Source: Lysobacter enzymogenes
GTDB taxonomy: Bacteria > Pseudomonadota > Gammaproteobacteria > Xanthomonadales > Xanthomonadaceae
Direction: 5' to 3'
Assembly: GCF_900106525.1 (NCBI RefSeq)
Contig: NZ_FNOG01000003.1
Location: 631,987-695,986, forward strand
DNA length: 64,000 bases
The position numbers and the translations under genes are program-made. Numbering within the stretch: position 1 is the first letter of the stretch; every line of letters starts with the position of its first letter. This document shows positions 1 through 64,000 of this stretch, one piece after another. Below the pieces are notes generated by a model. That model was not told the origin of the DNA. It made no database searches and saw only the letters and a list, made by a program, of their open reading frames with translations.

Positions 1-504
1 CGGCTTCGGCATTCGTACCGGCTCGCCCCAGCCATCGGCCTCGCGTTCGGCGTAGTAAATGTCGAGATCCTCGCCCTTGGGATCGTGGCGTGCGGACACG
101 AAGTACACGCGCTTGCCGTCGGCGCTCACGAACGGATCGGCGTCGAGGCCCGGGCGCGCCGCCGCGAAGCCCGGCGGTTGCGGCGGCGACCAGCCGTCGG
201 CGGTGCAGCGCGACTGCAGAATGCGCCACTGGGCGAAGTTGCGGTCGCTGCGCATGAAATAGAACTCGCGGCCGTCGGGCGAGAAGGTCGGCGAGGATTC
301 GTACTCGTCGCTGGCGATGCCGGCCGGCGCCCAGCGCTGCGCCGCGCTCGGCGTGGGCGCCGCGGCGCGCGGATAGGCGAGCGCGCAGGCGCTGGCGCAA
401 GCGGCGGCCAGGATCGCCATCGGCAGCCAGCGCACGCAGGAGAGGGCCGGCGATGGGGCCGGGACGACAGCGCGCAGCAAGCGGTGGAGACGAAGGCGAG
501 GCAT
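1..504 (-). CDS. PD40/TolB-like beta-propeller protein, C-terminus outside window
   Basis: The reverse strand is open from an ATG at 504 to the window edge (168 codons, no stop), so the gene is partial at its 3' end. After a hydrophobic signal-like segment (about residues 27-45) come WD40-like PD40 motifs, SSPTFSPDGREFYFMRSD and DPFVSADGKRVYFVSARHD, as in TolB-type propellers. Such proteins are usually periplasmic or extracytoplasmic. A second in-frame ATG at 420 is an alternative start. It lies 27 bases downstream of the CGNR gene on the same strand, so the two could be co-transcribed. The exact role cannot be told from the fragment. Confidence 0.75.
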   Translation of the reverse strand, partial: MPRLRLHRLLRAVVPAPSPALSCVRWLPMAILAAACASACALAYPRAAAPTPSAAQRWAPAGIASDEYESSPTFSPDGREFYFMRSDRNFAQWRILQSRCTADGWSPPQPPGFAAARPGLDADPFVSADGKRVYFVSARHDPKGEDLDIYYAEREADGWGEPVRMPKP

Positions 505-531
505 GGCGTCTGCGCAGCGGCGGTGGCGGAT

Positions 532-1149
532 TCAGTCCTTGCGGCGTTGCTGGAAGCGTCGCGCCTTGGCGACGTTGCCGCAGGTCGCCATGTCGCACCA
601 GCGCCGCCGCCCGCTCTTGGAGGTGTCGACGAACACCCAGCCGCAACCGCGCCCGTCGCACACGCGCAGCCGCTCCAGGCGCGCGTCGCGAAGCAGTTCG
701 ATGGCGAAGGCAGTGGAGACGTGGGCGATCAGGTCCAACCCCGAACGCTCGGCCGACCACTGCGTCTGCAGGCGCCCGTCGTGCGAGACCAGCCGCGCCG
801 CGCGCGAGGCGGCCAGGCGCGCCTGGTCGAGCGCGTCGAGCTCCGCCGCGTCCGGCTCCTCGCCGGCCGCCAGCGCGTACAGCGCCACGCACAAGGTTTC
901 GCGTAATTGCTTGCAGCGCGCCAGCGCGGCGGCGGCCTTGGCCGGCGACGCCGCGGCTTGCGCGGCCAGGGCATCCAGATCGGCCGGCGCGACCAGCGCG
1001 GCCTTGCGCGCCCAGCGCAGCAGGGCCGGGTAGCCGTCGAGCCAGTCGCGCGGCTCGGTGTCGCGCGCGGTCACGGTATTGATCAGATCCAGGGCGGGAT
1101 CGCCGCCGACCAGGTCCATAGCGCGGAATTCGTGCGGTTCCAGGCGCAT
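532..1149 (-). CDS. CGNR zinc finger / ABATE domain putative transcription regulator
   Basis: 205 aa. The N-terminal half carries the ABATE-type signature (LDLINTVTARD near residues 20-30) and the C-terminal 45 residues a CGNR zinc finger: a Cys pair in CDGRGCGW, then the WCDMATCGN Cys pair, followed by a basic tail. These proteins are proposed stress-induced DNA-binding regulators; no target is visible here. The canonical CGNR tetrapeptide reads CGNV, a conservative variant. Its only same-strand neighbour downstream is the PD40 protein. Confidence 0.85.
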   Translation of the reverse strand: MRLEPHEFRAMDLVGGDPALDLINTVTARDTEPRDWLDGYPALLRWARKAALVAPADLDALAAQAAASPAKAAAALARCKQLRETLCVALYALAAGEEPDAAELDALDQARLAASRAARLVSHDGRLQTQWSAERSGLDLIAHVSTAFAIELLRDARLERLRVCDGRGCGWVFVDTSKSGRRRWCDMATCGNVAKARRFQQRRKD

Positions 1150-1240
1150 ACGTCACCGTTGAAGTGCTTTTTTCAGGTTAGGCCAGCCCTTTATAACCTG
1201 CAATATGGAATTAAAGGGTTTGCGACGAACGGCGCCGATG

Positions 1241-1272
1241 CCCCCTGTAGGAGCGGCGCAAGCCGCGACCGC
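1241..1272. repeat. Family I REP-like element (single copy)
   Basis: One copy of the element beginning CTGTAGGAGCGGCGCAAGCC, found many times in this window. It lies between the CGNR gene and the protease. Confidence 0.7.
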
Positions 1273-1330
1273 GCCCCCGCAGCCTCGCGCCGCAAGCCAG
1301 ACGCCACGACGACAACCCGCGATGCCCAAC

Positions 1331-1365
1331 AAAAAAGCCGGCCGTCGCACGCAGCGACGGCCGGC
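1331..1365 (-). terminator. Rho-independent terminator of the serine protease gene
   Basis: A perfect 12-bp stem (1337-1348 with 1354-1365, loop ACGCA) is followed on the minus strand by six T residues (1336-1331). It sits 24 bases after the protease stop. Confidence 0.9.
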
Positions 1366-1388
1366 CCATTGCGCCCGAACCTCAGCGC

Positions 1389-2765
1389 TTACGGATTGAA
1401 ATACTGCGACACGCTCGAATAGATGTCGGCGAAGCGCGAGTAGTAATCCGGATCGCGCGGCGCGCTGCAGTACGAGGTGCCGCCGTACAGGCCGCCGCGC
1501 AGCTGGTAGCCGCCGCTGCTGGTCACGGTGAACAGGCCCGAGCCGGAGGAGCCGCCCTCGGTCACGCCGGTGTTCCAGACCACGCGGTACAGCGGCGACT
1601 TGCCGTCGATCGAGGTCGACAGGCCGGTCACCGAACCCAGCGAGTACTTCTTGACGTCGCCGGCCGGGTGGTGGATGCCTTCGATGGCGGTGCCGGTGGC
1701 GGCGATCGCCGCGCTCGACCAGCCGGCGTAGACGGCGCCCGACGGCGGCGCGGTCTTGAGTTCCAGCAGCGAGGTGTCGCGGGTGGTGTTGGCATGGCGC
1801 AGGAACGCGCCGCCGCTGAGGGTGGTGTAGGCCGAGTTGACCACGCTGCCGTTGCAGGTGGTGGCGTCGTAGAACCAGTAGGTCTGCAGGGTATTGGCGA
1901 CGGTCTGGGTGCTGATGCAGTGCGCCGCGGTCCAGAACAGGCGCTTCTTCGGCGAGAAGTTGTTGTTGAGCAGGGTGCCGGTGCACAGGTAGGTGCCGCC
2001 GGAGGTGGTGAAGGTCATGCGCGCCACCGACTTGGCGGTGGACAGGAAGCCCGCCGACGGGCTGGCGCGGCAGACGATGTCCTTCTCGCACGAATCGCTC
2101 TCGCCGATCTTGGCCTGGATCTGGCGCTCGCTCGCGGCCGGGCTGATGTCCAGGTGCGAGAGCTGCGGCAGTTTGAGCTTGAGCGACTTGGCGTTCACGC
2201 CCTTGGGCAGGACCAGTTCCACGGTCATCGTGTCGCCTTCCACCACCGGCGACCAACCCAGCTCGTTGCCGGCGAAATCGGCGCCGCTCTGGGCGAACAC
2301 GCGGCCGTCGCTGCCGGCGAAGTGCAGCGTCGCCGACTTGGCGCCGGCGCCGCGCAACGACAGGCCCGCGCGCAGCGCCACCGCGCCGGACGAGGACACT
2401 TCGAAGCGCGCGGCGCGGCCGCCGTCGGCCAGCGGCTGCCAGGCCAGGGTGTTCAGATCCACCGCGCTGCGCGCGATGTCGCGGGCGAAGCCGATTTCCA
2501 GCGGCTGGCCGTTCTTGTCCTGGGCGACGCGGCGGCTCTTGAGCGCGGAGGCGTCCAGGCTGGTGGGCTGGCCGAGGCTGACCACGCGCGGCACGCTGGC
2601 CTTGGCGCTGGAGGCGAACTCGGCAGCGCCCATGGCGCCGGCCGCGGGAGCGCCGGTGACCGGCGCCGAATCCATTTCGGCGACGGGAGATTTGGCCGAA
2701 GCGATGGAGCAAAAACCAGACAGCCCGGCGACGAGCGCCAGGCACAGCGCGTTGTTGCGGATCAT
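1389..2765 (-). CDS. Secreted trypsin-like serine protease, lysyl endopeptidase-like
   Basis: 458 aa preproenzyme: signal peptide about 1-24, a propeptide-like region about 25-220, then a chymotrypsin-fold domain. Triad residues are visible: H282 in WTAAHC, D330 in RDTSLLELK, S407 in TEGGSSGSG. The Cys pattern (SCEKDIVC, YLCTG, SYCSA), the IHHP motif and an Asp in DPDYYSRF match Achromobacter protease I, where that Asp sets Lys-Xaa specificity; lysine specificity here is an inference. Probably extracellular after type II secretion. Single gene with its own terminator. Confidence 0.9.
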   Translation of the reverse strand: MIRNNALCLALVAGLSGFCSIASAKSPVAEMDSAPVTGAPAAGAMGAAEFASSAKASVPRVVSLGQPTSLDASALKSRRVAQDKNGQPLEIGFARDIARSAVDLNTLAWQPLADGGRAARFEVSSSGAVALRAGLSLRGAGAKSATLHFAGSDGRVFAQSGADFAGNELGWSPVVEGDTMTVELVLPKGVNAKSLKLKLPQLSHLDISPAASERQIQAKIGESDSCEKDIVCRASPSAGFLSTAKSVARMTFTTSGGTYLCTGTLLNNNFSPKKRLFWTAAHCISTQTVANTLQTYWFYDATTCNGSVVNSAYTTLSGGAFLRHANTTRDTSLLELKTAPPSGAVYAGWSSAAIAATGTAIEGIHHPAGDVKKYSLGSVTGLSTSIDGKSPLYRVVWNTGVTEGGSSGSGLFTVTSSGGYQLRGGLYGGTSYCSAPRDPDYYSRFADIYSSVSQYFNP

Positions 2766-3298
2766 CGTGCGTTTCCTTGTCGGAGTGGCAGAAGGTGGGC
2801 GGCATCGCGCCGCGGCGCCCGCGTCGTAGAGCGGGCGCCTTCAACCTACTGCCGCCTGCGTGCGCGCTTTTGTGCGCTCTGGCGGGCTTCTCGGAAGCGG
2901 CGCAAGTACAAGCGGTTGCGCGAGAAACCGTCGCGGCCAAGCGCGGATGCGATCACAAATGCGTGGATCGGCGCGCGACGCGATTCGCATCCGGATCTGC
3001 GCTGCGTCGCAGACCGGAACCGACGTATTGCGCGAACGCGTTGATGCGCTGCGGCGATACGCGCGGCGGGCCTTGCGCATCGCGATCGCTGCGCGCTGCG
3101 ATGGCGCGCGCTGCAGTCGATGCGCAATCTCGCCGATACGCGCCGTCGCAAACCCACGACCGCGACACGGCGCGAGCGGCCGGGGCCCTCGTTGCCGCAG
3201 CCGCGGCCGCGTCACCCGCCGCCCCCTCAAATCGCCGCCCGCCCGCGCTGTACGCGGCCCAGACGCCGCGTTCATGGCGATGTGAGACCATACCGGCC
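2766..3298. other. Intergenic region between protease and rnr
   Basis: 533 bases separate the divergent protease and rnr genes. Overlapping reading frames are arginine-rich and not gene-like. No strong sigma-70 promoter or riboswitch was recognised. Confidence 0.5.
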
Positions 3299-5788
3299 AT
3301 GACCAAAAAGACGACTAAGAACAACAAGACCGGAAAGACCGGCCCCTCCGCCTCCCACGACGGCGCCCCCGCCGGCAAGAAGGGCGGCCGCAAGCCCGCC
3401 GCGCCGCGCCCGGCCTGGCTGCCCGAGAACCTCCAGCACGGCCCGAGCAAGGGCGCCCGCGGCAAGCCCAAGGCCGCACCCGCCGGCGGCTCCCCCGGCG
3501 CCCCGGGCAAGCGCCCCGCGGCCGCGCCGCTGCCGACCGCGAACTACGGCGAACACCAGGATCCGCACGCCGAGCGCGAAGCCGCGCGCTACGCCCAGCC
3601 CATCGCCAGCCGCGAGCTGATCCTGCAGACCCTGAGCGGCGCCGACGGCCCGATGCGCGCCGAGGAGCTGGCCCAGCGCCTGGAACTGACCGAGCCCGAG
3701 CGCGCCGATGCGCTGGGCAAGCGCCTGGCGGCGATGATCCGCGACGGCCAGTTGCTGCTCAACCGCAAGGGCGAGTTCGCCCCGGCCGCGCAGATGGACC
3801 TGATCCCCGGCGTGGTGATCGCCAACCCCGACGGCTTCGGCTTCCTGCGCCCGGAATCGGGCGGCGGCGACGATCTGTTCCTGCCGCCGTTCGAAATGCG
3901 CAAGGCCATGCACGGCGACCGCGTGCTCGCCAGCGTCACCGGCGTCGACCGCCGCGGCCGCCGCGAAGGCGCGATCGTGGAAGTGCTCGAACGCCGGCTC
4001 AACCGTTTGATCGGCCGCTTCACGCTGGAGCAGGGCATCAGCTACGTGGTGCCCGACGACCGCCGCATCCAGCGCAACGTGCAGATTCCGCCGGACGCGC
4101 GCATGGATGCGAAGAACGGCCAACTGGTGGTGTGCGAGCTGGTGCAGGCGCCCGATCACCATCGCCCGCCGATCGGCCGCGTGCTCGCCGTGCTCGGCGA
4201 GAAGCTCACCGCCTCGTTGGCGGTGCAGGCCGCGATCCATGGCCACGAGATTCCCGATGTGTTCCCGCAAGAGGCGCTCGACGAAGCCTCGGCGGTGCCG
4301 CTGACGGTGCCCGAGTCGGTCGCCGCGCAGCGCGTGGACCTGCGCGCGATGCCACTGGTCACCATCGACGGCGAGGACGCCAAGGACTTCGACGACGCGG
4401 TCTACTGCGAGACCAACCGCCAGGGTTTCCGCCTGGTCGTCGCCATCGCCGACGTTTCGCACTACGTACGTCCCGGCACCCCGCTCGACGACGAAGCGCA
4501 GAAGCGCGCGACCTCGGTGTATTTCCCCGGCTTCGTCGTGCCGATGCTGCCGGAGACGCTGTCCAACGGCATTTGTTCGCTGAACCCGAAAGTCGACCGG
4601 CTGTGTTTCGTCTGCGACATGCAGATCGACCACAACGGCGAAGTGACTGCGTCGAAGTTCTACGAAGCGGTGATGAATTCGCATGCGCGCCTGACCTACA
4701 CCACCGTGTGGAACGCGGTCGGCGACGTGCCCGAGGAGGCCAAGGCCGAGGCGCAGGCGCAGATCGGTTCGCTGCTGCCCAACATCGAGCGCCTGCACCA
4801 GTTGTTCCATGTGCTGGTCAAGGCGCGCCAGCAGCGCGGCGCGATCGAGTTCGAATCCAGCGAAGTGCGCTTCGTCATCGGCAAGGACGGCGAGGTGGTG
4901 CAGGCCGGCATGCTCCAGCGCAACGACGCGCACAAGCTGATCGAAGAATGCATGATCGCGGCGAACGTGGAAGCCGCGAAGTACCTCATGGCCCAGCAGG
5001 TGCCGGCGCCGTACCGCGTGCACGAGCGGCCGCCGGAACAGAAGTACGCCGACCTGCAGGAGTTCCTCAAGGAATTCAAGCTGCGCATGCCGGCCTGGAA
5101 CCAGGTGGAACCGCGCGACTTCACCCACCTGCTGAAGAAAATCCGCGACCGCCCCGACGCCGCGCTGCTGGAGTCGGTGCTGCTGCGCAGCCAGAGCCTG
5201 GCGGTGTACGCGCCGGAGAACACCGGCCACTTCGGCCTGGCGCTGCACGCCTACGCCCACTTCACCTCGCCGATCCGGCGCTATCCCGACTTGCTGGTGC
5301 ACCGCGCGATCAAGCACGCGCTGAGCGGGGCCAAGCCCACCGGCTACCTGTACTCGCCGCGGCAGATGGCGGCGCTGGCGCTGCAGTGCTCCGAGCGCGA
5401 GCGCCGCGCCGACGAGGCCGAGCGCGAGGTCGACGAGCGCTACCGCGCGGCGTGGATGGAGCAGCACGTCGGCGGCGAATTCGACGGCGTGATCAGCGGG
5501 GTGACCAGCTTCGGCCTGTTCATCGAACTCGACGATTCCAAGGTCAACGGCCTGGTCCACGTGACCCAGCTGCCGCACGACTATTACCACTTCGACCCGA
5601 TCCGCAAGACTTTGTCGGGCGAGCGCACCGGCCGCGAATACCGTCTCGGCGACCGGGTGCGCATCGTCGTGCTCAAGGCCAGCGTCGAGGACCGCAAGAT
5701 CGACTTCAAGCTGGTCGACGAGGAGCGCGGGGTCAAGCCGCCGCCGCCGCGCGGCCAGCCGGCCAAGCGGACCAAGCAGAAGTACTGA
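3299..5788 (+). CDS. rnr: Ribonuclease R
   Basis: 829 aa 3'-5' exoribonuclease that degrades structured RNA. The ATG at 3299 is chosen because the MTKKTTKNNK start matches the basic N-terminus of the family; the longer upstream frame is non-coding in character. Order: Lys/Pro/Ala-rich low-complexity tail (about 1-95), winged-helix domain, cold-shock OB folds, RNB catalytic domain with the acidic TIDGEDAKDFDDAVYC motif, an S1 domain (EFDGVISGVTSFGLFIELDD) and a short basic tail ending KRTKQKY. It is followed by rlmB on the same strand, the usual rnr-rlmB pairing, but here separated by a 178-base inverted repeat. Confidence 0.95.
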   Translation: MTKKTTKNNKTGKTGPSASHDGAPAGKKGGRKPAAPRPAWLPENLQHGPSKGARGKPKAAPAGGSPGAPGKRPAAAPLPTANYGEHQDPHAEREAARYAQPIASRELILQTLSGADGPMRAEELAQRLELTEPERADALGKRLAAMIRDGQLLLNRKGEFAPAAQMDLIPGVVIANPDGFGFLRPESGGGDDLFLPPFEMRKAMHGDRVLASVTGVDRRGRREGAIVEVLERRLNRLIGRFTLEQGISYVVPDDRRIQRNVQIPPDARMDAKNGQLVVCELVQAPDHHRPPIGRVLAVLGEKLTASLAVQAAIHGHEIPDVFPQEALDEASAVPLTVPESVAAQRVDLRAMPLVTIDGEDAKDFDDAVYCETNRQGFRLVVAIADVSHYVRPGTPLDDEAQKRATSVYFPGFVVPMLPETLSNGICSLNPKVDRLCFVCDMQIDHNGEVTASKFYEAVMNSHARLTYTTVWNAVGDVPEEAKAEAQAQIGSLLPNIERLHQLFHVLVKARQQRGAIEFESSEVRFVIGKDGEVVQAGMLQRNDAHKLIEECMIAANVEAAKYLMAQQVPAPYRVHERPPEQKYADLQEFLKEFKLRMPAWNQVEPRDFTHLLKKIRDRPDAALLESVLLRSQSLAVYAPENTGHFGLALHAYAHFTSPIRRYPDLLVHRAIKHALSGAKPTGYLYSPRQMAALALQCSERERRADEAEREVDERYRAAWMEQHVGGEFDGVISGVTSFGLFIELDDSKVNGLVHVTQLPHDYYHFDPIRKTLSGERTGREYRLGDRVRIVVLKASVEDRKIDFKLVDEERGVKPPPPRGQPAKRTKQKY

Positions 5789-5800
5789 GCGCGGCGCCCG

Positions 5801-5978
5801 AAGCCCCTGTAGGAGCGGCGCAAGCCGCGACTAACCTAAGCGGTTGACTTCAGCGCAGCGGCCGAAGACCGGGCAATCGGTGTGCTGGTGCCGAAGTCCC
5901 GATTGTCCGGGCTCCGGCTGTGGTTGTGGTATCGATCGCTTCGGTTGGTCGCGGCTTGCGCCGCTCCTACAGGGGCTT
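5801..5978. repeat. Family I REP-like inverted pair (imperfect palindrome)
   Basis: Two oppositely oriented copies of the CTGTAGGAGCGGCGCAAGCC element (5804-5831 and 5948-5975) flank about 115 bases that are themselves partly self-complementary (for example CCGGGCAATCGG against a near complement around 5903-5912). It occupies most of the rnr-rlmB gap. Confidence 0.75.
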
Positions 5979-6042
5979 GCGCCCCATGACGTAGAATTCC
6001 CGCCCCACGCCTCGCCGGGCCCCGCGCCCACACGGACCACCC

Positions 6043-6798
6043 ATGAGCCAGAAACAATGGATCGCCGGCATCAATGCCGTCGCCGCCGCCGTCGAGCACG
6101 ACGCCGCCAACGTGCGCGAGGTGCTGATCGAGGCCGGCGCCAAGAACCCGCGCCTGACCGAGATCGAGACCGCCGCGCGCCGCGCCGACATCGACGTGCG
6201 CCGGGTCGCGACCCAGGCGCTGGACGGCGTGGTCGGCGGGCTGCGCCACCAGGGCGTGGTCGCGCGCTACGCCGCGGCCAAGACCTGGAGCGAGAACGAG
6301 CTGGAAGGCCTGATCGAGGCCGCGCAGGGCCGCGCTCTGGTGCTGATCCTCGACGGCGTGCAGGACCCGCACAACCTCGGCGCCTGCCTGCGCAGCGCGG
6401 CCGCGGCCGGCGCCACCGCGGTGATCATCCCCAAGGACAAGGCGGTGCAGGTCAACGCCACCGTGCGCAAGACCTCGGCCGGCGCCGCCGACAGCGTGCC
6501 GGTGGTCCCGGTGACCAACCTGGCGCGCAGCCTGCGTGAGTTGCAGCGGCTGGGCGTGTGGATCTACGGCCTGGCCGGCGAGGCGCAGGCGTCGCTGTAT
6601 TCGCTGGACCTGCGCGGCAACGTCGCGCTGGCGCTGGGCGGCGAAGCCGACGGCCTGCGCCGGCTGACCCGCGAGACCTGCGACCAGCTGGTCAAGATCC
6701 CGATGCCCGGCGGCGACGCGGCCACGGGCGTGGAAAGCCTGAACGTGTCGGTGGCGGCGGGCGTGACGTTGTTCGAAGCGGTGCGTCAGCGCGGTTGA
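6043..6798 (+). CDS. rlmB: 23S rRNA (guanosine-2'-O-)-methyltransferase RlmB
   Basis: 251 aa SpoU/TrmH-family enzyme that 2'-O-methylates G2251 of 23S rRNA using SAM. An N-terminal RNA-binding substrate domain (about 1-75) precedes a trefoil-knot MTase domain with motif 1 (DPHNLGACLRSA), motif 2 (LALGGEADGLRRLT) and motif 3 (ESLNVSVAAGVTLFE). The length is normal for the family. A TAGAAT hexamer at 5992-5997 could be a -10 element of its own promoter, just after the repeat that separates it from rnr. Confidence 0.95.
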   Translation: MSQKQWIAGINAVAAAVEHDAANVREVLIEAGAKNPRLTEIETAARRADIDVRRVATQALDGVVGGLRHQGVVARYAAAKTWSENELEGLIEAAQGRALVLILDGVQDPHNLGACLRSAAAAGATAVIIPKDKAVQVNATVRKTSAGAADSVPVVPVTNLARSLRELQRLGVWIYGLAGEAQASLYSLDLRGNVALALGGEADGLRRLTRETCDQLVKIPMPGGDAATGVESLNVSVAAGVTLFEAVRQRG

Positions 6799-6825
6799 GG
6801 GCAGGGCGCGGCGATCTGGCCGGAA

Positions 6826-6946
6826 GCGTCGGGACTGAAGTCCCTCCCACAACAACCCTTCTCGGGCCGCGCAGGCTGTTGCGAGAGGACTTTTGTGGCG
6901 GTTTTTTGCCGGAGGGCTTTTGTGGGAGGGACTTCAATCCCGATGC
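6826..6946. repeat. Family II repeat, inverted pair
   Basis: Arms at 6826-6852 and 6918-6946 are near reverse complements; the core is TTTGTGGGAGGGACTTCA. A degenerate further copy lies between them. The same family recurs near 19.2, 37.6 and 46.7 kb. Confidence 0.7.
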
Positions 6947-7063
6947 TTTCCGCTCCGATCCAGCGATCCAGCGATCCCGCACCGCCGTAAACGCCGCGAA
7001 GACTTATGTAACCCCCCGCTGACCCCACAGCCCGCTCCTCGGCCTCATCGCCGAACGCCTCGA

Positions 7064-7069
7064 TATAAT
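7064..7069 (+). promoter_or_regulatory. Consensus -10 hexamer TATAAT ahead of the guanidine riboswitch
   Basis: A perfect TATAAT lies 11 bases before the first riboswitch hairpin, so transcription would begin just before the aptamer. No convincing -35 is seen. Confidence 0.6.
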
Positions 7070-7080
7070 TCGCCGCGACC

Positions 7081-7153
7081 GACCTGGGACGGCCCAGGTC
7101 CGCGCAGCCGGATCCACTCCTGTGCGGCGCGCGTTACATCCGGGGACGGCCCC
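7081..7153 (+). ncRNA. Guanidine-II riboswitch (mini-ykkC)
   Basis: Two hairpins each closed by an ACGG tetraloop: 7081-7100 has an 8-bp stem around ACGG at 7089-7092, and 7142-7153 has a GGGG/CCCC stem around ACGG at 7146-7149. Paired ACGR-loop stem-loops about 40 bases apart just before an SMR exporter start codon are the hallmark of mini-ykkC. The second hairpin ends about 10 bases before the GGGAGC ribosome site (7163-7168), consistent with translational control. Ligand assignment rests on family knowledge. Confidence 0.88.
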
Positions 7154-7174
7154 ATCGATCATGGGAGCTGCATC

Positions 7175-7486
7175 ATGCCTTGGGTTCTTCTCGTCTTCGC
7201 CGGCCTGTTCGAAATCGGCTGGGCCATCGGCCTCAAATACACCGAGGGTTTCACCCGCCTGTGGCCGTCGGTCGGCACCGTCGTGTCGATGGCGATCAGC
7301 GTCGGCCTGCTCGGCCTGGCGATGAAAACCTTGCCGGTCGGCACCGCCTACGCGATCTGGGTCGGCATCGGCGCGGTCGGTACGGTCATCCTCGGCATGG
7401 TGCTGTTCAACGAGCCGGCCACCGCGCTGCGCATCGCCAGCATCGTGCTGATCGTCGCCGGCCTGGTCGGCTTGAAACTGGCCTGA
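7175..7486 (+). CDS. sugE: SMR-family guanidinium exporter (SugE/Gdx)
   Basis: 103 aa with four transmembrane helices. The essential Glu is in [12 protein letters not shown] (E13), and the length and sequence match the SugE/Gdx branch rather than EmrE/QacE. Gdx proteins export guanidinium in exchange for protons as antiparallel dimers in the inner membrane. The ATG at 7175 follows GGGAGC by six bases; a longer upstream frame is ignored because it runs through the riboswitch. The preceding guanidine-II riboswitch strongly supports the substrate. Confidence 0.93.
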
Positions 7487-7578
7487 GGCGCTGGCGGCCA
7501 CGTCCGCGTCCCGGCATCATCGTCGCGCGCGGCGCCGCACTTGCGGCGCCGCGTTCGTTTCCACGGAACCCAACCGCC

Positions 7579-8025
7579 ATGCCCATCCGCGAACGCCAGG
7601 CCGCCGACCACCCGCGGCTGCTCGAACTGTGGGAGCGCTCGGTGCGCGCCACCCACGATTTCCTCAGCGACGCCGACATCGCCGAGCTGCGCCCGCAAGT
7701 GCGCGACATCTATTTCGACGCGGTCGAGATCTGGATCTACGAGGACGCCGCCGGCCTGGCCGGTTTCATCGGCCTGTCCGGCGCGCAAGTGGAGATGCTG
7801 TTCCTCGAACCCGAGCGGCGCGGGCAGGGCATCGGCACGCGCCTGCTCGACCACGCGCGCGGCCTGCGCGGCGCGCTCACCGTCGACGTCAACGAGCACA
7901 ACCCGCAGGCGCACGGTTTCTACCGGCGCTACGGCTTCGTCGACACCGGACGCTCGCCGCTGGACGGGCAGGGCCGGCCGTTTCCGCTGATCCATATGGC
8001 GCTGCCGCGCGACGCGGCGGGCTGA
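7579..8025 (+). CDS. GNAT-family N-acetyltransferase (YjaB-like)
   Basis: 148 aa. The acetyl-CoA binding motif RRGQGIGTRLL is clear. The pattern ERSVRATHDFLSDADI and the C-terminal NPQAHGFYRRYGFVDTGRSP resemble E. coli YjaB. The substrate is unknown. It lies 92 bases after the guanidinium exporter on the same strand and might share its transcript, although no functional link is evident. It converges on the GH19-like gene. Confidence 0.88.
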   Translation: MPIRERQAADHPRLLELWERSVRATHDFLSDADIAELRPQVRDIYFDAVEIWIYEDAAGLAGFIGLSGAQVEMLFLEPERRGQGIGTRLLDHARGLRGALTVDVNEHNPQAHGFYRRYGFVDTGRSPLDGQGRPFPLIHMALPRDAAG

Positions 8026-8106
8026 GCGCCGGCGCGCGCCGCTTCGGCGCACGCATCATTCCAACGCAGGCGTCGCTGAAGCGCACGCTTCGCGTCAAAA
8101 CACGCA

Positions 8107-8718
8107 TCACTCCAACGCGTTCACCAACAACTCGTCGAAGCGCCGCGCGATATCGGCGATGGTCTGCGCCTTGTCCTGGCCGTTGATGATCCGCCGCGCT
8201 TCTTCGTAATTCGGCAACTGGCCCGGCTTGAAGTAATTGTCGAGTTTCTTGCCGGTGAACCAGCCCTGCTTCATGCCCTGCATGGCGATGGCATAGGCGA
8301 CTTCCGGCTTCTTCGCGTCTTCGGGCTTGTTCACCAGATCCAGACCGAGGAAGCGGCCGGCGCGGTCGTAGTTGTTGCGGCCGGTGAGCTGCACATAACC
8401 GCGGCCGTGGAAGCGCGCGCCGTCGCCGCGCCGGGTGTTGCCCAGCGCCTTGCCGATGCGGGTGTCGGGGCCGTACAGGCGCTCGAAGCGCGCGTCGTCG
8501 CCGAACTCGTCGATCGGCCGCAGCGTGTGCGCGGTTTCCCACTTGAACGTCGCCAGGCAATAGGCGATCTGGTAGCGGTGCACCGGATTGAGGCTGAAAC
8601 TGGAATCCTGCTCGATCCGGCCGACCAGGAAGCGCAGGGCCTTGGCGAGATCCTCGCGCAGCGGGCCGAAGCGCTTGCGGTAGCCGTCGAGAAACTGGTC
8701 GTCGTCGAAAGCGAACAT
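8107..8718 (-). CDS. GH19-like chitinase/lysozyme-type hydrolase
   Basis: 203 aa. FKWETAHTLRP contains the likely catalytic Glu and GRGYVQLTGRNNY is the substrate-cleft motif of GH19 chitinases and phage GH19 endolysins. There are no Cys residues and no signal peptide, unlike secreted chitinases, so a phage-type or toxin-like muramidase role, or export by another route, is possible. The ATG at 8718 begins MFAFDDDQFL; the longer upstream frame lacks family similarity. Its same-strand upstream neighbour is an unrecognised 342-aa gene 134 bases away. Confidence 0.8.
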   Translation of the reverse strand: MFAFDDDQFLDGYRKRFGPLREDLAKALRFLVGRIEQDSSFSLNPVHRYQIAYCLATFKWETAHTLRPIDEFGDDARFERLYGPDTRIGKALGNTRRGDGARFHGRGYVQLTGRNNYDRAGRFLGLDLVNKPEDAKKPEVAYAIAMQGMKQGWFTGKKLDNYFKPGQLPNYEEARRIINGQDKAQTIADIARRFDELLVNALE

Positions 8719-8852
8719 GCTTTGCTCCCCATCCGTGGATCGCGGCGTGGGCGCCGCGCGCGGCGGAGGGCCGCGCATTCCATCGAACGCGGGCGCCGGT
8801 AACGGGCGGCCAAGGCGGCAATGTTGCGCGACCGCAACATCCCGCGGCGGCC

Positions 8853-9881
8853 TCAGTCGAGCCGGTAGCGCTCCGGCAGGCTGCGCGCCGCGGCGGCGTA
8901 CTGGCGGCGCGCGTAGTCCAGTTGCCCTGGATAAGCCGCCTCGGCGGACAGGGCGAGCGCCCACTGTTCCAGCCGGCCGCGGCCGAGCAGGCCGCGCAGC
9001 GCGGCGAGGAAGGCGTCGCGACGCGCGTCGTCGATGAAGCCCTGCGCGCGCTGGCCGGCTGCGTGCTCGCGATCCTCGCGCTTGAGCGTATGGCTGTTTT
9101 CCCAGACCGCCGGGTTCGGTTCGTCCAAGGTATCCGGCCGCCATTCGCTCGGTTCGTCCGCATCCAGTTCGTCCGGATACGCCCCGTCCAGGATCATCGG
9201 CGCGGCCGCATGCAGCCAGGTCACCCACGCCGCGCGCCAATACGGATCGTCGATGGCGAGCGCCGAGGCCAACCATCCCGACAGTTGCGCCGGTTCCAGC
9301 AATTTCAGCGCCAGCGTGCAGGAGGCGGAGAAGGCGCCGGCGGGATCGATCATGTCGCCGTGGATCGTGCCGGCGCTGAACGGCAGGCACCAGGCGTCTG
9401 CGCGCATGCGCGTGCCTTGCCAAATCGAAGGCACGAACATCGCGCGGCCCAGCGTGTCGAGCAGGTCGCGCGGCACGTTCGGCGGCAGATACGCCAATGC
9501 CGGTCGTTCTAGATTCATCAGCGCCGCGGTGACCAGCGCCGGATGCAGATGATGGACGTAGCTGCCGGATCCAGGGTCAAGCAATTCCAGCGCTCGTGGC
9601 AACAAGAACGCGCACCACAATTGCCATTCGCGCCGCGGCCCGAAATTGACGGTGCCGGAAGTTAGTTCGAACAGCGCGTTGCTCAGATCCAGCGCAGGCC
9701 ATTGACGTGGGTCATCGTGCATCAGCGACACGAAGCGAGCGCGTTCCTCGCCCATGAACCAAGCCTCGCCCATCGCCCGCTTGGGCAGGCGGGTCAGCGC
9801 TCGCAGGCGCCGCAGCGCCTGCGGGTCCGGGCCTGCGCCCGGCGTCCAGAAATAGGCCGGAGAGGTCGCGGTGTCGGTCAT
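8853..9881 (-). CDS. Unrecognised protein, 342 aa
   Basis: I do not recognise a family. The protein is soluble-looking, rich in Trp, Leu and acidic residues, without signal peptide, Cys clusters or nucleotide-binding motifs. Notable segments are PALDLSNALFELTSGTVNF and YWRAAWVTWLHAAAPMILDG. Codon use resembles its neighbours and the frame is uninterrupted. It precedes the GH19-like gene on the same strand, so an accessory or protective partner role is conceivable, but nothing in the sequence proves it. Confidence 0.7.
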   Translation of the reverse strand: MTDTATSPAYFWTPGAGPDPQALRRLRALTRLPKRAMGEAWFMGEERARFVSLMHDDPRQWPALDLSNALFELTSGTVNFGPRREWQLWCAFLLPRALELLDPGSGSYVHHLHPALVTAALMNLERPALAYLPPNVPRDLLDTLGRAMFVPSIWQGTRMRADAWCLPFSAGTIHGDMIDPAGAFSASCTLALKLLEPAQLSGWLASALAIDDPYWRAAWVTWLHAAAPMILDGAYPDELDADEPSEWRPDTLDEPNPAVWENSHTLKREDREHAAGQRAQGFIDDARRDAFLAALRGLLGRGRLEQWALALSAEAAYPGQLDYARRQYAAAARSLPERYRLD

Positions 9882-9910
9882 GACTGCATCCTTGCAGCCG
9901 CGGCGGCGAA

Positions 9911-10561
9911 TCAGGCGCCGCGCGCCGGCCAGGCGTTGACGATCTTGCAGAACAGCTCGGCCGTGCGGTTGGTGTCGTACACCGCCGAATGCGCTTCCTC
10001 GCCGTTCCAGACGAAGCCTGCGGCCTGCACCGCGCGCGCCAGCACGGTCTGGCCGTAGGCGACGCCGGCCAGGGTCACGGTGTCGAACACGCTGAAGGGA
10101 TGGAACGGGTTGCGCTTGTGGCCGCTGCGCGCGACCGCGGCGTTGAGGAAGTTGAGGTCGAAGTGGGCGTTGTGGCCGACCAGGATCGCGCGCTGGCAGC
10201 CGTGGCGCTTGACCGCTTCGCGCACCGGCGCGAACACCGCTTCCAGCGCCTGCCGCTCGGGCTTGGCGTCGCGGAAGGGGTGATCGATGTCGATGCCGGT
10301 GACTTCCAGCGACTTGGGGTCGATCAGGGTGCCGGCGGCGGGCACCACGTGCGAACTGGCGACCTCGCCGGGGACCAGGAGGCCGTCGGCGTCGAGCTCG
10401 ATCGGCTGCACGGCGATTTCGAGCAGGGCGTGCTTGTTCCAGTCGAAGCCGCCGGTTTCCACGTCCACGACCACCGGCAGGTAGCCGCGGAAGCGGGTGG
10501 CTAGGGTGGCGGGGACGGGCGCGGCGGAGGCGGCGCTGGGGGCGGGGCCGGGGTCGATCAT
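9911..10561 (-). CDS. rnt: Ribonuclease T
   Basis: 216 aa DEDDh-type 3'-5' exonuclease that trims the 3' ends of tRNA and other stable RNAs. Exo motifs are [12 protein letters not shown] (Asp, Glu), [12 protein letters not shown] (Asp) and [14 protein letters not shown] (His and Asp five apart). The ATG at 10561 (MIDPGPAPS) is preferred; the first 30 residues are Ala/Pro-rich. The adjacent small genes are not related in function. Confidence 0.94.
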
Positions 10562-10616
10562 GGCGGGAAGCCTAGCAAATCGGGGCTCGCCGGTCGCTGG
10601 ATGGCGCGGTTGCGCT

Positions 10617-10720
10617 GTGTGGGAGTGGCGCGAGGCGCGGCTGCGACAGCGCAACTACGCCGGAACCTGCGCCACAGTTGCGTTGTCGCGGTCGCGGCTC
10701 GCGCCGCTCCTACAGGGGCT
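10617..10720. repeat. Family I REP doublet, degenerate palindrome
   Basis: A left arm (about 10617-10658) and a right arm (10674-10716) form an imperfect hairpin of about 40 bp. It has the same inner tip as the perfect copy at 33342-33444: a CGACA-N-CGCAACT segment facing its complement. It lies between hvfC and rnt. Confidence 0.75.
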
Positions 10721-10725
10721 TCGGG

Positions 10726-11478
10726 TTAGAAATACACCACGCCGGTGGCGCGCATCTGCCGCAGCAAGGCGGCGCCCATGTCCAGGAACGTGGCTTCGTC
10801 GTCGCTGCCGGCTTCGGCCGCCAGTGCGCGCAGTTGCTCGCGGGCGATCAGTTGCGGCGACTCTTCCAGCCGTTGCAGCAGGCGATAGGCCAGCGGGCTC
10901 AGTTCGGAAAAGCGCACCTCGCCGTCGGCCTCGCGCCGCAGCAGCAGCAAGGTCGGCGTCGGCGGCGGTTGCGCGGGCTGGAAGTCCGGGCCGAGCCGGT
11001 GCACCGGCCAGGCGTAGGCCAGCGGCCAGGCCAGCGGCGACAGGCGCGGCACGTGTTCGAGCAGGCCGGCGTCGCCGATGCCGGCGTCGTCGCGCGCGGC
11101 GGAGGCTTCGCTGAGCTGCAGCGCCAGCTCGACCCATTCGTAATGCGCCAGCTCCAGCAGGAACGGCGGGTCGAGCGCGTCGAGATTCTGCAGGTAGCGC
11201 TGGAACTCGCGCGCGATCTCGGCGAACAGCGGCGTGTGGCAGCGATGGTCGCGGTAGAAATCGCGTACCAACCGCTCCCAGCGTTCCTCGCCGAGAATGC
11301 TTTCGATGACCGGAAAATTGCCCGACAACAGGCTGGCGATGTTGTTGAACAGCAGGTCGCGGTAAATGCTCAGGCGGCGATCTTCGATGCCGGCCGGCGC
11401 AGGGCTGGCGGACGGATCGCGCAAGTGTCGGGTCAGTTCGAACTGTTGCGCGCGCAGGCGCGAGGAGGCGTCGTTCAT
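10726..11478 (-). CDS. hvfC: HvfC/BufC-type MNIO partner protein (DUF2063)
   Basis: 250 aa. The N-terminal DUF2063 domain (about 5-105) reads RLSIYRDLLFNNIASLLSGN, typical of the partner proteins that deliver precursor peptides to DUF692 enzymes. The C-terminal half contains LSPLAYRLLQRLEE, a winged-helix-like segment also seen in the family. Its start lies four bases after the hvfB stop and it is the last gene of the putative operon. In studied systems HvfC/BufC and HvfB/BufB act as a heterodimer; that is family knowledge. Confidence 0.9.
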   Translation of the reverse strand: MNDASSRLRAQQFELTRHLRDPSASPAPAGIEDRRLSIYRDLLFNNIASLLSGNFPVIESILGEERWERLVRDFYRDHRCHTPLFAEIAREFQRYLQNLDALDPPFLLELAHYEWVELALQLSEASAARDDAGIGDAGLLEHVPRLSPLAWPLAYAWPVHRLGPDFQPAQPPPTPTLLLLRREADGEVRFSELSPLAYRLLQRLEESPQLIAREQLRALAAEAGSDDEATFLDMGAALLRQMRATGVVYF

Positions 11479-11482
11479 CGGC

Positions 11483-12367
11483 TCAGGCGTGGGCGCGGCG
11501 GGCGGAGTCGCGCGCGGCCGGCGCGGCGGATTCGCGCAGGATGCGGCGCACCAGGCCCAGTTCGTCGACCAGTTCGGCGTAGGGCGGGAAATTGAAGTCG
11601 CGTTCCAGCAGGGTCGGGCGCGGCCCGAACAGGCGGTAGGCGTCGGCCAACAGATCCCAGACTTCGCGCTTGACCGGCGCGCCGTGGGTGTCGACCTTCA
11701 GATCGTCGGCCTCGTCGTAATGGCCGGCGACGTGCAGATAGGCGATGCGCTCGTGCGGCATCGCGCGGATGAATTCCAGCGCGTCGTAGCGGTGGTTGAT
11801 CGAGTTGACGTAGACGTTGTTGACGTCCAGCAGCAGGTCGCAATCGGCCTCGGCCAGCACCGCGCGGGTGAACTCGATCTCGCTCATTTCCTGGTGCGGC
11901 GCGGCGTAGTAGGAGGCGTTCTCCACCGCGATGCGGCGGCCGACGATGTCCTGGGTGCGGCGGATGCGCGCGGCGACGTGGTGCACGGCTTCCTCGGTGA
12001 ACGGAATCGGCAACAGGTCGTAGAGGTGGCCGTCGTCGCTGCAATAGCTCAGGTGTTCGCTGTAGCAGGCCACGGCGTGTTCGTCGAGGAAGCGGCGCAC
12101 GCGGCCGAGGAATGTCTCGTCCAGCGCAGCGGTGCCGCCCAGCGACAGCGACAGGCCGTGGCAGACCAGCGGATAGCGCGCGGACAGCTCGCGCAGTTGC
12201 TCGCCGTAGCGTCCGCCGACGCCGATCCAGTTTTCCGGCGCGAGTTCGAGGAAATCGAAATCGCGCGCGGCGCCGGGCGCGTGCGGCGCGGACTGCAGCG
12301 GGCCCAGCAGGGCCCGCCGCAGGCCGAGGCCGACGGCATCCGGAGTCAGCGAATGCGTGCGGTCCAC
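11483..12367 (-). CDS. hvfB: HvfB/BufB multinuclear iron oxidase (DUF692, MNIO)
   Basis: 294 aa TIM-barrel MNIO enzyme. Metal-site segments of the DUF692 family are visible: [70 protein letters not shown] and LLERDFNFP. HvfB/BufB proteins use a multi-iron centre and O2 to convert Cys of the HvfA/BufA peptide into heterocyclic, copper-binding groups. Order sigma-hvfA-hvfB-hvfC with gaps of 215, 13 and 4 bases supports one functional unit. Confidence 0.94.
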
Positions 12368-12380
12368 GGTGGTGCCGCGA

Positions 12381-12782
12381 TTACATCGAACCGCCGCACT
12401 TGCCCTCGCCGCACTTGCCTTCGCCCGCCTTCTTGGCGGCCGGGGCAGCGCCCTTCTTGTCGGCGCCGCACTTGCCCTCGCCAGTCTTCTTGTCGGCGCC
12501 GCACTTGCCTTCGCCGCACTTGCCTTCGGCGTGCTTCTTCTTGTCCGCGCCGCACTTGCCCTCGGCTTTCTTCTTGTCGGCGCCGCAGCTGCCTTCGGCC
12601 TTCTTGGCCGCGTCGGTGGCCTTGGCGTCGGCGGCCTTCTCGGCGGTCTGCGCCTGCTGGGCGCCGAGCAGGTAGCCCTGCGACAGGTCGCTCATCGCGA
12701 ACGCGGAGGACGACAGGCTCAGGCCGCCGAGCAGGGTGGCGCTCAGCGCGAGGGCGATGGGCTTGTTGATTTGCTTGGACAT
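12381..12782 (-). CDS. hvfA: HvfA/BufA-type bufferin precursor peptide
   Basis: 133 aa. A Sec signal peptide (about 1-29, cleavage after SSAFA) is followed by a short conserved part ([14 protein letters not shown]) and a Lys/Ala-rich tail bearing seven Cys, six in EGKCG and one in EGSCG. EGKCG Cys are the residues that MNIO enzymes modify in HvfA/bufferin peptides, giving exported copper-chelating products. Translation starts at the ATG 12782 behind AGGAGAGAACCC. Some motifs are back-to-back ([10 protein letters not shown], twice), others separated by ADKK spacers. Confidence 0.93.
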
Positions 12783-12997
12783 GGGTTCTCTCCTGGTGGC
12801 GACGGGCGGGTGCTCCGCCGGTGTTGGTAGACGGGCAGGACCCGCCGGGAAACGCGATTGGTGCGCAGCTTAGATCGATTGCGGGTTAGTGCGGGGTGAC
12901 ATCCGTAACGGCCTGGACAGTTGCCGGGCCTGGGCGGCGGTGCGCGCAGGATGGCTACTGGACGGGAATACGGCGGGGGCCGCGGCGCGGATGCAGC

Positions 12998-13513
12998 TCA
13001 CGGCGACAGATATTCGCGGGCCAGCACCCGGGCGCGGTGCAGGCGCGATTTGACCGCCTCGCGGCTCAGGCTCAGCTCCTCGCCGATCTCGGCCACGGTC
13101 AGGCCTTCCAGGTCGCGCAGCAGGATGATCTGGCGGTAGTGCGCGGGCAGCGACTCCAGGGCGACGGCGACATCGTGGCGCCATTCGGCCGGTTCGGGGG
13201 TGACCACCGGTGCGATCTCGTCGGTGATCGGCTGGCCGCTGAGCAGGCGCCGGCCGCGCTTGAGCCGGTTGCACTCGCGCTTGACGATGCGGAAGGTCCA
13301 GGAGACGAAGCACTCGAGCACGCGCAGGTCGCGCAGCTTGCGCGAAACCGCGATCAGGCTTTCCTGCACCGCGTCCTCGATGTCGTTGATGACGCAGTGG
13401 AATTCGGCGTAGCGGCGCAGGTCCTGGCGCGAGTGCCGCAGCACCCGTTCCAGGGCGGCCGTGTCGCCCGCGCGGGCGGCGGCCAGATCGCCATTGGCCA
13501 GTAACGGCGTCAT
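12998..13513 (-). CDS. ECF RNA polymerase sigma factor upstream of hvfABC
   Basis: 171 aa with only sigma regions 2 (DIEDAVQESLIAVSRKL) and 4 (LTVAEIGEELSLSREAVKSR). The ATG at 13513 (MTPLLANGD) behind GAGGAAC is chosen over an upstream ATG at 13570. It precedes hvfA by 215 bases on the same strand. Bufferin operons are often controlled by linked ECF sigma factors, commonly with an anti-sigma gene; none is visible here, so how it is held inactive is unclear. Role in hvf control is inferred from position. Confidence 0.88.
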   Translation of the reverse strand: MTPLLANGDLAAARAGDTAALERVLRHSRQDLRRYAEFHCVINDIEDAVQESLIAVSRKLRDLRVLECFVSWTFRIVKRECNRLKRGRRLLSGQPITDEIAPVVTPEPAEWRHDVAVALESLPAHYRQIILLRDLEGLTVAEIGEELSLSREAVKSRLHRARVLAREYLSP

Positions 13514-13892
13514 GTCGGGGCGGTTCCTCTCTTGGTCCGTGAAAATACACCCGGCGAAGGGTGCGGGCATGGATCAAGAGGGGGCTGGGGCGCGCACGGA
13601 TTCGCGCCGGGGCCTTGCTACGGCGGCAAGGTTTACCGGGTGTTCAGCGCGGCGGCGCGGTGGAAACGATTGCAGGCGGATCCGGCGATGGCGGCGCGGA
13701 CGTTGCCGCCGACGGACGGCGCGGCAGTCCCGGCCGCATGCTGCGGCGCAGCGCGAGGCCGGCGCGCGCGGCCAAGTGACGGCGAGGTGACGGCCCTGCG
13801 AAACGGCGCCGGCGGCGCAAACGAAACGGCCCGCCGCGATGCCGCGGCGGGCCGGACTCAGCGGGACGGCGGGCGCGCGCGGCGCCCGGCGC
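13514..13892. other. Intergenic region between sigma factor and phoU
   Basis: 379 bases that contain the phoU terminator hairpin near 13821-13853 and otherwise no recognisable feature. Frames across it are low-complexity and unlike genes. Confidence 0.45.
13828..13853 (-). terminator. Probable phoU/pst operon terminator
   Basis: Perfect 11-bp GC stem (13828-13838 with 13843-13853, loop ATGC), followed on the minus strand by GTTTCG. The T tract is short, so termination strength is uncertain. Confidence 0.65.
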
Positions 13893-14603
13893 TCACACCG
13901 ACGCGGTGGTGTTGGTGGTGTCGCGCTTCTCGCGCGGCGGCAGCGGCTCGTCGCCCTTGACCAGGAACCACACGTTCTCGGCGATGTTGGTGGCGTGGTC
14001 GCCGACGCGCTCGATGTTCTTGGCCATGAACAGCAGATGGGTGCAGGCGGTGATGCTGCGCGCGTCTTCCATCATGTAGGTCAGCAGCTCGCGGAACAGG
14101 CCGGTGTAGGCGGTGTCGACCTCGGCGTCGCGGTCGCGCACCCGCTGCGCCAGTTCGATGTCGTTGTCGCGGTAGGCCACCAGCACATCGCGCAGCTGCT
14201 TGACTGCCAGCGTGCCCAGCGCGTGCAGGCCGGCCACGTGCGGCAGTGGCGGCGACAGGTTCAGCGCGGTCGAGCGCTTGGCCACGTTGGCGGCGTAGTC
14301 GCCGACGCGCTCGATGTCGGAGGCGATGCGGATCGCGGCCAGGATCTCGCGCAGGTCGCGCGCCATCGGCCCGCGCAGCGCCAGCTTCATCACGTCGTGG
14401 CTGATCTCCTGCTCCAGCGCGTCGATCGCCTCGTCGTTGGCGATGATGCGCTCGGCGGCCTTGTCGTCGCGGCGCTGGACCACGTCGAGCGCGGATTCCA
14501 GTTGCGCGGCGGCGATCTCGCCCATGCGCAGGGTTTCGTCGAGCAGGCGGCGCTGCTCGTCGTCGTAGCTTTTGACGATGTGGTCGTGCATCTGGTTGCT
14601 CAT
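13893..14603 (-). CDS. phoU: Phosphate uptake regulator PhoU
   Basis: 236 aa. Two three-helix PhoU repeats each carry the metal-binding motif: SDIERVGDYAANVAK and KNIERVGDHATNIAE. PhoU links the Pst transporter to the PhoR/PhoB two-component system and represses the Pho regulon when phosphate is ample. It is the last gene of the pst operon, separated from pstB by a 136-base gap that contains a repeat, which may lower or separate its expression. Confidence 0.96.
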   Translation of the reverse strand: MSNQMHDHIVKSYDDEQRRLLDETLRMGEIAAAQLESALDVVQRRDDKAAERIIANDEAIDALEQEISHDVMKLALRGPMARDLREILAAIRIASDIERVGDYAANVAKRSTALNLSPPLPHVAGLHALGTLAVKQLRDVLVAYRDNDIELAQRVRDRDAEVDTAYTGLFRELLTYMMEDARSITACTHLLFMAKNIERVGDHATNIAENVWFLVKGDEPLPPREKRDTTNTTASV

Positions 14604-14627
14604 GAGTGGTGTCCTGATTGCGTTTTT

Positions 14628-14725
14628 CCTTCTCCCGCTGGCGGGAGAAGGTGCCCGCAGGGCGGATGAGGGCGCGCGGCGACGTCGCCCTCACCCCAAC
14701 CCCTCTCCCGCGGGCGGGAGAGGGG
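14628..14725. repeat. Family IV paired hairpins (CTCTCCCGC type)
   Basis: Two short palindromes, 14628-14651 (CCTTCTCCCGC stem) and 14701-14725 (CCCTCTCCCGC stem), flank about 50 bases. This pair lies in the pstB-phoU gap and could act as an attenuating or stabilising structure. Confidence 0.6.
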
Positions 14726-14739
14726 CTCGTAGGGATGGC

Positions 14740-15609
14740 TCAGCCAAAGCGACCGGTGATGTAGTCCTCGGTCTGCTGCTTGGTCGGCTTGGAGAAGATC
14801 TGCTCGGTCGGCCCGTGTTCGATCAGGTCGCCCAGGTACATGAAGGCGGTGAAGTCGGACACGCGCGCGGCCTGCTGCATGTTGTGGGTCACGATGGCGA
14901 TCGTGTAGTCCTTCTTGAGCTCTTCGACCAACTGCTCGATGCGGCTGGTGGAGATCGGGTCCAGCGCCGAGGTCGGCTCGTCGAGCAGCAGCACCGAGGG
15001 CTTGAGCGCCACCGCGCGGGCGATGCACAGACGCTGCTGCTGGCCGCCGGACAGGCCTAGCGCGCTCTGGCCGAGCTTGTCCTTGACCTCGTCCCACAGC
15101 GCGCCCTGGCGCAGCGCGTGCTCAACCCGGTCGTTCATTTCCGACTTCGACAGCTTCTCGTGGTGGCGGATGCCGTAGGCCACGTTCTCGAAGATGGTCA
15201 TCGGGAACGGCACCGGCTTTTGGAACACCATGCCGACCTTGCTGCGCAGGCGGTTCATCGGGTACTTCGGGTCGAGGATGTTGTCCCCGTCCAGCAGCAC
15301 CTGGCCGCGCGCCTCCAGCTTCGGGTACAGCGCGTAGATGCGGTTGAAGATGCGCAGCAGGGTCGACTTGCCGCAGCCCGACGGGCCGATCAGCGCGGTG
15401 ACCTGCTTTTCCGGGATTTCCAGGTTGATCGACTTGAGCGCGTGGAACTTGTCGTAATAGAAATTCAGATCGCGCGCGGCCAGCTTGACCGGGTTGGCGC
15501 CGACCGCTTCGCGGCCGGGCGTGGCGACGGACAGGCGTGCGTCGGACGAACGAGCGTCATTCATAACCGGGTTCCGGGCGTCAGCGGGAGTGTTGGAGAG
15601 GTCAGTCAT
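14740..15609 (-). CDS. pstB: Phosphate ABC transporter ATP-binding protein PstB
   Basis: 289 aa. Walker [11 protein letters not shown]-loop region VFQKPVPFP, signature [14 protein letters not shown], Walker [13 protein letters not shown] and switch His in IVTHNMQQA are all present. The first about 40 residues are a poorly conserved extension; internal ATGs (for example MNDARSSD) are alternative starts. The ATG at 15609 overlaps the pstA stop by eight bases, showing translational coupling. Confidence 0.97.
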
Positions 15610-16507
15610 TGGAAATCCGATTGCGCAGCACCAGCGCGCGCGCGAGCAGGCTTACGACGAGGACGAAGAAGGTCAGCACCAGCGCGCCGGCCCAGGCCAG
15701 GGTCTGCCAGGTTTCGTAGGGGCTGCCGGCGAACTGGTTCATCACCACCGGCACGCTCGCCATCGGCTGCAGCACGTTGTGGCTCCAGTACTGGTTGCCG
15801 AAGGCGGTGAACAGCAACGGCGCGGTTTCGCCGCTGATGCGCGCCAGCGCCAGCAGCACGCCGGTGACGATGCCGGCCGAAGCGCTGCGGTACAGCACCT
15901 GCATGATCACCTTCCACTGCGGCACGCCCAGCGACAGCGCCGCTTCGCGCATCTGCGGCGGGACCAGGCGCAGCATCTCGTCGGTGGTGCGCACCACCAC
16001 CGGCAGCACGATGAAGGCCAGGGCGATCGCGCCGGCGAGCGCGGAGAAGTTGCCGCCGGTCTGCATCACCACCAGGGTGTAGACGAACAGGCCCAGCACG
16101 ATCGACGGCGCCGACAGCAGGATGTCGTTGACGAAGCGCACCACCGTGCCCATCTTGCGCCCGGCGCCGTACTCGGCCAGCCAGGTGCCGGCGGCGATGC
16201 CGAGCGGGGTGCCGATGACGATGGCGATCAAGCACATCACCGCGCTGCCGAAGAAGGCGTTGAGCAGGCCGCCTTCCTGCATCGGCGGCGGCGTGTTCTG
16301 GGTGAACAGCGCCAGGTTGATGCCGCCGATGCCCTTGGAGATCAGGGTGTAGAGGATCCAGCCGAGGAAGAACAGGCCGAACAGCGCGGCGCCGCAGGCC
16401 AGCAGCACCGAGACGGCGTTGACTACGCGGCGGCGGCGGTACAGCGAATCGGCGGTGCGATGGCGCGCGGCTTCGGCCGCGTCGTGCTTGCTGGCGACGG
16501 CGCTCAT
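15602..16507 (-). CDS. pstA: Phosphate ABC transporter permease PstA
   Basis: 301 aa inner-membrane permease with six predicted helices and the coupling motif region [19 protein letters not shown]. Its ATG overlaps the pstC stop codon by one base (TGATG), so the start is well fixed, and it overlaps pstB by eight bases. With PstC it forms the phosphate channel energised by PstB. Confidence 0.96.
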
Positions 16508-17478
16508 CAGTTGCCCTCCTTGCGCGCGAGTTGCATCAGCATCAGCCGCGCTGCGGCCAACACCACGAAGGTCACGATGAACAACACGAAGCCGAGCAGC
16601 AGCAGGGCCGAGCGGTAGGTCTCGGTGGCCTCGCCGAAGTCGTTGGCGATCAGCGCGGCGATGGTGGTGCCCGGCTCCAGCAGCGAAGCGGAGAAGTTCA
16701 CCGAGTTGCCGATCACGAAGGCCACCGCCATGGTCTCGCCGAGCGCGCGGCCCAGGCCGAGGAAGATGCCGCCGATGACCGCCGAGCGGGTGTAGGGCAG
16801 GACGATGTCCCAGCTGACTTCCCACTTGGTCGAGCCCAGCGCGTAGGCCGATTCCTTGAGCCGGGTGGGCACGGTCAGGAACACTTCGCGCATCACCGAG
16901 GAGATGAAGGGAATGACCATGATCGCCAGGACGATGCCGGCGGTGAGCATGCCGATGCCCAGCGGCGGGCCCTGGAACAGCGCGCCGATCACCGGCCAGG
17001 TGCCGACGTTGTCGTTGAGCCAGGGCGTGACGTATTCGGTCATCACCGGCACCAGCACGAACAGGCCCCACATGCCGTAGATGATCGAGGGGATGCCGGC
17101 GAGCAGTTCGATCGCGGTGCCGATCGGGCCGCGCGCCCAGCGCGGCGCGACCTCGGTGAGGAAGAAGGCGATGCCGAAGCTCACCGGCACGGCGATGACC
17201 ATGGCGATCAGCGCGGTGACGATGGTGCCGTAGATCGGCACCAGCGCGCCGTAGTGGTTTTCGACCGGGTTCCACTGCGCGGTGATGAAGAAGTCGATGC
17301 CTTCTTCTTCCAGCACGTGGCGGCCGCCCCACAGCATCGACAGCGCAGCGCTGGCCAGGGCGATCAGGACGAAGACGACGGTGGCGGTGAGGACGTAGCG
17401 GAACAGCCGATCCTGGCGCGCGTCCTTGACGTCGCGGGCGGAGGGGCCGGTCTGAGCGGGTAGGGCGGTCGCGTTCAT
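16507..17478 (-). CDS. pstC: Phosphate ABC transporter permease PstC
   Basis: 323 aa permease with an N-terminal cytoplasmic segment, six or more helices and the typical AGIPSIIYGMWGLFVL and GRALGETMAVAFVIGNS stretches. First of the pstCAB block; 288 bases containing a repeat separate it from pstS upstream. Confidence 0.96.
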   Translation of the reverse strand: MNATALPAQTGPSARDVKDARQDRLFRYVLTATVVFVLIALASAALSMLWGGRHVLEEEGIDFFITAQWNPVENHYGALVPIYGTIVTALIAMVIAVPVSFGIAFFLTEVAPRWARGPIGTAIELLAGIPSIIYGMWGLFVLVPVMTEYVTPWLNDNVGTWPVIGALFQGPPLGIGMLTAGIVLAIMVIPFISSVMREVFLTVPTRLKESAYALGSTKWEVSWDIVLPYTRSAVIGGIFLGLGRALGETMAVAFVIGNSVNFSASLLEPGTTIAALIANDFGEATETYRSALLLLGFVLFIVTFVVLAAARLMLMQLARKEGN

Positions 17479-17617
17479 TTGCGAAGGATGTCCGGCGGGG
17501 CCACGCGTGGGAGGGGAGCTGGCTGTCGGGTGGTGCGTTGGTCGTGGTGCGATCGGCTTCGGCTTAGCGTTGTATGTCGAAGCCGGTGAACCGTCAGGCG
17601 CTGCGTTTGTTACCTGC

Positions 17618-17723
17618 CGTCATCCCCGCGAACGCGGGGATCCAGGGCTTTATCGCGACGTGGCGCTCAAGGTAGGAGGCCACGCGCTGAAGGCTCTGGA
17701 TCCCCGCTTTCGCGGGGATGACG
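17618..17723. repeat. Family III inverted pair (GTCATCCCCGCGAA type)
   Basis: Copies at 17618-17644 and 17697-17723 face each other in the pstS-pstC gap. Each contains its own small palindrome (CCCCGCGAACGCGGGG). Such a structure after pstS could protect the upstream message and help produce more binding protein than permease. Confidence 0.75.
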
Positions 17724-17766
17724 TTCTGACAAAGCCGCGCCCGCGGTGCGGGCGCGGGTCAGAACG

Positions 17767-18852
17767 TCACTTGAACTCCGCCCCCCAATACGCCTCGATC
17801 TGCTTCACCAGTTCCGGCGGCAGCGGCACGTAGTCCAGCGCTTGCGCCTGGGTCTGGCCGTTCTCGAAGGCCCACTTGAAGAACGCGCGCGCGTCGCTGC
17901 TGCGCTTGGCGTCCTTGGGCTGCTTGTACATCAGGATGAAATTGGTCGCGGTGATCGGCCAGGACTTCTCGCCGCTGGCGTTGGTGATGACCAGGTTGAA
18001 GTCCTTGGCGCTGGCCCAGTCGGCGGTGGAGGCCGCGGCCTGGAACGATTCGGCGCTGGGCTGGACGAACTGGCCGGCCGCGTTCTGCAACTGGGTGTGG
18101 GCCATCTTGTTCTGCAGCGCGTAGGCCAGTTCGACGTAGCCGACCGAGCCCTTGATCTGCTTCACGTACGAGGCCACGCCTTCGTTGCCCTTGCCGCCGA
18201 CGCCGCCCGGCCACTGCACCGAGGTGCCTTCGCCGACCTTGGTCTTCCACTCCGGGCTGACCTTGGACAGGTAGTTGGAGAAGTTGAAGGTGGTGCCCGA
18301 ACCGTCGGAGCGGTGCACGACGTTGATCTTGAGGTCGGGCAGGGTCGTGCCCGGGTTGGCCGCGGCGATGGCCGCGTCGTTCCACTTGGCGATCTTGCCC
18401 ATGAAGATGTCGGCCAGCAGCGGGCCGGTCAGGCGCAGCTTGCCGGCGTCGATGCCCTCGACGTTGACCACCGGCACCACGCCGCCGATCGCCGAGGGGA
18501 ACTGGCCCAGGCCCGCGGCGGCGAGCTCGTCGCTCGGCAGCGGCTTGTCGGACGAGCCGAAGTCGACCGTGCCGGCCTTGATCTGGGCGATGCCGCCGCC
18601 GGAGCCGATCGACTGGTAGTTGACCTTGGCGCCGGTGGCCTTGTTGTAGTCGTCCGACCACTTCGACAGCAGCGGGAAGATGAAGGTGGCGCCGGCGCCG
18701 GTGATCTGCGCGGCGACCTTGTCGCCAGCGGGCGCGGCCGCGTCGGTCTTGGCGTCGCCGGCCGGAGCCGGGTTCTGCGGGTTGCCGCCGCAGGCAGCGA
18801 CGGCCAGCGCGATGGCGAGGGAGAGGACGGCGGTGCGGGCCGACGATTTCAT
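17767..18852 (-). CDS. pstS: Phosphate-binding lipoprotein PstS (copy next to pstC)
   Basis: 361 aa. The lipobox LAVAAC puts the acylated Cys at about residue 19, so this copy is probably membrane-anchored. Phosphate-contact segments are GAGATFIFPLLSKW, IGSGGGIAQIKAGTVDFGSS and HRSDGSGTTFNF. The ATG at 18852 is chosen because GGAG lies seven bases before it; another ATG four codons upstream is possible. A Pho-box-like array lies about 55 bases upstream. Confidence 0.95.
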   Translation of the reverse strand: MKSSARTAVLSLAIALAVAACGGNPQNPAPAGDAKTDAAAPAGDKVAAQITGAGATFIFPLLSKWSDDYNKATGAKVNYQSIGSGGGIAQIKAGTVDFGSSDKPLPSDELAAAGLGQFPSAIGGVVPVVNVEGIDAGKLRLTGPLLADIFMGKIAKWNDAAIAAANPGTTLPDLKINVVHRSDGSGTTFNFSNYLSKVSPEWKTKVGEGTSVQWPGGVGGKGNEGVASYVKQIKGSVGYVELAYALQNKMAHTQLQNAAGQFVQPSAESFQAAASTADWASAKDFNLVITNASGEKSWPITATNFILMYKQPKDAKRSSDARAFFKWAFENGQTQAQALDYVPLPPELVKQIEAYWGAEFK

Positions 18853-18906
18853 GCGGTGCTCCATCAAAGGGAGGCCGGCTGGGCGCCGGCTGGGTGGCGC
18901 CATTTG

Positions 18907-18946
18907 ATGATCTTTTTGTTACACGGCTATGACATCGATTCGTCAC
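18907..18946 (-). promoter_or_regulatory. Pho-box-like array upstream of pstS
   Basis: Read on the minus strand, heptamers GTGACGA, ATGTCAT, GTGTAAC and AGATCAT recur every 11 bases with 4-base spacers (ATCG, AGCC, AAAA). This is the spacing of PhoB direct repeats (CTGTCAT with 4-base AT-rich gaps). Match to the heptamer consensus is partial. Confidence 0.6.
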
Positions 18947-19079
18947 GAATCTGTAGTGAAAGCCCCGCAGGGGTGTCCAGGTTCGCGTTTTTGCAGGGTT
19001 TTGGCGCGAATCGGCGGTAACAAAACGATGCAGGGAAGGGCCGGGACGGCCCTGGTTCGAATCCGGAGCGTGCCGGCAG

Positions 19080-19318
19080 TCGCTGTAGGAAAGCCTTCGG
19101 GGCCGAGGCTTGGGCCATGGCGGGAAAGCTTTCGGGCCTGAGGCCTGGATCCGCCTGGAAGGTCTTTTGACCGGAGGCTCGGATCCCTTTGGGTAGGGCC
19201 CCCAGCCCCAAGGCTTGGATCTCTTGTGGGAGGGCCTTCAGGCCCGACGCTTTTGTTTCCGGTCGCTGCGCTCTGGCACAAGAGCCTCGGGCCTGAAGGC
19301 CCTCCCACAAGAGGCTGC
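19080..19318. repeat. Family II repeat, degenerate tandem cluster plus inverted copy
   Basis: Several decayed head-to-tail units of about 35-40 bases (core AAGCCTTCGGGGCCGAGGCT and relatives) lead into an intact copy at 19228-19258 and an inverted copy at about 19282-19312. The cluster fills the gap between the two pstS genes. Confidence 0.7.
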
Positions 19319-19341
19319 GCAGGCATCCGCAGCGCCCCCAC

Positions 19342-19369
19342 AAAAAACAACGGGCCCGAAGGCCCGTTG
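19342..19369 (-). terminator. Terminator of the upstream pstS paralogue
   Basis: A 9-bp stem (19348-19356 with 19361-19369, loop CGAA) is followed on the minus strand by six T residues (19347-19342). It separates this pstS from the pstSCAB unit downstream. Confidence 0.88.
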
Positions 19370-19425
19370 CGCGATCCGTCCTGGCGGCGACCGAGAACCC
19401 CCCGGTCCGATCGCCGTCGGGTCGA

Positions 19426-20445
19426 TCAATAGCTCATGTTCGCCTGCCAGTAGGTCTCGATCTGCTTGACCAGCGCGTCGGGCAGCGGCACGTAGTCGAG
19501 CGTCTTGGCCTGCGCATCGCCGTTGGCGTAGACCCACTTGAAGAATTCCTTGGCGTTCTTGGCGCCTTCGGCGTTCTTGGGCTGCTTGTACATCAGGATG
19601 AAGTTGGTCGCGGTGATCGGCCAGGAGTTCTCGCCCGGCGCGTTGGTCATGACCAGGTAGAAGTCCTTCGAGTTCGCCCAGTCGGCGCTGGCGGCGGCGG
19701 CCGAGAAGGTCTCGTCGGTCGGCAGCACGAACTTGCCGTCGGCGTTCTTCAGGCGCGAATAGGCCATCTTGTTCTGCAGCGCGTAGGACAGCTCGACGTA
19801 GCCGATGCCGCCCTGGATCTGCTTGACGTAAGCGGCCACGCCTTCGTTGCCCTTGCCGCCGATGCCGGTCGGCCACTTCACCGCGGTGCCTTCGCCGACC
19901 GAGGTCTTCCACTCCGGGCTGACCTTGGACAGGTAGTTGACGAAGTTGAAGGTGGTGCCCGAACCGTCGGAGCGGTGCACGACGGTGATCTTCTTCTCCG
20001 GCAGCTTGACGCCGCCGTTGAGCGCGATGATCGCCGGATCGTTCCACATGGTGATCTTGCCGAGGAAGATGTTGGCCAGGGTCGCGCCGTCGAGCTTCAT
20101 CGCGCCCGAAGCCACGCCCGGCACGTTGATCACCGGCACCACGCCGCCGATCACCGACGGGAACTGGGCGAGACCGAACTTGGCCAGCTCTTCGGGCTTG
20201 AGCGGAGCGTCGGAAGAACCGAAGTCCACGGTCGCCGCCTTGATCTGGGCGATGCCGCCGCCGGAACCGATCGACTGGTAGTTGACCTTCTTGTTGGTCG
20301 CCTTGGCGTAATCGGCCGACCACTTCGACATCACCGGGTAGACGAACGACGCGCCGGCGCCGGTCACGTCGGCCGCCTGAGCGTTGAGCGCGAAGGCAGT
20401 GGTCAGCGCGAGCGCGGCGAAACGGAGCTTGAGGAGCTTGTGCAT
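19426..20445 (-). CDS. pstS: Periplasmic phosphate-binding protein PstS (second copy)
   Basis: 339 aa. A standard signal peptide (MHKLLKLRFAALALTTAFA, cleavage near residue 24) and no lipobox suggest a soluble form, unlike the neighbouring copy. The binding motifs GAGASFVYPVMSKW, SIGSGGGIAQIKAATVDFGS and RSDGSGTTFNFVNYLS are intact and the two proteins align closely along their length, pointing to tandem duplication. ATG at 20445 chosen by signal peptide. It has its own Pho-box-like array and its own terminator. Confidence 0.95.
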   Translation of the reverse strand: MHKLLKLRFAALALTTAFALNAQAADVTGAGASFVYPVMSKWSADYAKATNKKVNYQSIGSGGGIAQIKAATVDFGSSDAPLKPEELAKFGLAQFPSVIGGVVPVINVPGVASGAMKLDGATLANIFLGKITMWNDPAIIALNGGVKLPEKKITVVHRSDGSGTTFNFVNYLSKVSPEWKTSVGEGTAVKWPTGIGGKGNEGVAAYVKQIQGGIGYVELSYALQNKMAYSRLKNADGKFVLPTDETFSAAAASADWANSKDFYLVMTNAPGENSWPITATNFILMYKQPKNAEGAKNAKEFFKWVYANGDAQAKTLDYVPLPDALVKQIETYWQANMSY

Positions 20446-20496
20446 GGGTTTCCCTGGAGTGTGAGTGCGGACACGTTCCGCCCTGCGCGCTATTTC

Positions 20497-20525
20497 ATAA
20501 CGGTTTGGTGACATTTCCGTGTCAG
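20497..20525 (-). promoter_or_regulatory. Pho-box-like array upstream of second pstS
   Basis: On the minus strand CTGACAC, ATGTCAC and CCGTTAT are spaced by GGAA and CAAA, giving the 7+4 PhoB pattern. It ends about 52 bases before the start codon. Confidence 0.65.
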
Positions 20526-20600
20526 CGCAGCAGGAACCGGCATCGGCGGCATAGGCGGCGACTGAATGGGGCGCAGAAGCGCTCTGCGCGCGCCGCATCG

Positions 20601-20647
20601 GAGCCGATTGGCTCCTCGCCGACGCGCAGCTAGGGAATCTCCTAGCT
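20601..20647. promoter_or_regulatory. Two small hairpins upstream of the LysM gene
   Basis: GAGCC/GGCTC (20601-20614, loop GATT) and AGCTAGG/CCTAGCT (20628-20634 with 20641-20647) are perfect inverted repeats within 50 bases. They may be operators or leader structures for the LysM gene; function unknown. Confidence 0.4.
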
Positions 20648-20717
20648 GACGAGATGACAGTGCGCGGTCATCGTGGGCGCGGGCAACGAAGCCCTTCCCC
20701 CGCACACGGAGACGAAC

Positions 20718-21332
20718 ATGGCATTGAACGGTCCCGACTATTCCGGCCCCTCGGCCGCGCAGCTCAACGCGGCCCTGGTCAACACCAAGGCCGAGGTCGA
20801 AGCCGGGCAGGTCAAGGCGCCCGACGGTACCCGTCCGTTGGTGATCGAACCCGGCGACAACCTCAGCGCGATCGCGCAGCGCAACGGCACCTCGGTCGAA
20901 CAACTGCTCAAGGACAATCCGCAGTGGTCGCTGGATCCGGCGGGCAACCCCGGCACGCGCGACGCCAGCCTGATCTATCCGGGCGAAGTGGTGTTCGTGC
21001 GTCCCTTCAGCGACAACGGCCCGCAGCAGACCAGCGCGGTCGGCGCCGACGGCCAGGCCACGTTCCAGAACCAGCGCGACGGCGTGCCGGTCGGCGAGCC
21101 GTACCAGGCGCAGGTGGCGCCGAACGGCTATCCGGCCAACAGCGAGATCGTCACCGCCGACGGCCTGTCGATACGCACCGACGCCAAGGGCGAGCCGCTG
21201 ACCGGCCCCTACCACGGCACCGAGCAGCAGGGCACGGTGCACGGCGAACCGGCGTACCGCAGCTACAGCCAGGACTACGTCGACGGCGTACCGAGCGGGG
21301 CGAAACACTACTCGCCGGGCAAGATGTTCTGA
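20718..21332 (+). CDS. LysM-domain protein
   Basis: 204 aa. A LysM fold spans about residues 36-85 (VIEPGDNLSAIAQRNGTSVE, then LIYPGEVVFV), a domain that binds peptidoglycan or chitin. No signal peptide is apparent. The C-terminal 110 residues are hydrophilic and unrecognised. The ATG at 20718 follows GGAG by seven bases. It lies on the plus strand inside the otherwise minus-strand phosphate cluster, so it is probably an unrelated insertion. Confidence 0.82.
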   Translation: MALNGPDYSGPSAAQLNAALVNTKAEVEAGQVKAPDGTRPLVIEPGDNLSAIAQRNGTSVEQLLKDNPQWSLDPAGNPGTRDASLIYPGEVVFVRPFSDNGPQQTSAVGADGQATFQNQRDGVPVGEPYQAQVAPNGYPANSEIVTADGLSIRTDAKGEPLTGPYHGTEQQGTVHGEPAYRSYSQDYVDGVPSGAKHYSPGKMF

Positions 21333-21483
21333 TCGCGCGCAACGTGATCGCGATCGCGAACGGGCGGCGGCGTGGGGCCGCCGTCCGTTTTTTTATCGAC
21401 GCGTGATTGCGCATGCAACCGCGAACCAGCAACGCAAGCATGCCTTCCCCTTCCCGCAAGATCGCCGCGCCGCCGCGTCCCCA

Positions 21484-21666
21484 ACTGTAGGAGCGGCGCA
21501 AGCCGCGACCGCGAACCCGCAGCGACGGCGCAAGTACGTTCCCGCCTTTGCGCCAGGTCGCCGCACCGCCGCATCCCAAACTGTAGGAGCGACGCAAGTC
21601 GCGACCGCGAAACCTCGCTTGCGTCGCAAGCGCGATGTCGCGGTCGCGACTCGCGTCGCTCCTGCA
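21484..21666. repeat. Family I repeats, two direct and one inverted copy
   Basis: Direct copies begin near 21485 and 21583 and an inverted one covers about 21636-21666. The last two carry a GCGACGC variant of the core (GGAGCGACGCAAGTCGCGAC). Confidence 0.75.
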
Positions 21667-21694
21667 GTCGCAAACCAAACCGCGCCGCGGCCGC

Positions 21695-21728
21695 AGAAAA
21701 AAGAAAGGCGCGGCCGAGGCCGCGCCTT
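21695..21728 (-). terminator. Terminator of the OprO/OprP-type porin gene
   Basis: AAGGCGCGG pairs with CCGCGCCTT (21705-21728), and the minus strand then has an interrupted T tract (complement of AGAAAAAAGAAA). Confidence 0.8.
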
Positions 21729-21806
21729 ACGATCAAACCGATCGAGGGGGAGAGAGAGTCGCCGCCCGCGGCGTGCAAGCGCGGGCGGCGGGTGCCGCGA
21801 TGACGC

Positions 21807-23099
21807 TTACCAGTAGAACTGCAGACGCGCGCTGAGGACGTTCGGGCTGTCGTCGACCACGCGGTTGAAGGTGCGGTTGTTGTACTGCGGGCTCTGCGAG
21901 TAGGTCGCGCTGGTCTTGCCGATGTAGCGCGAGCTGTCGACGATCGAGTAGTCCAGCATGAACTTGAAGTTCGAACGCCAGTACCAGTTGACGCCCACGG
22001 TCCAGGCGCTCATCTCGCCGCCGAGCACGCCGTCGACGATCGGAGCGGCGGTCGGGGTAGCGCCCGGACGCAGGCTGCCGTCGTTGAGATCGATCTTGTC
22101 GTAGCGCAGACCGACCTGCCACATGCCGCTGGCCGGCTCGTTGGGCAGCGGGGTGGTCGGCACGCCGGCCTTGTAGCCCCAGGTCTCGCCGGTGATGTTC
22201 CACAGGCCGCTGACGTACCAGCTGTCGGTGGTGTAGTCCTTGCCGGTCAGGGTCGCGGTCTTGTAGCGGTCGAGCGTGCTGCGCATGTACTCGGCCTGGA
22301 CCTTGAACGGGCCGTGCACGTACATCGCCTCGGCGCCGATGATCGCCTGGGTGTCGACGTTGGTCAGGGTGCCCGAGTCGACCAGACGGCCGGCGGCCAG
22401 GTCGGCCTGCGGACGGGTGCGGATGCGCGAGCTGTTGTCGAGCACGCCGGTGTTGCCTTCCAGCACCGCATCCAGGTTCACGTAGGACAGGCCCAGGTGC
22501 AGGATGTTGCCCTTGTCGTTGATCGGGGCGAAGGTGCCGCGCAGGCCGTAGCCCTTGCCGTGCTTCTGGTTGCGGGTCAGCTCGTCGCCGAAGTAGCTGG
22601 CGGTCAGGCTCCAGTCGTTGGTGCCGTAGCTGTAGGCGACGCCGAGACGGCGGGCGATGCCGAAGGTGTTGGTCACCATCGCCTTGGAGATGAAGTCGTT
22701 GTTCTTGGTCGAGGACAGCTCTTCCATGCTGTTGGGCTGCTTGAACTGGCCGAACTGCAGGTAGTGGTTGCCGTCGCCGCCGATCTTGTACTTCAGGTTG
22801 ACGTCGAGGAACTTGTCGGCCTTGGCGTCGTAGCCGGCGACCCACTCGACGTTGCCCGGGCCCTTGCCCTTGAGCACCAGCTCGGCGCGGCGCAGTTCCT
22901 GGTCGGTGTCCTTGCCGTCGGGCAGGTCGCCGTTGAGGTTCAGCACGTCGCTGTTGAAGTCGTTGTAATCCGCCTGGACCAGACCTTCGAAGGTGACTTC
23001 CGAGTCGCCGATGACGTCCAGAGCGATTTCCGCGTGCGCGGCGGGCGCGGCGAGCGCAGCGAACAACGCGACGGCAAGGGTGTTACGCGAGAGTTTCAT
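21807..23099 (-). CDS. OprO/OprP-type phosphate/polyphosphate porin
   Basis: 430 aa outer-membrane beta-barrel. A signal peptide (about 1-23, ending AAHAE) is followed by SEVTFEGLVQADYNDFNSD, the opening strand of the family; the protein ends in aromatic FYW as barrel proteins do. Phosphate-specific porins of this group bring anions to periplasmic PstS. ATG at 23099 chosen by signal peptide. Position next to the pst genes and the Pho-box-like array upstream support a role in phosphate starvation. Confidence 0.9.
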   Translation of the reverse strand: MKLSRNTLAVALFAALAAPAAHAEIALDVIGDSEVTFEGLVQADYNDFNSDVLNLNGDLPDGKDTDQELRRAELVLKGKGPGNVEWVAGYDAKADKFLDVNLKYKIGGDGNHYLQFGQFKQPNSMEELSSTKNNDFISKAMVTNTFGIARRLGVAYSYGTNDWSLTASYFGDELTRNQKHGKGYGLRGTFAPINDKGNILHLGLSYVNLDAVLEGNTGVLDNSSRIRTRPQADLAAGRLVDSGTLTNVDTQAIIGAEAMYVHGPFKVQAEYMRSTLDRYKTATLTGKDYTTDSWYVSGLWNITGETWGYKAGVPTTPLPNEPASGMWQVGLRYDKIDLNDGSLRPGATPTAAPIVDGVLGGEMSAWTVGVNWYWRSNFKFMLDYSIVDSSRYIGKTSATYSQSPQYNNRTFNRVVDDSPNVLSARLQFYW

Positions 23100-23139
23100 T
23101 TGGTCTAGCCCTGAGGCGTGGAGAGATGGCGCGCAGGCT

Positions 23140-23168
23140 AGGGTGTAAAAGTTGCGTAAATGTGACAG
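23140..23168 (-). promoter_or_regulatory. Pho-box-like array upstream of the porin
   Basis: On the minus strand CTGTCAC, ACGCAAC and ACACCCT are separated by ATTT and TTTT. The first heptamer is six of seven to CTGTCAT; the others are weak, but the spacing and AT-rich gaps fit PhoB sites. Confidence 0.55.
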
Positions 23169-23246
23169 GACTGACTTATTTCTTGGGCATGACCGCGGGA
23201 TGACGCCGTTACAACTGTCAGATTGCGGCCGCAATACCCTTGCCGA

Positions 23247-24203
23247 TCAAGCAGCTACGGGCTCCGGCTCGCCCGGCGTCTGGTCCGGGAAGCGACAAAG
23301 ATCACGGATGGCGCAGTGCGGGCAATCGGGTTTGCGTGCCTTGCAAACGTAACGTCCGTGAAGGATCAGCCAGTGGTGAGCGTCCTGCAGGTAGCGATCG
23401 GGCACCACTTTGAGCAGCTTGTGCTCCACCGCCAGCACGTCCTTGCCCGGCGCCAGGCCGGTGCGGTTGGAGACGCGGAAGATGTGCGTGTCGACCGCGA
23501 TGGTCGGCTCGCCGAAGGCGGTGTTGAGCACCACGTTGGCGGTCTTGCGGCCGACGCCGGGCAGCGCCTCGAGCGCGGCGCGCTCGCGCGGAACTTCGCC
23601 GCCGTGGCAGTCCAGCAACTGCTGCGACAGCGCGACGACGTTCTGCGCCTTGGTGTTGAACAGGCCGATGGTGGCGATGTACGGCTTGAGCCCGTCGACG
23701 CCGAGCGCGGCGATGGCCTGCGGCGTGTTCGCCACCGGGAATAGTTTGCGCGTGGCCTTGTTGACGCCGACGTCGGTGGCCTGCGCCGACAGCGCGACCG
23801 CGACCAACAGTTCGAACGCGGTGGTGTATTCCAGTTCGGTGGTCGGATGCGGGTCGAGCGATTGCAGCCGCGCGAACATTTCTTCGATCTGCGCCGGTTG
23901 CATTTGCGCGCCGGGGCGTTCGCGCACCTCGGCGTCGACGCGGCCGCTGGGCCGGGGCGGTTTCGCCGAGGGCTTGGTTGCGGCGGCGCGCTTGGTCGCG
24001 ATTTTCTTCGCGGCGGTCTTTTTTGCAGCGACCTTCTTCGTCGCGGTTTTCTTTGTCGCGGCTTTTTTCGCGATGGTCTTGGCTGCGGGCGCCTTCTTGG
24101 CAGCGCTCGTCGGTGCAGCCTTTTTCGCCGCGGTCTTGCTCGCAGCGGCGGACGGAGAACGGGCGGACTTGGCTGGCCGGGAGGCGGGCGCGGTCTTGGG
24201 CAT
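23247..24203 (-). CDS. nth: Endonuclease III with Lys/Ala-rich N-terminal tail
   Basis: 318 aa, about 100 longer than typical Nth. Residues 1 to about 98 are a histone H1-like tail of KKAA and KKTA repeats; the glycosylase follows. The helix-hairpin-helix LPGVGRKTANVVL includes the catalytic Lys, VDTHIFRVSNRTGL the catalytic Asp, and CKARKPDCPHCAIRDLC is the Cys-X6-Cys-X2-Cys-X5-Cys iron-sulphur cluster. It removes oxidised pyrimidines in base-excision repair. The ATG at 24203 is the first in the tail; an internal start would drop the tail, but the frame and codon use run through it. Confidence 0.93.
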   Translation of the reverse strand: MPKTAPASRPAKSARSPSAAASKTAAKKAAPTSAAKKAPAAKTIAKKAATKKTATKKVAAKKTAAKKIATKRAAATKPSAKPPRPSGRVDAEVRERPGAQMQPAQIEEMFARLQSLDPHPTTELEYTTAFELLVAVALSAQATDVGVNKATRKLFPVANTPQAIAALGVDGLKPYIATIGLFNTKAQNVVALSQQLLDCHGGEVPRERAALEALPGVGRKTANVVLNTAFGEPTIAVDTHIFRVSNRTGLAPGKDVLAVEHKLLKVVPDRYLQDAHHWLILHGRYVCKARKPDCPHCAIRDLCRFPDQTPGEPEPVAA

Positions 24204-24256
24204 GCGGGGGCGGGCGAGGCGAGGGGAGCTGGAAGAATAAGGCCGTAGCGAGGCGG

Positions 24257-24748
24257 CTACGGCGTTCCGCGCTGGGCGGCCTTGGCCTTGGCGCGGGCCA
24301 GCGCAGCGGCGGCGGCGCTCGGCAAGGCCGGGCGGGGCGCTGTCTCGGCCGCGATGTTCGGCGCCGCGGCGGCGTTGCCGGCGGTCGCCGTTTCGGCCGC
24401 GACCTCGCCGATGGACGTTTGCTCGATGGCCGCCGCCGGCAGCGCCGGAGCGGCGCGCTGCGCCGCGCGTTCTTCGGCGCGGCGTTGCAGGCGACGGTCG
24501 CGCGCACGGTAGCGCTCGCGCGCGGCCAGCGCGCGCAGCCGCGCCTGGCGCGCGTCGCGGCTGCGCTGCGCGCACTCGGGCGCGCAGGCGATGCACACGC
24601 AAGTGCGGTCGAAGTCGGCGTCGAGCAGGCCGAGCGCGATCGCGGCGTCGAGATCGTCGTCGGCCAGCGCGCGCGCGATCGCATGCGCGCGCGCGCCGGA
24701 CGGATCGGCGCAGGCGCACACGCAAGCGGTCGGCGCGCGGTCGCTCAC
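24257..24748 (-). CDS. Hypothetical Cys-containing protein between crotonase and nth
   Basis: 163 aa from a GTG at 24748, eight bases after the crotonase stop. The N-terminal third has CVCAC and TCVCIACAPEC Cys groups resembling a small metal-binding site; the middle is a charged Arg/Ala helix (ARQARLRALAARERYRARDR) and the C-terminus Ala/Pro-rich. No family is recognised. Its position between the crotonase gene and nth suggests one operon. The start is uncertain because the frame stays open upstream into the crotonase gene. Confidence 0.6.
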   Translation of the reverse strand: MSDRAPTACVCACADPSGARAHAIARALADDDLDAAIALGLLDADFDRTCVCIACAPECAQRSRDARQARLRALAARERYRARDRRLQRRAEERAAQRAAPALPAAAIEQTSIGEVAAETATAGNAAAAPNIAAETAPRPALPSAAAAALARAKAKAAQRGTP

Positions 24749-24756
24749 GGCGCGGC

Positions 24757-25539
24757 TCAGCGGCCGGCGAACGCCGGCTTGCGCCGTTCCAGGAACGCGC
24801 CGGTGCCTTCGCGCATGTCGTCGGTGGAGAACATCAGGCCGAACTGCGCGGTCTCGTACTCCAGACCTTCTTCGATCCCGCATTCGCCGCCTACGGCGAT
24901 GCAGTCGAGCACGCCGCGCAGCGCCAGCGGCGCCGACGCCGCCAGTTGCTCGGCGAGCTTGAAGGTTTCGGCTTCCAGTTCGGCCGCCGGCACCACGCGA
25001 TTGACGATGCCCAACTGCTGCGCGCGCGCCGCGTCGATCGGCGCGCCGAGCAGGCACAGCTCCAGGGTCGCCGCGCGCCCGGCCAGGCGCAGCAGGCGCT
25101 GGGTGCCGCCGAAGCCCGGTATCAGGCCGAGGTTGATCTCCGGCTGGCCGATCTTGGCGCTGTCGGCGGCGATGCGCAGGTGGCAGCCCATCGCCAGTTC
25201 CAGCCCGCCGCCGAGGGCGAAGCCGTTGACCATCGCGATGACGGGCTTGGGCATTTTCTCGATCCGGCGCATGAGCTTCTGCCCGCGCAGGGAGAAATCG
25301 CGGCCCTGGACCGGGGTCAGGCCGTTCATTTCGGCGATGTCGGCGCCGGCCACGAAGGCCTTGGGGCCGGCGCCGGTGAGGACCACGGCGCGCACCGCCG
25401 GGTCGGCCGCGGCGGCCTCGAAGGCGGCCAGCAGGGCGTCCAGAGTGGCTGCATTGAGCGCATTCAGCTTGTCCGGACGGTTGACGGTGATCTGGCGCAC
25501 GGCGCCGCGATCGGCGATCAGCAGGGGCGATTCGGTCAT
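24757..25539 (-). CDS. Enoyl-CoA hydratase/isomerase family protein
   Basis: 260 aa crotonase. The oxyanion-hole segments (AFVAGADIAEM and GFALGGGLELAMGCHL) and both catalytic Glu positions of enoyl-CoA hydratase (GGGLELAMG and IGQPEINLG) are kept, followed by GFGGTQRLLRL. It therefore probably hydrates 2-enoyl-CoA in fatty-acid or amino-acid breakdown; the exact substrate is not visible. Divergent from the FKBP gene. Confidence 0.92.
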   Translation of the reverse strand: MTESPLLIADRGAVRQITVNRPDKLNALNAATLDALLAAFEAAAADPAVRAVVLTGAGPKAFVAGADIAEMNGLTPVQGRDFSLRGQKLMRRIEKMPKPVIAMVNGFALGGGLELAMGCHLRIAADSAKIGQPEINLGLIPGFGGTQRLLRLAGRAATLELCLLGAPIDAARAQQLGIVNRVVPAAELEAETFKLAEQLAASAPLALRGVLDCIAVGGECGIEEGLEYETAQFGLMFSTDDMREGTGAFLERRKPAFAGR

Positions 25540-25775
25540 GTGATGGCCGTAGAATTCAAGGACTTGGGGGGATTGCGACCGCCGTTGAACTCCGCGCGTG
25601 CAGCGCGGTCGAAGCGGGCTGGCGTCAGTGGCGGTTAAGCGCTGCCGCCGGTATCCTAACCCGTCCTATCGGGGCCTTACGACCCGACAGACACAACATG
25701 CGGAGCATTGGAAGGTGCTCCAAGCTGATCGGGGCGGCGCATGTCGCCCCGTGCCATTACCGGAGGTTTCACCGA

Positions 25776-26462
25776 ATGAAGTTGCGTTTGATTGCTGCCG
25801 CCGTCGCGGCCCTGGCTCTGACCGCCGGCAACGCCGTCGCGCAGGACACTTCTTCCGAGAAGGGCAAGCTTAGCTATGCGCTCGGCTACGACCTCGGCCG
25901 CAACGCCACCGAGAGCGGCGAAGCGGTCGATGTGAACACCATCATCAAGGGCCTGCAGGACGGCTACGCCAAGAAGCAGCCCTCGGTGCCGGTCGACCAG
26001 CTGCGCACCGCGGTGCAGAACATGCAGAAGCGCCAGGCCGAGAAGGCCAAGTCCGAATGGGACAAGGCCGCGGCCGAGAACAAGACCAAGAGCGACGCCT
26101 TCGTCAACGCCAACAAGGGCAAGGCCGGCGTGAAGGTGCTGCCGGGCGGCGCCCAGTACCGCGTGATCGAGAACGGCACCGGCGCCAAGCCGACCCAGGC
26201 CAGCACCGTGGCCCTGGAAGTGGCCGGTCCGTTCCCGTGGGGCGAGCGTCCGGCGCAGGCGCGTCCGGCCAACAGCATCCCCTCGATCAAGGTCAGCGAG
26301 ATCGAAATGGCGGCGATGCGCGACGTGCTGCTGCAGATGCCGGCCGGTTCGAAGTGGGAAGTGACCCTGCCGGCCGAGAAGGCCTACGGCGCCGACCCGC
26401 GCACCCCGTTCCCGCCGAACGTGGCCGTGCAGTTCGAGATCAAGCTGGTCAGCGTCAAGTAA
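25776..26462 (+). CDS. FKBP-type isomerase family protein with degenerate catalytic domain
   Basis: 228 aa. A signal peptide (about 1-22) precedes a Mip/FkpA-like N-terminal helical dimerisation domain (KLSYALGYDLGRNA ... DGYAKK). The C-terminal FKBP part retains the start (LPGGAQYRVIENGTGAKPT) and end (AYGADPRTPFPPNVAVQFEI) but the central strand that normally reads VxYxGxLxDGxxFDSS is replaced by ALEVAGPFPWGERPAQARP. It may work as a periplasmic chaperone with little isomerase activity. ATG 25776 lies behind GGAGG. Confidence 0.85.
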   Translation: MKLRLIAAAVAALALTAGNAVAQDTSSEKGKLSYALGYDLGRNATESGEAVDVNTIIKGLQDGYAKKQPSVPVDQLRTAVQNMQKRQAEKAKSEWDKAAAENKTKSDAFVNANKGKAGVKVLPGGAQYRVIENGTGAKPTQASTVALEVAGPFPWGERPAQARPANSIPSIKVSEIEMAAMRDVLLQMPAGSKWEVTLPAEKAYGADPRTPFPPNVAVQFEIKLVSVK

Positions 26463-26634
26463 TACCGGCCATCGCTGTTCTTCGCTTCAACGCACTTGCG
26501 CCGGCTCGTCCGGCGCAAGTCGTTTGTGGGGCGGGCGTCGCCGCGCTGCGCGGCCGCCCGCGGCTTCCCCCGCCGGCCGCGCCCGCCCGCGCGGCCCGGC
26601 TTTACCCGGCCGCGCCGCCAGGCACAATGGCGGC

Positions 26635-26835
26635 ATGGCCCCGGTGGACGACATGACGACTTTTCGCGCAGTGCTGAGCCCTTGCATCGGCATCTGCCAA
26701 CTCGACGACGACGGCCTGTGCCTGGGTTGCCACCGCACCACCGCCGAGATCGCGCGCTGGTCGCAAATGAACGACGACGAGCGCCTGCGCCTGATGGAAC
26801 ACGTGCTGCCGCAGCGCGAATCGGGCCGCGCATGA
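26635..26835 (+). CDS. DUF1289 small Cys protein
   Basis: 66 aa. CIGICQLDDDGLCLGCHR gives the four Cys of DUF1289, a probable metal or Fe-S site, followed by the conserved helix (EIARWSQMNDDER). A second in-frame ATG at 26653 is also plausible because GGTGG lies five bases before it. It overlaps the next gene by four bases (ATGA), so the CoA pyrophosphatase is coupled to it. Confidence 0.88.
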   Translation: MAPVDDMTTFRAVLSPCIGICQLDDDGLCLGCHRTTAEIARWSQMNDDERLRLMEHVLPQRESGRA

Positions 26836-27500
26836 GCGCGCCGGCGATCCCGGCGGCGGGCGACTTCGGCCCGGATTTCCTCGCCGGCGATTCGCGCGCG
26901 CGCACCCGCCTGCTGGCCGCGCTGCATCCGCTCGACGCGGCGCCCGAAGACGACGGCTGGAACCTCGACGACCTGCACGGCCTGCTGCCGGACAACGCGC
27001 TGCGCGCGCAGGCGGCGGTGCTGGTCGGCCTGGTGCCGCGCGCGCACGGCGTGCAGGTGCTGCTGACCCGGCGCACCGATGGCCTGCGTCAGCACGGCGG
27101 CCAGGTCAGCTTTCCCGGCGGACGGATCGAACCCGACGACGAGGACGCGGTCGCCGCGGCGCTGCGCGAAACCTTCGAGGAGATCGGCGTGCCGCCCGCG
27201 CAGATCGCGCCGCTGGGCTTCCTCGATCCATTGGTCACCATCACCGGCTTCCGCGTGCTGCCGCTGGTGGCTACGGTCGATCCGGCCTACGCGGCCGCGC
27301 CCGATCCGGCCGAAGTGGCCGAGGTGTTCGAGGTGCCGCTGGCGTTCCTGCTCGATCCGGACAACCTCACCACCCGCACCCTGGAATACAAGGGACGCGC
27401 GCGCCACGTGCTGGAATACCGCTGGCCCGACCAGCGCATCTGGGGCGCGACCGCGTCGATGCTGCTCAACCTGCGACAACGCCTGGAGGCCGTGCGATGA
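26832..27500 (+). CDS. CoA pyrophosphatase, NudL-type Nudix hydrolase
   Basis: 222 aa. The UPF0035/NudL pattern LTRRTDGLRQHGGQVSFPGG leads into a Nudix box (GGRIEPDDEDAVAAALRETF then EEIG). Enzymes of this type cleave CoA and acyl-CoA to 4'-phosphopantetheine and 3',5'-ADP. Both ends overlap neighbours by four bases (ATGA), making a tight three-gene operon with DUF1289 and the sulfurtransferase. Confidence 0.92.
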   Translation: MSAPAIPAAGDFGPDFLAGDSRARTRLLAALHPLDAAPEDDGWNLDDLHGLLPDNALRAQAAVLVGLVPRAHGVQVLLTRRTDGLRQHGGQVSFPGGRIEPDDEDAVAAALRETFEEIGVPPAQIAPLGFLDPLVTITGFRVLPLVATVDPAYAAAPDPAEVAEVFEVPLAFLLDPDNLTTRTLEYKGRARHVLEYRWPDQRIWGATASMLLNLRQRLEAVR

Positions 27501-28348
27501 GCGACTGGACCACCCTGGTTGCGGCCGAGGATCTGGCCGCGGCGCTGGGCCGCGACGATTTGATCGTGATCGACACGCGCACCTCGCTGAGCGATCGCGC
27601 CGCCAGCGAACAGGCCTATCGCGACGCGCACATTCCCGGCGCGCGCTACGCCGATCTGGATCGCGACCTGTCCGATCACCGCAAGCCCGGCGGCGGCCGC
27701 CACCCGTGGCCAGACGCGGCCGATTTCGTCGCCACGCTCGGCCGCTGGGGCGTGACGCCGCAGCACCAGATCGTGGTCTACGACGCCGCCGACGGCGCCC
27801 TGGCCGCTTCGCGCCTGTGGTTCCTGCTGCGCGTGCTCGGCCATCGCCGCGTCGCCGTGCTCGACGGCGGCTGGCAGCGCTGGAGCGCGCTCGGCCTGCC
27901 GACCGACGCCGAAGTGCCGGCGCCGCAGGCGACGCGCTACGAAGCCGATTACGACGCGCGCCGCCTGCTCGACGCGCAACAAGTGCGTTCGCTGCTCGAT
28001 TCCGGCGGCCTGCTGATCGACGCGCGCGCGGGCGAGCGTTTCCGCGGCGAAGTCGAACCCTTGGACAAGGTCGCAGGCCACGTGCCCGGCGCGCGCAACC
28101 GCGCGTTCGCGCTGAACCTGGAAGACGGCCGCTTCAAGTCGCCGCAGGCGCTGGCGCAGGAATTCGCGCCGCTGCTGCAGGGGCGCGCGCCGCAACAGGT
28201 CGCGGCGATGTGCGGCTCCGGCGTCACCGCCTGCCATCACCTGCTGGCGCTGACGCACGCGGGCTTCGACGGCGCCGGGCTGTACACCGGCTCGTGGAGC
28301 GGCTGGATCGAAGACCCGCAGCGGCCGGTGGCGACTGGGGAGGCGTGA
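27497..28348 (+). CDS. sseA: 3-mercaptopyruvate/thiosulfate sulfurtransferase
   Basis: 283 aa with two rhodanese domains. The N-terminal domain begins LIVIDTR and contains HIPGARYADLDRDLS; the C-terminal active-site loop is CGSGVTACHH, whose CGSGVT sequence is that of 3-mercaptopyruvate sulfurtransferases rather than the CRxGxT of thiosulfate sulfurtransferases. It would transfer sulphur from mercaptopyruvate to acceptors. Last gene of the operon; a tandem repeat array begins about 50 bases after the stop. Confidence 0.9.
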   Translation: MSDWTTLVAAEDLAAALGRDDLIVIDTRTSLSDRAASEQAYRDAHIPGARYADLDRDLSDHRKPGGGRHPWPDAADFVATLGRWGVTPQHQIVVYDAADGALAASRLWFLLRVLGHRRVAVLDGGWQRWSALGLPTDAEVPAPQATRYEADYDARRLLDAQQVRSLLDSGGLLIDARAGERFRGEVEPLDKVAGHVPGARNRAFALNLEDGRFKSPQALAQEFAPLLQGRAPQQVAAMCGSGVTACHHLLALTHAGFDGAGLYTGSWSGWIEDPQRPVATGEA

Positions 28349-28399
28349 GCCTGGCGGTTCGTTTTTTGCCGTCTTTCCTGGGTCTTTTCCACGACAAGA

Positions 28400-28852
28400 A
28401 GGTTTCGCGTCCTTCGGCTTCGCGACGCCTCTTCCAAATCGTCATCCCCGCGAAGGCGGGGCATCCAGAGACTTCAGAGCCATGTTGCGGTGAGGCCCTG
28501 GATGTTCGGCTTCGCCGAAGTAAAGCAGAGCCCGCTTTCGCGGGAATGACGATAGGTAGGATTCGCGTCCTTCAGCTTCACTGCGTCTCTTCCAAGCCGT
28601 CATCCCCGCGAAGGCGGGGATCCAGAGACTTCAGAGCCATGTCGCGGTGAGGCCCTGGATTCCCGCTTTCGCGGGAATGACGATAGGTAGGTTTCGCGTC
28701 TTTCGGTTTCGCGATGCCCCTCCCAGGACGTCATCCCCGCGAAAGCGGGGATCCAGAGACTTCAGAGTCATGTCGCGATGAAGCCCTGGATGCCCGCGTT
28801 CGCGGGCATGACGGTAGGTGGGCTTCGCGGCGTCTCTTCCAAATCGTCCTCT
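28400..28852. repeat. Tandem array of three family III composite units
   Basis: Units start at 28440, 28598 and 28729. Each holds CGTCATCCCCGCGAA, a spacer (GATCCAGAGACTTCAGAG type), an inverted partner ending GCGGGAATGACGATAGGTAG, and a second spacer with TTCGCGTCCTTCGGCTTCGC. The second spacer occurs four times, before, between and after the units, so the array looks like tandem duplication of an inverted-repeat element. Confidence 0.85.
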
Positions 28853-28917
28853 GCGCGCCCGCATCGCATCGACACCATGAGAAAAGCGCCGCCGCTCCAT
28901 GCGGAATCGGTGCATTG

Positions 28918-28929
28918 CATAACGTTATG
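28918..28929. promoter_or_regulatory. Palindrome CATAACGTTATG upstream of the PstS-OmpA gene
   Basis: Perfect 12-base palindrome 83 bases before the start codon at 29012. It could be an operator for a dimeric repressor or chance. Confidence 0.35.
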
Positions 28930-29011
28930 ACGGTGACGCCCATCGCGTAACCGCCGCGTCACATCCCGTTCCCATCCTTGCGCGCAATTCGCTCTTCAGG
29001 GGGAGCGCGCC

Positions 29012-30352
29012 ATGTTGCGTGCCGCGGTGTCGTCGCTGTTGTTGTGCTGTTCGCTCGTGTTCGCCGCCGCAGCGCCGGCGCAGGAGGCCGAACGGGTCCG
29101 CGTCGCCGGCTCCAACACGCTGGCGCAGGCGCTGGTGCCGGGCGTTGCGCAGGCGTGGTTGCGCGATATCGGCTACGGCGACATCCAGGTGCGCACGCCG
29201 CGCCCGGCGCTGACCGAGATCCACGCCAGCCGCGACGGCCAGCCGCTGATCGTGGAGATCGCCGCCAGCGATTCGGCGCACGGTTTCGCCGACCTGGTCG
29301 AAGGCAACGCGCAGATCGCGATGATGTCGCGGCGGCCGAACGCGGCCGAGCTCGATGCTGGCTGGCAGCTCGGCGATCTGGCTTCGCAGGATCAGGAATT
29401 CGTGATCGCGCTCGACGGCGTGGCGGTGGTGGTCAACCGCGCCAATCCGATCGCGCGGCTGGACATGGAGCAACTGCGCGCGCTGTTCTCCGGCCGTTCA
29501 CGCGACTGGCGCGAACTCGGCGGCGGCGCCGGCGAAGTGCGCTTGCACCTGGACGCCAGCGCCGGCGCGGTGCGCGATCTGATGAACGACAAGGTCATGC
29601 GCGGCAGCGCGTTCGGCGAGGCGCAGATGCATCGCGATGCGCGCGCGCTGGTCGCCGCGGTCGCGGCCGATCCGCTCGGCGTCGGGCTGATCCCGATCGG
29701 CGAGAGCTACGGCGCCGGCACCCGCCCGGTGGCGGTGTCCGACGGCGGCCGCGCGGTCGCGCCGACCCGCACCGACGTGCTCAGCGAGGACTATCCGCTG
29801 AGCCGCCGCCTGTATCTCTACGGCGGCCAGATGATGGGCGCGCTGAGCCGCAGCTTTGCGCTGTACGCGATGGGCCGCGGCGGCCAGCGCGCGGTGGCGC
29901 GCGCCGGCCACGTCGCGGTGACCCTGGTGCCGGGCCGTGCCCGGCCGACGACGCTGGGGCCGCTGGAATACCGGCAGATGGTCGAGCATGCGGTGCGCCT
30001 GCCGCTGAGCCTGCGCTTCAATTTCGCCGGCTCCGGCGAAAGCGCGGTGGCCGCCAGCGTCTACGACAGCCGCGCGGTGCGCGACCTCGACCGCCTGCGC
30101 AGCTTCATGCGCCTGCCGCCGAACCGCGGTCGCAGCGTGCTGGTGATCGGCTTCGCCGACGCCAGCGCCGGTTCGCCGATGGCCTCGATGATGATGAGCA
30201 ACGACCGCGCCGATCTGGTCGCGCAGGAACTGGTCTCGCGCGGGATCAAGGTGCGGGTGGCGCGCGGCATGGGCACGGCGCTGGCGGTGGCCGGGCCGCG
30301 CGATCCGGTCGCGCGGTATCGCAACGAGCGGGTCGAGGTGTGGCTGTTGTGA
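29012..30352 (+). CDS. PstS-like substrate-binding domain fused to an OmpA C-terminal domain
   Basis: 446 aa. A signal peptide (about 1-24) is followed by a PstS-type domain (VAGSNTLAQALVPGVAQAWL, then LEGNAQIAMMSRRPN-like and LRALFSGRSRDWRELGGG segments) and a C-terminal OmpA/MotB domain (about 325-446: VLVIGFADASAG, SNDRADLVAQELVSRGI). The OmpA part should hold it to peptidoglycan. The ligand is not known; some PstS-specific Ser/Gly phosphate loops are altered, so phosphate binding is uncertain. Start behind GGGGGAG. Confidence 0.87.
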   Translation: MLRAAVSSLLLCCSLVFAAAAPAQEAERVRVAGSNTLAQALVPGVAQAWLRDIGYGDIQVRTPRPALTEIHASRDGQPLIVEIAASDSAHGFADLVEGNAQIAMMSRRPNAAELDAGWQLGDLASQDQEFVIALDGVAVVVNRANPIARLDMEQLRALFSGRSRDWRELGGGAGEVRLHLDASAGAVRDLMNDKVMRGSAFGEAQMHRDARALVAAVAADPLGVGLIPIGESYGAGTRPVAVSDGGRAVAPTRTDVLSEDYPLSRRLYLYGGQMMGALSRSFALYAMGRGGQRAVARAGHVAVTLVPGRARPTTLGPLEYRQMVEHAVRLPLSLRFNFAGSGESAVAASVYDSRAVRDLDRLRSFMRLPPNRGRSVLVIGFADASAGSPMASMMMSNDRADLVAQELVSRGIKVRVARGMGTALAVAGPRDPVARYRNERVEVWLL

Positions 30353-30387
30353 TCGGCGCAGCGATGGTTGCGTCGTAGCTGATACGA

Positions 30388-30452
30388 CGCGGTCGCGGCT
30401 CGCGCCGCTCCTGCATGGGCTACCTGTAGGAGCGGCGCGAGCCGCGACCGCG
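30388..30452. repeat. Family I REP doublet, outward orientation
   Basis: Arms 30388-30415 and 30424-30452 are near-perfect complements with an eight-base loop. Copies are arranged opposite to those in the 33342 element. It separates the convergent PstS-OmpA and isomerase genes and may serve as a terminator. Confidence 0.8.
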
Positions 30453-30488
30453 AAAACGCGAACGCCGGCGCGAGCTAGAACCGCGCGA

Positions 30489-31247
30489 TTACTTGCCGAG
30501 CTTCGCCACCAACGCCTTCAACGCCGCCTGCGTATCCGGCGAATACCAGGAGTCGACGAAGCGATCCAGCTCGATGTGCTCCGGCCGCAGCGCTTCGATC
30601 AGGTCGGCGCGGGCCAGCGCGCGGGTCTGCAGCATCGCGCTGCGCGGCAGGCTCAGCAGTTGCTGCAGCCACTCGCGCGCATGCGCGGCGACCTGCTCGA
30701 TCTCCACCAACTCGTCGACCAGCCCGATCCGCAGCGCGGTGGCGGCGTCGACCATCGCCCCGGCCACCAGCAGGCGCTCGGCGCGATAAGTGCCGACCAC
30801 GCGCCGCATCAGCCGCTGGATGCCTTCCGGCGCGACCAGGCCGACCTGGGTTTCGTTGAGGCCGATGCGGAAGTCGCCGGCGGCCATGACCCGGTAGTCG
30901 CAACACAGCGTCAGCACGCAGCCGCCGGCCGGAGCGTGGCCGGCGATCGCCGCGACCACCGGCACCTGCGCCGAGGCCAGCGCGCGCGCCAGGCCGAAGA
31001 ACGATTGCCAGGCCAGCAGCAGGTGATCGCGCTGATCGCCGAGCGAAAGCAGATAGGGCACGTCCAGGCCCGCCGAAAACACCTTCGGGCCGCCGCTGAG
31101 CACGATGCCCTGGGCGCCCTGGCCGATGGCCTGCTCGACCGCCTCGCGCGCAGCGTTGCACAGCGCCGGGTTGAGCGCGTTGACCGGCGCGCGCGCCAGC
31201 TTGATTTCGACGATGTCGCCGTGGGTCTGGGTTTCTACGCAATTCAT
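30489..31247 (-). CDS. Delta3-delta2-enoyl-CoA isomerase (ECI1-like crotonase)
   Basis: 252 aa. GHAPAGGCVLTLCCDYRVMA and FRIGLNETQVGLVAPE correspond closely to the ECI1 pattern (PAGGC, GLNETQLG), including the single catalytic Glu; the first hydratase Glu is absent. It should shift double bonds of unsaturated acyl-CoAs for beta-oxidation. The ATG at 31247 overlaps the DUF4139 gene stop by four bases. This assignment is stronger than a general crotonase call, but activity is not shown. Confidence 0.87.
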   Translation of the reverse strand: MNCVETQTHGDIVEIKLARAPVNALNPALCNAAREAVEQAIGQGAQGIVLSGGPKVFSAGLDVPYLLSLGDQRDHLLLAWQSFFGLARALASAQVPVVAAIAGHAPAGGCVLTLCCDYRVMAAGDFRIGLNETQVGLVAPEGIQRLMRRVVGTYRAERLLVAGAMVDAATALRIGLVDELVEIEQVAAHAREWLQQLLSLPRSAMLQTRALARADLIEALRPEHIELDRFVDSWYSPDTQAALKALVAKLGK

Positions 31248-32821
31248 GGTTTGACGTCCTGGGGCCAGCGATAGCGCACGGTGTAGGTCAGCCTGGTTTC
31301 GCCCGCGGCGGGCACCGGCACTTCGAACTGCGCGCTGTGCGCGTCTTTCTTGGCCGCCGGCAGGCTGGACGACACGATCTCCCAATCGCTCCAGCGCGGC
31401 AAGGGCTCGACCACGCGGACCGTGGCCGGCGTCTTCTTCGCGTTCTTCAGGGTGATGGCGAACGATTCGGTCATCGTGCGTCCGGTACGGTCGAGGCGGA
31501 AATCGGTGGCCTCGCGCTTGGCGCTCAAGTCGAAGACCTTGCCCAGTTCGAGCTTGATCTCGGCGCCGGCCGGGGTGTGCTGCAGGCGCGCTTCGCCGAG
31601 GAAATCGCCGCCGTCGAACACGCGCACGCGGCCGGCCGGCAGCGGCAGGCCGAGGCCGGCGGCCTTGTCGTTGACGAACTCGACCTTGCTCAGCACCGGC
31701 AGATCCCCGGTCTGGCCGTTCTGGCCGCGGTCGATCAACGGCGTCGGCGGCTCCCAGCCGATGCCGCCGGAATCCAGCGCGTAGATGCGCTCGCACTTGA
31801 CCGCCTCGTTGCGCGGAAACAGCGCGATGCGTTCGCTGCCGCCGTCGCGCAGGTTCACCGCTTGCGGCAGGTCGTAGGCGTGGTACTCGCCGGCGGCGCG
31901 TTCGACCGGCATCGGCGGCGCCGGCGCGGCTGCGGCCTCGGCATAGACCATGCGCGAGGCGGTGACTTCGATCCGGTCCAGCGCCGCGCCGCGCTGGCGA
32001 TTGGGCTCGCCCGCGACCAGGCTCAGCTTGGCCGCGTCGAAGCCGCGGCCCGAGCGGTTGGCCACCAACGCCGCGCCGTCGAGCGCGAGCGCGCAGCCCG
32101 TGCCAGGCGCCAGCGTGGCCTGGTATTCGGCGCGCCAGGCCAGCCCGCCCATCGGGTAACTCAGCACGAACTCGGCGTCGCCGGCCTGTGCGGCCTCGAC
32201 CGTCCATTGCAGCGACGAGCGGCGCGGCAGCGCGCCTTCGTTGTCGACCAGGCTGAAGCTGTCGTAGTTGCGGATCACCTTGATCCGGCCGTCGTCGAGG
32301 GCGAGGGTGAGGCCGTCGCCGGCGGCGAGCAGCACGCCGCTGTCGGTCTGTTTGGCGCCGCCGGCGGTGTGCTCGACCGCGACCTTGCGCCCGACCGCGC
32401 CGCTCATGATGCTCTGCGCGCCCGCGACCGCGGCGACGTAGCGCTGCGCGATCACGCCGACGCCGGGCGTGCGCGGGGTCAGGGTCGCGGCTTCGACGTC
32501 GATCGACGGCGGCAGCGGCGCTTCTTCCAGCGCGTTGGCGCCGCGCTTGAGCGATTCGCGCAGCGGCCGTTCCACCAAGGCATAGCCGGGCATGCCGGCG
32601 CTGGCGGCGCGGACGTTGGCCAGGGCTTCGTAGTCGCCGCTGTAGACGGTCAGGCGCAGCGCGCCGTCGTGTGCGGGACTGGGCTTGGAGGCTTTGGCGT
32701 CGCCGGCTTGCGGGCCGGACGCGGCGGCGGGACGGTCGCCGGAGGGGGCGCCGCCGCACGCGGCCAACAGGCCCGCGGCGAGCGCCGGCGCAAGCAAACG
32801 CAACGGCTGGTTCATCGTCAA
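31244..32821 (-). CDS. DUF4139 lipoprotein
   Basis: 525 aa. The lipobox LLAACGG marks a lipoprotein (acylated Cys near residue 22). It contains a DUF4139 beta-rich region from about 190 to the end (WRAEYQATLAPGTGC, ESFAITLKNAKKTPATVRVV). The biochemical role of DUF4139 is unknown. It is translated with the isomerase downstream through a four-base overlap, an unexpected pairing of an envelope lipoprotein with a lipid-catabolic enzyme. Confidence 0.85.
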   Translation of the reverse strand: MTMNQPLRLLAPALAAGLLAACGGAPSGDRPAAASGPQAGDAKASKPSPAHDGALRLTVYSGDYEALANVRAASAGMPGYALVERPLRESLKRGANALEEAPLPPSIDVEAATLTPRTPGVGVIAQRYVAAVAGAQSIMSGAVGRKVAVEHTAGGAKQTDSGVLLAAGDGLTLALDDGRIKVIRNYDSFSLVDNEGALPRRSSLQWTVEAAQAGDAEFVLSYPMGGLAWRAEYQATLAPGTGCALALDGAALVANRSGRGFDAAKLSLVAGEPNRQRGAALDRIEVTASRMVYAEAAAAPAPPMPVERAAGEYHAYDLPQAVNLRDGGSERIALFPRNEAVKCERIYALDSGGIGWEPPTPLIDRGQNGQTGDLPVLSKVEFVNDKAAGLGLPLPAGRVRVFDGGDFLGEARLQHTPAGAEIKLELGKVFDLSAKREATDFRLDRTGRTMTESFAITLKNAKKTPATVRVVEPLPRWSDWEIVSSSLPAAKKDAHSAQFEVPVPAAGETRLTYTVRYRWPQDVKP

Positions 32822-32853
32822 CTCCTTGATGGCCTGGGGGTTATGATAGGCCG

Positions 32854-33324
32854 ATGAACGTATCGGGCTTGCGAATGGGGTTGGCGCTGGCGGCGCTGTT
32901 GGCCGCGGCTTGGATGAATGGCGCCGCGGCGAAATCGCCGGCGCCGGCGAAAGCCTGCGCGGCGCAGGTGCGCGATGGCTGGGTGCGCTTGCCGCCGATG
33001 CAGATGCCGATGATGGCCGGCTTCGGCCGCATCGAGAACCGCTGCGCGACGCCGGCGATCATCGTCGGCGTCAAGAGCGCGGCGTTCGCCGACGTGTCGC
33101 TGCACGAGACCCGCATCGTCGACGGCGTCAGCAAGATGCGCGCGCTGCCGGAGCTGCGCATCGCGCCCGACGGCGCGGCCGTGCTCAAGCCCGGCGGCAT
33201 GCACCTGATGCTGATGCAGCCGCATGCGCCGCTCAAGGAAGGCAGCCGGGTGGCGATCGAGTTCGAATTGAAGGACGGCGGCTCGCTGCTGGGCGAGTTC
33301 GAGGTGCGCAAGGCCGCGCCGTAA
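32854..33324 (+). CDS. PCu(A)C-type periplasmic copper chaperone
   Basis: 156 aa. A signal peptide (about 1-26) is followed by the H...M...HxM copper site: SLHETRIVDGVSKM then GGMHLMLM. These chaperones bind Cu(I), and often Cu(II), and deliver it to cytochrome oxidase. No Sco gene is adjacent. The gene is divergent from the DUF4139 gene with only 32 bases between, so their promoters must overlap. Confidence 0.92.
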   Translation: MNVSGLRMGLALAALLAAAWMNGAAAKSPAPAKACAAQVRDGWVRLPPMQMPMMAGFGRIENRCATPAIIVGVKSAAFADVSLHETRIVDGVSKMRALPELRIAPDGAAVLKPGGMHLMLMQPHAPLKEGSRVAIEFELKDGGSLLGEFEVRKAAP

Positions 33325-33341
33325 AACGTCGTTGCGATTCT

Positions 33342-33444
33342 CCCTGTAGGAGCGGCGCGAGCCGCGACCGCGACAACCCAACTACGTCGAAACCTTCATC
33401 GTAGTTGGGTTGTCGCGGTCGCGGCTCGCGCCGCTCCTACAGGG
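33342..33444. repeat. Family I REP doublet: 45-bp perfect inverted repeat
   Basis: Positions 33342-33386 and 33400-33444 are exact reverse complements with a 13-base loop. The outer 29 bases are the standard family I element; the inner part (CGACAACCCAACTACG) is specific to this subtype. It lies between convergent genes and would act as a strong bidirectional hairpin. Confidence 0.92.
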
Positions 33445-33457
33445 GTCTATCGCGGGA

Positions 33458-34344
33458 TCAGCGCGGGGTGCAGGCGGCGCGCACGGGCTCGGGCAACGCG
33501 GCCGGCTGGCCGGTTTCGCGATGGATCCACACCATCACCACGTTGCCGTCGCAGTACAGCGCGCTGGGGTCGTCGGCGCCGACGATGCGGTGGCCGACGC
33601 TGAGGCTGGTATTGCCCAGGCGTTCGACGAACAGCTCGACGTCGATCTCGTTGGGCCACTCGATCGGGCGGCGGTAGTTCAGATGTGCGGCGGCGACCAC
33701 CGGCGCGACGTGCTCGTCCATGCCGTGGCCGGGCAGGGTCACCATCCAGCGCAGGCGCGCTTCCTCGAGGTAGCTGAGGAACTTGGAGTTGTTGACGTGG
33801 TTGAACGCGTCCAGGTCGCGCCAGCGCACCGACAGCGGCACGCGGATCAGCGCGGTGTGGGCGACGGCCGAGTTTTCCACCAACTGCGCCGGTGCGGGCT
33901 GCGGCGCGGCTTGCGGCTGCGGACGCGGCGCTTCCGCGCGTTGCGCCTGCTCCGAACGGTGACGCTCGCGTCGTTGCTGCTTCGAACGCGGCGCGTTTGC
34001 GGCGGACTGTGTGGCGGGTTGCGCGGTCTGCGGGGCAGCAGGTTGCGCCGCCGGAGCGGGCGCAACTGCAACCGTCGATTCCACCGCGGCCGGCTTCGCC
34101 ACGACCGGCTGCGTTGCGGCCGGCTCTGTTGCAGTCGGTTCCGATGCGGCCGATTCCGACACAGCCGGCTGCAACCCGATCGCTTCGGAAACGACCGCCG
34201 CGCCAGCGGATTCCGCCGTTGCCGCAACCGCTGCGTCCTGAGGTTTGCGCTTGCGCGGCGCACGCTTGCGCGGCGCCGCTTTCTTGCTGGCCTTCGTGCC
34301 GGCCTGTGCGCCGGCTTCGGGCTGGTTTTCGTTGTTGCTATCGC

Positions 34345-34348
<4 letters not shown>
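33458..34348 (-). CDS. 4HBT-family acyl-CoA thioesterase with long low-complexity N-terminus
   Basis: 296 aa. Residues 1 to about 155 are Ala/Pro/Thr/Gln-rich with a basic patch ([16 protein letters not shown]); the hotdog domain follows, with [20 protein letters not shown] holding the catalytic Asp region of 4-hydroxybenzoyl-CoA/YbgC-type thioesterases. The usual protein is about 140 residues, so half of this one is extension. The ATG at 34348 overlaps the uvrA stop by four bases; an internal start cannot be excluded. Confidence 0.85.
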
Positions 34349-37299
<2,951 letters not shown>

Positions 37300-37721
37300 C
37301 GGGTGCCTGCAAGGGGGAGGGTCGCCGGCGCGGAAGGCGACGGCGAACAGGGGAGCGTATCGAGTGGGGAAGATGGGGGCAAATCCGCGCAACGGAAGAT
37401 GCGACGGGGCGCGCGGGCGATGTCATCGCAGCCCCGTGGGGCTTGGCTCGCGCGGCGCGCGGGGCACCCGGACGGGCGCTCGGCGGCGTGGCGCGGAATG
37501 CGCAAATGCGCGGCCCATAAGCCTGTGGCAGGGCCTTTGTAGTCTGTGGGAGGGCCTTCAGGCCCGACGCTCTTGTCCCCGATCGCGGCGACCTGAGCCA
37601 ACAGCCTCGGGCCTGAAGGCCCTCCCTCAAGGACACGGTCTTGGCCGCGTCTGTCGTCTTTGTTCAGTTTCGGGCGGTCGCGGCCGCTCGCGGCGGCCGG
37701 CGGCCCGTTCGATTCAGGGCG
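37300..37721. other. Intergenic region upstream of uvrA with family II repeats
   Basis: 422 bases. Repeats fill 37543-37630. The part next to uvrA shows no clear promoter or SOS box by eye. Confidence 0.45.
37543..37630. repeat. Family II repeat, inverted pair
   Basis: Copies at 37543-37575 and about 37602-37630 face each other (GTGGGAGGGCCTTCAGGCCC and its complement). Confidence 0.75.
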
Positions 37722-38639
37722 CTACTTGACCTGATTGAAGCGCACCGGCGTCGCCGTCGTCCCGGTTTCGCCGCGGGTATCGAGCGCGCCGGGGTTGGCG
37801 CCGGCGACGATCAGCTGGACCTTGACCGCCTCGGCGCGCTGGCGCGAGAGGATCTCGTTGTCGGCCGGCTGGCCGGCGCCGCCGCCCGGGCCGACGATCT
37901 CGTAGCGCGCGTCCTTGGGCCCGGCGGCCAGGGCCTTGGCCGCGCGGCTGAGGATGTCCAGGCTGGCCGGAGCGATGCGCGCGCCGCCTTCCTCGAAGCG
38001 CACCTCGATCTTGTTCAGCGCCTGCACGATCTCGCCGGCGCCGGACTTGCCCGGCACCAGCGCGGCCAAGGCCTGCGCCGCGGCGTCGCTGGACGCGGCT
38101 TCGCCGCCCACGCCCTCGAACAGGCCGCCGTAGCGGAAACCGGGGAACAGGGTCTTGGCCTTGTCCAGCAGCAGCGCGCGGTCGGCGTCGTTGACCTGGC
38201 CGCTGAGTTCGATGCTCTGGCCTTCGAAGGTGACCGCGACGCCGGGCATGCTCAGCGCGGCGACGAACTGCGGCAGCTTGTCCTGCCACGGCGCCGGCTT
38301 GACCGCCTTGCCGACCTCCAGGTCGCCGGAGATCTGGCCGGCGTAGGCCTGGGCGAGGGCGATGCTGAGCGCCTTGCGGGTGGCTTCGCTGTCGATCCGG
38401 CCGTCGTAGCGGATCGCGCCGTTGTTGTTGGCCAGGCCGAGCCGGGCTTCGACCGGCGCGACCGGCGTGGCCGCAGGCGCGGCGGCCGCATCGGCGGCGG
38501 GCGCGGCGTCGCCGGCGGGCGCCGCGTCGCGCTTGCAGGCGCTCAGGCCGGCGAGGGCGGCCAGCAGCGCGGCGCCGGCGAGCATGCCGGGGCGGGAAAG
38601 TCGGGTGGTGCGGTTGCGATCGGTGCGGGCAGTGCGCAT
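37722..38639 (-). CDS. OmpA-family lipoprotein
   Basis: 305 aa. The lipobox LAGLSAC (Cys near 35) is followed by an Ala/Pro linker, a duplicated BON-like region (EATRKALSIALAQAYAGQIS and VAVTFEGQSIELSGQVND) and a C-terminal OmpA-type fold (ARIAPASLDILSRAAKALAA, LSRQRAEAVKVQLI). Likely outer-membrane anchored and peptidoglycan-contacting. The arginine-binding Asp of classical OmpA domains is not obvious. Single gene. Confidence 0.85.
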   Translation of the reverse strand: MRTARTDRNRTTRLSRPGMLAGAALLAALAGLSACKRDAAPAGDAAPAADAAAAPAATPVAPVEARLGLANNNGAIRYDGRIDSEATRKALSIALAQAYAGQISGDLEVGKAVKPAPWQDKLPQFVAALSMPGVAVTFEGQSIELSGQVNDADRALLLDKAKTLFPGFRYGGLFEGVGGEAASSDAAAQALAALVPGKSGAGEIVQALNKIEVRFEEGGARIAPASLDILSRAAKALAAGPKDARYEIVGPGGGAGQPADNEILSRQRAEAVKVQLIVAGANPGALDTRGETGTTATPVRFNQVK

Positions 38640-38806
38640 GGAGTCTCCGCTGGACGGGGCTGCGAGGAAACGGGGTGGCGCGGGCGGTTCGCTGGGGGAA
38701 TGGAGCTCGCGGCAAGTGGAGCCGTGTGGCGCGTGCTACGGGTGGACGCTGTGGCGAGTGCGGTGGCGGGTGCGATGGATGGAGCGGTGGCTACGATCCT
38801 ACCTAC

Positions 38807-38943
38807 CGTCATTCCCGCGAACGCGGGAATCCAGGGCTTCACTGCGATGATGCCGCGAGGCCTGGATTCGATACCGCCGCGCATCAGGTCCACCGGCGTT
38901 CTCGCTCGAAACCCCCTGGATTCCCGCATTCGCGGGAATGACG
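38807..38943. repeat. Family III repeat, inverted pair
   Basis: CGTCATTCCCGCGAACGCGG at 38807 faces its complement ending CGCGGGAATGACG at 38943, with CCTGGATTC segments beside each. Confidence 0.75.
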
Positions 38944-38972
38944 ATAGGAAAGAAAAACCTCCTCCCCACCCG

Positions 38973-39006
38973 CAAACACGAAGGGCCCGGCGCACCGGGC
39001 CCTTCG
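38973..39006 (-). terminator. Terminator of the subtilase gene
   Basis: A 12-bp stem (38979-38990 with 38995-39006, loop CGCA) is followed on the minus strand by TGTTTG. Located 19 bases after the stop codon. Confidence 0.78.
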
Positions 39007-39024
39007 CTTATCGCCTTGCTCGGA

Positions 39025-41118
39025 TCAACGGCTCGAGTTGTAGGTGATCTCGACCGGATCGTCGCATTCCTGCGTACCGTTGTTGCACACCTTGTAGCTC
39101 ATGGTGCCGCTGCCGATGATGCGGAAGGTATCGGTATTGGCGCCGGTGTTGCGGACGGTCTTGAGGATCGCGCCGTTGCGCCAGATGTCGATGTTCTTCT
39201 TGCCCTTCTCCCACGACAGGTTGACCGAGGTGCGGTGGTTCGGCAGCGCGCTGGCCTTGGCTTCGAGACGGCGCGGATAGTTCGCGTCGACGAAGCTGGG
39301 GTACAGCGAGATGCCGGCCGAAGCGCGGTAGCCCTTGATCTGCACGTACCACACGCCGCCCTTCGGAGTCGGGAAGAAGCAGGTCTCGTTGTTGGACGAG
39401 GTGAACGGACGGCAGTCGTACGAGGTGCTGGTCGGCTCGGCGCCGTACTTGACGTAGATGTCCGAGTCGCCGGTGCCGCTGTACATGGCGAACAGCAGGT
39501 TCGACGCGCCGTTGGGCACCAGCAGCTGATAGCGCAGGATGCCGTTGGCGCCGACCTCGATGTTGGTCACGGTGATGCCGTTCTCCAGCTCGGTCGCCGG
39601 TTCCGGTTCCGGCACCTGCGGATCCGGCGGCAGCGCTTCGCTGCCCTTGGCCACGGCGACGGCGTAACGCGCGTCGACGATGCCCGAGCCGCACCAGTTG
39701 CTCCAGCTGCAGCCGCCCGGCTGGCCGCCGACGTGGGCGGTGTTGACCAGGATCTTCTCGATCTCGGCCGGGGTCTTCGGCGTAGCCGCCGCCGACTGCA
39801 TCAGCGCGACCACGCCGGCCACGTGCGGAGCGGCCATCGAGGTGCCGGCCATCCACGCATAGCCTTCGCCTTCCTGGCCCTGCAGGCCCAGGTTGAGGGT
39901 CGACAGGATGTTGTCGGCCGCCGGCTGCGCGCCGGAACCGCCGGGCGCGGCGACGTCGATCTTGTTGCCGAAGTTGGAATAGCTCGCCAGCGAACCGGCC
40001 GGGCCGACCGCCGCAATCGCGATCACGTTGTCGCAGTTGGCCGGCGAGAAGTTGGCCACGTCGCCGCTGGAGTTGCCGGCGGCGATGACCACGGTGGTGC
40101 CGCGCGCGCGCGCCGCAGCGAACGCGGTCTGCTCGGCCGCGCTGCACGCGCCCGAACCGCCCAGGCTGAGGTTGATGACTTCGGCCGGCGTGGCGTTGTT
40201 CGGCACGCCGGTGACGCTGCCGCCCGAGGCCCAGGTCACCGCGTCGATGATGTCGGAGGTGTAGCCGCCGCACTTGCCCAGCACGCGCACCGGCTGGACC
40301 TTGGCGTTGGGCGCGACGCCGGCGACGCCGACGCCGTTGTTGCTCACCGCGGCGATGGTGCCGGCCACGTGGGTGCCGTGCCAGCTGCTGTCCTCGGGAA
40401 TGCCGAAGATGTTGCACTCGCCGTCGTGCCAGTCGCCCGGATCGTTCGGATCCGCATCGCGGCCGTCGCCGTCGACGCTGACTTCGGGATCGTCGATGAA
40501 GTCGTAGCCCGGCAGGATGTTGGCGTTGAGATCGCTGTGCGGGGTGATGCCGGTGTCGAGCACCGCGACCACGATGCCGTCGCCCTTGGCGATGTCCCAG
40601 GCCGGTTCCAGGTTCAGGCCGCCCGGGCCGTTCTTGTAATGCCACTGCTGGGCGTAGCCCGGATCGTTGGGCACCATCGAACGGGTCTTCCACGCGTCGC
40701 GCACGACCTCGACGATGCTCGAGTCGTTCTTCATCAGCTCGATCGCCAGATCCTTGATGGCGGCGTCGTCGAGCTGGGTGTCGGTCTTGATCAGCTGCGA
40801 ACCGGTGGCCAGCGTGCGCAGCGGCTTGATGCCGATGCCGAGCGTGGCCGCGGCCTTGGCGTACTGCTGGTTCATCGCCGCCGCGCTGACCTTGGCGGCG
40901 GCGCCCGGCGCGCGGGTGATGATGAAGCGATTGGTGGTGGTCGGCTGCGTCAGCTTGGCCGAGGCGAGCTTGGCCGCCTTCGGCGATGCGGCGGCCTTGG
41001 CGGCCGGTACCTTGTTGAACGTCGGCAGCTTGCCGCCGGAATAGGCGACCGGTGCGATCACCACGGCAGTCGCCAGCGCCAGAGCGGTCCATTTCATCGA
41101 ACGTGCTTTGCGAGTCAT
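39025..41118 (-). CDS. Secreted S8 (subtilisin-like) serine peptidase with PPC domain
   Basis: 697 aa. Signal peptide (about 1-28), propeptide (to about 150), then the S8 domain with D188 (VVAVLDTG), H247 (HGTHVAG), oxyanion N349 (AAGN) and S427 (GTSMAAPH). A linker PPDPQVPEPEPATE leads to a pre-peptidase C-terminal (PPC) domain (about 515-620) and a final FnIII-like domain of about 75 residues. ATG 41118 is chosen since AAGGAAG lies about seven bases upstream; an in-frame ATG at 41148 is less likely. Probably an extracellular protease. Confidence 0.93.
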   Translation of the reverse strand: MTRKARSMKWTALALATAVVIAPVAYSGGKLPTFNKVPAAKAAASPKAAKLASAKLTQPTTTNRFIITRAPGAAAKVSAAAMNQQYAKAAATLGIGIKPLRTLATGSQLIKTDTQLDDAAIKDLAIELMKNDSSIVEVVRDAWKTRSMVPNDPGYAQQWHYKNGPGGLNLEPAWDIAKGDGIVVAVLDTGITPHSDLNANILPGYDFIDDPEVSVDGDGRDADPNDPGDWHDGECNIFGIPEDSSWHGTHVAGTIAAVSNNGVGVAGVAPNAKVQPVRVLGKCGGYTSDIIDAVTWASGGSVTGVPNNATPAEVINLSLGGSGACSAAEQTAFAAARARGTTVVIAAGNSSGDVANFSPANCDNVIAIAAVGPAGSLASYSNFGNKIDVAAPGGSGAQPAADNILSTLNLGLQGQEGEGYAWMAGTSMAAPHVAGVVALMQSAAATPKTPAEIEKILVNTAHVGGQPGGCSWSNWCGSGIVDARYAVAVAKGSEALPPDPQVPEPEPATELENGITVTNIEVGANGILRYQLLVPNGASNLLFAMYSGTGDSDIYVKYGAEPTSTSYDCRPFTSSNNETCFFPTPKGGVWYVQIKGYRASAGISLYPSFVDANYPRRLEAKASALPNHRTSVNLSWEKGKKNIDIWRNGAILKTVRNTGANTDTFRIIGSGTMSYKVCNNGTQECDDPVEITYNSSR

Positions 41119-42363
41119 GACAAACTTCCTTGATCCTTCGTTGCGCATGATCCCCTTCGCATCCCCTGTCGAGCGTCGGGCCTTGGTCCGCGCAGGCGCC
41201 GTGGCGGCCGCCGTCGCGGGACTTGCTTAGCGCGACGCGCGCGGCGCGTCGCCGGCGCGTAGCGGCATGCTTCGCGCGCAGCCGCCCGTTCCCATGCGCT
41301 GTAAGCGGCGTGGAAGGCGCTCAGTCGTGCGTGCGTGGGCGCAGGGGCGGGCCGCTGCGCCGGTTACCGGTCTACGGATGAGACTGCTGGTTGAAGACTG
41401 AAAGCCCATGCAGGACGCCCCCACTACCGCGTATCGCGACTGCACCATGCTGGCGCGCGTGCGTCGCACGCGCTGCGCAAGGACGGTGCCGTTCCATGTC
41501 GCGCGACCCCCTGCAAGTCGCCCGCGTTCGAAGCTAATTGAGCGCGCAGGTGACGTGCAAGTGTCATCGAAGCCGTGCCAGCGCGATGAATGCGACTGAG
41601 CGCACAGACGCGAATACCGCGGTTTTTCTGCGCTTTCGCGGTGCGGCGCGCGCAGGCCTGGATTTGCAGGCGTTTTTTCGTTTCCGCACGTCGCCGCGGC
41701 GATGCGCGCGGTTTTTTCCGGCGAAAAATTTTCTTTCGGAAGTGTGAACTTCGTCGGCGCGCTTTCTGATGCGCTGCGGGCGATTTTCTTGCGCTTTGCC
41801 ACTGTTCTTGCATTCGCATGCGACGCGATGCGAGCGCGGTGCGCGCTCGCGCGCGAATTTGTTTCTGTTGTGGAATCGCCGGCGCGGGCGAATGAAAGTG
41901 CACGCCAGTGCGATCGAGATCGCGCGATGGAGCGGGCCGGCGTTGCATCGCTGCAACATGGGCGCGGAGCGGATCGGAGAGGTCGTCGACCGGTCGGGGC
42001 GACATCGAAGGTGCGGGCGCGCAGGCGGATGTGGCTAGCGGGCGAGCGGTAGCGGTCGGGTTTCGGCCGCGCAACCGGGCGAGGCGGGCCGGCCCCCGGG
42101 CGTCGGTAGGGATGGCCGGAACCGCTCCTTACGCGCATTCAGGGACCGGTGGCAGCCCGGTCGAGCGGTCGCGATCCGGAAGTTGCTCGTGGGGAATGTC
42201 GTAAGTTGCTGATTTAAAAGGAGAGAGGGGCGAATTCTCGCCCTGCGCCGGCCCCGCCGAACCCGCCCGGTTGCCGTAACTCGCTGAAGCGCCTAGAATT
42301 CCGCTTCTGTCCGTCCATCCCTGGGCGGCGCAGGACCAAAAATAACTACAGAGGAATCTGGTC
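41119..42363. other. 1.2-kb gene-free region between the subtilase and rplU
   Basis: The region has scattered T and A tracts (for instance near 41670-41745) and looks lower in GC than its surroundings. Reading frames across it on both strands are arginine-rich without family similarity. It holds the rplU promoter at its right end. I see no tRNA, riboswitch or CRISPR. Confidence 0.5.
42271..42299 (+). promoter_or_regulatory. Sigma-70 promoter of rplU-rpmA
   Basis: TTGCCG (42271-42276) and TAGAAT (42294-42299) are 17 bases apart. Transcription would start near 42306, leaving a leader of about 58 bases before rplU. Confidence 0.72.
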
Positions 42364-42684
42364 ATGTACGCAGTTCTGGTCACCGGCGGTAAGCAATACC
42401 GCGTGATGCAAGGCGAGACGCTCCGCGTCGAGCTGCTGGACGTCGAAGCCGGCAGCGAAATCAAGTTCGACACCGTGCTGATGCTCGGCGACGGCGAAGG
42501 CATCAAGATCGGCGACGCGCTCAAGGGCGCCAGCGTCACCGCCAAGGTCGTCGGCCACGGCCGCGCCGACAAGGTGCGCATCGTCAAGTTCCGCCGCCGC
42601 AAGCACCATCGCAAGCAGATGGGCCACCGTCAGCACTACACCGAAATCCAGATCACCGGCATCGCCGGTGGCGACAACAAGTAA
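42364..42684 (+). CDS. rplU: 50S ribosomal protein L21
   Basis: 106 aa, normal length. [20 protein letters not shown] and the basic loop [14 protein letters not shown] are diagnostic of L21, a 23S rRNA-binding protein. RBS AGAGGA is nine bases ahead. It is followed by rpmA after 12 bases, the standard rplU-rpmA-obgE order. Confidence 0.98.
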
Positions 42685-42696
42685 GGAGCAGCAGCC

Positions 42697-42957
42697 ATGG
42701 CACACAAAAAGGGCGTAGGTTCCACCCGCAACGGCCGCGACTCCAACCCGAAGTACCTGGGCGTGAAGATCTACGGCGGCCAGGCCATCGAGGCCGGCAA
42801 CATCATCGTGCGTCAGCGCGGCACCCAGTTCCACCCGGGCGCCAACGTCGGCCTCGGCCGCGACCACACCCTGTTCGCGCTGATCAACGGCAAGGTCGAG
42901 TTCTCGACCAAGGGCCCGAAGAGCCGCCGCACCGTCAGCGTCGTCGCCGCCGAGTAA
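42697..42957 (+). CDS. rpmA: 50S ribosomal protein L27
   Basis: 86 aa. [20 protein letters not shown] is the conserved N-terminus that reaches the peptidyl-transferase centre; [14 protein letters not shown] follows. RBS AAGGAG. A terminator follows 27 bases after the stop. Confidence 0.98.
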
Positions 42958-42983
42958 TCGCGCCGCGACGTTTGCTGCGAGGA

Positions 42984-43005
42984 GCCCCGCTTCGGCGGGG
43001 TTTTT
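42984..43005 (+). terminator. Terminator after rpmA
   Basis: CCCCGC/GCGGGG stem (42985-42990 with 42995-43000, loop TTCG) followed by five T residues. It divides the ribosomal genes from obgE, which therefore needs partial read-through or its own promoter. Confidence 0.9.
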
Positions 43006-43111
43006 CGTTTCAAGGGCAGGCGATGAGGGCAGTGGGCCATTGGGGAACGAAGATTCCCCGCCTGCGCTCTCGTTCGCCGTCCCGGGCCGGCATCGCGGCG
43101 CGCCGAGTTAG

Positions 43112-44239
<1,128 letters not shown>

Positions 44240-44461
44240 GCCTCGGGCTCGGTTTCGTCAAAACGTGAACCTGTCGCGGCGCCCTGAGCGCCGCGGCGCT
44301 GCCGTGCGCGCGCGTCGCGCGGCCGGCTTCAATCTGGCTTCACCGGCCGCGCCGAAGATGCGCGGCATGTTCGCATCCGCGGCTACGTCGGACTTCGCAT
44401 CGCTGCGCTTGCGCGCGGGCGGGCAGGGCGCGGCCGCATCGGAAAAAACGCAGGCAAACAA

Positions 44462-44483
44462 AAACCCGGCCGAAGCCGGGTTT
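44462..44483 (-). terminator. Terminator of rpsT
   Basis: AAACCCGGC pairs with GCCGGGTTT (loop CGAA); the minus strand continues with T-rich TTTTTGTTTG. Located about 30 bases after the rpsT stop. Confidence 0.85.
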
Positions 44484-44513
44484 GTGTTCATCGCAGCCCG
44501 GAAGGGCGGCGAA

Positions 44514-44786
44514 TCAAGCGGCGGTAGCCAGCGCCTTGATGCGCGCGGCCAGGCGGCTCTTGTGACGGGCGGCCTTGTTCTTGTGGATCAGGCCGCGGGC
44601 GCTGAAACGGTCGAGGATCGGCTGGGCGACGTCGAAAGCGGACTTGGCACCGGCGGCGTCGTTCTCGCCGAGGGCCTTGAGCACCTTCTTGACGGCGGTG
44701 CGGAGCATCGAACGCTGGCTGCCGTTGCGGGCGTTGCGCACGACAGTCTGCTTGGCGCGCTTCTTGGCGGACTTGATGTTTGCCAC
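44514..44786 (-). CDS. rpsT: 30S ribosomal protein S20
   Basis: 90 aa from a GTG at 44786. [12 protein letters not shown] and the basic helices ([17 protein letters not shown]) identify S20. The GTG is favoured because the family always starts M-A-N-I-K and AGGA lies eight to nine bases upstream. Non-ATG starts are usual for rpsT and relate to its autoregulation in E. coli (family knowledge). Divergent from murJ. Confidence 0.96.
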
Positions 44787-44896
44787 GGTGAATTCCTGAA
44801 AAATTGGGTTGAAAACGTGAATGAAGCTGGACGAAAAACGAGGCGCCGGGCGCCGGTCGGAACCGGGTGCGACGCAATCGCGGAAAATCAGACCCA

Positions 44897-44927
44897 AAAG
44901 TATGGGCGATTCAGGGGCTTGCGTCAA
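44897..44927 (-). promoter_or_regulatory. Candidate rpsT promoter
   Basis: On the minus strand TTGACG (44927-44922) and TACTTT (44902-44897) lie 19 bases apart; the spacing is long, so this is tentative. It would give a leader of about 105 bases. Confidence 0.4.
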
Positions 44928-44998
44928 CCCGGTGGACTTTGGGCAAAGCCGGGGCGGGCAAATCCGGGCCGAACGAACCGCAGTCGAGGAAGGCGGGC

Positions 44999-46627
44999 AT
45001 GAGTAAGGGCGGCCTGCTGCGGTCCTCGGTGGTGTTCAGCGCGATGACCTTCATCTCGCGCGTCACCGGCCTGATCCGCGACCAAGTTTACGCCTGGCAG
45101 TTCGGCGCCAGCCCGGCCATGGACGCGTTCTTCATCGCGTTCAGAATCCCGAACTTCATGCGCCGGCTCTCGGCCGAGGGCTCGTTCTCGATGGCCTTCG
45201 TGCCGGTCCTGGCCGAGTACAAGGAAACCCACGACCACGCCGCGGTCAAGGAACTCATCGACCGGGTCACCGGCACGCTGACGGCGGCGCTGGTGGTGCT
45301 GACCGCGGTCGTGGTGCTGGCCGCGCCCTGGGTCATGGGCGTGTTTGCACCGGGCTTCGCCCCGGGCAGCGAGCAGTACCGGCTGGCGACCCAGATGCTG
45401 CAGATCACCTTCCCCTACGCCTTGTTCATTTCGCTGGCGTCGCTGGTCGGCGGGGTGCTCAACAGCTACGAGAAGTTCGCGGTGCCGGCGCTGTCGCCGG
45501 TGCTGCTGAATGTCTCGATGATCGCCGCGGCCGCCGCCGCGGCGCCCTTGATGCGGCCGTTCGGCGCCGAGCCGGTGCTGGCGCTGGCCTGGGGCGTGTT
45601 CTTCGCCGGCGTGCTGCAGTTGGTGTTCCAGTTGCCGGCGCTGGCCAAGCTCGGCTTGTTGCCGCGGCCGCGTTGGGGCTGGCAGCACTCGGGCGTGCGC
45701 AAGATCCTCAAGCTGATGGTGCCGACGCTGTTCGGCTCGTCGGTGGCCCAGCTCAATCTGTTGCTCAACACCGCGCTGGCCTCGTTCCTGATCGTCGGCA
45801 GCGTGAGCTGGCTGTATCTGACCGATCGCCTGCTCGAGTTCCCGCTGGGCATGTTCGGCGTCGCGATCGGCACGGTGATCCTGCCGCATCTGTCCAAGCG
45901 CCATGCCGCGACCGACAGCGAGGGCTATTCCAAGGCCCTGGACTGGGGTTTCCGGCTGTGTCTGCTGATCGGCATTCCGGCCTGCCTGGGCTTGGTGCTG
46001 TGCGCCGAGGCGCTGATCGCGGCGCTGTTCCAGTACGGCCGGCTGACCCCGCAGGACACCCAGATGATCCGCCTGAGCCTGATGGCGCAGTCGACCGCGG
46101 TGCCGGCGTTCTTGCTGGTGAAGGTGCTGGCGCCGGCGTTCTATTCGCGCCAGGACACCAAGACCCCGGTCAAGTCGGCGGTGGTGTCGGTGGCGGTCAA
46201 CCTGATCTCCACCGTGGTGCTGTTGCTGCTGGCGGTGTATTTCACCGACGCCGGCCGCGCTGCGCTGGCGCGCGGGGCGGGCCTGACCCAGGCGCTGGGC
46301 GAGGTGCCCGGCGCGCACGCCTGCCTGGCCCTGGCCATCGCCATCGCCGGCTGGACCAACGCCCTGCAACTGGCCTGGTACCTGCGCCGGGCGCGGGTGT
46401 ACCGGCGCCAGCCGGGCTGGGGCCGGTTCCTGCGCCAGATCGGCGTAGCCAGCCTGGGCCTGAGCGCGGTGGTGCTGTTCCTGCTGTGGCTGTGGCCGGG
46501 CTGGACCGGCTGGCCGTGGTGGGAGCGGGCCTGGAAGCTGGCGGCGGTGGTCGGCGCCGGCGGCGCGGCGTATGGCGCGCTGCTGTGGCTGCAGGGCATC
46601 CGGCCGCGGGATCTGCGCGGGCATTGA
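44999..46627 (+). CDS. murJ: Lipid II flippase MurJ
   Basis: 542 aa polytopic protein of the MOP superfamily with about 14 helices. [20 protein letters not shown] and [20 protein letters not shown] carry the conserved Arg residues needed for lipid II flipping. ATG 44999 follows GAGGA by nine bases. Opposite to rpsT, upstream of ribF as in other Xanthomonadaceae. Confidence 0.96.
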
Positions 46628-46647
46628 GCCTTCGGATGCTTGGCCTG

Positions 46648-46735
46648 GTGGGAGGGCCTTCAGGCCGGAGGCTTTCGGCTCAGGTCGCGATGCTCTGGCA
46701 CAAAAGCGTCGGGCCTGAAGGCCCTCCCACAAAAG
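46648..46735. repeat. Family II repeat, inverted pair
   Basis: GTGGGAGGGCCTTCAGGCC at 46648 faces its complement ending near 46735. It lies just after murJ. Confidence 0.75.
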
Positions 46736-46748
46736 CCTAGGCCTTTGG

Positions 46749-46801
46749 GCAAAACCCGGTTCCAACAAAACCAGGTTCCACAAAGCCCGGTTTCCACAAG
46801 G
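46749..46801. repeat. Short tandem repeats of about 17 bases
   Basis: Three decayed units, CAAAACCCGGTTCCAA, CAAAACCAGGTTCCA and CAAAGCCCGGTTTCCA, in a row between the family II pair and ribF. Confidence 0.65.
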
Positions 46802-46939
46802 CCTCAAGGGACGTTTGCAGGCCAACCGCGCCCAACCGCGGCGCCGGGTGCCATTGAGAGCGGCGGCCGGCGGCTATACTTCCTGATTCATCCTTCAAGC
46901 CGTATCCCGGGCGACCGGGTTTCCCACGCCAGAATCCGA

Positions 46940-47947
46940 ATGAGCAGGCTGTTTCGAGACGTCGACCGCGGGATCCGTTGCCCGCACGGCAGTGTGGTCT
47001 GCATCGGCGCCTTCGATGGCCTGCATCTGGGTCATCGCGCGCTGGTGCGCCACACGGTGGCGCGCGCGCGCGCGTTGGGCGTGCCGGCGGTGGCGCTGAG
47101 CTTCGAGCCGCTGCCGCGCGAGTTCTTCGCCCCGGCCGCGCCGCCGCCGCGCTTGCTGCTGCCGCGGGCCAAGGCCGAAGGCCTGCTGGCGCTGGACGCC
47201 GACCAGGTCGGCCTGCTGCGCTTCAACCGCGCGCTGAGCAGTTGGAGCGGCGAGGAATTCGTCGAGCGCGTGCTGGTGAAGCAACTGGCTGCGCGCGAAG
47301 TGTGGGTCGGCCCGGAGTTCCGTTTCGGCAAGGCGCGCGGCGGCGACATCGCGCTGCTGCGGCGGATGGGCGAGACGGCCGGCTTCAGTGCGCACGAAAT
47401 CGAGCCGGTGCATCTGGACGGCGAGCGCGTGTCCAGCACCCGCATCCGCGAAACCATCCTGGCCGGCGATTTCGCCGCTGCCGCGCGCTTGCTCGGCCGG
47501 CCTTACGCGATCGGCGGCCACGTGGTGCGCGGCCAGCAGCTCGGCCGCACCCTCGGTTTTCCCACCGCCAACCTGCGTTTCGGCGGCAAGACGCCGGCGC
47601 TGTCGGGCATCTACGCGACCTGGGTGCACGGCGTCGGCGAGCGGCCGTGGCCGTCGGTGTCGAGCCTGGGCACGCGCCCGACCGTGGCCGGGGTGGAGCC
47701 GCTGCTGGAAGCGCATCTGTTCGATTTCGACGGCGACCTGTACGGTCGCAGGATCGAGGTCGAATTCGTCGCCCACCTGCGCGCCGAACTCAAGTTCCCC
47801 GACCTGGCGACGTTGACCCAGCAGATGCACCGCGACGCCGCGCAAGCGCGCGAGCTGCTCGCGCTGGACGCGCAGCGCCGCCGCTGGACTCCCGCTACGC
47901 CGCCCGACCCGCGCCGCGCCGCCGACGCGGCCGAGCACACCGCATAA
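46940..47947 (+). CDS. ribF: Bifunctional riboflavin kinase/FAD synthetase
   Basis: 335 aa. N-terminal FMN adenylyltransferase domain (IGAFDGLHLGHRALV, SSTRIRETILAGDF) and C-terminal riboflavin kinase domain (RGQQLGRTLGFPTANLRF, FVAHLRAELKFPD). It converts riboflavin to FMN and FAD. ATG 46940 (MSRLFRDV) fits the family start. Followed by ileS after 51 bases. No FMN riboswitch is visible upstream. Confidence 0.96.
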   Translation: MSRLFRDVDRGIRCPHGSVVCIGAFDGLHLGHRALVRHTVARARALGVPAVALSFEPLPREFFAPAAPPPRLLLPRAKAEGLLALDADQVGLLRFNRALSSWSGEEFVERVLVKQLAAREVWVGPEFRFGKARGGDIALLRRMGETAGFSAHEIEPVHLDGERVSSTRIRETILAGDFAAAARLLGRPYAIGGHVVRGQQLGRTLGFPTANLRFGGKTPALSGIYATWVHGVGERPWPSVSSLGTRPTVAGVEPLLEAHLFDFDGDLYGRRIEVEFVAHLRAELKFPDLATLTQQMHRDAAQARELLALDAQRRRWTPATPPDPRRAADAAEHTA

Positions 47948-47998
47948 GCCGCCGACGCGGCCCAAACCGATCCGCCGAACACCCGTCCGAGACCCGCT

Positions 47999-50935
47999 GT
48001 GACCAACGACCCGAGCCAACCCGCCGCCGGCAACCCGTACAAGGCCAGCTTGCTGCTGCCGGCGACCGAATTCCCGATGCGCGGCGACCTGCCCAAGCGC
48101 GAGCCGGAGACCCTGGCGCGCTGGGAAAGCGAAGGCCTGTATCAGCGGATTCGCGAGAAGGTGAAGGACCGCGAGCGCAGCTTCGTGCTCCACGACGGCC
48201 CGCCGTACGCCAACGGCGAGATCCACATCGGCCATGCGCTCAACAAGGTGCTCAAGGACATCGTGGTCAAGTCCAAGCTGCTGTCCGGCTTCGACGCGCC
48301 CTACGTGCCGGGCTGGGACTGCCACGGCCTGCCGATCGAGACCAAGGTCGAGAAGACCTACGGCAAGGTCGGCGAGAAGCTCGACGCGGCCCAGTTCCGC
48401 GCCAAGTGCCGCGAGTACGCCGCCACCCAGATCGACCTGCAGCGCCGCGACTTCAAGCGCCTGGGCGTGATCGGCGATTGGGAGAATCCGTACCTGACCA
48501 TGGATTTCCGCTACGAGGCGGACATCATGCGGTCGCTGGCCAAGATCGTCGAACGCGGCCATCTGGTGCGCGGCTCCAAGCCGGTGCACTGGTGCTTCGA
48601 CTGCGGCTCGGCCCTGGCCGAGGCGGAGATCGAGTACCACGACAAGGAATCGACCCAGATCTACGTGCGTTATCCGGTGCTCGACCGCAAGCGCGTGTTC
48701 GACGTGTTCGGGATCGAGGACGACGGCAGCCCGCTGTCGGTGCCGATCTGGACGACCACGCCGTGGACGCTGCCGGCGAGCCTGGCGGTGTCGATGGGCC
48801 CGCAGGTCGAGTATTCGCTGGTGCGGATCGAGCCGGGCGAAGAGGCTTTGTTCAAGGAGCCGGGCCAGCGTCCGGAATACCTGCTGATCGCCAGCGAACT
48901 GGTCAGCGCGGTGTTGGCCGCGATCACCCAGGCCGATGCGCTCAAGCAGGGCCACAGCGTGGAAACCCGCGACTGGTCCGCGCATCCGGGCGAGGCCTTC
49001 GAAGGCCTGCGCCTGCGCCATCCGTTCTACGCCGACCGCGAAATCCCGGTGCTGCTGGGCGACCACGTCACCACCGACGCCGGCACCGGCGCGGTGCATA
49101 CCGCGCCCGGCCACGGCCAGGAGGACTACGCGGTCTCGCTCAAGTACGGCCTGATCGCGCGCTACAACGCCGCCCAGATCAACCCGGTCGACGCGCGCGG
49201 CCTGTACCTGCCGTCGACGCCGGCGGCGGGCGAGCACGTGCTGGCCGGCAAGCACATCTTCAAGAGCGACGAGCTGCTGCTGCAGATCCTGCGCGAGAAC
49301 GGCGCGCTGCTGGCGCGCGGCAGGATCAAGCACAGCTATCCGCACTGCTGGCGGCACAAGACGCCGGTGGTGTTCCGCGCCACCCCGCAGTGGTTCATCT
49401 CGATGGAGCAGGCCGGGCTGCGCCGCGATGCGCTGGCCGCGATCCCGGGCGTGACCTGGATCCCGGGCTGGGGCGAGTCGCGCATCTACAACATGATCGA
49501 GAGCCGTCCGGACTGGACGATTTCGCGCCAGCGCTACTGGGGCGTGCCGATCGCGCTGTTCTTCCATCGCGAGACCGGCCAGCCGCATGCGCGCACGGTC
49601 GAGATCATGCGCCAGGTCGCCGACGCGGTGGAGCGCGAGGGCGTGGACGCGTGGTACGCGATGACCGCCGAGCAGTTGCTGGGCGATGAGGCCGGCGACT
49701 ACGAGAAGGTCACCGACATCCTCGATGTCTGGTTCGACTCCGGCGCCAGCCACGAATGCGTGCTCGCGCAGCGTCCGCAAGACGGCCTGCGCAAGCCGGC
49801 CGACCTGTACCTGGAAGGCTCCGACCAGCACCGCGGCTGGTTCCACAGCGCGCTGCTGACCGGCGTGGCGATGGACGGCGTGGCGCCGTACCGGCAGGTG
49901 CTGACCCACGGCTTCACCGTCGACGAGCAGGGCAAGAAGCAGTCCAAGTCGCTCGGCAACGTGGTGGTGCCGCAGAAGGTCATCGACGCGATGGGCGCGG
50001 ACGTGCTGCGCCTGTGGGTGGCCTCGACCGACTTCAGCGCTGAGATGTCGGTGTCGGACAAGATCCTCAAGCAGAACGCCGACGTCTACCGCCGCATCCG
50101 CAACACCGCGCGGTTCCTGCTCGGCAATCTCAGCGGCTTCGACCCGGCGCGCGATTCGGTGGCGCTGGCGGACATGGTCGCGCTCGACCGCTGGATCGTG
50201 CATCGCGCCAGCGACGTGCAGGACCGCATCGTCGCGGCGTACGAGCGCTACGACTTCGCCGAGATCGTGCAGCTGCTGTCGAACTTCTGCAGCGTCGATC
50301 TGGGCTCGCTGTACCTGGACGTGACCAAGGACCGGCTGTACACCATGCGCGAGGATTCGCGCGGCCGCCGTTCGGCGCAGAGCGCGATGTACCGCATCGC
50401 CGAAGCGTTCGTGCGCTGGATCGCGCCGGTGCTGGCGTTCACCGCCGACGAGATGTGGCGTCACCTGCCGGCCAACACCGAGAACGGCGCGCGCGAAGAC
50501 AATGTGCTGTTCGCCACCTGGTACGACGGCCTGGCGCCGCTGCCGGCGGACGCGGCGCTGTCGGACGAGGACTTCAAGCGCCTGCTGGAGTTGCGCGAGA
50601 ACGTCACCCGCGCGCTCGAGCCGATGCGCGCGGCCGGCGAGATCGGTGCGGCGCTGGAAGCGGAGATCACCCTGCGTTGTGGCGTCGCCGACCAGAATTG
50701 GCTGGCGCCGCTGACCGACGAGCTGCGTTTCCTGTTCATCAGCGGCGACGTCGACGTGGTGGCCGACGACGGCATCCAGGACATCGCCGTGCTGGCCGCG
50801 CCGACGAGCAAGCGCAAGTGCGTGCGTTGCTGGCACTACCGCGCCGACGTCGGTTCCGATTCGAAGCATCCCGAGCTGTGCGGACGCTGCGTCAGCAACG
50901 TCGAAGGCCCGGGCGAAGACCGGCGCTGGTTCTGA
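47999..50935 (+). CDS. ileS: Isoleucyl-tRNA synthetase
   Basis: 978 aa from a GTG at 47999. Class I motifs: HIGH type [16 protein letters not shown], editing-domain [17 protein letters not shown] type KKQSKSLGN, and a C-terminal zinc site [21 protein letters not shown]. The length is typical of the bacterial zinc-containing form. In the ribF-ileS-lspA-ispH string. Confidence 0.98.
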
Positions 50936-51001
50936 TGCGGCCGCGGCGCGCAGTGCGCGCCGCGGCGCTTTTCCAATCCCGAAATCCCAATTGCGAACCT
51001 A

Positions 51002-51523
51002 ATGACTAGCCCCCCCGCCAAAAACGCGCTGCCCTGGCTGATCGTCTCGATCGCGGTGATCGCGCTCGACCAGTGGAGCAAGAACTGGGTGCTGGCCTCG
51101 CTGCCCGAGTACACCCCGGTGGTGGTGATCGAAGGCTTCTGGAACTGGTACCGCAGCTACAACACCGGCGCGGCCTTCAGCTTCCTCAGCGACGCCGGCG
51201 GCTGGCAGAAGTATTTCTTCCTGGTCCTGGCGGTCGGCATCAGCGGCCTGCTGGCGCGCTGGCTGGCGCGCACGCCGCGCGGCGACTGGAAGACCGCGCT
51301 GCCGTACGCGCTGGTGATCGGCGGCGCGATCGGCAACGTGATCGACCGGCTCATGCACGGCCACGTGGTCGATTTCATCCAGTGGTACTGGCGCACCTTC
51401 TACTGGCCCTCGTTCAACATCGCCGACGCGGCCATCGTCGCCGGCGCCATCGGCATCGCCGCGTTCGGGCTGTTCAGCAAGCCCGAGGCCGAACGGCGCG
51501 AGCCCGGTACGGGCAAGGGCTAG
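51002..51523 (+). CDS. lspA: Lipoprotein signal peptidase
   Basis: 173 aa, four helices. Aspartyl protease motifs: [16 protein letters not shown] and [11 protein letters not shown] with the two catalytic Asp; the N-terminal [10 protein letters not shown] is also conserved. It cleaves prolipoprotein signal peptides, relevant to the several lipoproteins in this window. 66 bases after ileS. Confidence 0.97.
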
Positions 51524-51538
51524 GAGTACAATCGCCCC

Positions 51539-52489
51539 ATGGACGTCCTGCTCGCCAATCCCCGCGGCTTCTGCGCCGGCGTCGACCGCGCCATCGAGAT
51601 CGTCAAGCGCGCGATCGAAACCCTCGGCGCGCCGATCTACGTGCGCCACGAAGTCGTGCACAACCGCTTCGTCGTCGACGACCTCAAGCACCGCGGCGCG
51701 GTGTTCGTCGAGGAACTCGACGAAGTGCCCGACGGCGCCACCGTGATCTTCAGCGCCCACGGCGTGTCCAAGGCGGTACGCGCGGAAGCCGAGCGGCGCG
51801 GGCTCAAGGTGTTCGACGCGACCTGCCCGCTGGTGACCAAGGTCCATCTGGAAGTCTCGCGCCACTGCCGCGCCGGGCGCGACGTGGTGCTGATCGGCCA
51901 CGAAGGCCACCCCGAAGTCGAAGGCACGATGGGGCAGTGGAAGCGCGAAGCCGGTTCGGGCCGCATCTACCTGGTCGAGGACGCCGACGACGTCGCCGCG
52001 TTGCAGGTCGACCAGCCGCAGAACCTGGCCTACACCACCCAGACCACGCTCTCGGTCGACGACACCCGCAGCGTGATCGAAGCCTTGCGCGCCAAGTTCC
52101 CGGCGGTGCAGGGGCCGAAGAACGACGACATCTGCTACGCCACCCAGAACCGCCAGGATTCGGTGCGCGAACTGGCCGCGCGCTGCGATCTGGTGCTGGT
52201 GGTCGGCTCGCCGAACAGCTCCAACTCCAACCGCCTGCGCGAGTTGGCCGAGCGCGAAGGCGTGGCCGCGTACCTGATCGACGGCGCGGTCGAGATCGAC
52301 CCGCGCTGGGTCGAAGGCCGCAGCCGCATCGGCATCACCGCCGGCGCCTCGGCCCCGGAAGTGCTGGTGCGCGGCGTGATCGAGCGCCTGCGCGAACTCG
52401 GCGCGCAGCACGTGGCCGAACTCGACGGCGAGGAGGAGAACATGGTGTTCGCCTTGCCGAAGGAGTTGCGGTTGCAGTTGATCGTTTGA
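51539..52489 (+). CDS. ispH: 4-hydroxy-3-methylbut-2-enyl diphosphate reductase IspH
   Basis: 316 aa, last step of the MEP isoprenoid pathway. The three [4Fe-4S] Cys are in [24 protein letters not shown] and [11 protein letters not shown]; the [14 protein letters not shown] loop has substrate residues. TACAAT at 51527-51532 lies seven bases before the ATG, so a promoter there would make a leaderless message. GGAG at 51523-51526 is rather far from the ATG. Confidence 0.97.
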
Positions 52490-52603
52490 GCCGCGGGACG
52501 GTCGGATGTCCCGACCGTCCATGTTCCGCCGTCCGCATTGCCGCCTGGATGATCGTCGTCGATACGATCGCTTCGGCTTGCTTGGTCGCCTGCGCCATGC
52601 ATT

Positions 52604-52640
52604 CGCCCGCGCCGCGCTCGCTGCGAGCGCGGCGCGGGCG
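52604..52640. terminator. 17-bp hairpin between convergent ispH and autotransporter genes
   Basis: Perfect 17-bp GC-rich stem (52604-52620 with 52624-52640) with a three-base loop. No long T tract on either side; probably acts as a bidirectional terminator or RNA end-stabiliser. Confidence 0.6.
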
Positions 52641-52643
52641 CTT

Positions 52644-55094
52644 TCACCAGCGGTAGCCGATGCTGAGGTCGGCGCTATGCGCTTCGACCCGGCCGGCATG
52701 CTGGTAGTCGTAACCGATTGCCAGTTCCAGTCCGCCTTCGCGGCTGGCCTTGAAACCCAGGCGGGCCTGGCCGCGGTCGGGCGAGGCCGACAGTCCGTCG
52801 ATCCGGCTCCAGGCATCGGGCGTGCCCGCCAGCGCCATTTCGCCGAAAGCCGTGGTGTCTCCGCTGTCGTGCAGCCAGCGCAGTTCGGCGGCCGGTGCGA
52901 AACGCCAGGCGCCTTCGCCGTATTGGCCGCTCCAGCGCAGGCCAGCGCCGACGGTGGTGCGATCCAGGCGCTGCGCGCGCGCGACCAGATCCAGGTCCTG
53001 CGCGCCGCGCTCGCGGAAGCCGTCGCTGTTCAAGCGCACATGCTCGGCGCTGAGCAGCGGCTGTAGGGTCGAGGCGCCCACGGCGAAGTTCAGTCCGGCC
53101 TCCGCATACAATGCGGTACGGTCGCTGTCGTATTCGGCGTGGGTCTGGCGACGGATCGAGCCGACCGAAATCTCGCGATCGACCTTGTTCTTGGCGCGGG
53201 CGAAATCCAGGACACCGCGGACGTAAGCGCGTTCGTTCTGGAACGCCGAGTACAGGCTCGCGCTCTTGATCTCCGATTTGGCGCGATCGGGACCTTCGAA
53301 ATCCAGCGTGTTGCGACCGGTGCCGAGGCTGCCGCCGAGCAGCCAGCGCTCGCCCAGCCACGAGTCTGCGCCGAAGGTCGCGCCGCTCGCGCTGAGGTCG
53401 TAGCCGCGTGCGTTGCCATCGCCGTCGTATCGGGCGTCGGCATCGCGCGCCTGCAGCCACACACCGCTGCGACCGTCCTCGCGCGAGTTCAGGCCGCTGA
53501 GGTGGCGCGCGATTGCCGAGGTCGCGCCGCCGAGATTGCCGAGTGCGGCGCCGGCGAGGCTGGCGTGAGCTTCGCCGGTCATCGTGTCCAGGCCGGCCAT
53601 GGCCTGAGCTGCGCTGAGTGTGGTCATCTCGTCGACCACGGTCTTCATGTCGTCGCTGAGCGCACCCGAATCGCTGGCGCCGTCGATGTTGCGGGCGAGC
53701 TGGCACTGATTGAAGCCGGTGCAGACATCGGCAAAGCGGGTGCGGCTGCGAAGAATGTCGAGGTAAACGTGGTTGCTGTCGTAGGCCAGGTGCAGGTTGA
53801 GGAACGGCAGGTCCTGGGTCAGCGCGGCGAACTCGCCGGTCACCCCCTGGGCGGCGTTGATCAGGGTATAGCGTGCGCTGTTGGCGTACTGCCCCGGGAC
53901 TTTGCGGATGTCCACGGTGCCGCCGAGCAGGATCGCGCGGCCCTGGGTCTGGATCAGGTCGACGCTGGTGGGCGTCAGCGCGGCCGACAGCGTCGCGCCG
54001 TTGCGATGGGTGTAGTCGCCGACCAGAAAAATCGCGCTCGTCGACGGCGGTAGGTTGGGGTCGTTGATCGCCAAGGTACCGTAGTTGTCCAAGTCGACGG
54101 CGCGCCCGATGCTGCCGAACAACAGCGCGCCGGGACGAATGAGCACCGAACCGTCGGTGTTGGCCGACAGACGGACCCTCCCGGACTCGGCCACGACGGT
54201 GCCGGTGAAACGCTCGCCTCGACCGAGGATATAGTCGAGCAGGCTCAAATCGAACCCGTCGCTGCTGCCCGCGGCGACTTGCACCTGGCCGGCGCCGTAG
54301 ATCTGCGAGGCATGGCCGCTGCCCTCGAAGCGAAGCACCGCATTGGCGGCGACTTGGGCCGGCCCGGTCAGTTCGCGGGCGATCAGGGTGCCGGAGTCGA
54401 CGGACCAGTAGGACGATGAGGACGAGAGCAGGCGCAAGGTGCCGGCGCCGCTCTTGGTCGCATAGGCGGTGATGACGGCGCCGTCGAACGCAGCGTCGGT
54501 CGCCTGCGCGAACTCCACCCGTTGACCAGCGACTCTGCCGCGAATCGAATCGGCATTGCCGACCACCGAGCCTGAACTGATCGACAGGCCGTCGTAGCTG
54601 TTCTTGCCGGTCAGAATGAGCGTTCCGTTGCCGCCGACCGTCAGCCGGCCGCCGGAAATCGCAGCGTCGATGCGCGCGGAGCCCGAGGCGACGTCGATGA
54701 TGGTGCCGAGCGGATCGGCCGAGGTCAGGCGCAGGCTGCCGCCGCCGTTCGAGCCCAGCGTCGTCGCCGATTGCAGCCTGAGCCCGCCGATGGCCTGTTC
54801 GCCGACGATGTCGACCGTGGCCGGACCGCTGAACACGGCCACTGCGCCGGACTGCCAGGCCTGGTTGGTCGCGCCGGTTGCGGTCCAGTTACGGCCCGAG
54901 CTGTCCCATACGCCGTTGCCGCCATCGACGACGCCGTTGTCGTACTTGCCCGGATCTGCGCCATCCCAGGACAACTGCTGCGCCGAGGCGGCTTGCGGCA
55001 ACGCAAGCGCCGCGCTCAACAGCAGGGCGGCGTGGAGTGCGTGATCTATCGCGCGGGCCAGGTGGGTCGGGCGGGGTGAGGGGATAACTGCCAT
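52644..55094 (-). CDS. Autotransporter (type Va) with beta-barrel domain
   Basis: 816 aa. Signal peptide (about 1-38, ending AASAQ), a beta-helical passenger with autotransporter-associated repeat type segments (GTLILTGKNSYDGLSISSG) and a C-terminal barrel of about 280 residues starting near SGVWLQARDADARYDGD and ending SIGYRW, the aromatic terminus needed for Bam insertion. CTGFNQC is the only Cys pair. The passenger's function is not recognised; no protease triad is visible. Confidence 0.92.
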   Translation of the reverse strand: MAVIPSPRPTHLARAIDHALHAALLLSAALALPQAASAQQLSWDGADPGKYDNGVVDGGNGVWDSSGRNWTATGATNQAWQSGAVAVFSGPATVDIVGEQAIGGLRLQSATTLGSNGGGSLRLTSADPLGTIIDVASGSARIDAAISGGRLTVGGNGTLILTGKNSYDGLSISSGSVVGNADSIRGRVAGQRVEFAQATDAAFDGAVITAYATKSGAGTLRLLSSSSSYWSVDSGTLIARELTGPAQVAANAVLRFEGSGHASQIYGAGQVQVAAGSSDGFDLSLLDYILGRGERFTGTVVAESGRVRLSANTDGSVLIRPGALLFGSIGRAVDLDNYGTLAINDPNLPPSTSAIFLVGDYTHRNGATLSAALTPTSVDLIQTQGRAILLGGTVDIRKVPGQYANSARYTLINAAQGVTGEFAALTQDLPFLNLHLAYDSNHVYLDILRSRTRFADVCTGFNQCQLARNIDGASDSGALSDDMKTVVDEMTTLSAAQAMAGLDTMTGEAHASLAGAALGNLGGATSAIARHLSGLNSREDGRSGVWLQARDADARYDGDGNARGYDLSASGATFGADSWLGERWLLGGSLGTGRNTLDFEGPDRAKSEIKSASLYSAFQNERAYVRGVLDFARAKNKVDREISVGSIRRQTHAEYDSDRTALYAEAGLNFAVGASTLQPLLSAEHVRLNSDGFRERGAQDLDLVARAQRLDRTTVGAGLRWSGQYGEGAWRFAPAAELRWLHDSGDTTAFGEMALAGTPDAWSRIDGLSASPDRGQARLGFKASREGGLELAIGYDYQHAGRVEAHSADLSIGYRW

Positions 55095-55695
55095 TCCTTT
55101 GATCCTTGGTAATGCTTGGTGATCGTGTCGGCGCGATGTTGAACGCGGCGCCGGTCGCTTCTATGGAGGCTAAGGACGGCGGCGTCCATGCGCCCCGGCA
55201 ATGGTAGCGGAGGCGGCAACGGTTCGTGCGGCCGAGCCATGATCGCGCAAGCCGGATGCGTAGGTTGAGACGGTGCGACGCGCTCGACAGACCGTAAATC
55301 CGTCTGCCGCCATCGTCGATGCGCGTATCCGAAGCGCGCGCATCCACCGAGCCGACAACAGTGCGCGCAGCGATGCGCACCAGCGCACCTCTTTACCCGA
55401 TGCCGGACGGTCGGGCCGGTACGCGCCGCGTACCTCTGCTGCGCGGCGAATCCGATTGTGCTCAGGCGGTCGCGAACCAGCGGTTCCCACCGAAGCCGAA
55501 ACAGCAGAGGGGATCGATGCGATCGCAGCGGCGTCGGGGCTGTCGGATCGCAGGCATGCGTTCGCTCTTTCGGGAGCGCACACAGCCCGAGCGCGAGTAC
55601 AGCGCGACGCAGCGAGTCGGAGCGCGCACGACCGGAGATGCGTGGCGGCGGCCGGACCCGAAACCCGGCCGCTGCACGTTAGATGGTCGAAACGC
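55095..55695. other. Intergenic region upstream of the autotransporter
   Basis: 601 bases; contains upstream sequence of the autotransporter gene but no clear promoter or repeat. Frames are arginine-rich shadows. Confidence 0.45.
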
Positions 55696-57300
55696 TCAGC
55701 GCCCCGGCAAGATCTTGCAGGCCGGATCGTTCATGCGCGCGTCCACCAGGCCGTACGTCGCCGGCGCGCTGCCGAGCTTGCTGACGTTGGCGAAGCCGAA
55801 GCCGCGCACGTCGCCGGTGACGGCGAAGGCGTCGACGCGATACGCCGCCGGCGCCGGCCCGCCGGCGCTGAGCGCGCGCCCGGCCGGTTGGCCCTGCGGC
55901 TGCACCGAGCGCAGCCGCCCCTTCGCCAGCAGGCCCTGGCCGCTGCCGCCGATGCCGCTGTCGATGGTCGCGAACCAGCCGCTTTCGCTGAAACCGATCC
56001 AACGGCCCGGGTTGACCGGGTCGGCCAGGCAATAGGTGGTCGCCGCGACCCGCGCCAGGCCGATGCGGTTTTCCTCGCTGAGCCACGCGGCCACCACCAT
56101 GCGGCCGCCGCCGGGCACGGCGAGGTCGATGAAGTAGTCGTCGTTGCCGCCGAAGTCGATCGGCGCGACCGCGAAGGTGGTATCGACCGAACCGTCCGGG
56201 TTGACCCGCTGCAGGCGGCCGGGCTTGGGCGCGGCGCCGGCGAGGTTGCCGACCACCAGCACGCGGCCGTCGGACTGCGGCGCCAGGCGGCCGGAGATGT
56301 CCAGGTCGGGGCGGTGGTAAGTGGTATCGAGGCGGCCGTCGGCGTTGTGACGCAGCAAGGTGCCGCGCACGCCGCTGCCGGCCACGATCGGATGGCTGGA
56401 CAGGAACTTGCCGTCGGTCTGCAACACCAGCCCCTGCGCGCCGGCGTTGAGGCCGGTGATGCGGTCGACGGTGCTGCCGTTGTTGCCGAAGCCAGGATCG
56501 GGGCGGCCGTCGGCGAGATAACGCGCGATCAGGTTCCAGCGCCCGCCGCCGCCGGCGACGACGATCTTGCCGTCGCTCTGCAGCAGCACATGCTGGGCGC
56601 CGGCGCCCAGCGCCTGTTCGGGATGCGGCGTCACCACCACGCCCTTGCGGCCGAAGCCCGGATCCAGGCTGCCGTCGCTGCGGTAGCGCGCCAACACCAC
56701 CGCGTCCTGGCCGGTATCGGCGTCGAAGCGCTTGCCCGCGGCGACGATGCGGCCGTCGGCTTGCTGCGCCAGGCCGTAGAACTCGTCCAGGCCGCCGACA
56801 TCGAGCGTCTGCACGCCGTCGCGCGAGAAGCGGCGGTCGGGCTTGCCGTCGGCGAGGAAACGCAGCAGCAGGGCATCGCCCTTGTTGCCGCCGGCGACCA
56901 GGATGCGGCCGTCGGCCTGCACCGCCAGCGCGCGGCAGGCAGCCGGCTTGGCGTCGGAGCGCAGCTTGATCCGCACTTCGCCGCCGTTGCCGAAGCCGGC
57001 ATCGAGCTTGCCGTCGGCGCCGAAGCGCAGCAGCCGGCAATGCAGGTAATCGCGGTGCAGCGGATCCTCGCCGCCGCCTTCGCCGATGGTGAGGATCTTG
57101 CCGTCGGCCTGGATGGCCACGGCGCGGACGAAATCGTCGTTGACCGGGAAATCGGTGACGACCAGGCCGCGGCGGCCGAAGGCCGGGTCGAGCGCGCCGT
57201 CGGGCAGCTTGGCCAGCGCCGACGGCGCGAGCGCGGCGAGCGACAGACCGCAGGCGATGGCGAACGGCAGCGTGCGCGGGATTAGGGACGAACGGATCAT
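55696..57300 (-). CDS. Delta-60 repeat beta-propeller-like protein, secreted
   Basis: 534 aa. Signal peptide (about 1-30), then about seven delta-60 repeats of roughly 50-60 residues with the pattern QADGKILTIGE / LLRFGADGKLDAGFGNGGEV and PDPGFGN. The repeats end near residue 400 and a 130-residue C-terminal domain follows with a Cys at each end (TTYCLADP and DPACKILPGR), possibly forming a disulphide. ATG 57300 follows AGGAG by six bases. Function unknown. Confidence 0.88.
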   Translation of the reverse strand: MIRSSLIPRTLPFAIACGLSLAALAPSALAKLPDGALDPAFGRRGLVVTDFPVNDDFVRAVAIQADGKILTIGEGGGEDPLHRDYLHCRLLRFGADGKLDAGFGNGGEVRIKLRSDAKPAACRALAVQADGRILVAGGNKGDALLLRFLADGKPDRRFSRDGVQTLDVGGLDEFYGLAQQADGRIVAAGKRFDADTGQDAVVLARYRSDGSLDPGFGRKGVVVTPHPEQALGAGAQHVLLQSDGKIVVAGGGGRWNLIARYLADGRPDPGFGNNGSTVDRITGLNAGAQGLVLQTDGKFLSSHPIVAGSGVRGTLLRHNADGRLDTTYHRPDLDISGRLAPQSDGRVLVVGNLAGAAPKPGRLQRVNPDGSVDTTFAVAPIDFGGNDDYFIDLAVPGGGRMVVAAWLSEENRIGLARVAATTYCLADPVNPGRWIGFSESGWFATIDSGIGGSGQGLLAKGRLRSVQPQGQPAGRALSAGGPAPAAYRVDAFAVTGDVRGFGFANVSKLGSAPATYGLVDARMNDPACKILPGR

Positions 57301-57690
57301 GGGGGCTCCTGCTGCGAGAGATGGGCAGCGGTCGGCGGCCCCCTGCATCCCCGACCGCGCGGCGAGACTCGGCCATCGCCCCGGCGCGCGCAACCGGATC
57401 CGGCCGCAAAACTGCACATTCGGGTGGGGCAATGTGCCGAAGCGGCAAGGCGGTCGCGGAACCGGCGTGCCCGCCGAAGCGCCCCTGCGCGGGCATGGGC
57501 GCGACGTGGCGTGACCGCTTAAGCGCTGTGGCCCGGGGCAGGACAGGCGAGCGCCGGATCCGATGCGGGCGGCAGGCGGGCAGGGCCTGCCACGGTTGGG
57601 TCCGAGCCGTTTGACAACGTTGTCAATTTTGCGCGAGATTGGCCCGTTGCTTCAGTCGCGCACGATTGGCCACGAACAAAGGACGGCACC
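57301..57690. other. Divergent intergenic region with operator
   Basis: 390 bases between the delta-60 protein and GH16-like lipoprotein genes. Besides the palindrome at 57611-57626 I see nothing specific. Confidence 0.45.
57611..57626. promoter_or_regulatory. LacI-family type operator palindrome
   Basis: TTGACAACGTTGTCAA is a perfect 16-base palindrome with a central CG, the form bound by LacI/GalR-family sugar repressors. It lies 65 bases before the GH16-like gene. TTGACA within it could also be a -35 element, so repressor binding would cover the promoter. No repressor gene is in the window. Confidence 0.65.
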
Positions 57691-58695
57691 ATGGGACGGC
57701 AGCGTATTTTTCTAGTCAGCGTTCTCGCAGCCGCGGCGGCCGCCGCCGGCTGCGCGGCGAAAACCGAAACCGAAACCGCCAGCGACAAGACCGCGGCGGC
57801 CGCGCCCGCCGAGGCGGCCGCGCCGGCCGCGGCGCAGGCGCCGGTGTTCTTCGACGATTTCAGCTACCCCGACCTGGCCGCGTTCCAGGCCAACGGCTGG
57901 AAGGTGCGGACCGAAACCGGCCATCCCGGCATCAAGGGCGCGGCCTGGTCGGCCGAGGGCGTGTCCTTCCACGCCGACATCGCCGACACCCAGGGCGGCG
58001 CGGTGCGGATGAGCTCGGTCACCAACGGCAAGGCCGACAAGACCCGCCAGACCCAGTTCTGCCACGCGCGCAAATACCGCGAAGGCACCTACGCCGCGCG
58101 CATCTTCTTCCGCGACCAGCCCAGCTACGGCCCGGACGGCGACGAAGTCATCCAGACCTTCTACGCCATCAGCCCGCTCAAGGCGCCGATGGACAAGAAC
58201 TACAGCGAGACCGACTTCGAATACCTGCCCAACGGCGGCTGGGGCGAAAACGCCAAGCCGGCGATGTGGACCACCACCTGGGACACCTTCCAGCTGGAGC
58301 CGTGGACCAAGGTCAACGAGTTCTCGCGCACGGAAGGCAGCTACGCCGGCTGGCACACGCTGGTGCTGACCGTCGCCGACAAGAAGGTGAGCTACTACGT
58401 CGACGGCAAGCCGTTCTCGGTGCACAGCAGCGCCGTGTACCCGGAAGACTTCATGTCGATCAACTTCAACCTGTGGTTCATGCCCAAGGGCGCGGACGGA
58501 TCGCTGGGCCCGGTGGATTCGCCGGAGCTGCGCGAGTACCAGGAAGACATCGACTGGGTGTTCTTCCAGGAGGGCACGGCCCTGGCCACCGCCGACGTGG
58601 AAGCGCAGGTGGCGGCGCTGCGCGGCAAGAAGCTGGCGCATGTCGATACCGTGAAAGAACAGAACCCGCCGCTGGCGTCGCCGTGCGGGCTTTGA
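57691..58695 (+). CDS. GH16-like (laminarinase-type fold) lipoprotein
   Basis: 334 aa. The lipobox AAAAGC (Cys near 21) and an Ala-rich linker precede a concanavalin-type domain. SETDFEYLPNGGWG contains ExDxE (E-T-D-F-E), the catalytic triad of GH16 beta-glucanases, followed by TTTWDTFQ and WHTLVLTVADKKVSYYVDGK typical of the fold. Likely acts on beta-glucans at the outer membrane. RBS AAAGGA. The upstream LacI-type palindrome suggests sugar-responsive control. Activity is an inference. Confidence 0.83.
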   Translation: MGRQRIFLVSVLAAAAAAAGCAAKTETETASDKTAAAAPAEAAAPAAAQAPVFFDDFSYPDLAAFQANGWKVRTETGHPGIKGAAWSAEGVSFHADIADTQGGAVRMSSVTNGKADKTRQTQFCHARKYREGTYAARIFFRDQPSYGPDGDEVIQTFYAISPLKAPMDKNYSETDFEYLPNGGWGENAKPAMWTTTWDTFQLEPWTKVNEFSRTEGSYAGWHTLVLTVADKKVSYYVDGKPFSVHSSAVYPEDFMSINFNLWFMPKGADGSLGPVDSPELREYQEDIDWVFFQEGTALATADVEAQVAALRGKKLAHVDTVKEQNPPLASPCGL

Positions 58696-58882
58696 TCGGC
58701 GCCGGGGCGCGCGCTGCGATTCAGGCGTGCCCGAGCCTGGCTGCGGCGTGCGCTGCCGGCCCGGCGCGGCCCGCGCCCGTGGCGCACCCGTAGCGCGCCG
58801 CGGCAGGCCCAACGCCGGGCGCGGCGGCGAATACCGCCACGACGCCCGGCGCGATCGGGTGCCGCCGGCGCAGGCCCCAGAA

Positions 58883-58912
58883 TTGACCGCTCAGGCCCCG
58901 GCCGCCTAGAAT
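58883..58912 (+). promoter_or_regulatory. Sigma-70 promoter of tRNA-Thr
   Basis: TTGACC (58883-58888) and TAGAAT (58907-58912) with an 18-base spacer. Transcription would start four to five bases before the mature tRNA. Confidence 0.78.
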
Positions 58913-58922
58913 TGCCGTCCTC

Positions 58923-58998
58923 GCCGGAATAGCTCAGTTGGTAGAGCGGCGCATTCGTAATGCGTAGGTCGCAGGTTCGACTCCTGTTTCCGGCACCA
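58923..58998 (+). tRNA. tRNA-Thr, anticodon CGT
   Basis: 76 bases including an encoded CCA end. Acceptor stem GCCGGAA/TTCCGGC, D-loop AGCTCAGTTGGTAGAGC, anticodon CGT at 58956-58958 (position 34-36) and T-arm GCAGGTTCGACTCCTG. Reads ACG codons. Confidence 0.97.
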
Positions 58999-59013
58999 GA
59001 GATATCGATACGA

Positions 59014-59046
59014 GAACGCCCGGCCTGCGCCGGGCGTTCTTGTTTT
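59014..59046 (+). terminator. Terminator of tRNA-Thr
   Basis: 11-bp perfect stem (59014-59024 with 59029-59039, loop CTGC) followed by TTGTTTT. Confidence 0.92.
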
Positions 59047-59061
59047 GCGTGTGGGAGGTTC

Positions 59062-59550
59062 TCAGGGCGAGGGCGTCGGGATCGGTTCGTAGCCGGGTTG
59101 GTAATAGCCGCGCGCGCCGGATTCGCCGCTCAGCTCGCCGCCTTGGCAGCGGTAGCTGTTCTCGTCGTAGGAAAAGGTGGTGACGATCGCCGAGCGCGTT
59201 TCGTCGCGGCGGCGGAATTGCGCGCCGATCTGCGCCCGGTACGCGGCCTGCTCGCGGCCGGATTCGGTTACGCCGTCGCTGATCACCAGCATCTGCCGGG
59301 TGACGCCGGGCTCGGTCTCGCGCGGCTGCGCTTCGGCCCGGGCGCGGTCGTCGCGCGCGGTTTGTTCGAGGAAGGCTTTGCACGCGGCGTAGTCGGGGAA
59401 GCTGCGCGGCGGGATCGGGAAGCCGGGCAGGTGGCCGCTGGCGAAGGCGCCGGGCGCGGCGGCGAGCGACAGCGCGAGCAACGCGGCCAGCGGCCGGCCC
59501 AGACGGCGGCGATGAGATCCGCAAGAACGCGCGGCGACGGCTTCTTCCAT
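59062..59550 (-). CDS. Hypothetical secreted protein
   Basis: 162 aa. A basic N-terminus and hydrophobic stretch (about 18-37, LAALLALSLAAAPGAFA) form a signal peptide. The rest holds two Cys (YAACKAFLE and SYRCQGGE) and the DYAACKAFL helix; no family is recognised. ATG at 59550; a further upstream in-frame start at 59628 is less likely. It is downstream of the giant repeat protein on the same strand, 138 bases after its stop, and may be co-expressed. Confidence 0.65.
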   Translation of the reverse strand: MEEAVAARSCGSHRRRLGRPLAALLALSLAAAPGAFASGHLPGFPIPPRSFPDYAACKAFLEQTARDDRARAEAQPRETEPGVTRQMLVISDGVTESGREQAAYRAQIGAQFRRRDETRSAIVTTFSYDENSYRCQGGELSGESGARGYYQPGYEPIPTPSP

Positions 59551-59688
59551 GAGCGTGGACTCCCGATGCGGCGCGTGCGGGAGCACGCGGCGTCCGCGCA
59601 GTATCGCAGCACCGCGGCCGCACGCCACCCGCAGGCGCGCGATTCGGCAATCGCCCGCGCGCCGCAGTGCGGCGCGCGGGCGGGACGC

Positions 59689-62600
59689 TCACGGCGTCGG
59701 CATCGGCTCCAGCAGCACCGTGGTCTGCAAGCCGGGCCAACCGATCGCGGCGGTCTCCAGGAGGTACTCGCCGGTGGCCGGTAGCGGCGGCAGTTCCCAG
59801 GTGCCGTTCGGCGCGGTGCTGAAGGCGTCGAAGTCGGACAGGCGTTCGCCCGGGCGGCGCACGCCGTAGTACGCCTGATAGCCCGCCGGCAGGGTGGCTT
59901 GTCCCGATACCGTCAGGCGCAGACGTTGCCGGTAGGTGCCTTGGAAACTCAGCAACACGTTCTGGCCGCTGCGCAGGTTCAAGGTTTGCGGCGTGCCCAG
60001 TTGCAAGGCGGCCTGGTAGGTGGTGCTCAGGGTCGCGCGCACGCGGAACTGCATCGGCCGGATCACCGACTTCTGGCTCACGCTGATTTCGTAGCGGCCG
60101 GCCTGCTGCGTTTGCACCGAGTGGGCGCAGCCTTGCTCGCTGTCGCTGATGTAGCACGAACCGCCGTCGACGGCGAAGCCGCCTTCCGGCGCCGGGCCGT
60201 CCGGGGCGATGCCGAAACGCAGCTTGGCGCCGGCCGGAGCCTGGAAGCTCACGCGCATCGGCGCGCCCGGCTGCGGCGAGGCGAACACCACCGCATCGCC
60301 GTCGATCTCGATGCCGTCGAGCGGCTGGTTGCGGCCGAGCCAGATCTGCGCGCCCAAGGCGTCGCCGAGCGGCGGATCGATGGACAGGGTGTATTCGCCG
60401 CTCTGGGTCAGATCGGCAATGCGCATCGACACGCCGTCGGAGTGGCTATAGTCGCGGATCGTCTCGCCATCGGGCCCGCGCAGCGTGTACTCGATGTAGC
60501 GGAACATCGGCCCCGGCGGCGGCGGCGCCAGCCGCTGCACGTCGGCGACGGCGAGATACAGATCGTCGCCGGGTCCCGCGTTGAAGCGCAGGCGTACGTT
60601 GCGGCCCCAGCGGTCCTGCTGCAGCGCCAGCGTCTGGCCCAGCGTCAGCGGCAGTTCCAGGTCGGAGCTCAGCGTCGCGCGGAAACTGTAAGGCCCTTGC
60701 TCGCTGGGCGGATCGATCTTGAGCGTGTAGCGGCCGCCGGCCAGTCCGTCGAGGTTGAACGCGCAGCTCTTGTCCATCTCGCGGCACAGCTCGCGGCGCA
60801 CCACGCTGCCGTCGGCGGCGGACAGGGTCAAGTCGAGCGGGAACGATTGCAGGCCGACGAGCCGGTCCATGCCCAGGCCCAGGCGCGCGCCGGGTTCGAC
60901 CTGGAACGACAGCCGCACGGTCTGGTCGAGCAACTGCGTGGCGATCTCGCGCGGCGGTCCGTCGACGACCAACTCGTCGGCGAAGTCGTCGATCATCGCC
61001 ACGCGCGCGGACATGGTCGCGCCGTACTCGGGATCGATGCGCACGCGGTGGCGGCCGGCGGCGACGCTTTCCCGGCTGATGCCGCCGCTGCCGTTGGGGC
61101 CGATCGAATTCCTGGCGATCTCGTAGCCGGCCGGAACCTGCAGGGCGTAGCGAACGAAGCGGCCGATCGGCGCGGTGATCTGGCCGCTGACGGCGACGTT
61201 GAGGTTCTCGCCGGCGGCGGCGTCGTACTCCAGCGTGGCGTTCTGGCCGATCCGCGCGATCTGCAGCTCCAGCGGCTGCGAACGCGACAGCGGCAGCACC
61301 AGATCCTCGCTGACCGCCGCGCGCAGGCTCAGCGTGCCCTGGCCGTCGTGCGGGACGATCTCGACCGTGTACACATCGGCAGCGAGATCGCGCAGGTCGA
61401 TATCGCAGCCGCCGCGCGCGGCGTCGGCGTGGCATTGCTCGCTGGCGACGACGGCGTTGCGCGAGTTGCGCACGGTGGCGTCGGCGTACGACGCGCTGCC
61501 GGTCAGTTGCAGCTCGGCGATGCCGATGCCGAGATCGCTGCGGCGCGGATTGGCGAAGCTGAAACTCGCGCGCGCGCCGGAGGCCTGGGTGGACAGCGCC
61601 ACCGGTTCGGCGCCGATCGCGGTGGAACCGCTGGCCTGGGTCAGGGTGGCCTGCACGGTCGCGAGTTCGCCTTGTTGCGGATCCACGTACCAGGCGTAGC
61701 GCCCGGCCTTGGTCGCGGCGGCCACCAGCGTCTGCGCGCCGGCGGCGGGCGGCTTGACTAAGTAGGTCGTGCCGTCCGGGCCGACCAGGCTGTAGCCGAT
61801 CGGGCGCTGCGCCGGGGTCGTGTCCGGCGACACATTGAGCTGCAGCACTTCGTTGGCGGCGAGATCGAACGCGAAGCGGCCGTTGCGGCCGTAGCGGTCC
61901 AGGCTCAGGGTGGCGCTGCCGCCGACGGCGATATCGGCCGTGCGTTCGCTGCTCAGCGCGGCGCTGAAGCGGGCGGTGGCGCCGGCCGGCGGCGTGAGCA
62001 CGGCGGTGTAGATGCCGGGCGGCAGGTAACTGGCGTACACCGCCAGCGATTGATCGCAGCCGCCGTTGGCCGGCAGACACGGTTTCGACGGCAGTGCCGA
62101 GCTGCCGTTGGGCTTGAACACCTGCAAGCTGGCCGGCTGGGCGCTGCCGGCGATGCTGAGGTTGCCGATGCCCAGGCCGAGCGGACGCCCGGTTTCTAGC
62201 GCGAACTGCATGCGCAGCGGCAGGCCCGGTTCGGAGACGAAGTCGCGCACTGCGCCGTCGGCGACCAGGATGTTGGCGGCGCCGTATCCGGCCGCGAGCG
62301 TGGCGGTGTAGGTCGCGCCGTGGTCAGGATCGATGCGCAGGCGGTAGGTTCCGCGCTCCAACATGACTAGGTCGACCACTCCATGCGCGTCGGCGAAGGC
62401 GAAGCTTTGCGCGATGCTGCCGCTGGGTGAGTACAGCGCGTAGCGCACCTCGCGCCCGGCCGGTTGCGTGGTTTGCGCGCTCAATTGCAGATGTCTGGGG
62501 ACGGCGATGCTGATGGTTGCCGTCGCGTTGCGCCCACGGCGGTCGAGGGTGATGGGGATGCCGTAGCCCGAGCTCAGGTTGGTGGACAGGTCGCGGCTCA

Positions 62601-64000
62601 GGGTCGCGGCGAAGCGCAGCGTCGCGCCGGACGGCGGCTGCACGCGCGCGGTGTAGCGGCCGGCGGCGAGCGCCGGCAGGTTGGCGCCGCAGCCGTCGTC
62701 GGCGGCCGCGCAGGACAGGCTCGCGACGCTGCCGCCGCTGCCTTGCACGGTCAGCGTCGCCGGCGCCGCGGAGCCGGGCGTGGTCAGGCCGGATAGGCCC
62801 AGTCCGTAGTCGCCGGCTTGGGCGATGTCGAAGCCGAATTCGATCGCCTCGTCGGCGCTGTCGGTTTGCACCGACAGCGAGGCGCCGTCGACGACGACAT
62901 CGGCCGCGACCAGCGCCGCGCGTGCGCTGGCGTTTTTGGGCTTGGCCGGCGCCATCGCGCGCGTGGCGACGGACGATGCCGGCTGCGATGCGCGCACCGC
63001 GGCCGCGACGCGCGCCGGCTTCGGCTGCGCGCCGTCTTGCTCGCGCTGCGCGTTGTTCGCGCCGGCCGTTGCCGGCGCCGGTGGCAGCGCCGGCGCCGTA
63101 TCGGCGCGCGCCGCGCCGGTGGCGAAGTCGATCAGGGTCGGCGCCAGCGGTCGGCCGCTGCGCGCATGCGCGCCGTCGACCAGCAGCGAGTAATCGGCGT
63201 TGGTTTGCAAGCGCTGGCGCGGCGTCACGAACAGCAGGCGCCCGGCTTCGGCCGGCGTCACCTGCACCGCGGCGTAGCCGTCGGGACCAAGCAGGGTGAC
63301 GCTGGCGGCGTTGAGCTCGCCTGCGCGCAGCGGTTCGCTGAAGCGCAGCGACAAGCGCGCGTCGGTGGCGACGCCGGATTGTCCGTGGCGCGGCGAGGAG
63401 TCGCTCAATCGCGGTGCGCTCGCGCCCGTCGCCGCTTCGCCCGCGGCGGCGCTGGCGGCGCCGCGCGCCGGGTCGTAGAGCTGGTCCTGCGTCAGCGCGC
63501 GGCCGTGCGCGTCGACGCCTTCGAACAGGCGCACGCGGCCGTCGGCTTCGACCCGGGCGCGGTGCGCCAGGCGCATCGGTGCCGGTGCCGCGGGCGCCGC
63601 GCGGCCGCCGCGCTCATCCCAGACTTCGGCGCGCGCGCCGGCATCGGCGGCTGCGGTCCAGCCGCCGGTGAGCAGCAGGCGTCCGTCGCTGAGCACGCTG
63701 GCGGCATGGCCGGCGCGCGCGGACAGCGGCACCTCGAACGCGGGCGTCAGCGTGTAGGCGGCCGGATCGAACCACAGCCCGCCGGCTTGCAGGCGATTGT
63801 CCGCATCCACGCCGCCCCACAGCAGCGCGCGCCCGCTCGGCAGCAGGCTCAGGCTGGCGTAGCGGCGCGGCGAGGGCAGCGGCCAGCGCCGCAGAGTGCG
63901 GCCGTCGGTGCGGTCTTGCACGCGCTTGAGCGCGCGGCCGTCGCGTTCGAGCACCAGCCAGCTGCCGTCGGGCAATTGGGTGCGCGCTTCGCGCGGATGC
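59689..64000 (-). CDS. Giant repeat protein: Kelch-like, Ig-like (SbsA/Big_5) and five A/B beta-sandwich pairs; 5' end outside window
   Basis: At least 1436 codons; the frame is open to the window edge, so the N-terminus is missing. Residues below count from 63975. Kelch-like repeats (about 30-155, RAGHAASVLSDGRLLLTGGW), one bacterial Ig/SbsA domain (about 188-288, SDSSPRHGQSGVATDARLSL), an Ala/Pro linker, then from about 360 ten modules of about 107 residues alternating in type: A modules with a close Cys pair, and B modules with a GRNA/GQNA strand and P-x-GR-x-x-x-Y. The protein is likely extracellular or surface-exposed. Architecture resembles PPC-type beta-sandwich tails; no catalytic domain is visible in this part. 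Confidence 0.85.
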   Translation of the reverse strand, partial: HPREARTQLPDGSWLVLERDGRALKRVQDRTDGRTLRRWPLPSPRRYASLSLLPSGRALLWGGVDADNRLQAGGLWFDPAAYTLTPAFEVPLSARAGHAASVLSDGRLLLTGGWTAAADAGARAEVWDERGGRAAPAAPAPMRLAHRARVEADGRVRLFEGVDAHGRALTQDQLYDPARGAASAAAGEAATGASAPRLSDSSPRHGQSGVATDARLSLRFSEPLRAGELNAASVTLLGPDGYAAVQVTPAEAGRLLFVTPRQRLQTNADYSLLVDGAHARSGRPLAPTLIDFATGAARADTAPALPPAPATAGANNAQREQDGAQPKPARVAAAVRASQPASSVATRAMAPAKPKNASARAALVAADVVVDGASLSVQTDSADEAIEFGFDIAQAGDYGLGLSGLTTPGSAAPATLTVQGSGGSVASLSCAAADDGCGANLPALAAGRYTARVQPPSGATLRFAATLSRDLSTNLSSGYGIPITLDRRGRNATATISIAVPRHLQLSAQTTQPAGREVRYALYSPSGSIAQSFAFADAHGVVDLVMLERGTYRLRIDPDHGATYTATLAAGYGAANILVADGAVRDFVSEPGLPLRMQFALETGRPLGLGIGNLSIAGSAQPASLQVFKPNGSSALPSKPCLPANGGCDQSLAVYASYLPPGIYTAVLTPPAGATARFSAALSSERTADIAVGGSATLSLDRYGRNGRFAFDLAANEVLQLNVSPDTTPAQRPIGYSLVGPDGTTYLVKPPAAGAQTLVAAATKAGRYAWYVDPQQGELATVQATLTQASGSTAIGAEPVALSTQASGARASFSFANPRRSDLGIGIAELQLTGSASYADATVRNSRNAVVASEQCHADAARGGCDIDLRDLAADVYTVEIVPHDGQGTLSLRAAVSEDLVLPLSRSQPLELQIARIGQNATLEYDAAAGENLNVAVSGQITAPIGRFVRYALQVPAGYEIARNSIGPNGSGGISRESVAAGRHRVRIDPEYGATMSARVAMIDDFADELVVDGPPREIATQLLDQTVRLSFQVEPGARLGLGMDRLVGLQSFPLDLTLSAADGSVVRRELCREMDKSCAFNLDGLAGGRYTLKIDPPSEQGPYSFRATLSSDLELPLTLGQTLALQQDRWGRNVRLRFNAGPGDDLYLAVADVQRLAPPPPGPMFRYIEYTLRGPDGETIRDYSHSDGVSMRIADLTQSGEYTLSIDPPLGDALGAQIWLGRNQPLDGIEIDGDAVVFASPQPGAPMRVSFQAPAGAKLRFGIAPDGPAPEGGFAVDGGSCYISDSEQGCAHSVQTQQAGRYEISVSQKSVIRPMQFRVRATLSTTYQAALQLGTPQTLNLRSGQNVLLSFQGTYRQRLRLTVSGQATLPAGYQAYYGVRRPGERLSDFDAFSTAPNGTWELPPLPATGEYLLETAAIGWPGLQTTVLLEPMPTP

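Follow-up and report, generated by a model that had tools for sequence, protein, structure and literature searches.

The closest described relatives of the locus considered here are operons whose precursor peptides carry EGKCG motifs and whose products are reported to gain thiooxazoles and to bind copper (PMC13097082). Control of homologous operons by ECF sigma factors has been described in Haemophilus influenzae (PMC7907618) and in S. meliloti (PMC6180224), and in the portion of the literature covered, such control of MNIO-derived metallophore operons involves an anti-sigma factor. For the Microbulbifer operon mmrABC, the flanking open reading frames (ORFs) were judged unrelated and DoxX goes unnamed in the main text (PMC12538549).

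Here we describe a locus from a 64,000-nucleotide stretch of DNA of the soil bacterium Lysobacter enzymogenes (the window). It very probably encodes, on the chromosome, a captophorin (an EGKCG-type RiPP) together with a dedicated ECF sigma factor without a linked anti-sigma factor. The hvfABC genes are of a known type; the less expected part is the sigma factor, which is of a group that has been little studied. The analysis established the gene content, the family membership, the link between sigma factor and MNIO in the family, the lack of a linked anti-sigma gene and the invariance of two cysteines of the sigma factor, C40 and C81.

Gene content and RiPP class

The ORF listing places four genes on the minus strand in the order sigma, hvfA, hvfB, hvfC, as the initial annotation had it. 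The ECF sigma factor (12998..13513, 171 aa) was delimited from the ORF listing, family scans and the starts of relatives: the ORF spans 12998-13570, and the ATG at 13513, which agrees with those starts, was chosen. A 215-bp gap on the same strand (12783..12997), in which no anti-sigma ORF was recognised and no promoter identified, separates it from hvfA (12381..12782, minus strand), which encodes a precursor of 133 aa with an N-terminus ending in AFA, judged by eye to be a Sec-type signal peptide. The modifiable core (12384..12596, minus strand) holds all seven cysteines, exactly one EGSCG followed by six EGKCG, the number first reported. Then come hvfB (11483..12367, minus strand, GTG start), encoding an MNIO (DUF692) maturase of 294 aa with LDVNN at 180 and DTH at 226, and hvfC (10726..11478, minus strand), encoding a DUF2063 / PME1 partner protein of 250 aa. 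The direct neighbors of the operon, both on the minus strand and outside the system, are an RNase T gene downstream (9911..10564; 32 of the 33 complete relatives have a match) and a PhoU gene upstream (13893..14603; matched in 20 of the 33); family scans of the window found no DoxX and no anti-sigma gene adjoining.

That this is an HvfA-HvfB-HvfC system beside an ECF sigma factor is borne out by the family scores: the MNIO reaches 429.5 bits against the HvfB cut-off of 360, the partner 306.5 bits against the HvfC cut-off of 142, and the precursor contains a KCGExKCG_twice domain (56.8 bits, cut-off 19.5). The precursor scores 46.8 bits with the NCBIfam HvfA equivalog model, below the cut-off of 95; this model is narrow, and the published family definition rests on the motif instead. 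Structure 3BWW aligns to HvfB, including the DVNN...NH and VDTHG stretches, and 3DEE aligns to HvfC.

The label "bufferin", used in the initial annotation, had to be given up. Because the MNIO reaches only 262.9 bits with the BufB model (cut-off 310) and the precursor has neither a Pfam match nor a BufA-type NCBIfam match in the family scans, the locus falls outside the bufferins as strictly defined (Buf1 or Buf2, with a DUF2282 or 6/12-Cys precursor and a BufB-type MNIO). It is a new member of the known EGKCG captophorin kind (oxazolin, fontiphorin). By analogy, the HvfA product is likely a 5-thiooxazole copper-binding peptide, the chemistry of HvfA, HvfB and HvfC and the binding of copper being carried over from the HvfA and FonA literature.

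A DoxX-like HvfD/HvfX gene, frequent but not universal in captophorin loci, is absent from the operon. This had been noticed at the outset and taken to mean that accessory functions differ from those of described loci; the absence stands, the implied peculiarity does not. The comparison of neighborhoods across relatives, one of the checks proposed with the initial annotation, covered the family's 33 complete hvfABC loci and found a doxX match in 14 and none in 19. Since so many relatives lack a match, since the main text on mmrABC is likewise silent on DoxX, and since another EGKCG cluster of the same genome does include a DoxX gene, the absence of hvfD is a lineage feature and not distinctive.

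The sigma factor and its neighbors

Matches to hvfA, hvfB and hvfC follow the sigma gene in 33 of 40 fetched family loci, an arrangement too frequent to be fortuitous, and an MNIO operon of HvfB or BufB type lies beside it in 35 of the 40. In L073 and L074 the MNIO gene is about 2 kb away and divergent; in L072 the contig ends after hvfA; in two loci, L062 (on a 9.4-kb contig) and L075, no MNIO was found nearby, and none was found near L086 or L223 either. L036, like L072, reaches a contig end, and ORF contexts were listed for 10 of the 40 family loci and 22 of the 80 more widely drawn loci introduced below. The link extends to another MNIO class: in L060 the sigma gene is accompanied by a precursor of the DUF2282 (bufferin) class, at 68.9 bits over a cut-off of 22.4, and by an MNIO of BufB type, at 378.5 bits over a cut-off of 310, and BufB-type MNIOs above the same cut-off occur in L108 (388.5), L216 (379.3) and L217 (376.1). 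With an MNIO in 118 of 149 genomes and a window-type sigma factor in 41, the majority of the family's genomes that carry an MNIO lack the sigma factor.

A wider set of 80 named loci comprises the best 80 of 491 confirmed relatives retrieved with a profile of the window's family. Beyond the family the link is seldom seen: an MNIO match was found in 13 of these 80, of which 12 are hvf loci whose record titles are Lysobacter-like or related. A YgaP-like membrane gene adjoins the sigma gene in 43 of the best 80 of 491, the Novosphingobium pair in L221 being one example, and for 24 of the 80, most actinobacterial ones included, no match of either kind, MNIO or YgaP-like, was found.

The statement that no anti-sigma gene lies close by holds for the window and for its syntenic relatives, and is accompanied by the invariant cysteine pair. 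Across the 33 complete family loci sigma and hvfA are 13-230 bp apart (119 bp or less in 30), which leaves little or no room for an anti-sigma gene. When ORFs in the 700 bp before the sigma gene were compared across relatives, the most widely shared among the listed matches were PhoU fragments. NrsF (PF06532) has no match in the genome at E <= 0.001 and none beside the locus, so that an ECF16 / SigF-NrsF type arrangement was not found; YgaP-like_TM (PF11127) is also without a match in the genome at this threshold.

We searched for a spaced pair of short motifs common to the regions upstream of sigma and of hvfA in one locus. No motif recurred beyond a single one of the 30 loci, and 20 shuffles gave the same result; the test is weak given that several hvfA stretches are 13-60 bases long. 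With no promoter motif shared among the 30 loci, the DNA supports neither autoregulation by an ECF promoter nor control of hvfA by the sigma factor. Short stretches do recur upstream of the sigma gene in relatives (CTGAAC in 16 of 30, ACTCTTGG in 9 of 30).

A cysteine pair in region 2

The sigma factor consists of regions 2 and 4 only, and its predicted fold matches E. coli sigmaE. It scores 58.7 bits for sigma-70 region 4 (cut-off 25.7), 22.8 bits for region 2 (just below the cut-off of 24) and 67.4 bits with the sigma70-ECF superfamily model (cut-off 42.9). C40 (codon 13394..13396, minus strand), preceded by H39, sits in a turn predicted to join helix 18-39 to helix 42-62, ahead of the region 2.2 helix and adjoining N43-D47 (the DAED position); C81 (codon 13271..13273, minus strand) falls in predicted helix 66-92 (regions 2.3-2.4). 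The initial annotation made no mention of the pair.

Neither cysteine varies in any of the 41 family sequences or in any of the 80 named loci (the best 80 of 491 relatives), and neither was part of the search patterns that found the 80. The family alignment comprises the window and 40 loci from 39 other genomes; left out were G023, whose sigma gene is split between two matched pieces, of which one contains two stop codons, and a weak second match in G027 (39% identity). The window and the 80 named loci make 81 sequences, which fall into 41 clusters at 70% identity. Five columns (C40, Q50, L53, W72 and C81), two of them cysteines, are invariant across all 81, and nine once three odd or cut sequences are omitted; alignment A2 holds 78 of the 81 rows, L131 (cut), L139 and L143 (both long) being left out there and kept in the motif count. 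H39 is present in all 41 family sequences, and histidine occupies the position in 33 of the best 80 of 491.

Within the genome itself, the pair occurs in none of 12 other proteins aligned at both positions; the comparison used 30 of 39 region-4 matches, some perhaps not sigma factors, of which 22 besides the window sigma aligned. One own-genome match, L167, has a cysteine at the second position, its first position being unaligned. The ECF16-like neighbor in L116 is without the pair, and three plasmid homologues have it. C68 as a third member of a cysteine triad was rejected, being present in only 13 of 41 family sequences. Sensing of the CorE kind was also rejected: the protein ends in REYLSP, without a C-terminal extension or cysteine-rich domain and with no cysteine after C81. 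Literature searches on sigma factors that sense through cysteines of their own, in a partial collection, turned up no paper describing the C40/C81 pair.

Control of the locus and its described counterparts

From the linkage we infer that hvfABC is under the control of the sigma factor, and the signal that this factor senses can likewise only be surmised. Copper, another thiophilic metal or oxidants would activate the sigma factor, and the activated factor would transcribe hvfABC. HvfC and HvfB would then act on the cysteines of full-length HvfA, turning those of the EGKCG motifs into 5-thiooxazoles, and the peptide would be exported by Sec, its modified cysteines holding copper outside the cytoplasm. 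That the metallophore instead serves another metal or redox defence is improbable: responses to hypochlorite (PMC7907618) and to gold and oxidants have been reported for homologous operons, yet characterised products of the EGKCG kind are reported generally to bind copper (both PMC13097082).

A sigma factor without the usual brake that keeps the same two cysteines hints at a protein that may itself sense metal or oxidative stress, and a cysteine switch built into the sigma factor is plausible. In its specific form, C40 and C81 (with H39 in this branch) would serve as ligands of a thiophilic metal or be joined in a disulfide, altering the contact of region 2 with RNA polymerase or promoter, and therefore no anti-sigma factor would be needed. 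The persistence of the pair across 41 clusters, its absence from the other aligned proteins of the genome and the constancy of H39 in the family all argue for this, as does the position of C40, for the phosphorylation switch of ECF43 is reported to be a residue at the adjoining DAED position (PMC8999054). We nevertheless rate it as somewhat unlikely, for invariant cysteines could be structural, the conservation is known only among the best 80 of 491 relatives, found with the family's own profile, and the YgaP-like membrane gene found beside so many of these could be the real sensor or brake; the predicted sigma model has a pTM of only 0.53. Doubtful too is the broadest version, in which a clade that, going by record titles, spans Pseudomonadota, Actinomycetota, Myxococcota and others would carry a cysteine-pair sensor built into region 2 and so need no anti-sigma factor. 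In the window's family such a sigma factor would have become linked to thiooxazole peptides that bind copper, at a single chromosomal site flanked by phoU and rnt; elsewhere it would work with a small YgaP-like membrane thiol protein.

The sigma factor could also lack a sensor of its own, its level being set by a stress-responsive promoter of the sigma gene. This possibility, which we entertain tentatively, is modelled on EcfQ (ECF33), whose gene is strongly induced by H2O2 and has a conserved promoter region (PMC3420878), and is consistent with the recurring upstream stretches, although these may reflect an ordinary promoter or shared descent; it leaves the invariant pair unexplained, and EcfQ is only a putative member of the clade, going by the context of L116. 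Control by an unlinked anti-sigma or other trans-acting protein is unlikely. Related hvf/DUF692 operons are reported to be controlled by ECF factors whose anti-sigmas are of the ZAS or NrsF type (PMC7907618, PMC6180224), and unlinked partners would escape a survey of gene context; against this stand the lack of NrsF and YgaP-like_TM matches in the genome, the short sigma-hvfA gaps and the PhoU fragments that dominate the ORFs listed before the sigma gene. Direct sensing of metal or redox state by the sigma factor with its cysteine pair would make it a one-protein switch and offer a mechanism for a sigma clade spanning several phyla; failing that, the locus remains useful as a case, recurring across the family, of captophorin genes that have a sigma factor to themselves.

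Among described systems, the oxazolin operon hvfABC-hvfX of H. influenzae shares with the window an EGKCG precursor with Sec signal, an HvfB MNIO, an HvfC and known ECF control (RpoE2), but includes the DoxX-like HvfX, and the gene for RpoE2 lies elsewhere, along with that for HrsE, a ZAS anti-sigma of 67 aa (PMC7907618, PMC13419390). The fontiphorin operon fonABC of Fontimonas thermophila has an EGKCG precursor, with seven modified sites, an MNIO and PME1, whereas no linked sigma factor is described for it in the source as available (PMC13097082). For a form of FonA carrying two repeats, a mass loss of 8 Da is reported there, 4 Da for each site. The mmrABC operon has an EGKCG precursor (five to eight cysteines), an MNIO and a partner, and resembles the window further in its unnamed DoxX; its main text names no sigma factor (PMC12538549).

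On the regulatory side, Buf1 loci with SigF/NrsF and S. meliloti RpoE7/EcfR7 likewise have an ECF sigma factor beside or controlling an MNIO operon; they differ in the DUF2282 precursor of Buf1 and in an ECF16 sigma factor paired with an anti-sigma (PMC12452194, PMC6180224), whereas the window genome is without NrsF. For EcfQ / Blr3042 of Bradyrhizobium (class ECF33) an MNIO link is not described; EcfQ is reported without a linked anti-sigma (PMC3420878), as here, and putative membership of the clade is deduced only from L116 (B. erythrophlei), a clade member that adjoins an ECF16-NrsF pair, much as Blr3042 lies near ecfF-osrA by locus number. CorE and CorE2 of Myxococcus xanthus, which use a C-terminal cysteine-rich domain and a linker CXC that the window sigma lacks (PMC8999054), are metal-responsive ECF factors that work without an anti-sigma.

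The operon in the window and a second cluster in the genome

Four minus-strand genes, all present in the ORF listing, make up the locus as the initial annotation had described it: an ECF sigma factor (12998–13513), a precursor peptide, HvfA (12381–12782), an MNIO/DUF692 enzyme, HvfB (11483–12367), and a DUF2063 partner, HvfC (10726–11478). The window is part of one contig of a 6.26 Mb genome. HvfB and HvfC exceed their model cut-offs in Pfam and NCBIfam scans; the precursor passes the NCBIfam KCGExKCG domain model and misses the narrow HvfA equivalog model. The precursor sequence also bears out the seven cysteines reported earlier, six in EGKCG and one in EGSCG, and its N-terminus, judged by eye, is of Sec type and ends in AFA. 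HvfB can be aligned to the Histophilus structure 3BWW and retains the DVNN and DTH stretches, within which residues N175, D242 and H244, essential in H. influenzae HvfB (PMC13419390), presumably fall. HvfC can be aligned to gonococcal NGO1945 (3DEE). Products of such systems are assigned as thiooxazoles in the available portions of two papers (PMC13097082, PMC13419390). The peptide system of the window is a further member of a kind already known. Near phoU lie two adjacent genes for phosphate-binding-like proteins (17767–18903 and 19426–20598; PBP_like_2, 134.6 and 145.8 bits), named PstS by eye.

A genome search found one additional MNIO, in locus L002 (C6:39109–42891). This enzyme is HvfB-type (414.1 bits, cut-off 360), with an HvfC-type partner (280, cut-off 142). 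The precursor matches both the EF-hand (40.2, cut-off 25.9) and the KCGExKCG models (27.7, cut-off 19.5), and the locus also encodes a DoxX protein (70.3, cut-off 23.6) plus a membrane protein resembling ferric reductases (39.2, cut-off 28). DoxX is matched at two more places in the genome.

Neighborhoods of the sigma factor

Among 149 genomes of the family, the sigma factor is found in 41 (E ≤ 1e-15) and an MNIO in 118 (E ≤ 0.001). Forty sigma loci were fetched and their gene matches scored by tblastn, giving hvfA in 35, hvfB in 35, hvfC in 34 and doxX in 15; in 33 the three hvf genes occur together. An RNase T gene accompanies 32 of these complete loci, a PhoU gene 20 and doxX 14, counts which indicate that the unit commonly occupies a single chromosomal site and that the presence of hvfD varies by lineage. 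The initial annotation had proposed comparing Lysobacter neighborhoods for a missing DoxX gene: by tblastn its absence is shared by two loci of the genus (L037, L038), but two others (L039, L041) possess it. Where EGKCG-type motifs were found downstream of the sigma gene, the precursors carry, by eye, four to eleven of them, and many contain an insert resembling an EF-hand, which is missing from the precursor in the window. At one locus (L219, G023:C213) the sigma gene is matched as two pieces, one containing two stop codons, with an MNIO gene ~0.6 kb away; the break reflects either gene decay or faulty assembly.

A profile of the family sigma factors found 491 relatives, and the best 80 were taken as named loci. 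The sigma gene accompanies hvfB and hvfC in 12 of the 13 best-matching (the exception is L086), these 12 being Lysobacter, Pseudoxanthomonas, Arenimonas, Luteimonas and related records. Within the family the sigma factor accompanies two classes of MNIO operon. At L060 a sigma gene of the window's type precedes a different operon, whose precursor is a DUF2282 bufferin (Pfam 68.9, cut-off 22.4; NCBIfam BufA2 34.5, under the cut-off of 60) and which also encodes a BufB-type MNIO (378.5, cut-off 310), a partner and, by reading, a DoxX protein. A BufB-type MNIO (388.5) and a DoxX gene immediately precede the sigma gene at L108 (Burkholderiales). In another family of the order (L224) sigma is again preceded by an MNIO, sharing 72% identity with the L108 enzyme, and by a weak match to DoxX (E 1.5e-4); at L216 and L217 a BufB-type MNIO stands ~2 kb off in divergent orientation. 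A search for an MNIO beside sigma found none at L062, L075, L086 and L223. Near sigma, L090 (minus strand, about 2.1–2.3 kb before sigma) and L060 (about 3.8–4.1 kb after the sigma start) encode small secreted proteins that are rich in Cys and have motifs resembling KCGAKC, but fall outside the EGKCG type.

Across the 80 named loci an MNIO is matched in 13 and a YgaP-like membrane protein in 43, nearly always just upstream of sigma; none has both matches and 24 have neither. Pfam assigns the YgaP-like label in three cases, and one plasmid copy carries the annotation DUF2892. The small protein, which may act as a sensor, brake or target, carries a C-x-x-C near its end (L089, L090, L116 and others; L221:4693–4917). 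At L216, outside these 80, an ORF reads as YgaP-like in addition to the nearby MNIO, so that the two settings do not fully exclude each other. YgaP-like_TM has no match in the window's own genome.

An invariant cysteine pair and the question of an anti-sigma factor

That no anti-sigma gene lies nearby, as originally proposed, is supported by spacing, shared ORFs and a genome search. From the sigma stop to hvfA the distance is 13–230 bp in the 33 complete loci (≤119 bp in 30); the 15 most widely shared ORFs of at least 40 aa in the 700 bp before sigma are pieces of PhoU; and the genome search gave no match to NrsF, an anti-sigma factor linked with MNIO operons elsewhere. In the available part of an MNIO survey, sigma and NrsF genes are reported for Buf1 clusters but not for Buf2, and the only genes named for EGKCG clusters are the core ones and two uncommon additions (PMC12452194). 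A model scan of L116 does show an NrsF gene before sigma, but it stands behind an ECF16-like sigma gene of its own and is separated from the Cys-pair sigma gene by one of YgaP-like type.

Three sigma factor residues, H39, C40 and C81, are invariant in all 41 family sequences. Both cysteines persist in 80/80 named loci (the best 80 of 491), with histidine at position 39 in 33; the patterns used to scan for relatives included neither cysteine. Once the window's sequence is added, the resulting 81 fall into 41 clusters at 70% identity and share five invariant columns (C40, Q50, L53, W72 and C81), or nine in a 78-row alignment that leaves out three odd or cut sequences. The pair is present in three plasmid homologues, absent from the ECF16-like neighbor in L116, and found in none of 12 other proteins of the genome aligned at both positions. 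One plasmid homologue, on an E. coli IncC plasmid (L220:7932–8459, 48% identity), has a DoxX family gene ~8 kb away; related enterobacterial plasmids among the matches listed, often from cattle or milk, also carry the sigma homologue.

In an AlphaFold model (mean pLDDT 81.3, pTM 0.53) C40 lies in the turn between helices 18–39 and 42–62, beside the DAED position, and C81 inside helix 66–92; region 2 resembles that of E. coli sigmaE (4lup, TM 0.80 by target, rmsd 2.5). Direct sensing by the sigma factor itself is the boldest reading left, a candidate mechanism that we consider possible, if rather unlikely.

Where ECF control of such operons is known, it comes with an anti-sigma factor. The H. 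influenzae operon is under the ECF factor RpoE2 with its anti-sigma HrsE (PMC7907618), and RpoE7/EcfR7 likewise combines ECF control of such an operon with an anti-sigma factor (PMC6180224). The available part of a review of non-canonical ECFs describes C-terminal metal domains, phosphorylation and proteolysis, and does not include a cysteine pair inside region 2 among its mechanisms; for ECF57 it gives a possible cysteine link between sigma2 and sigma4 (PMC8999054). The locus is new in its sigma factor: a conserved ECF with an invariant cysteine pair and without a linked anti-sigma factor.
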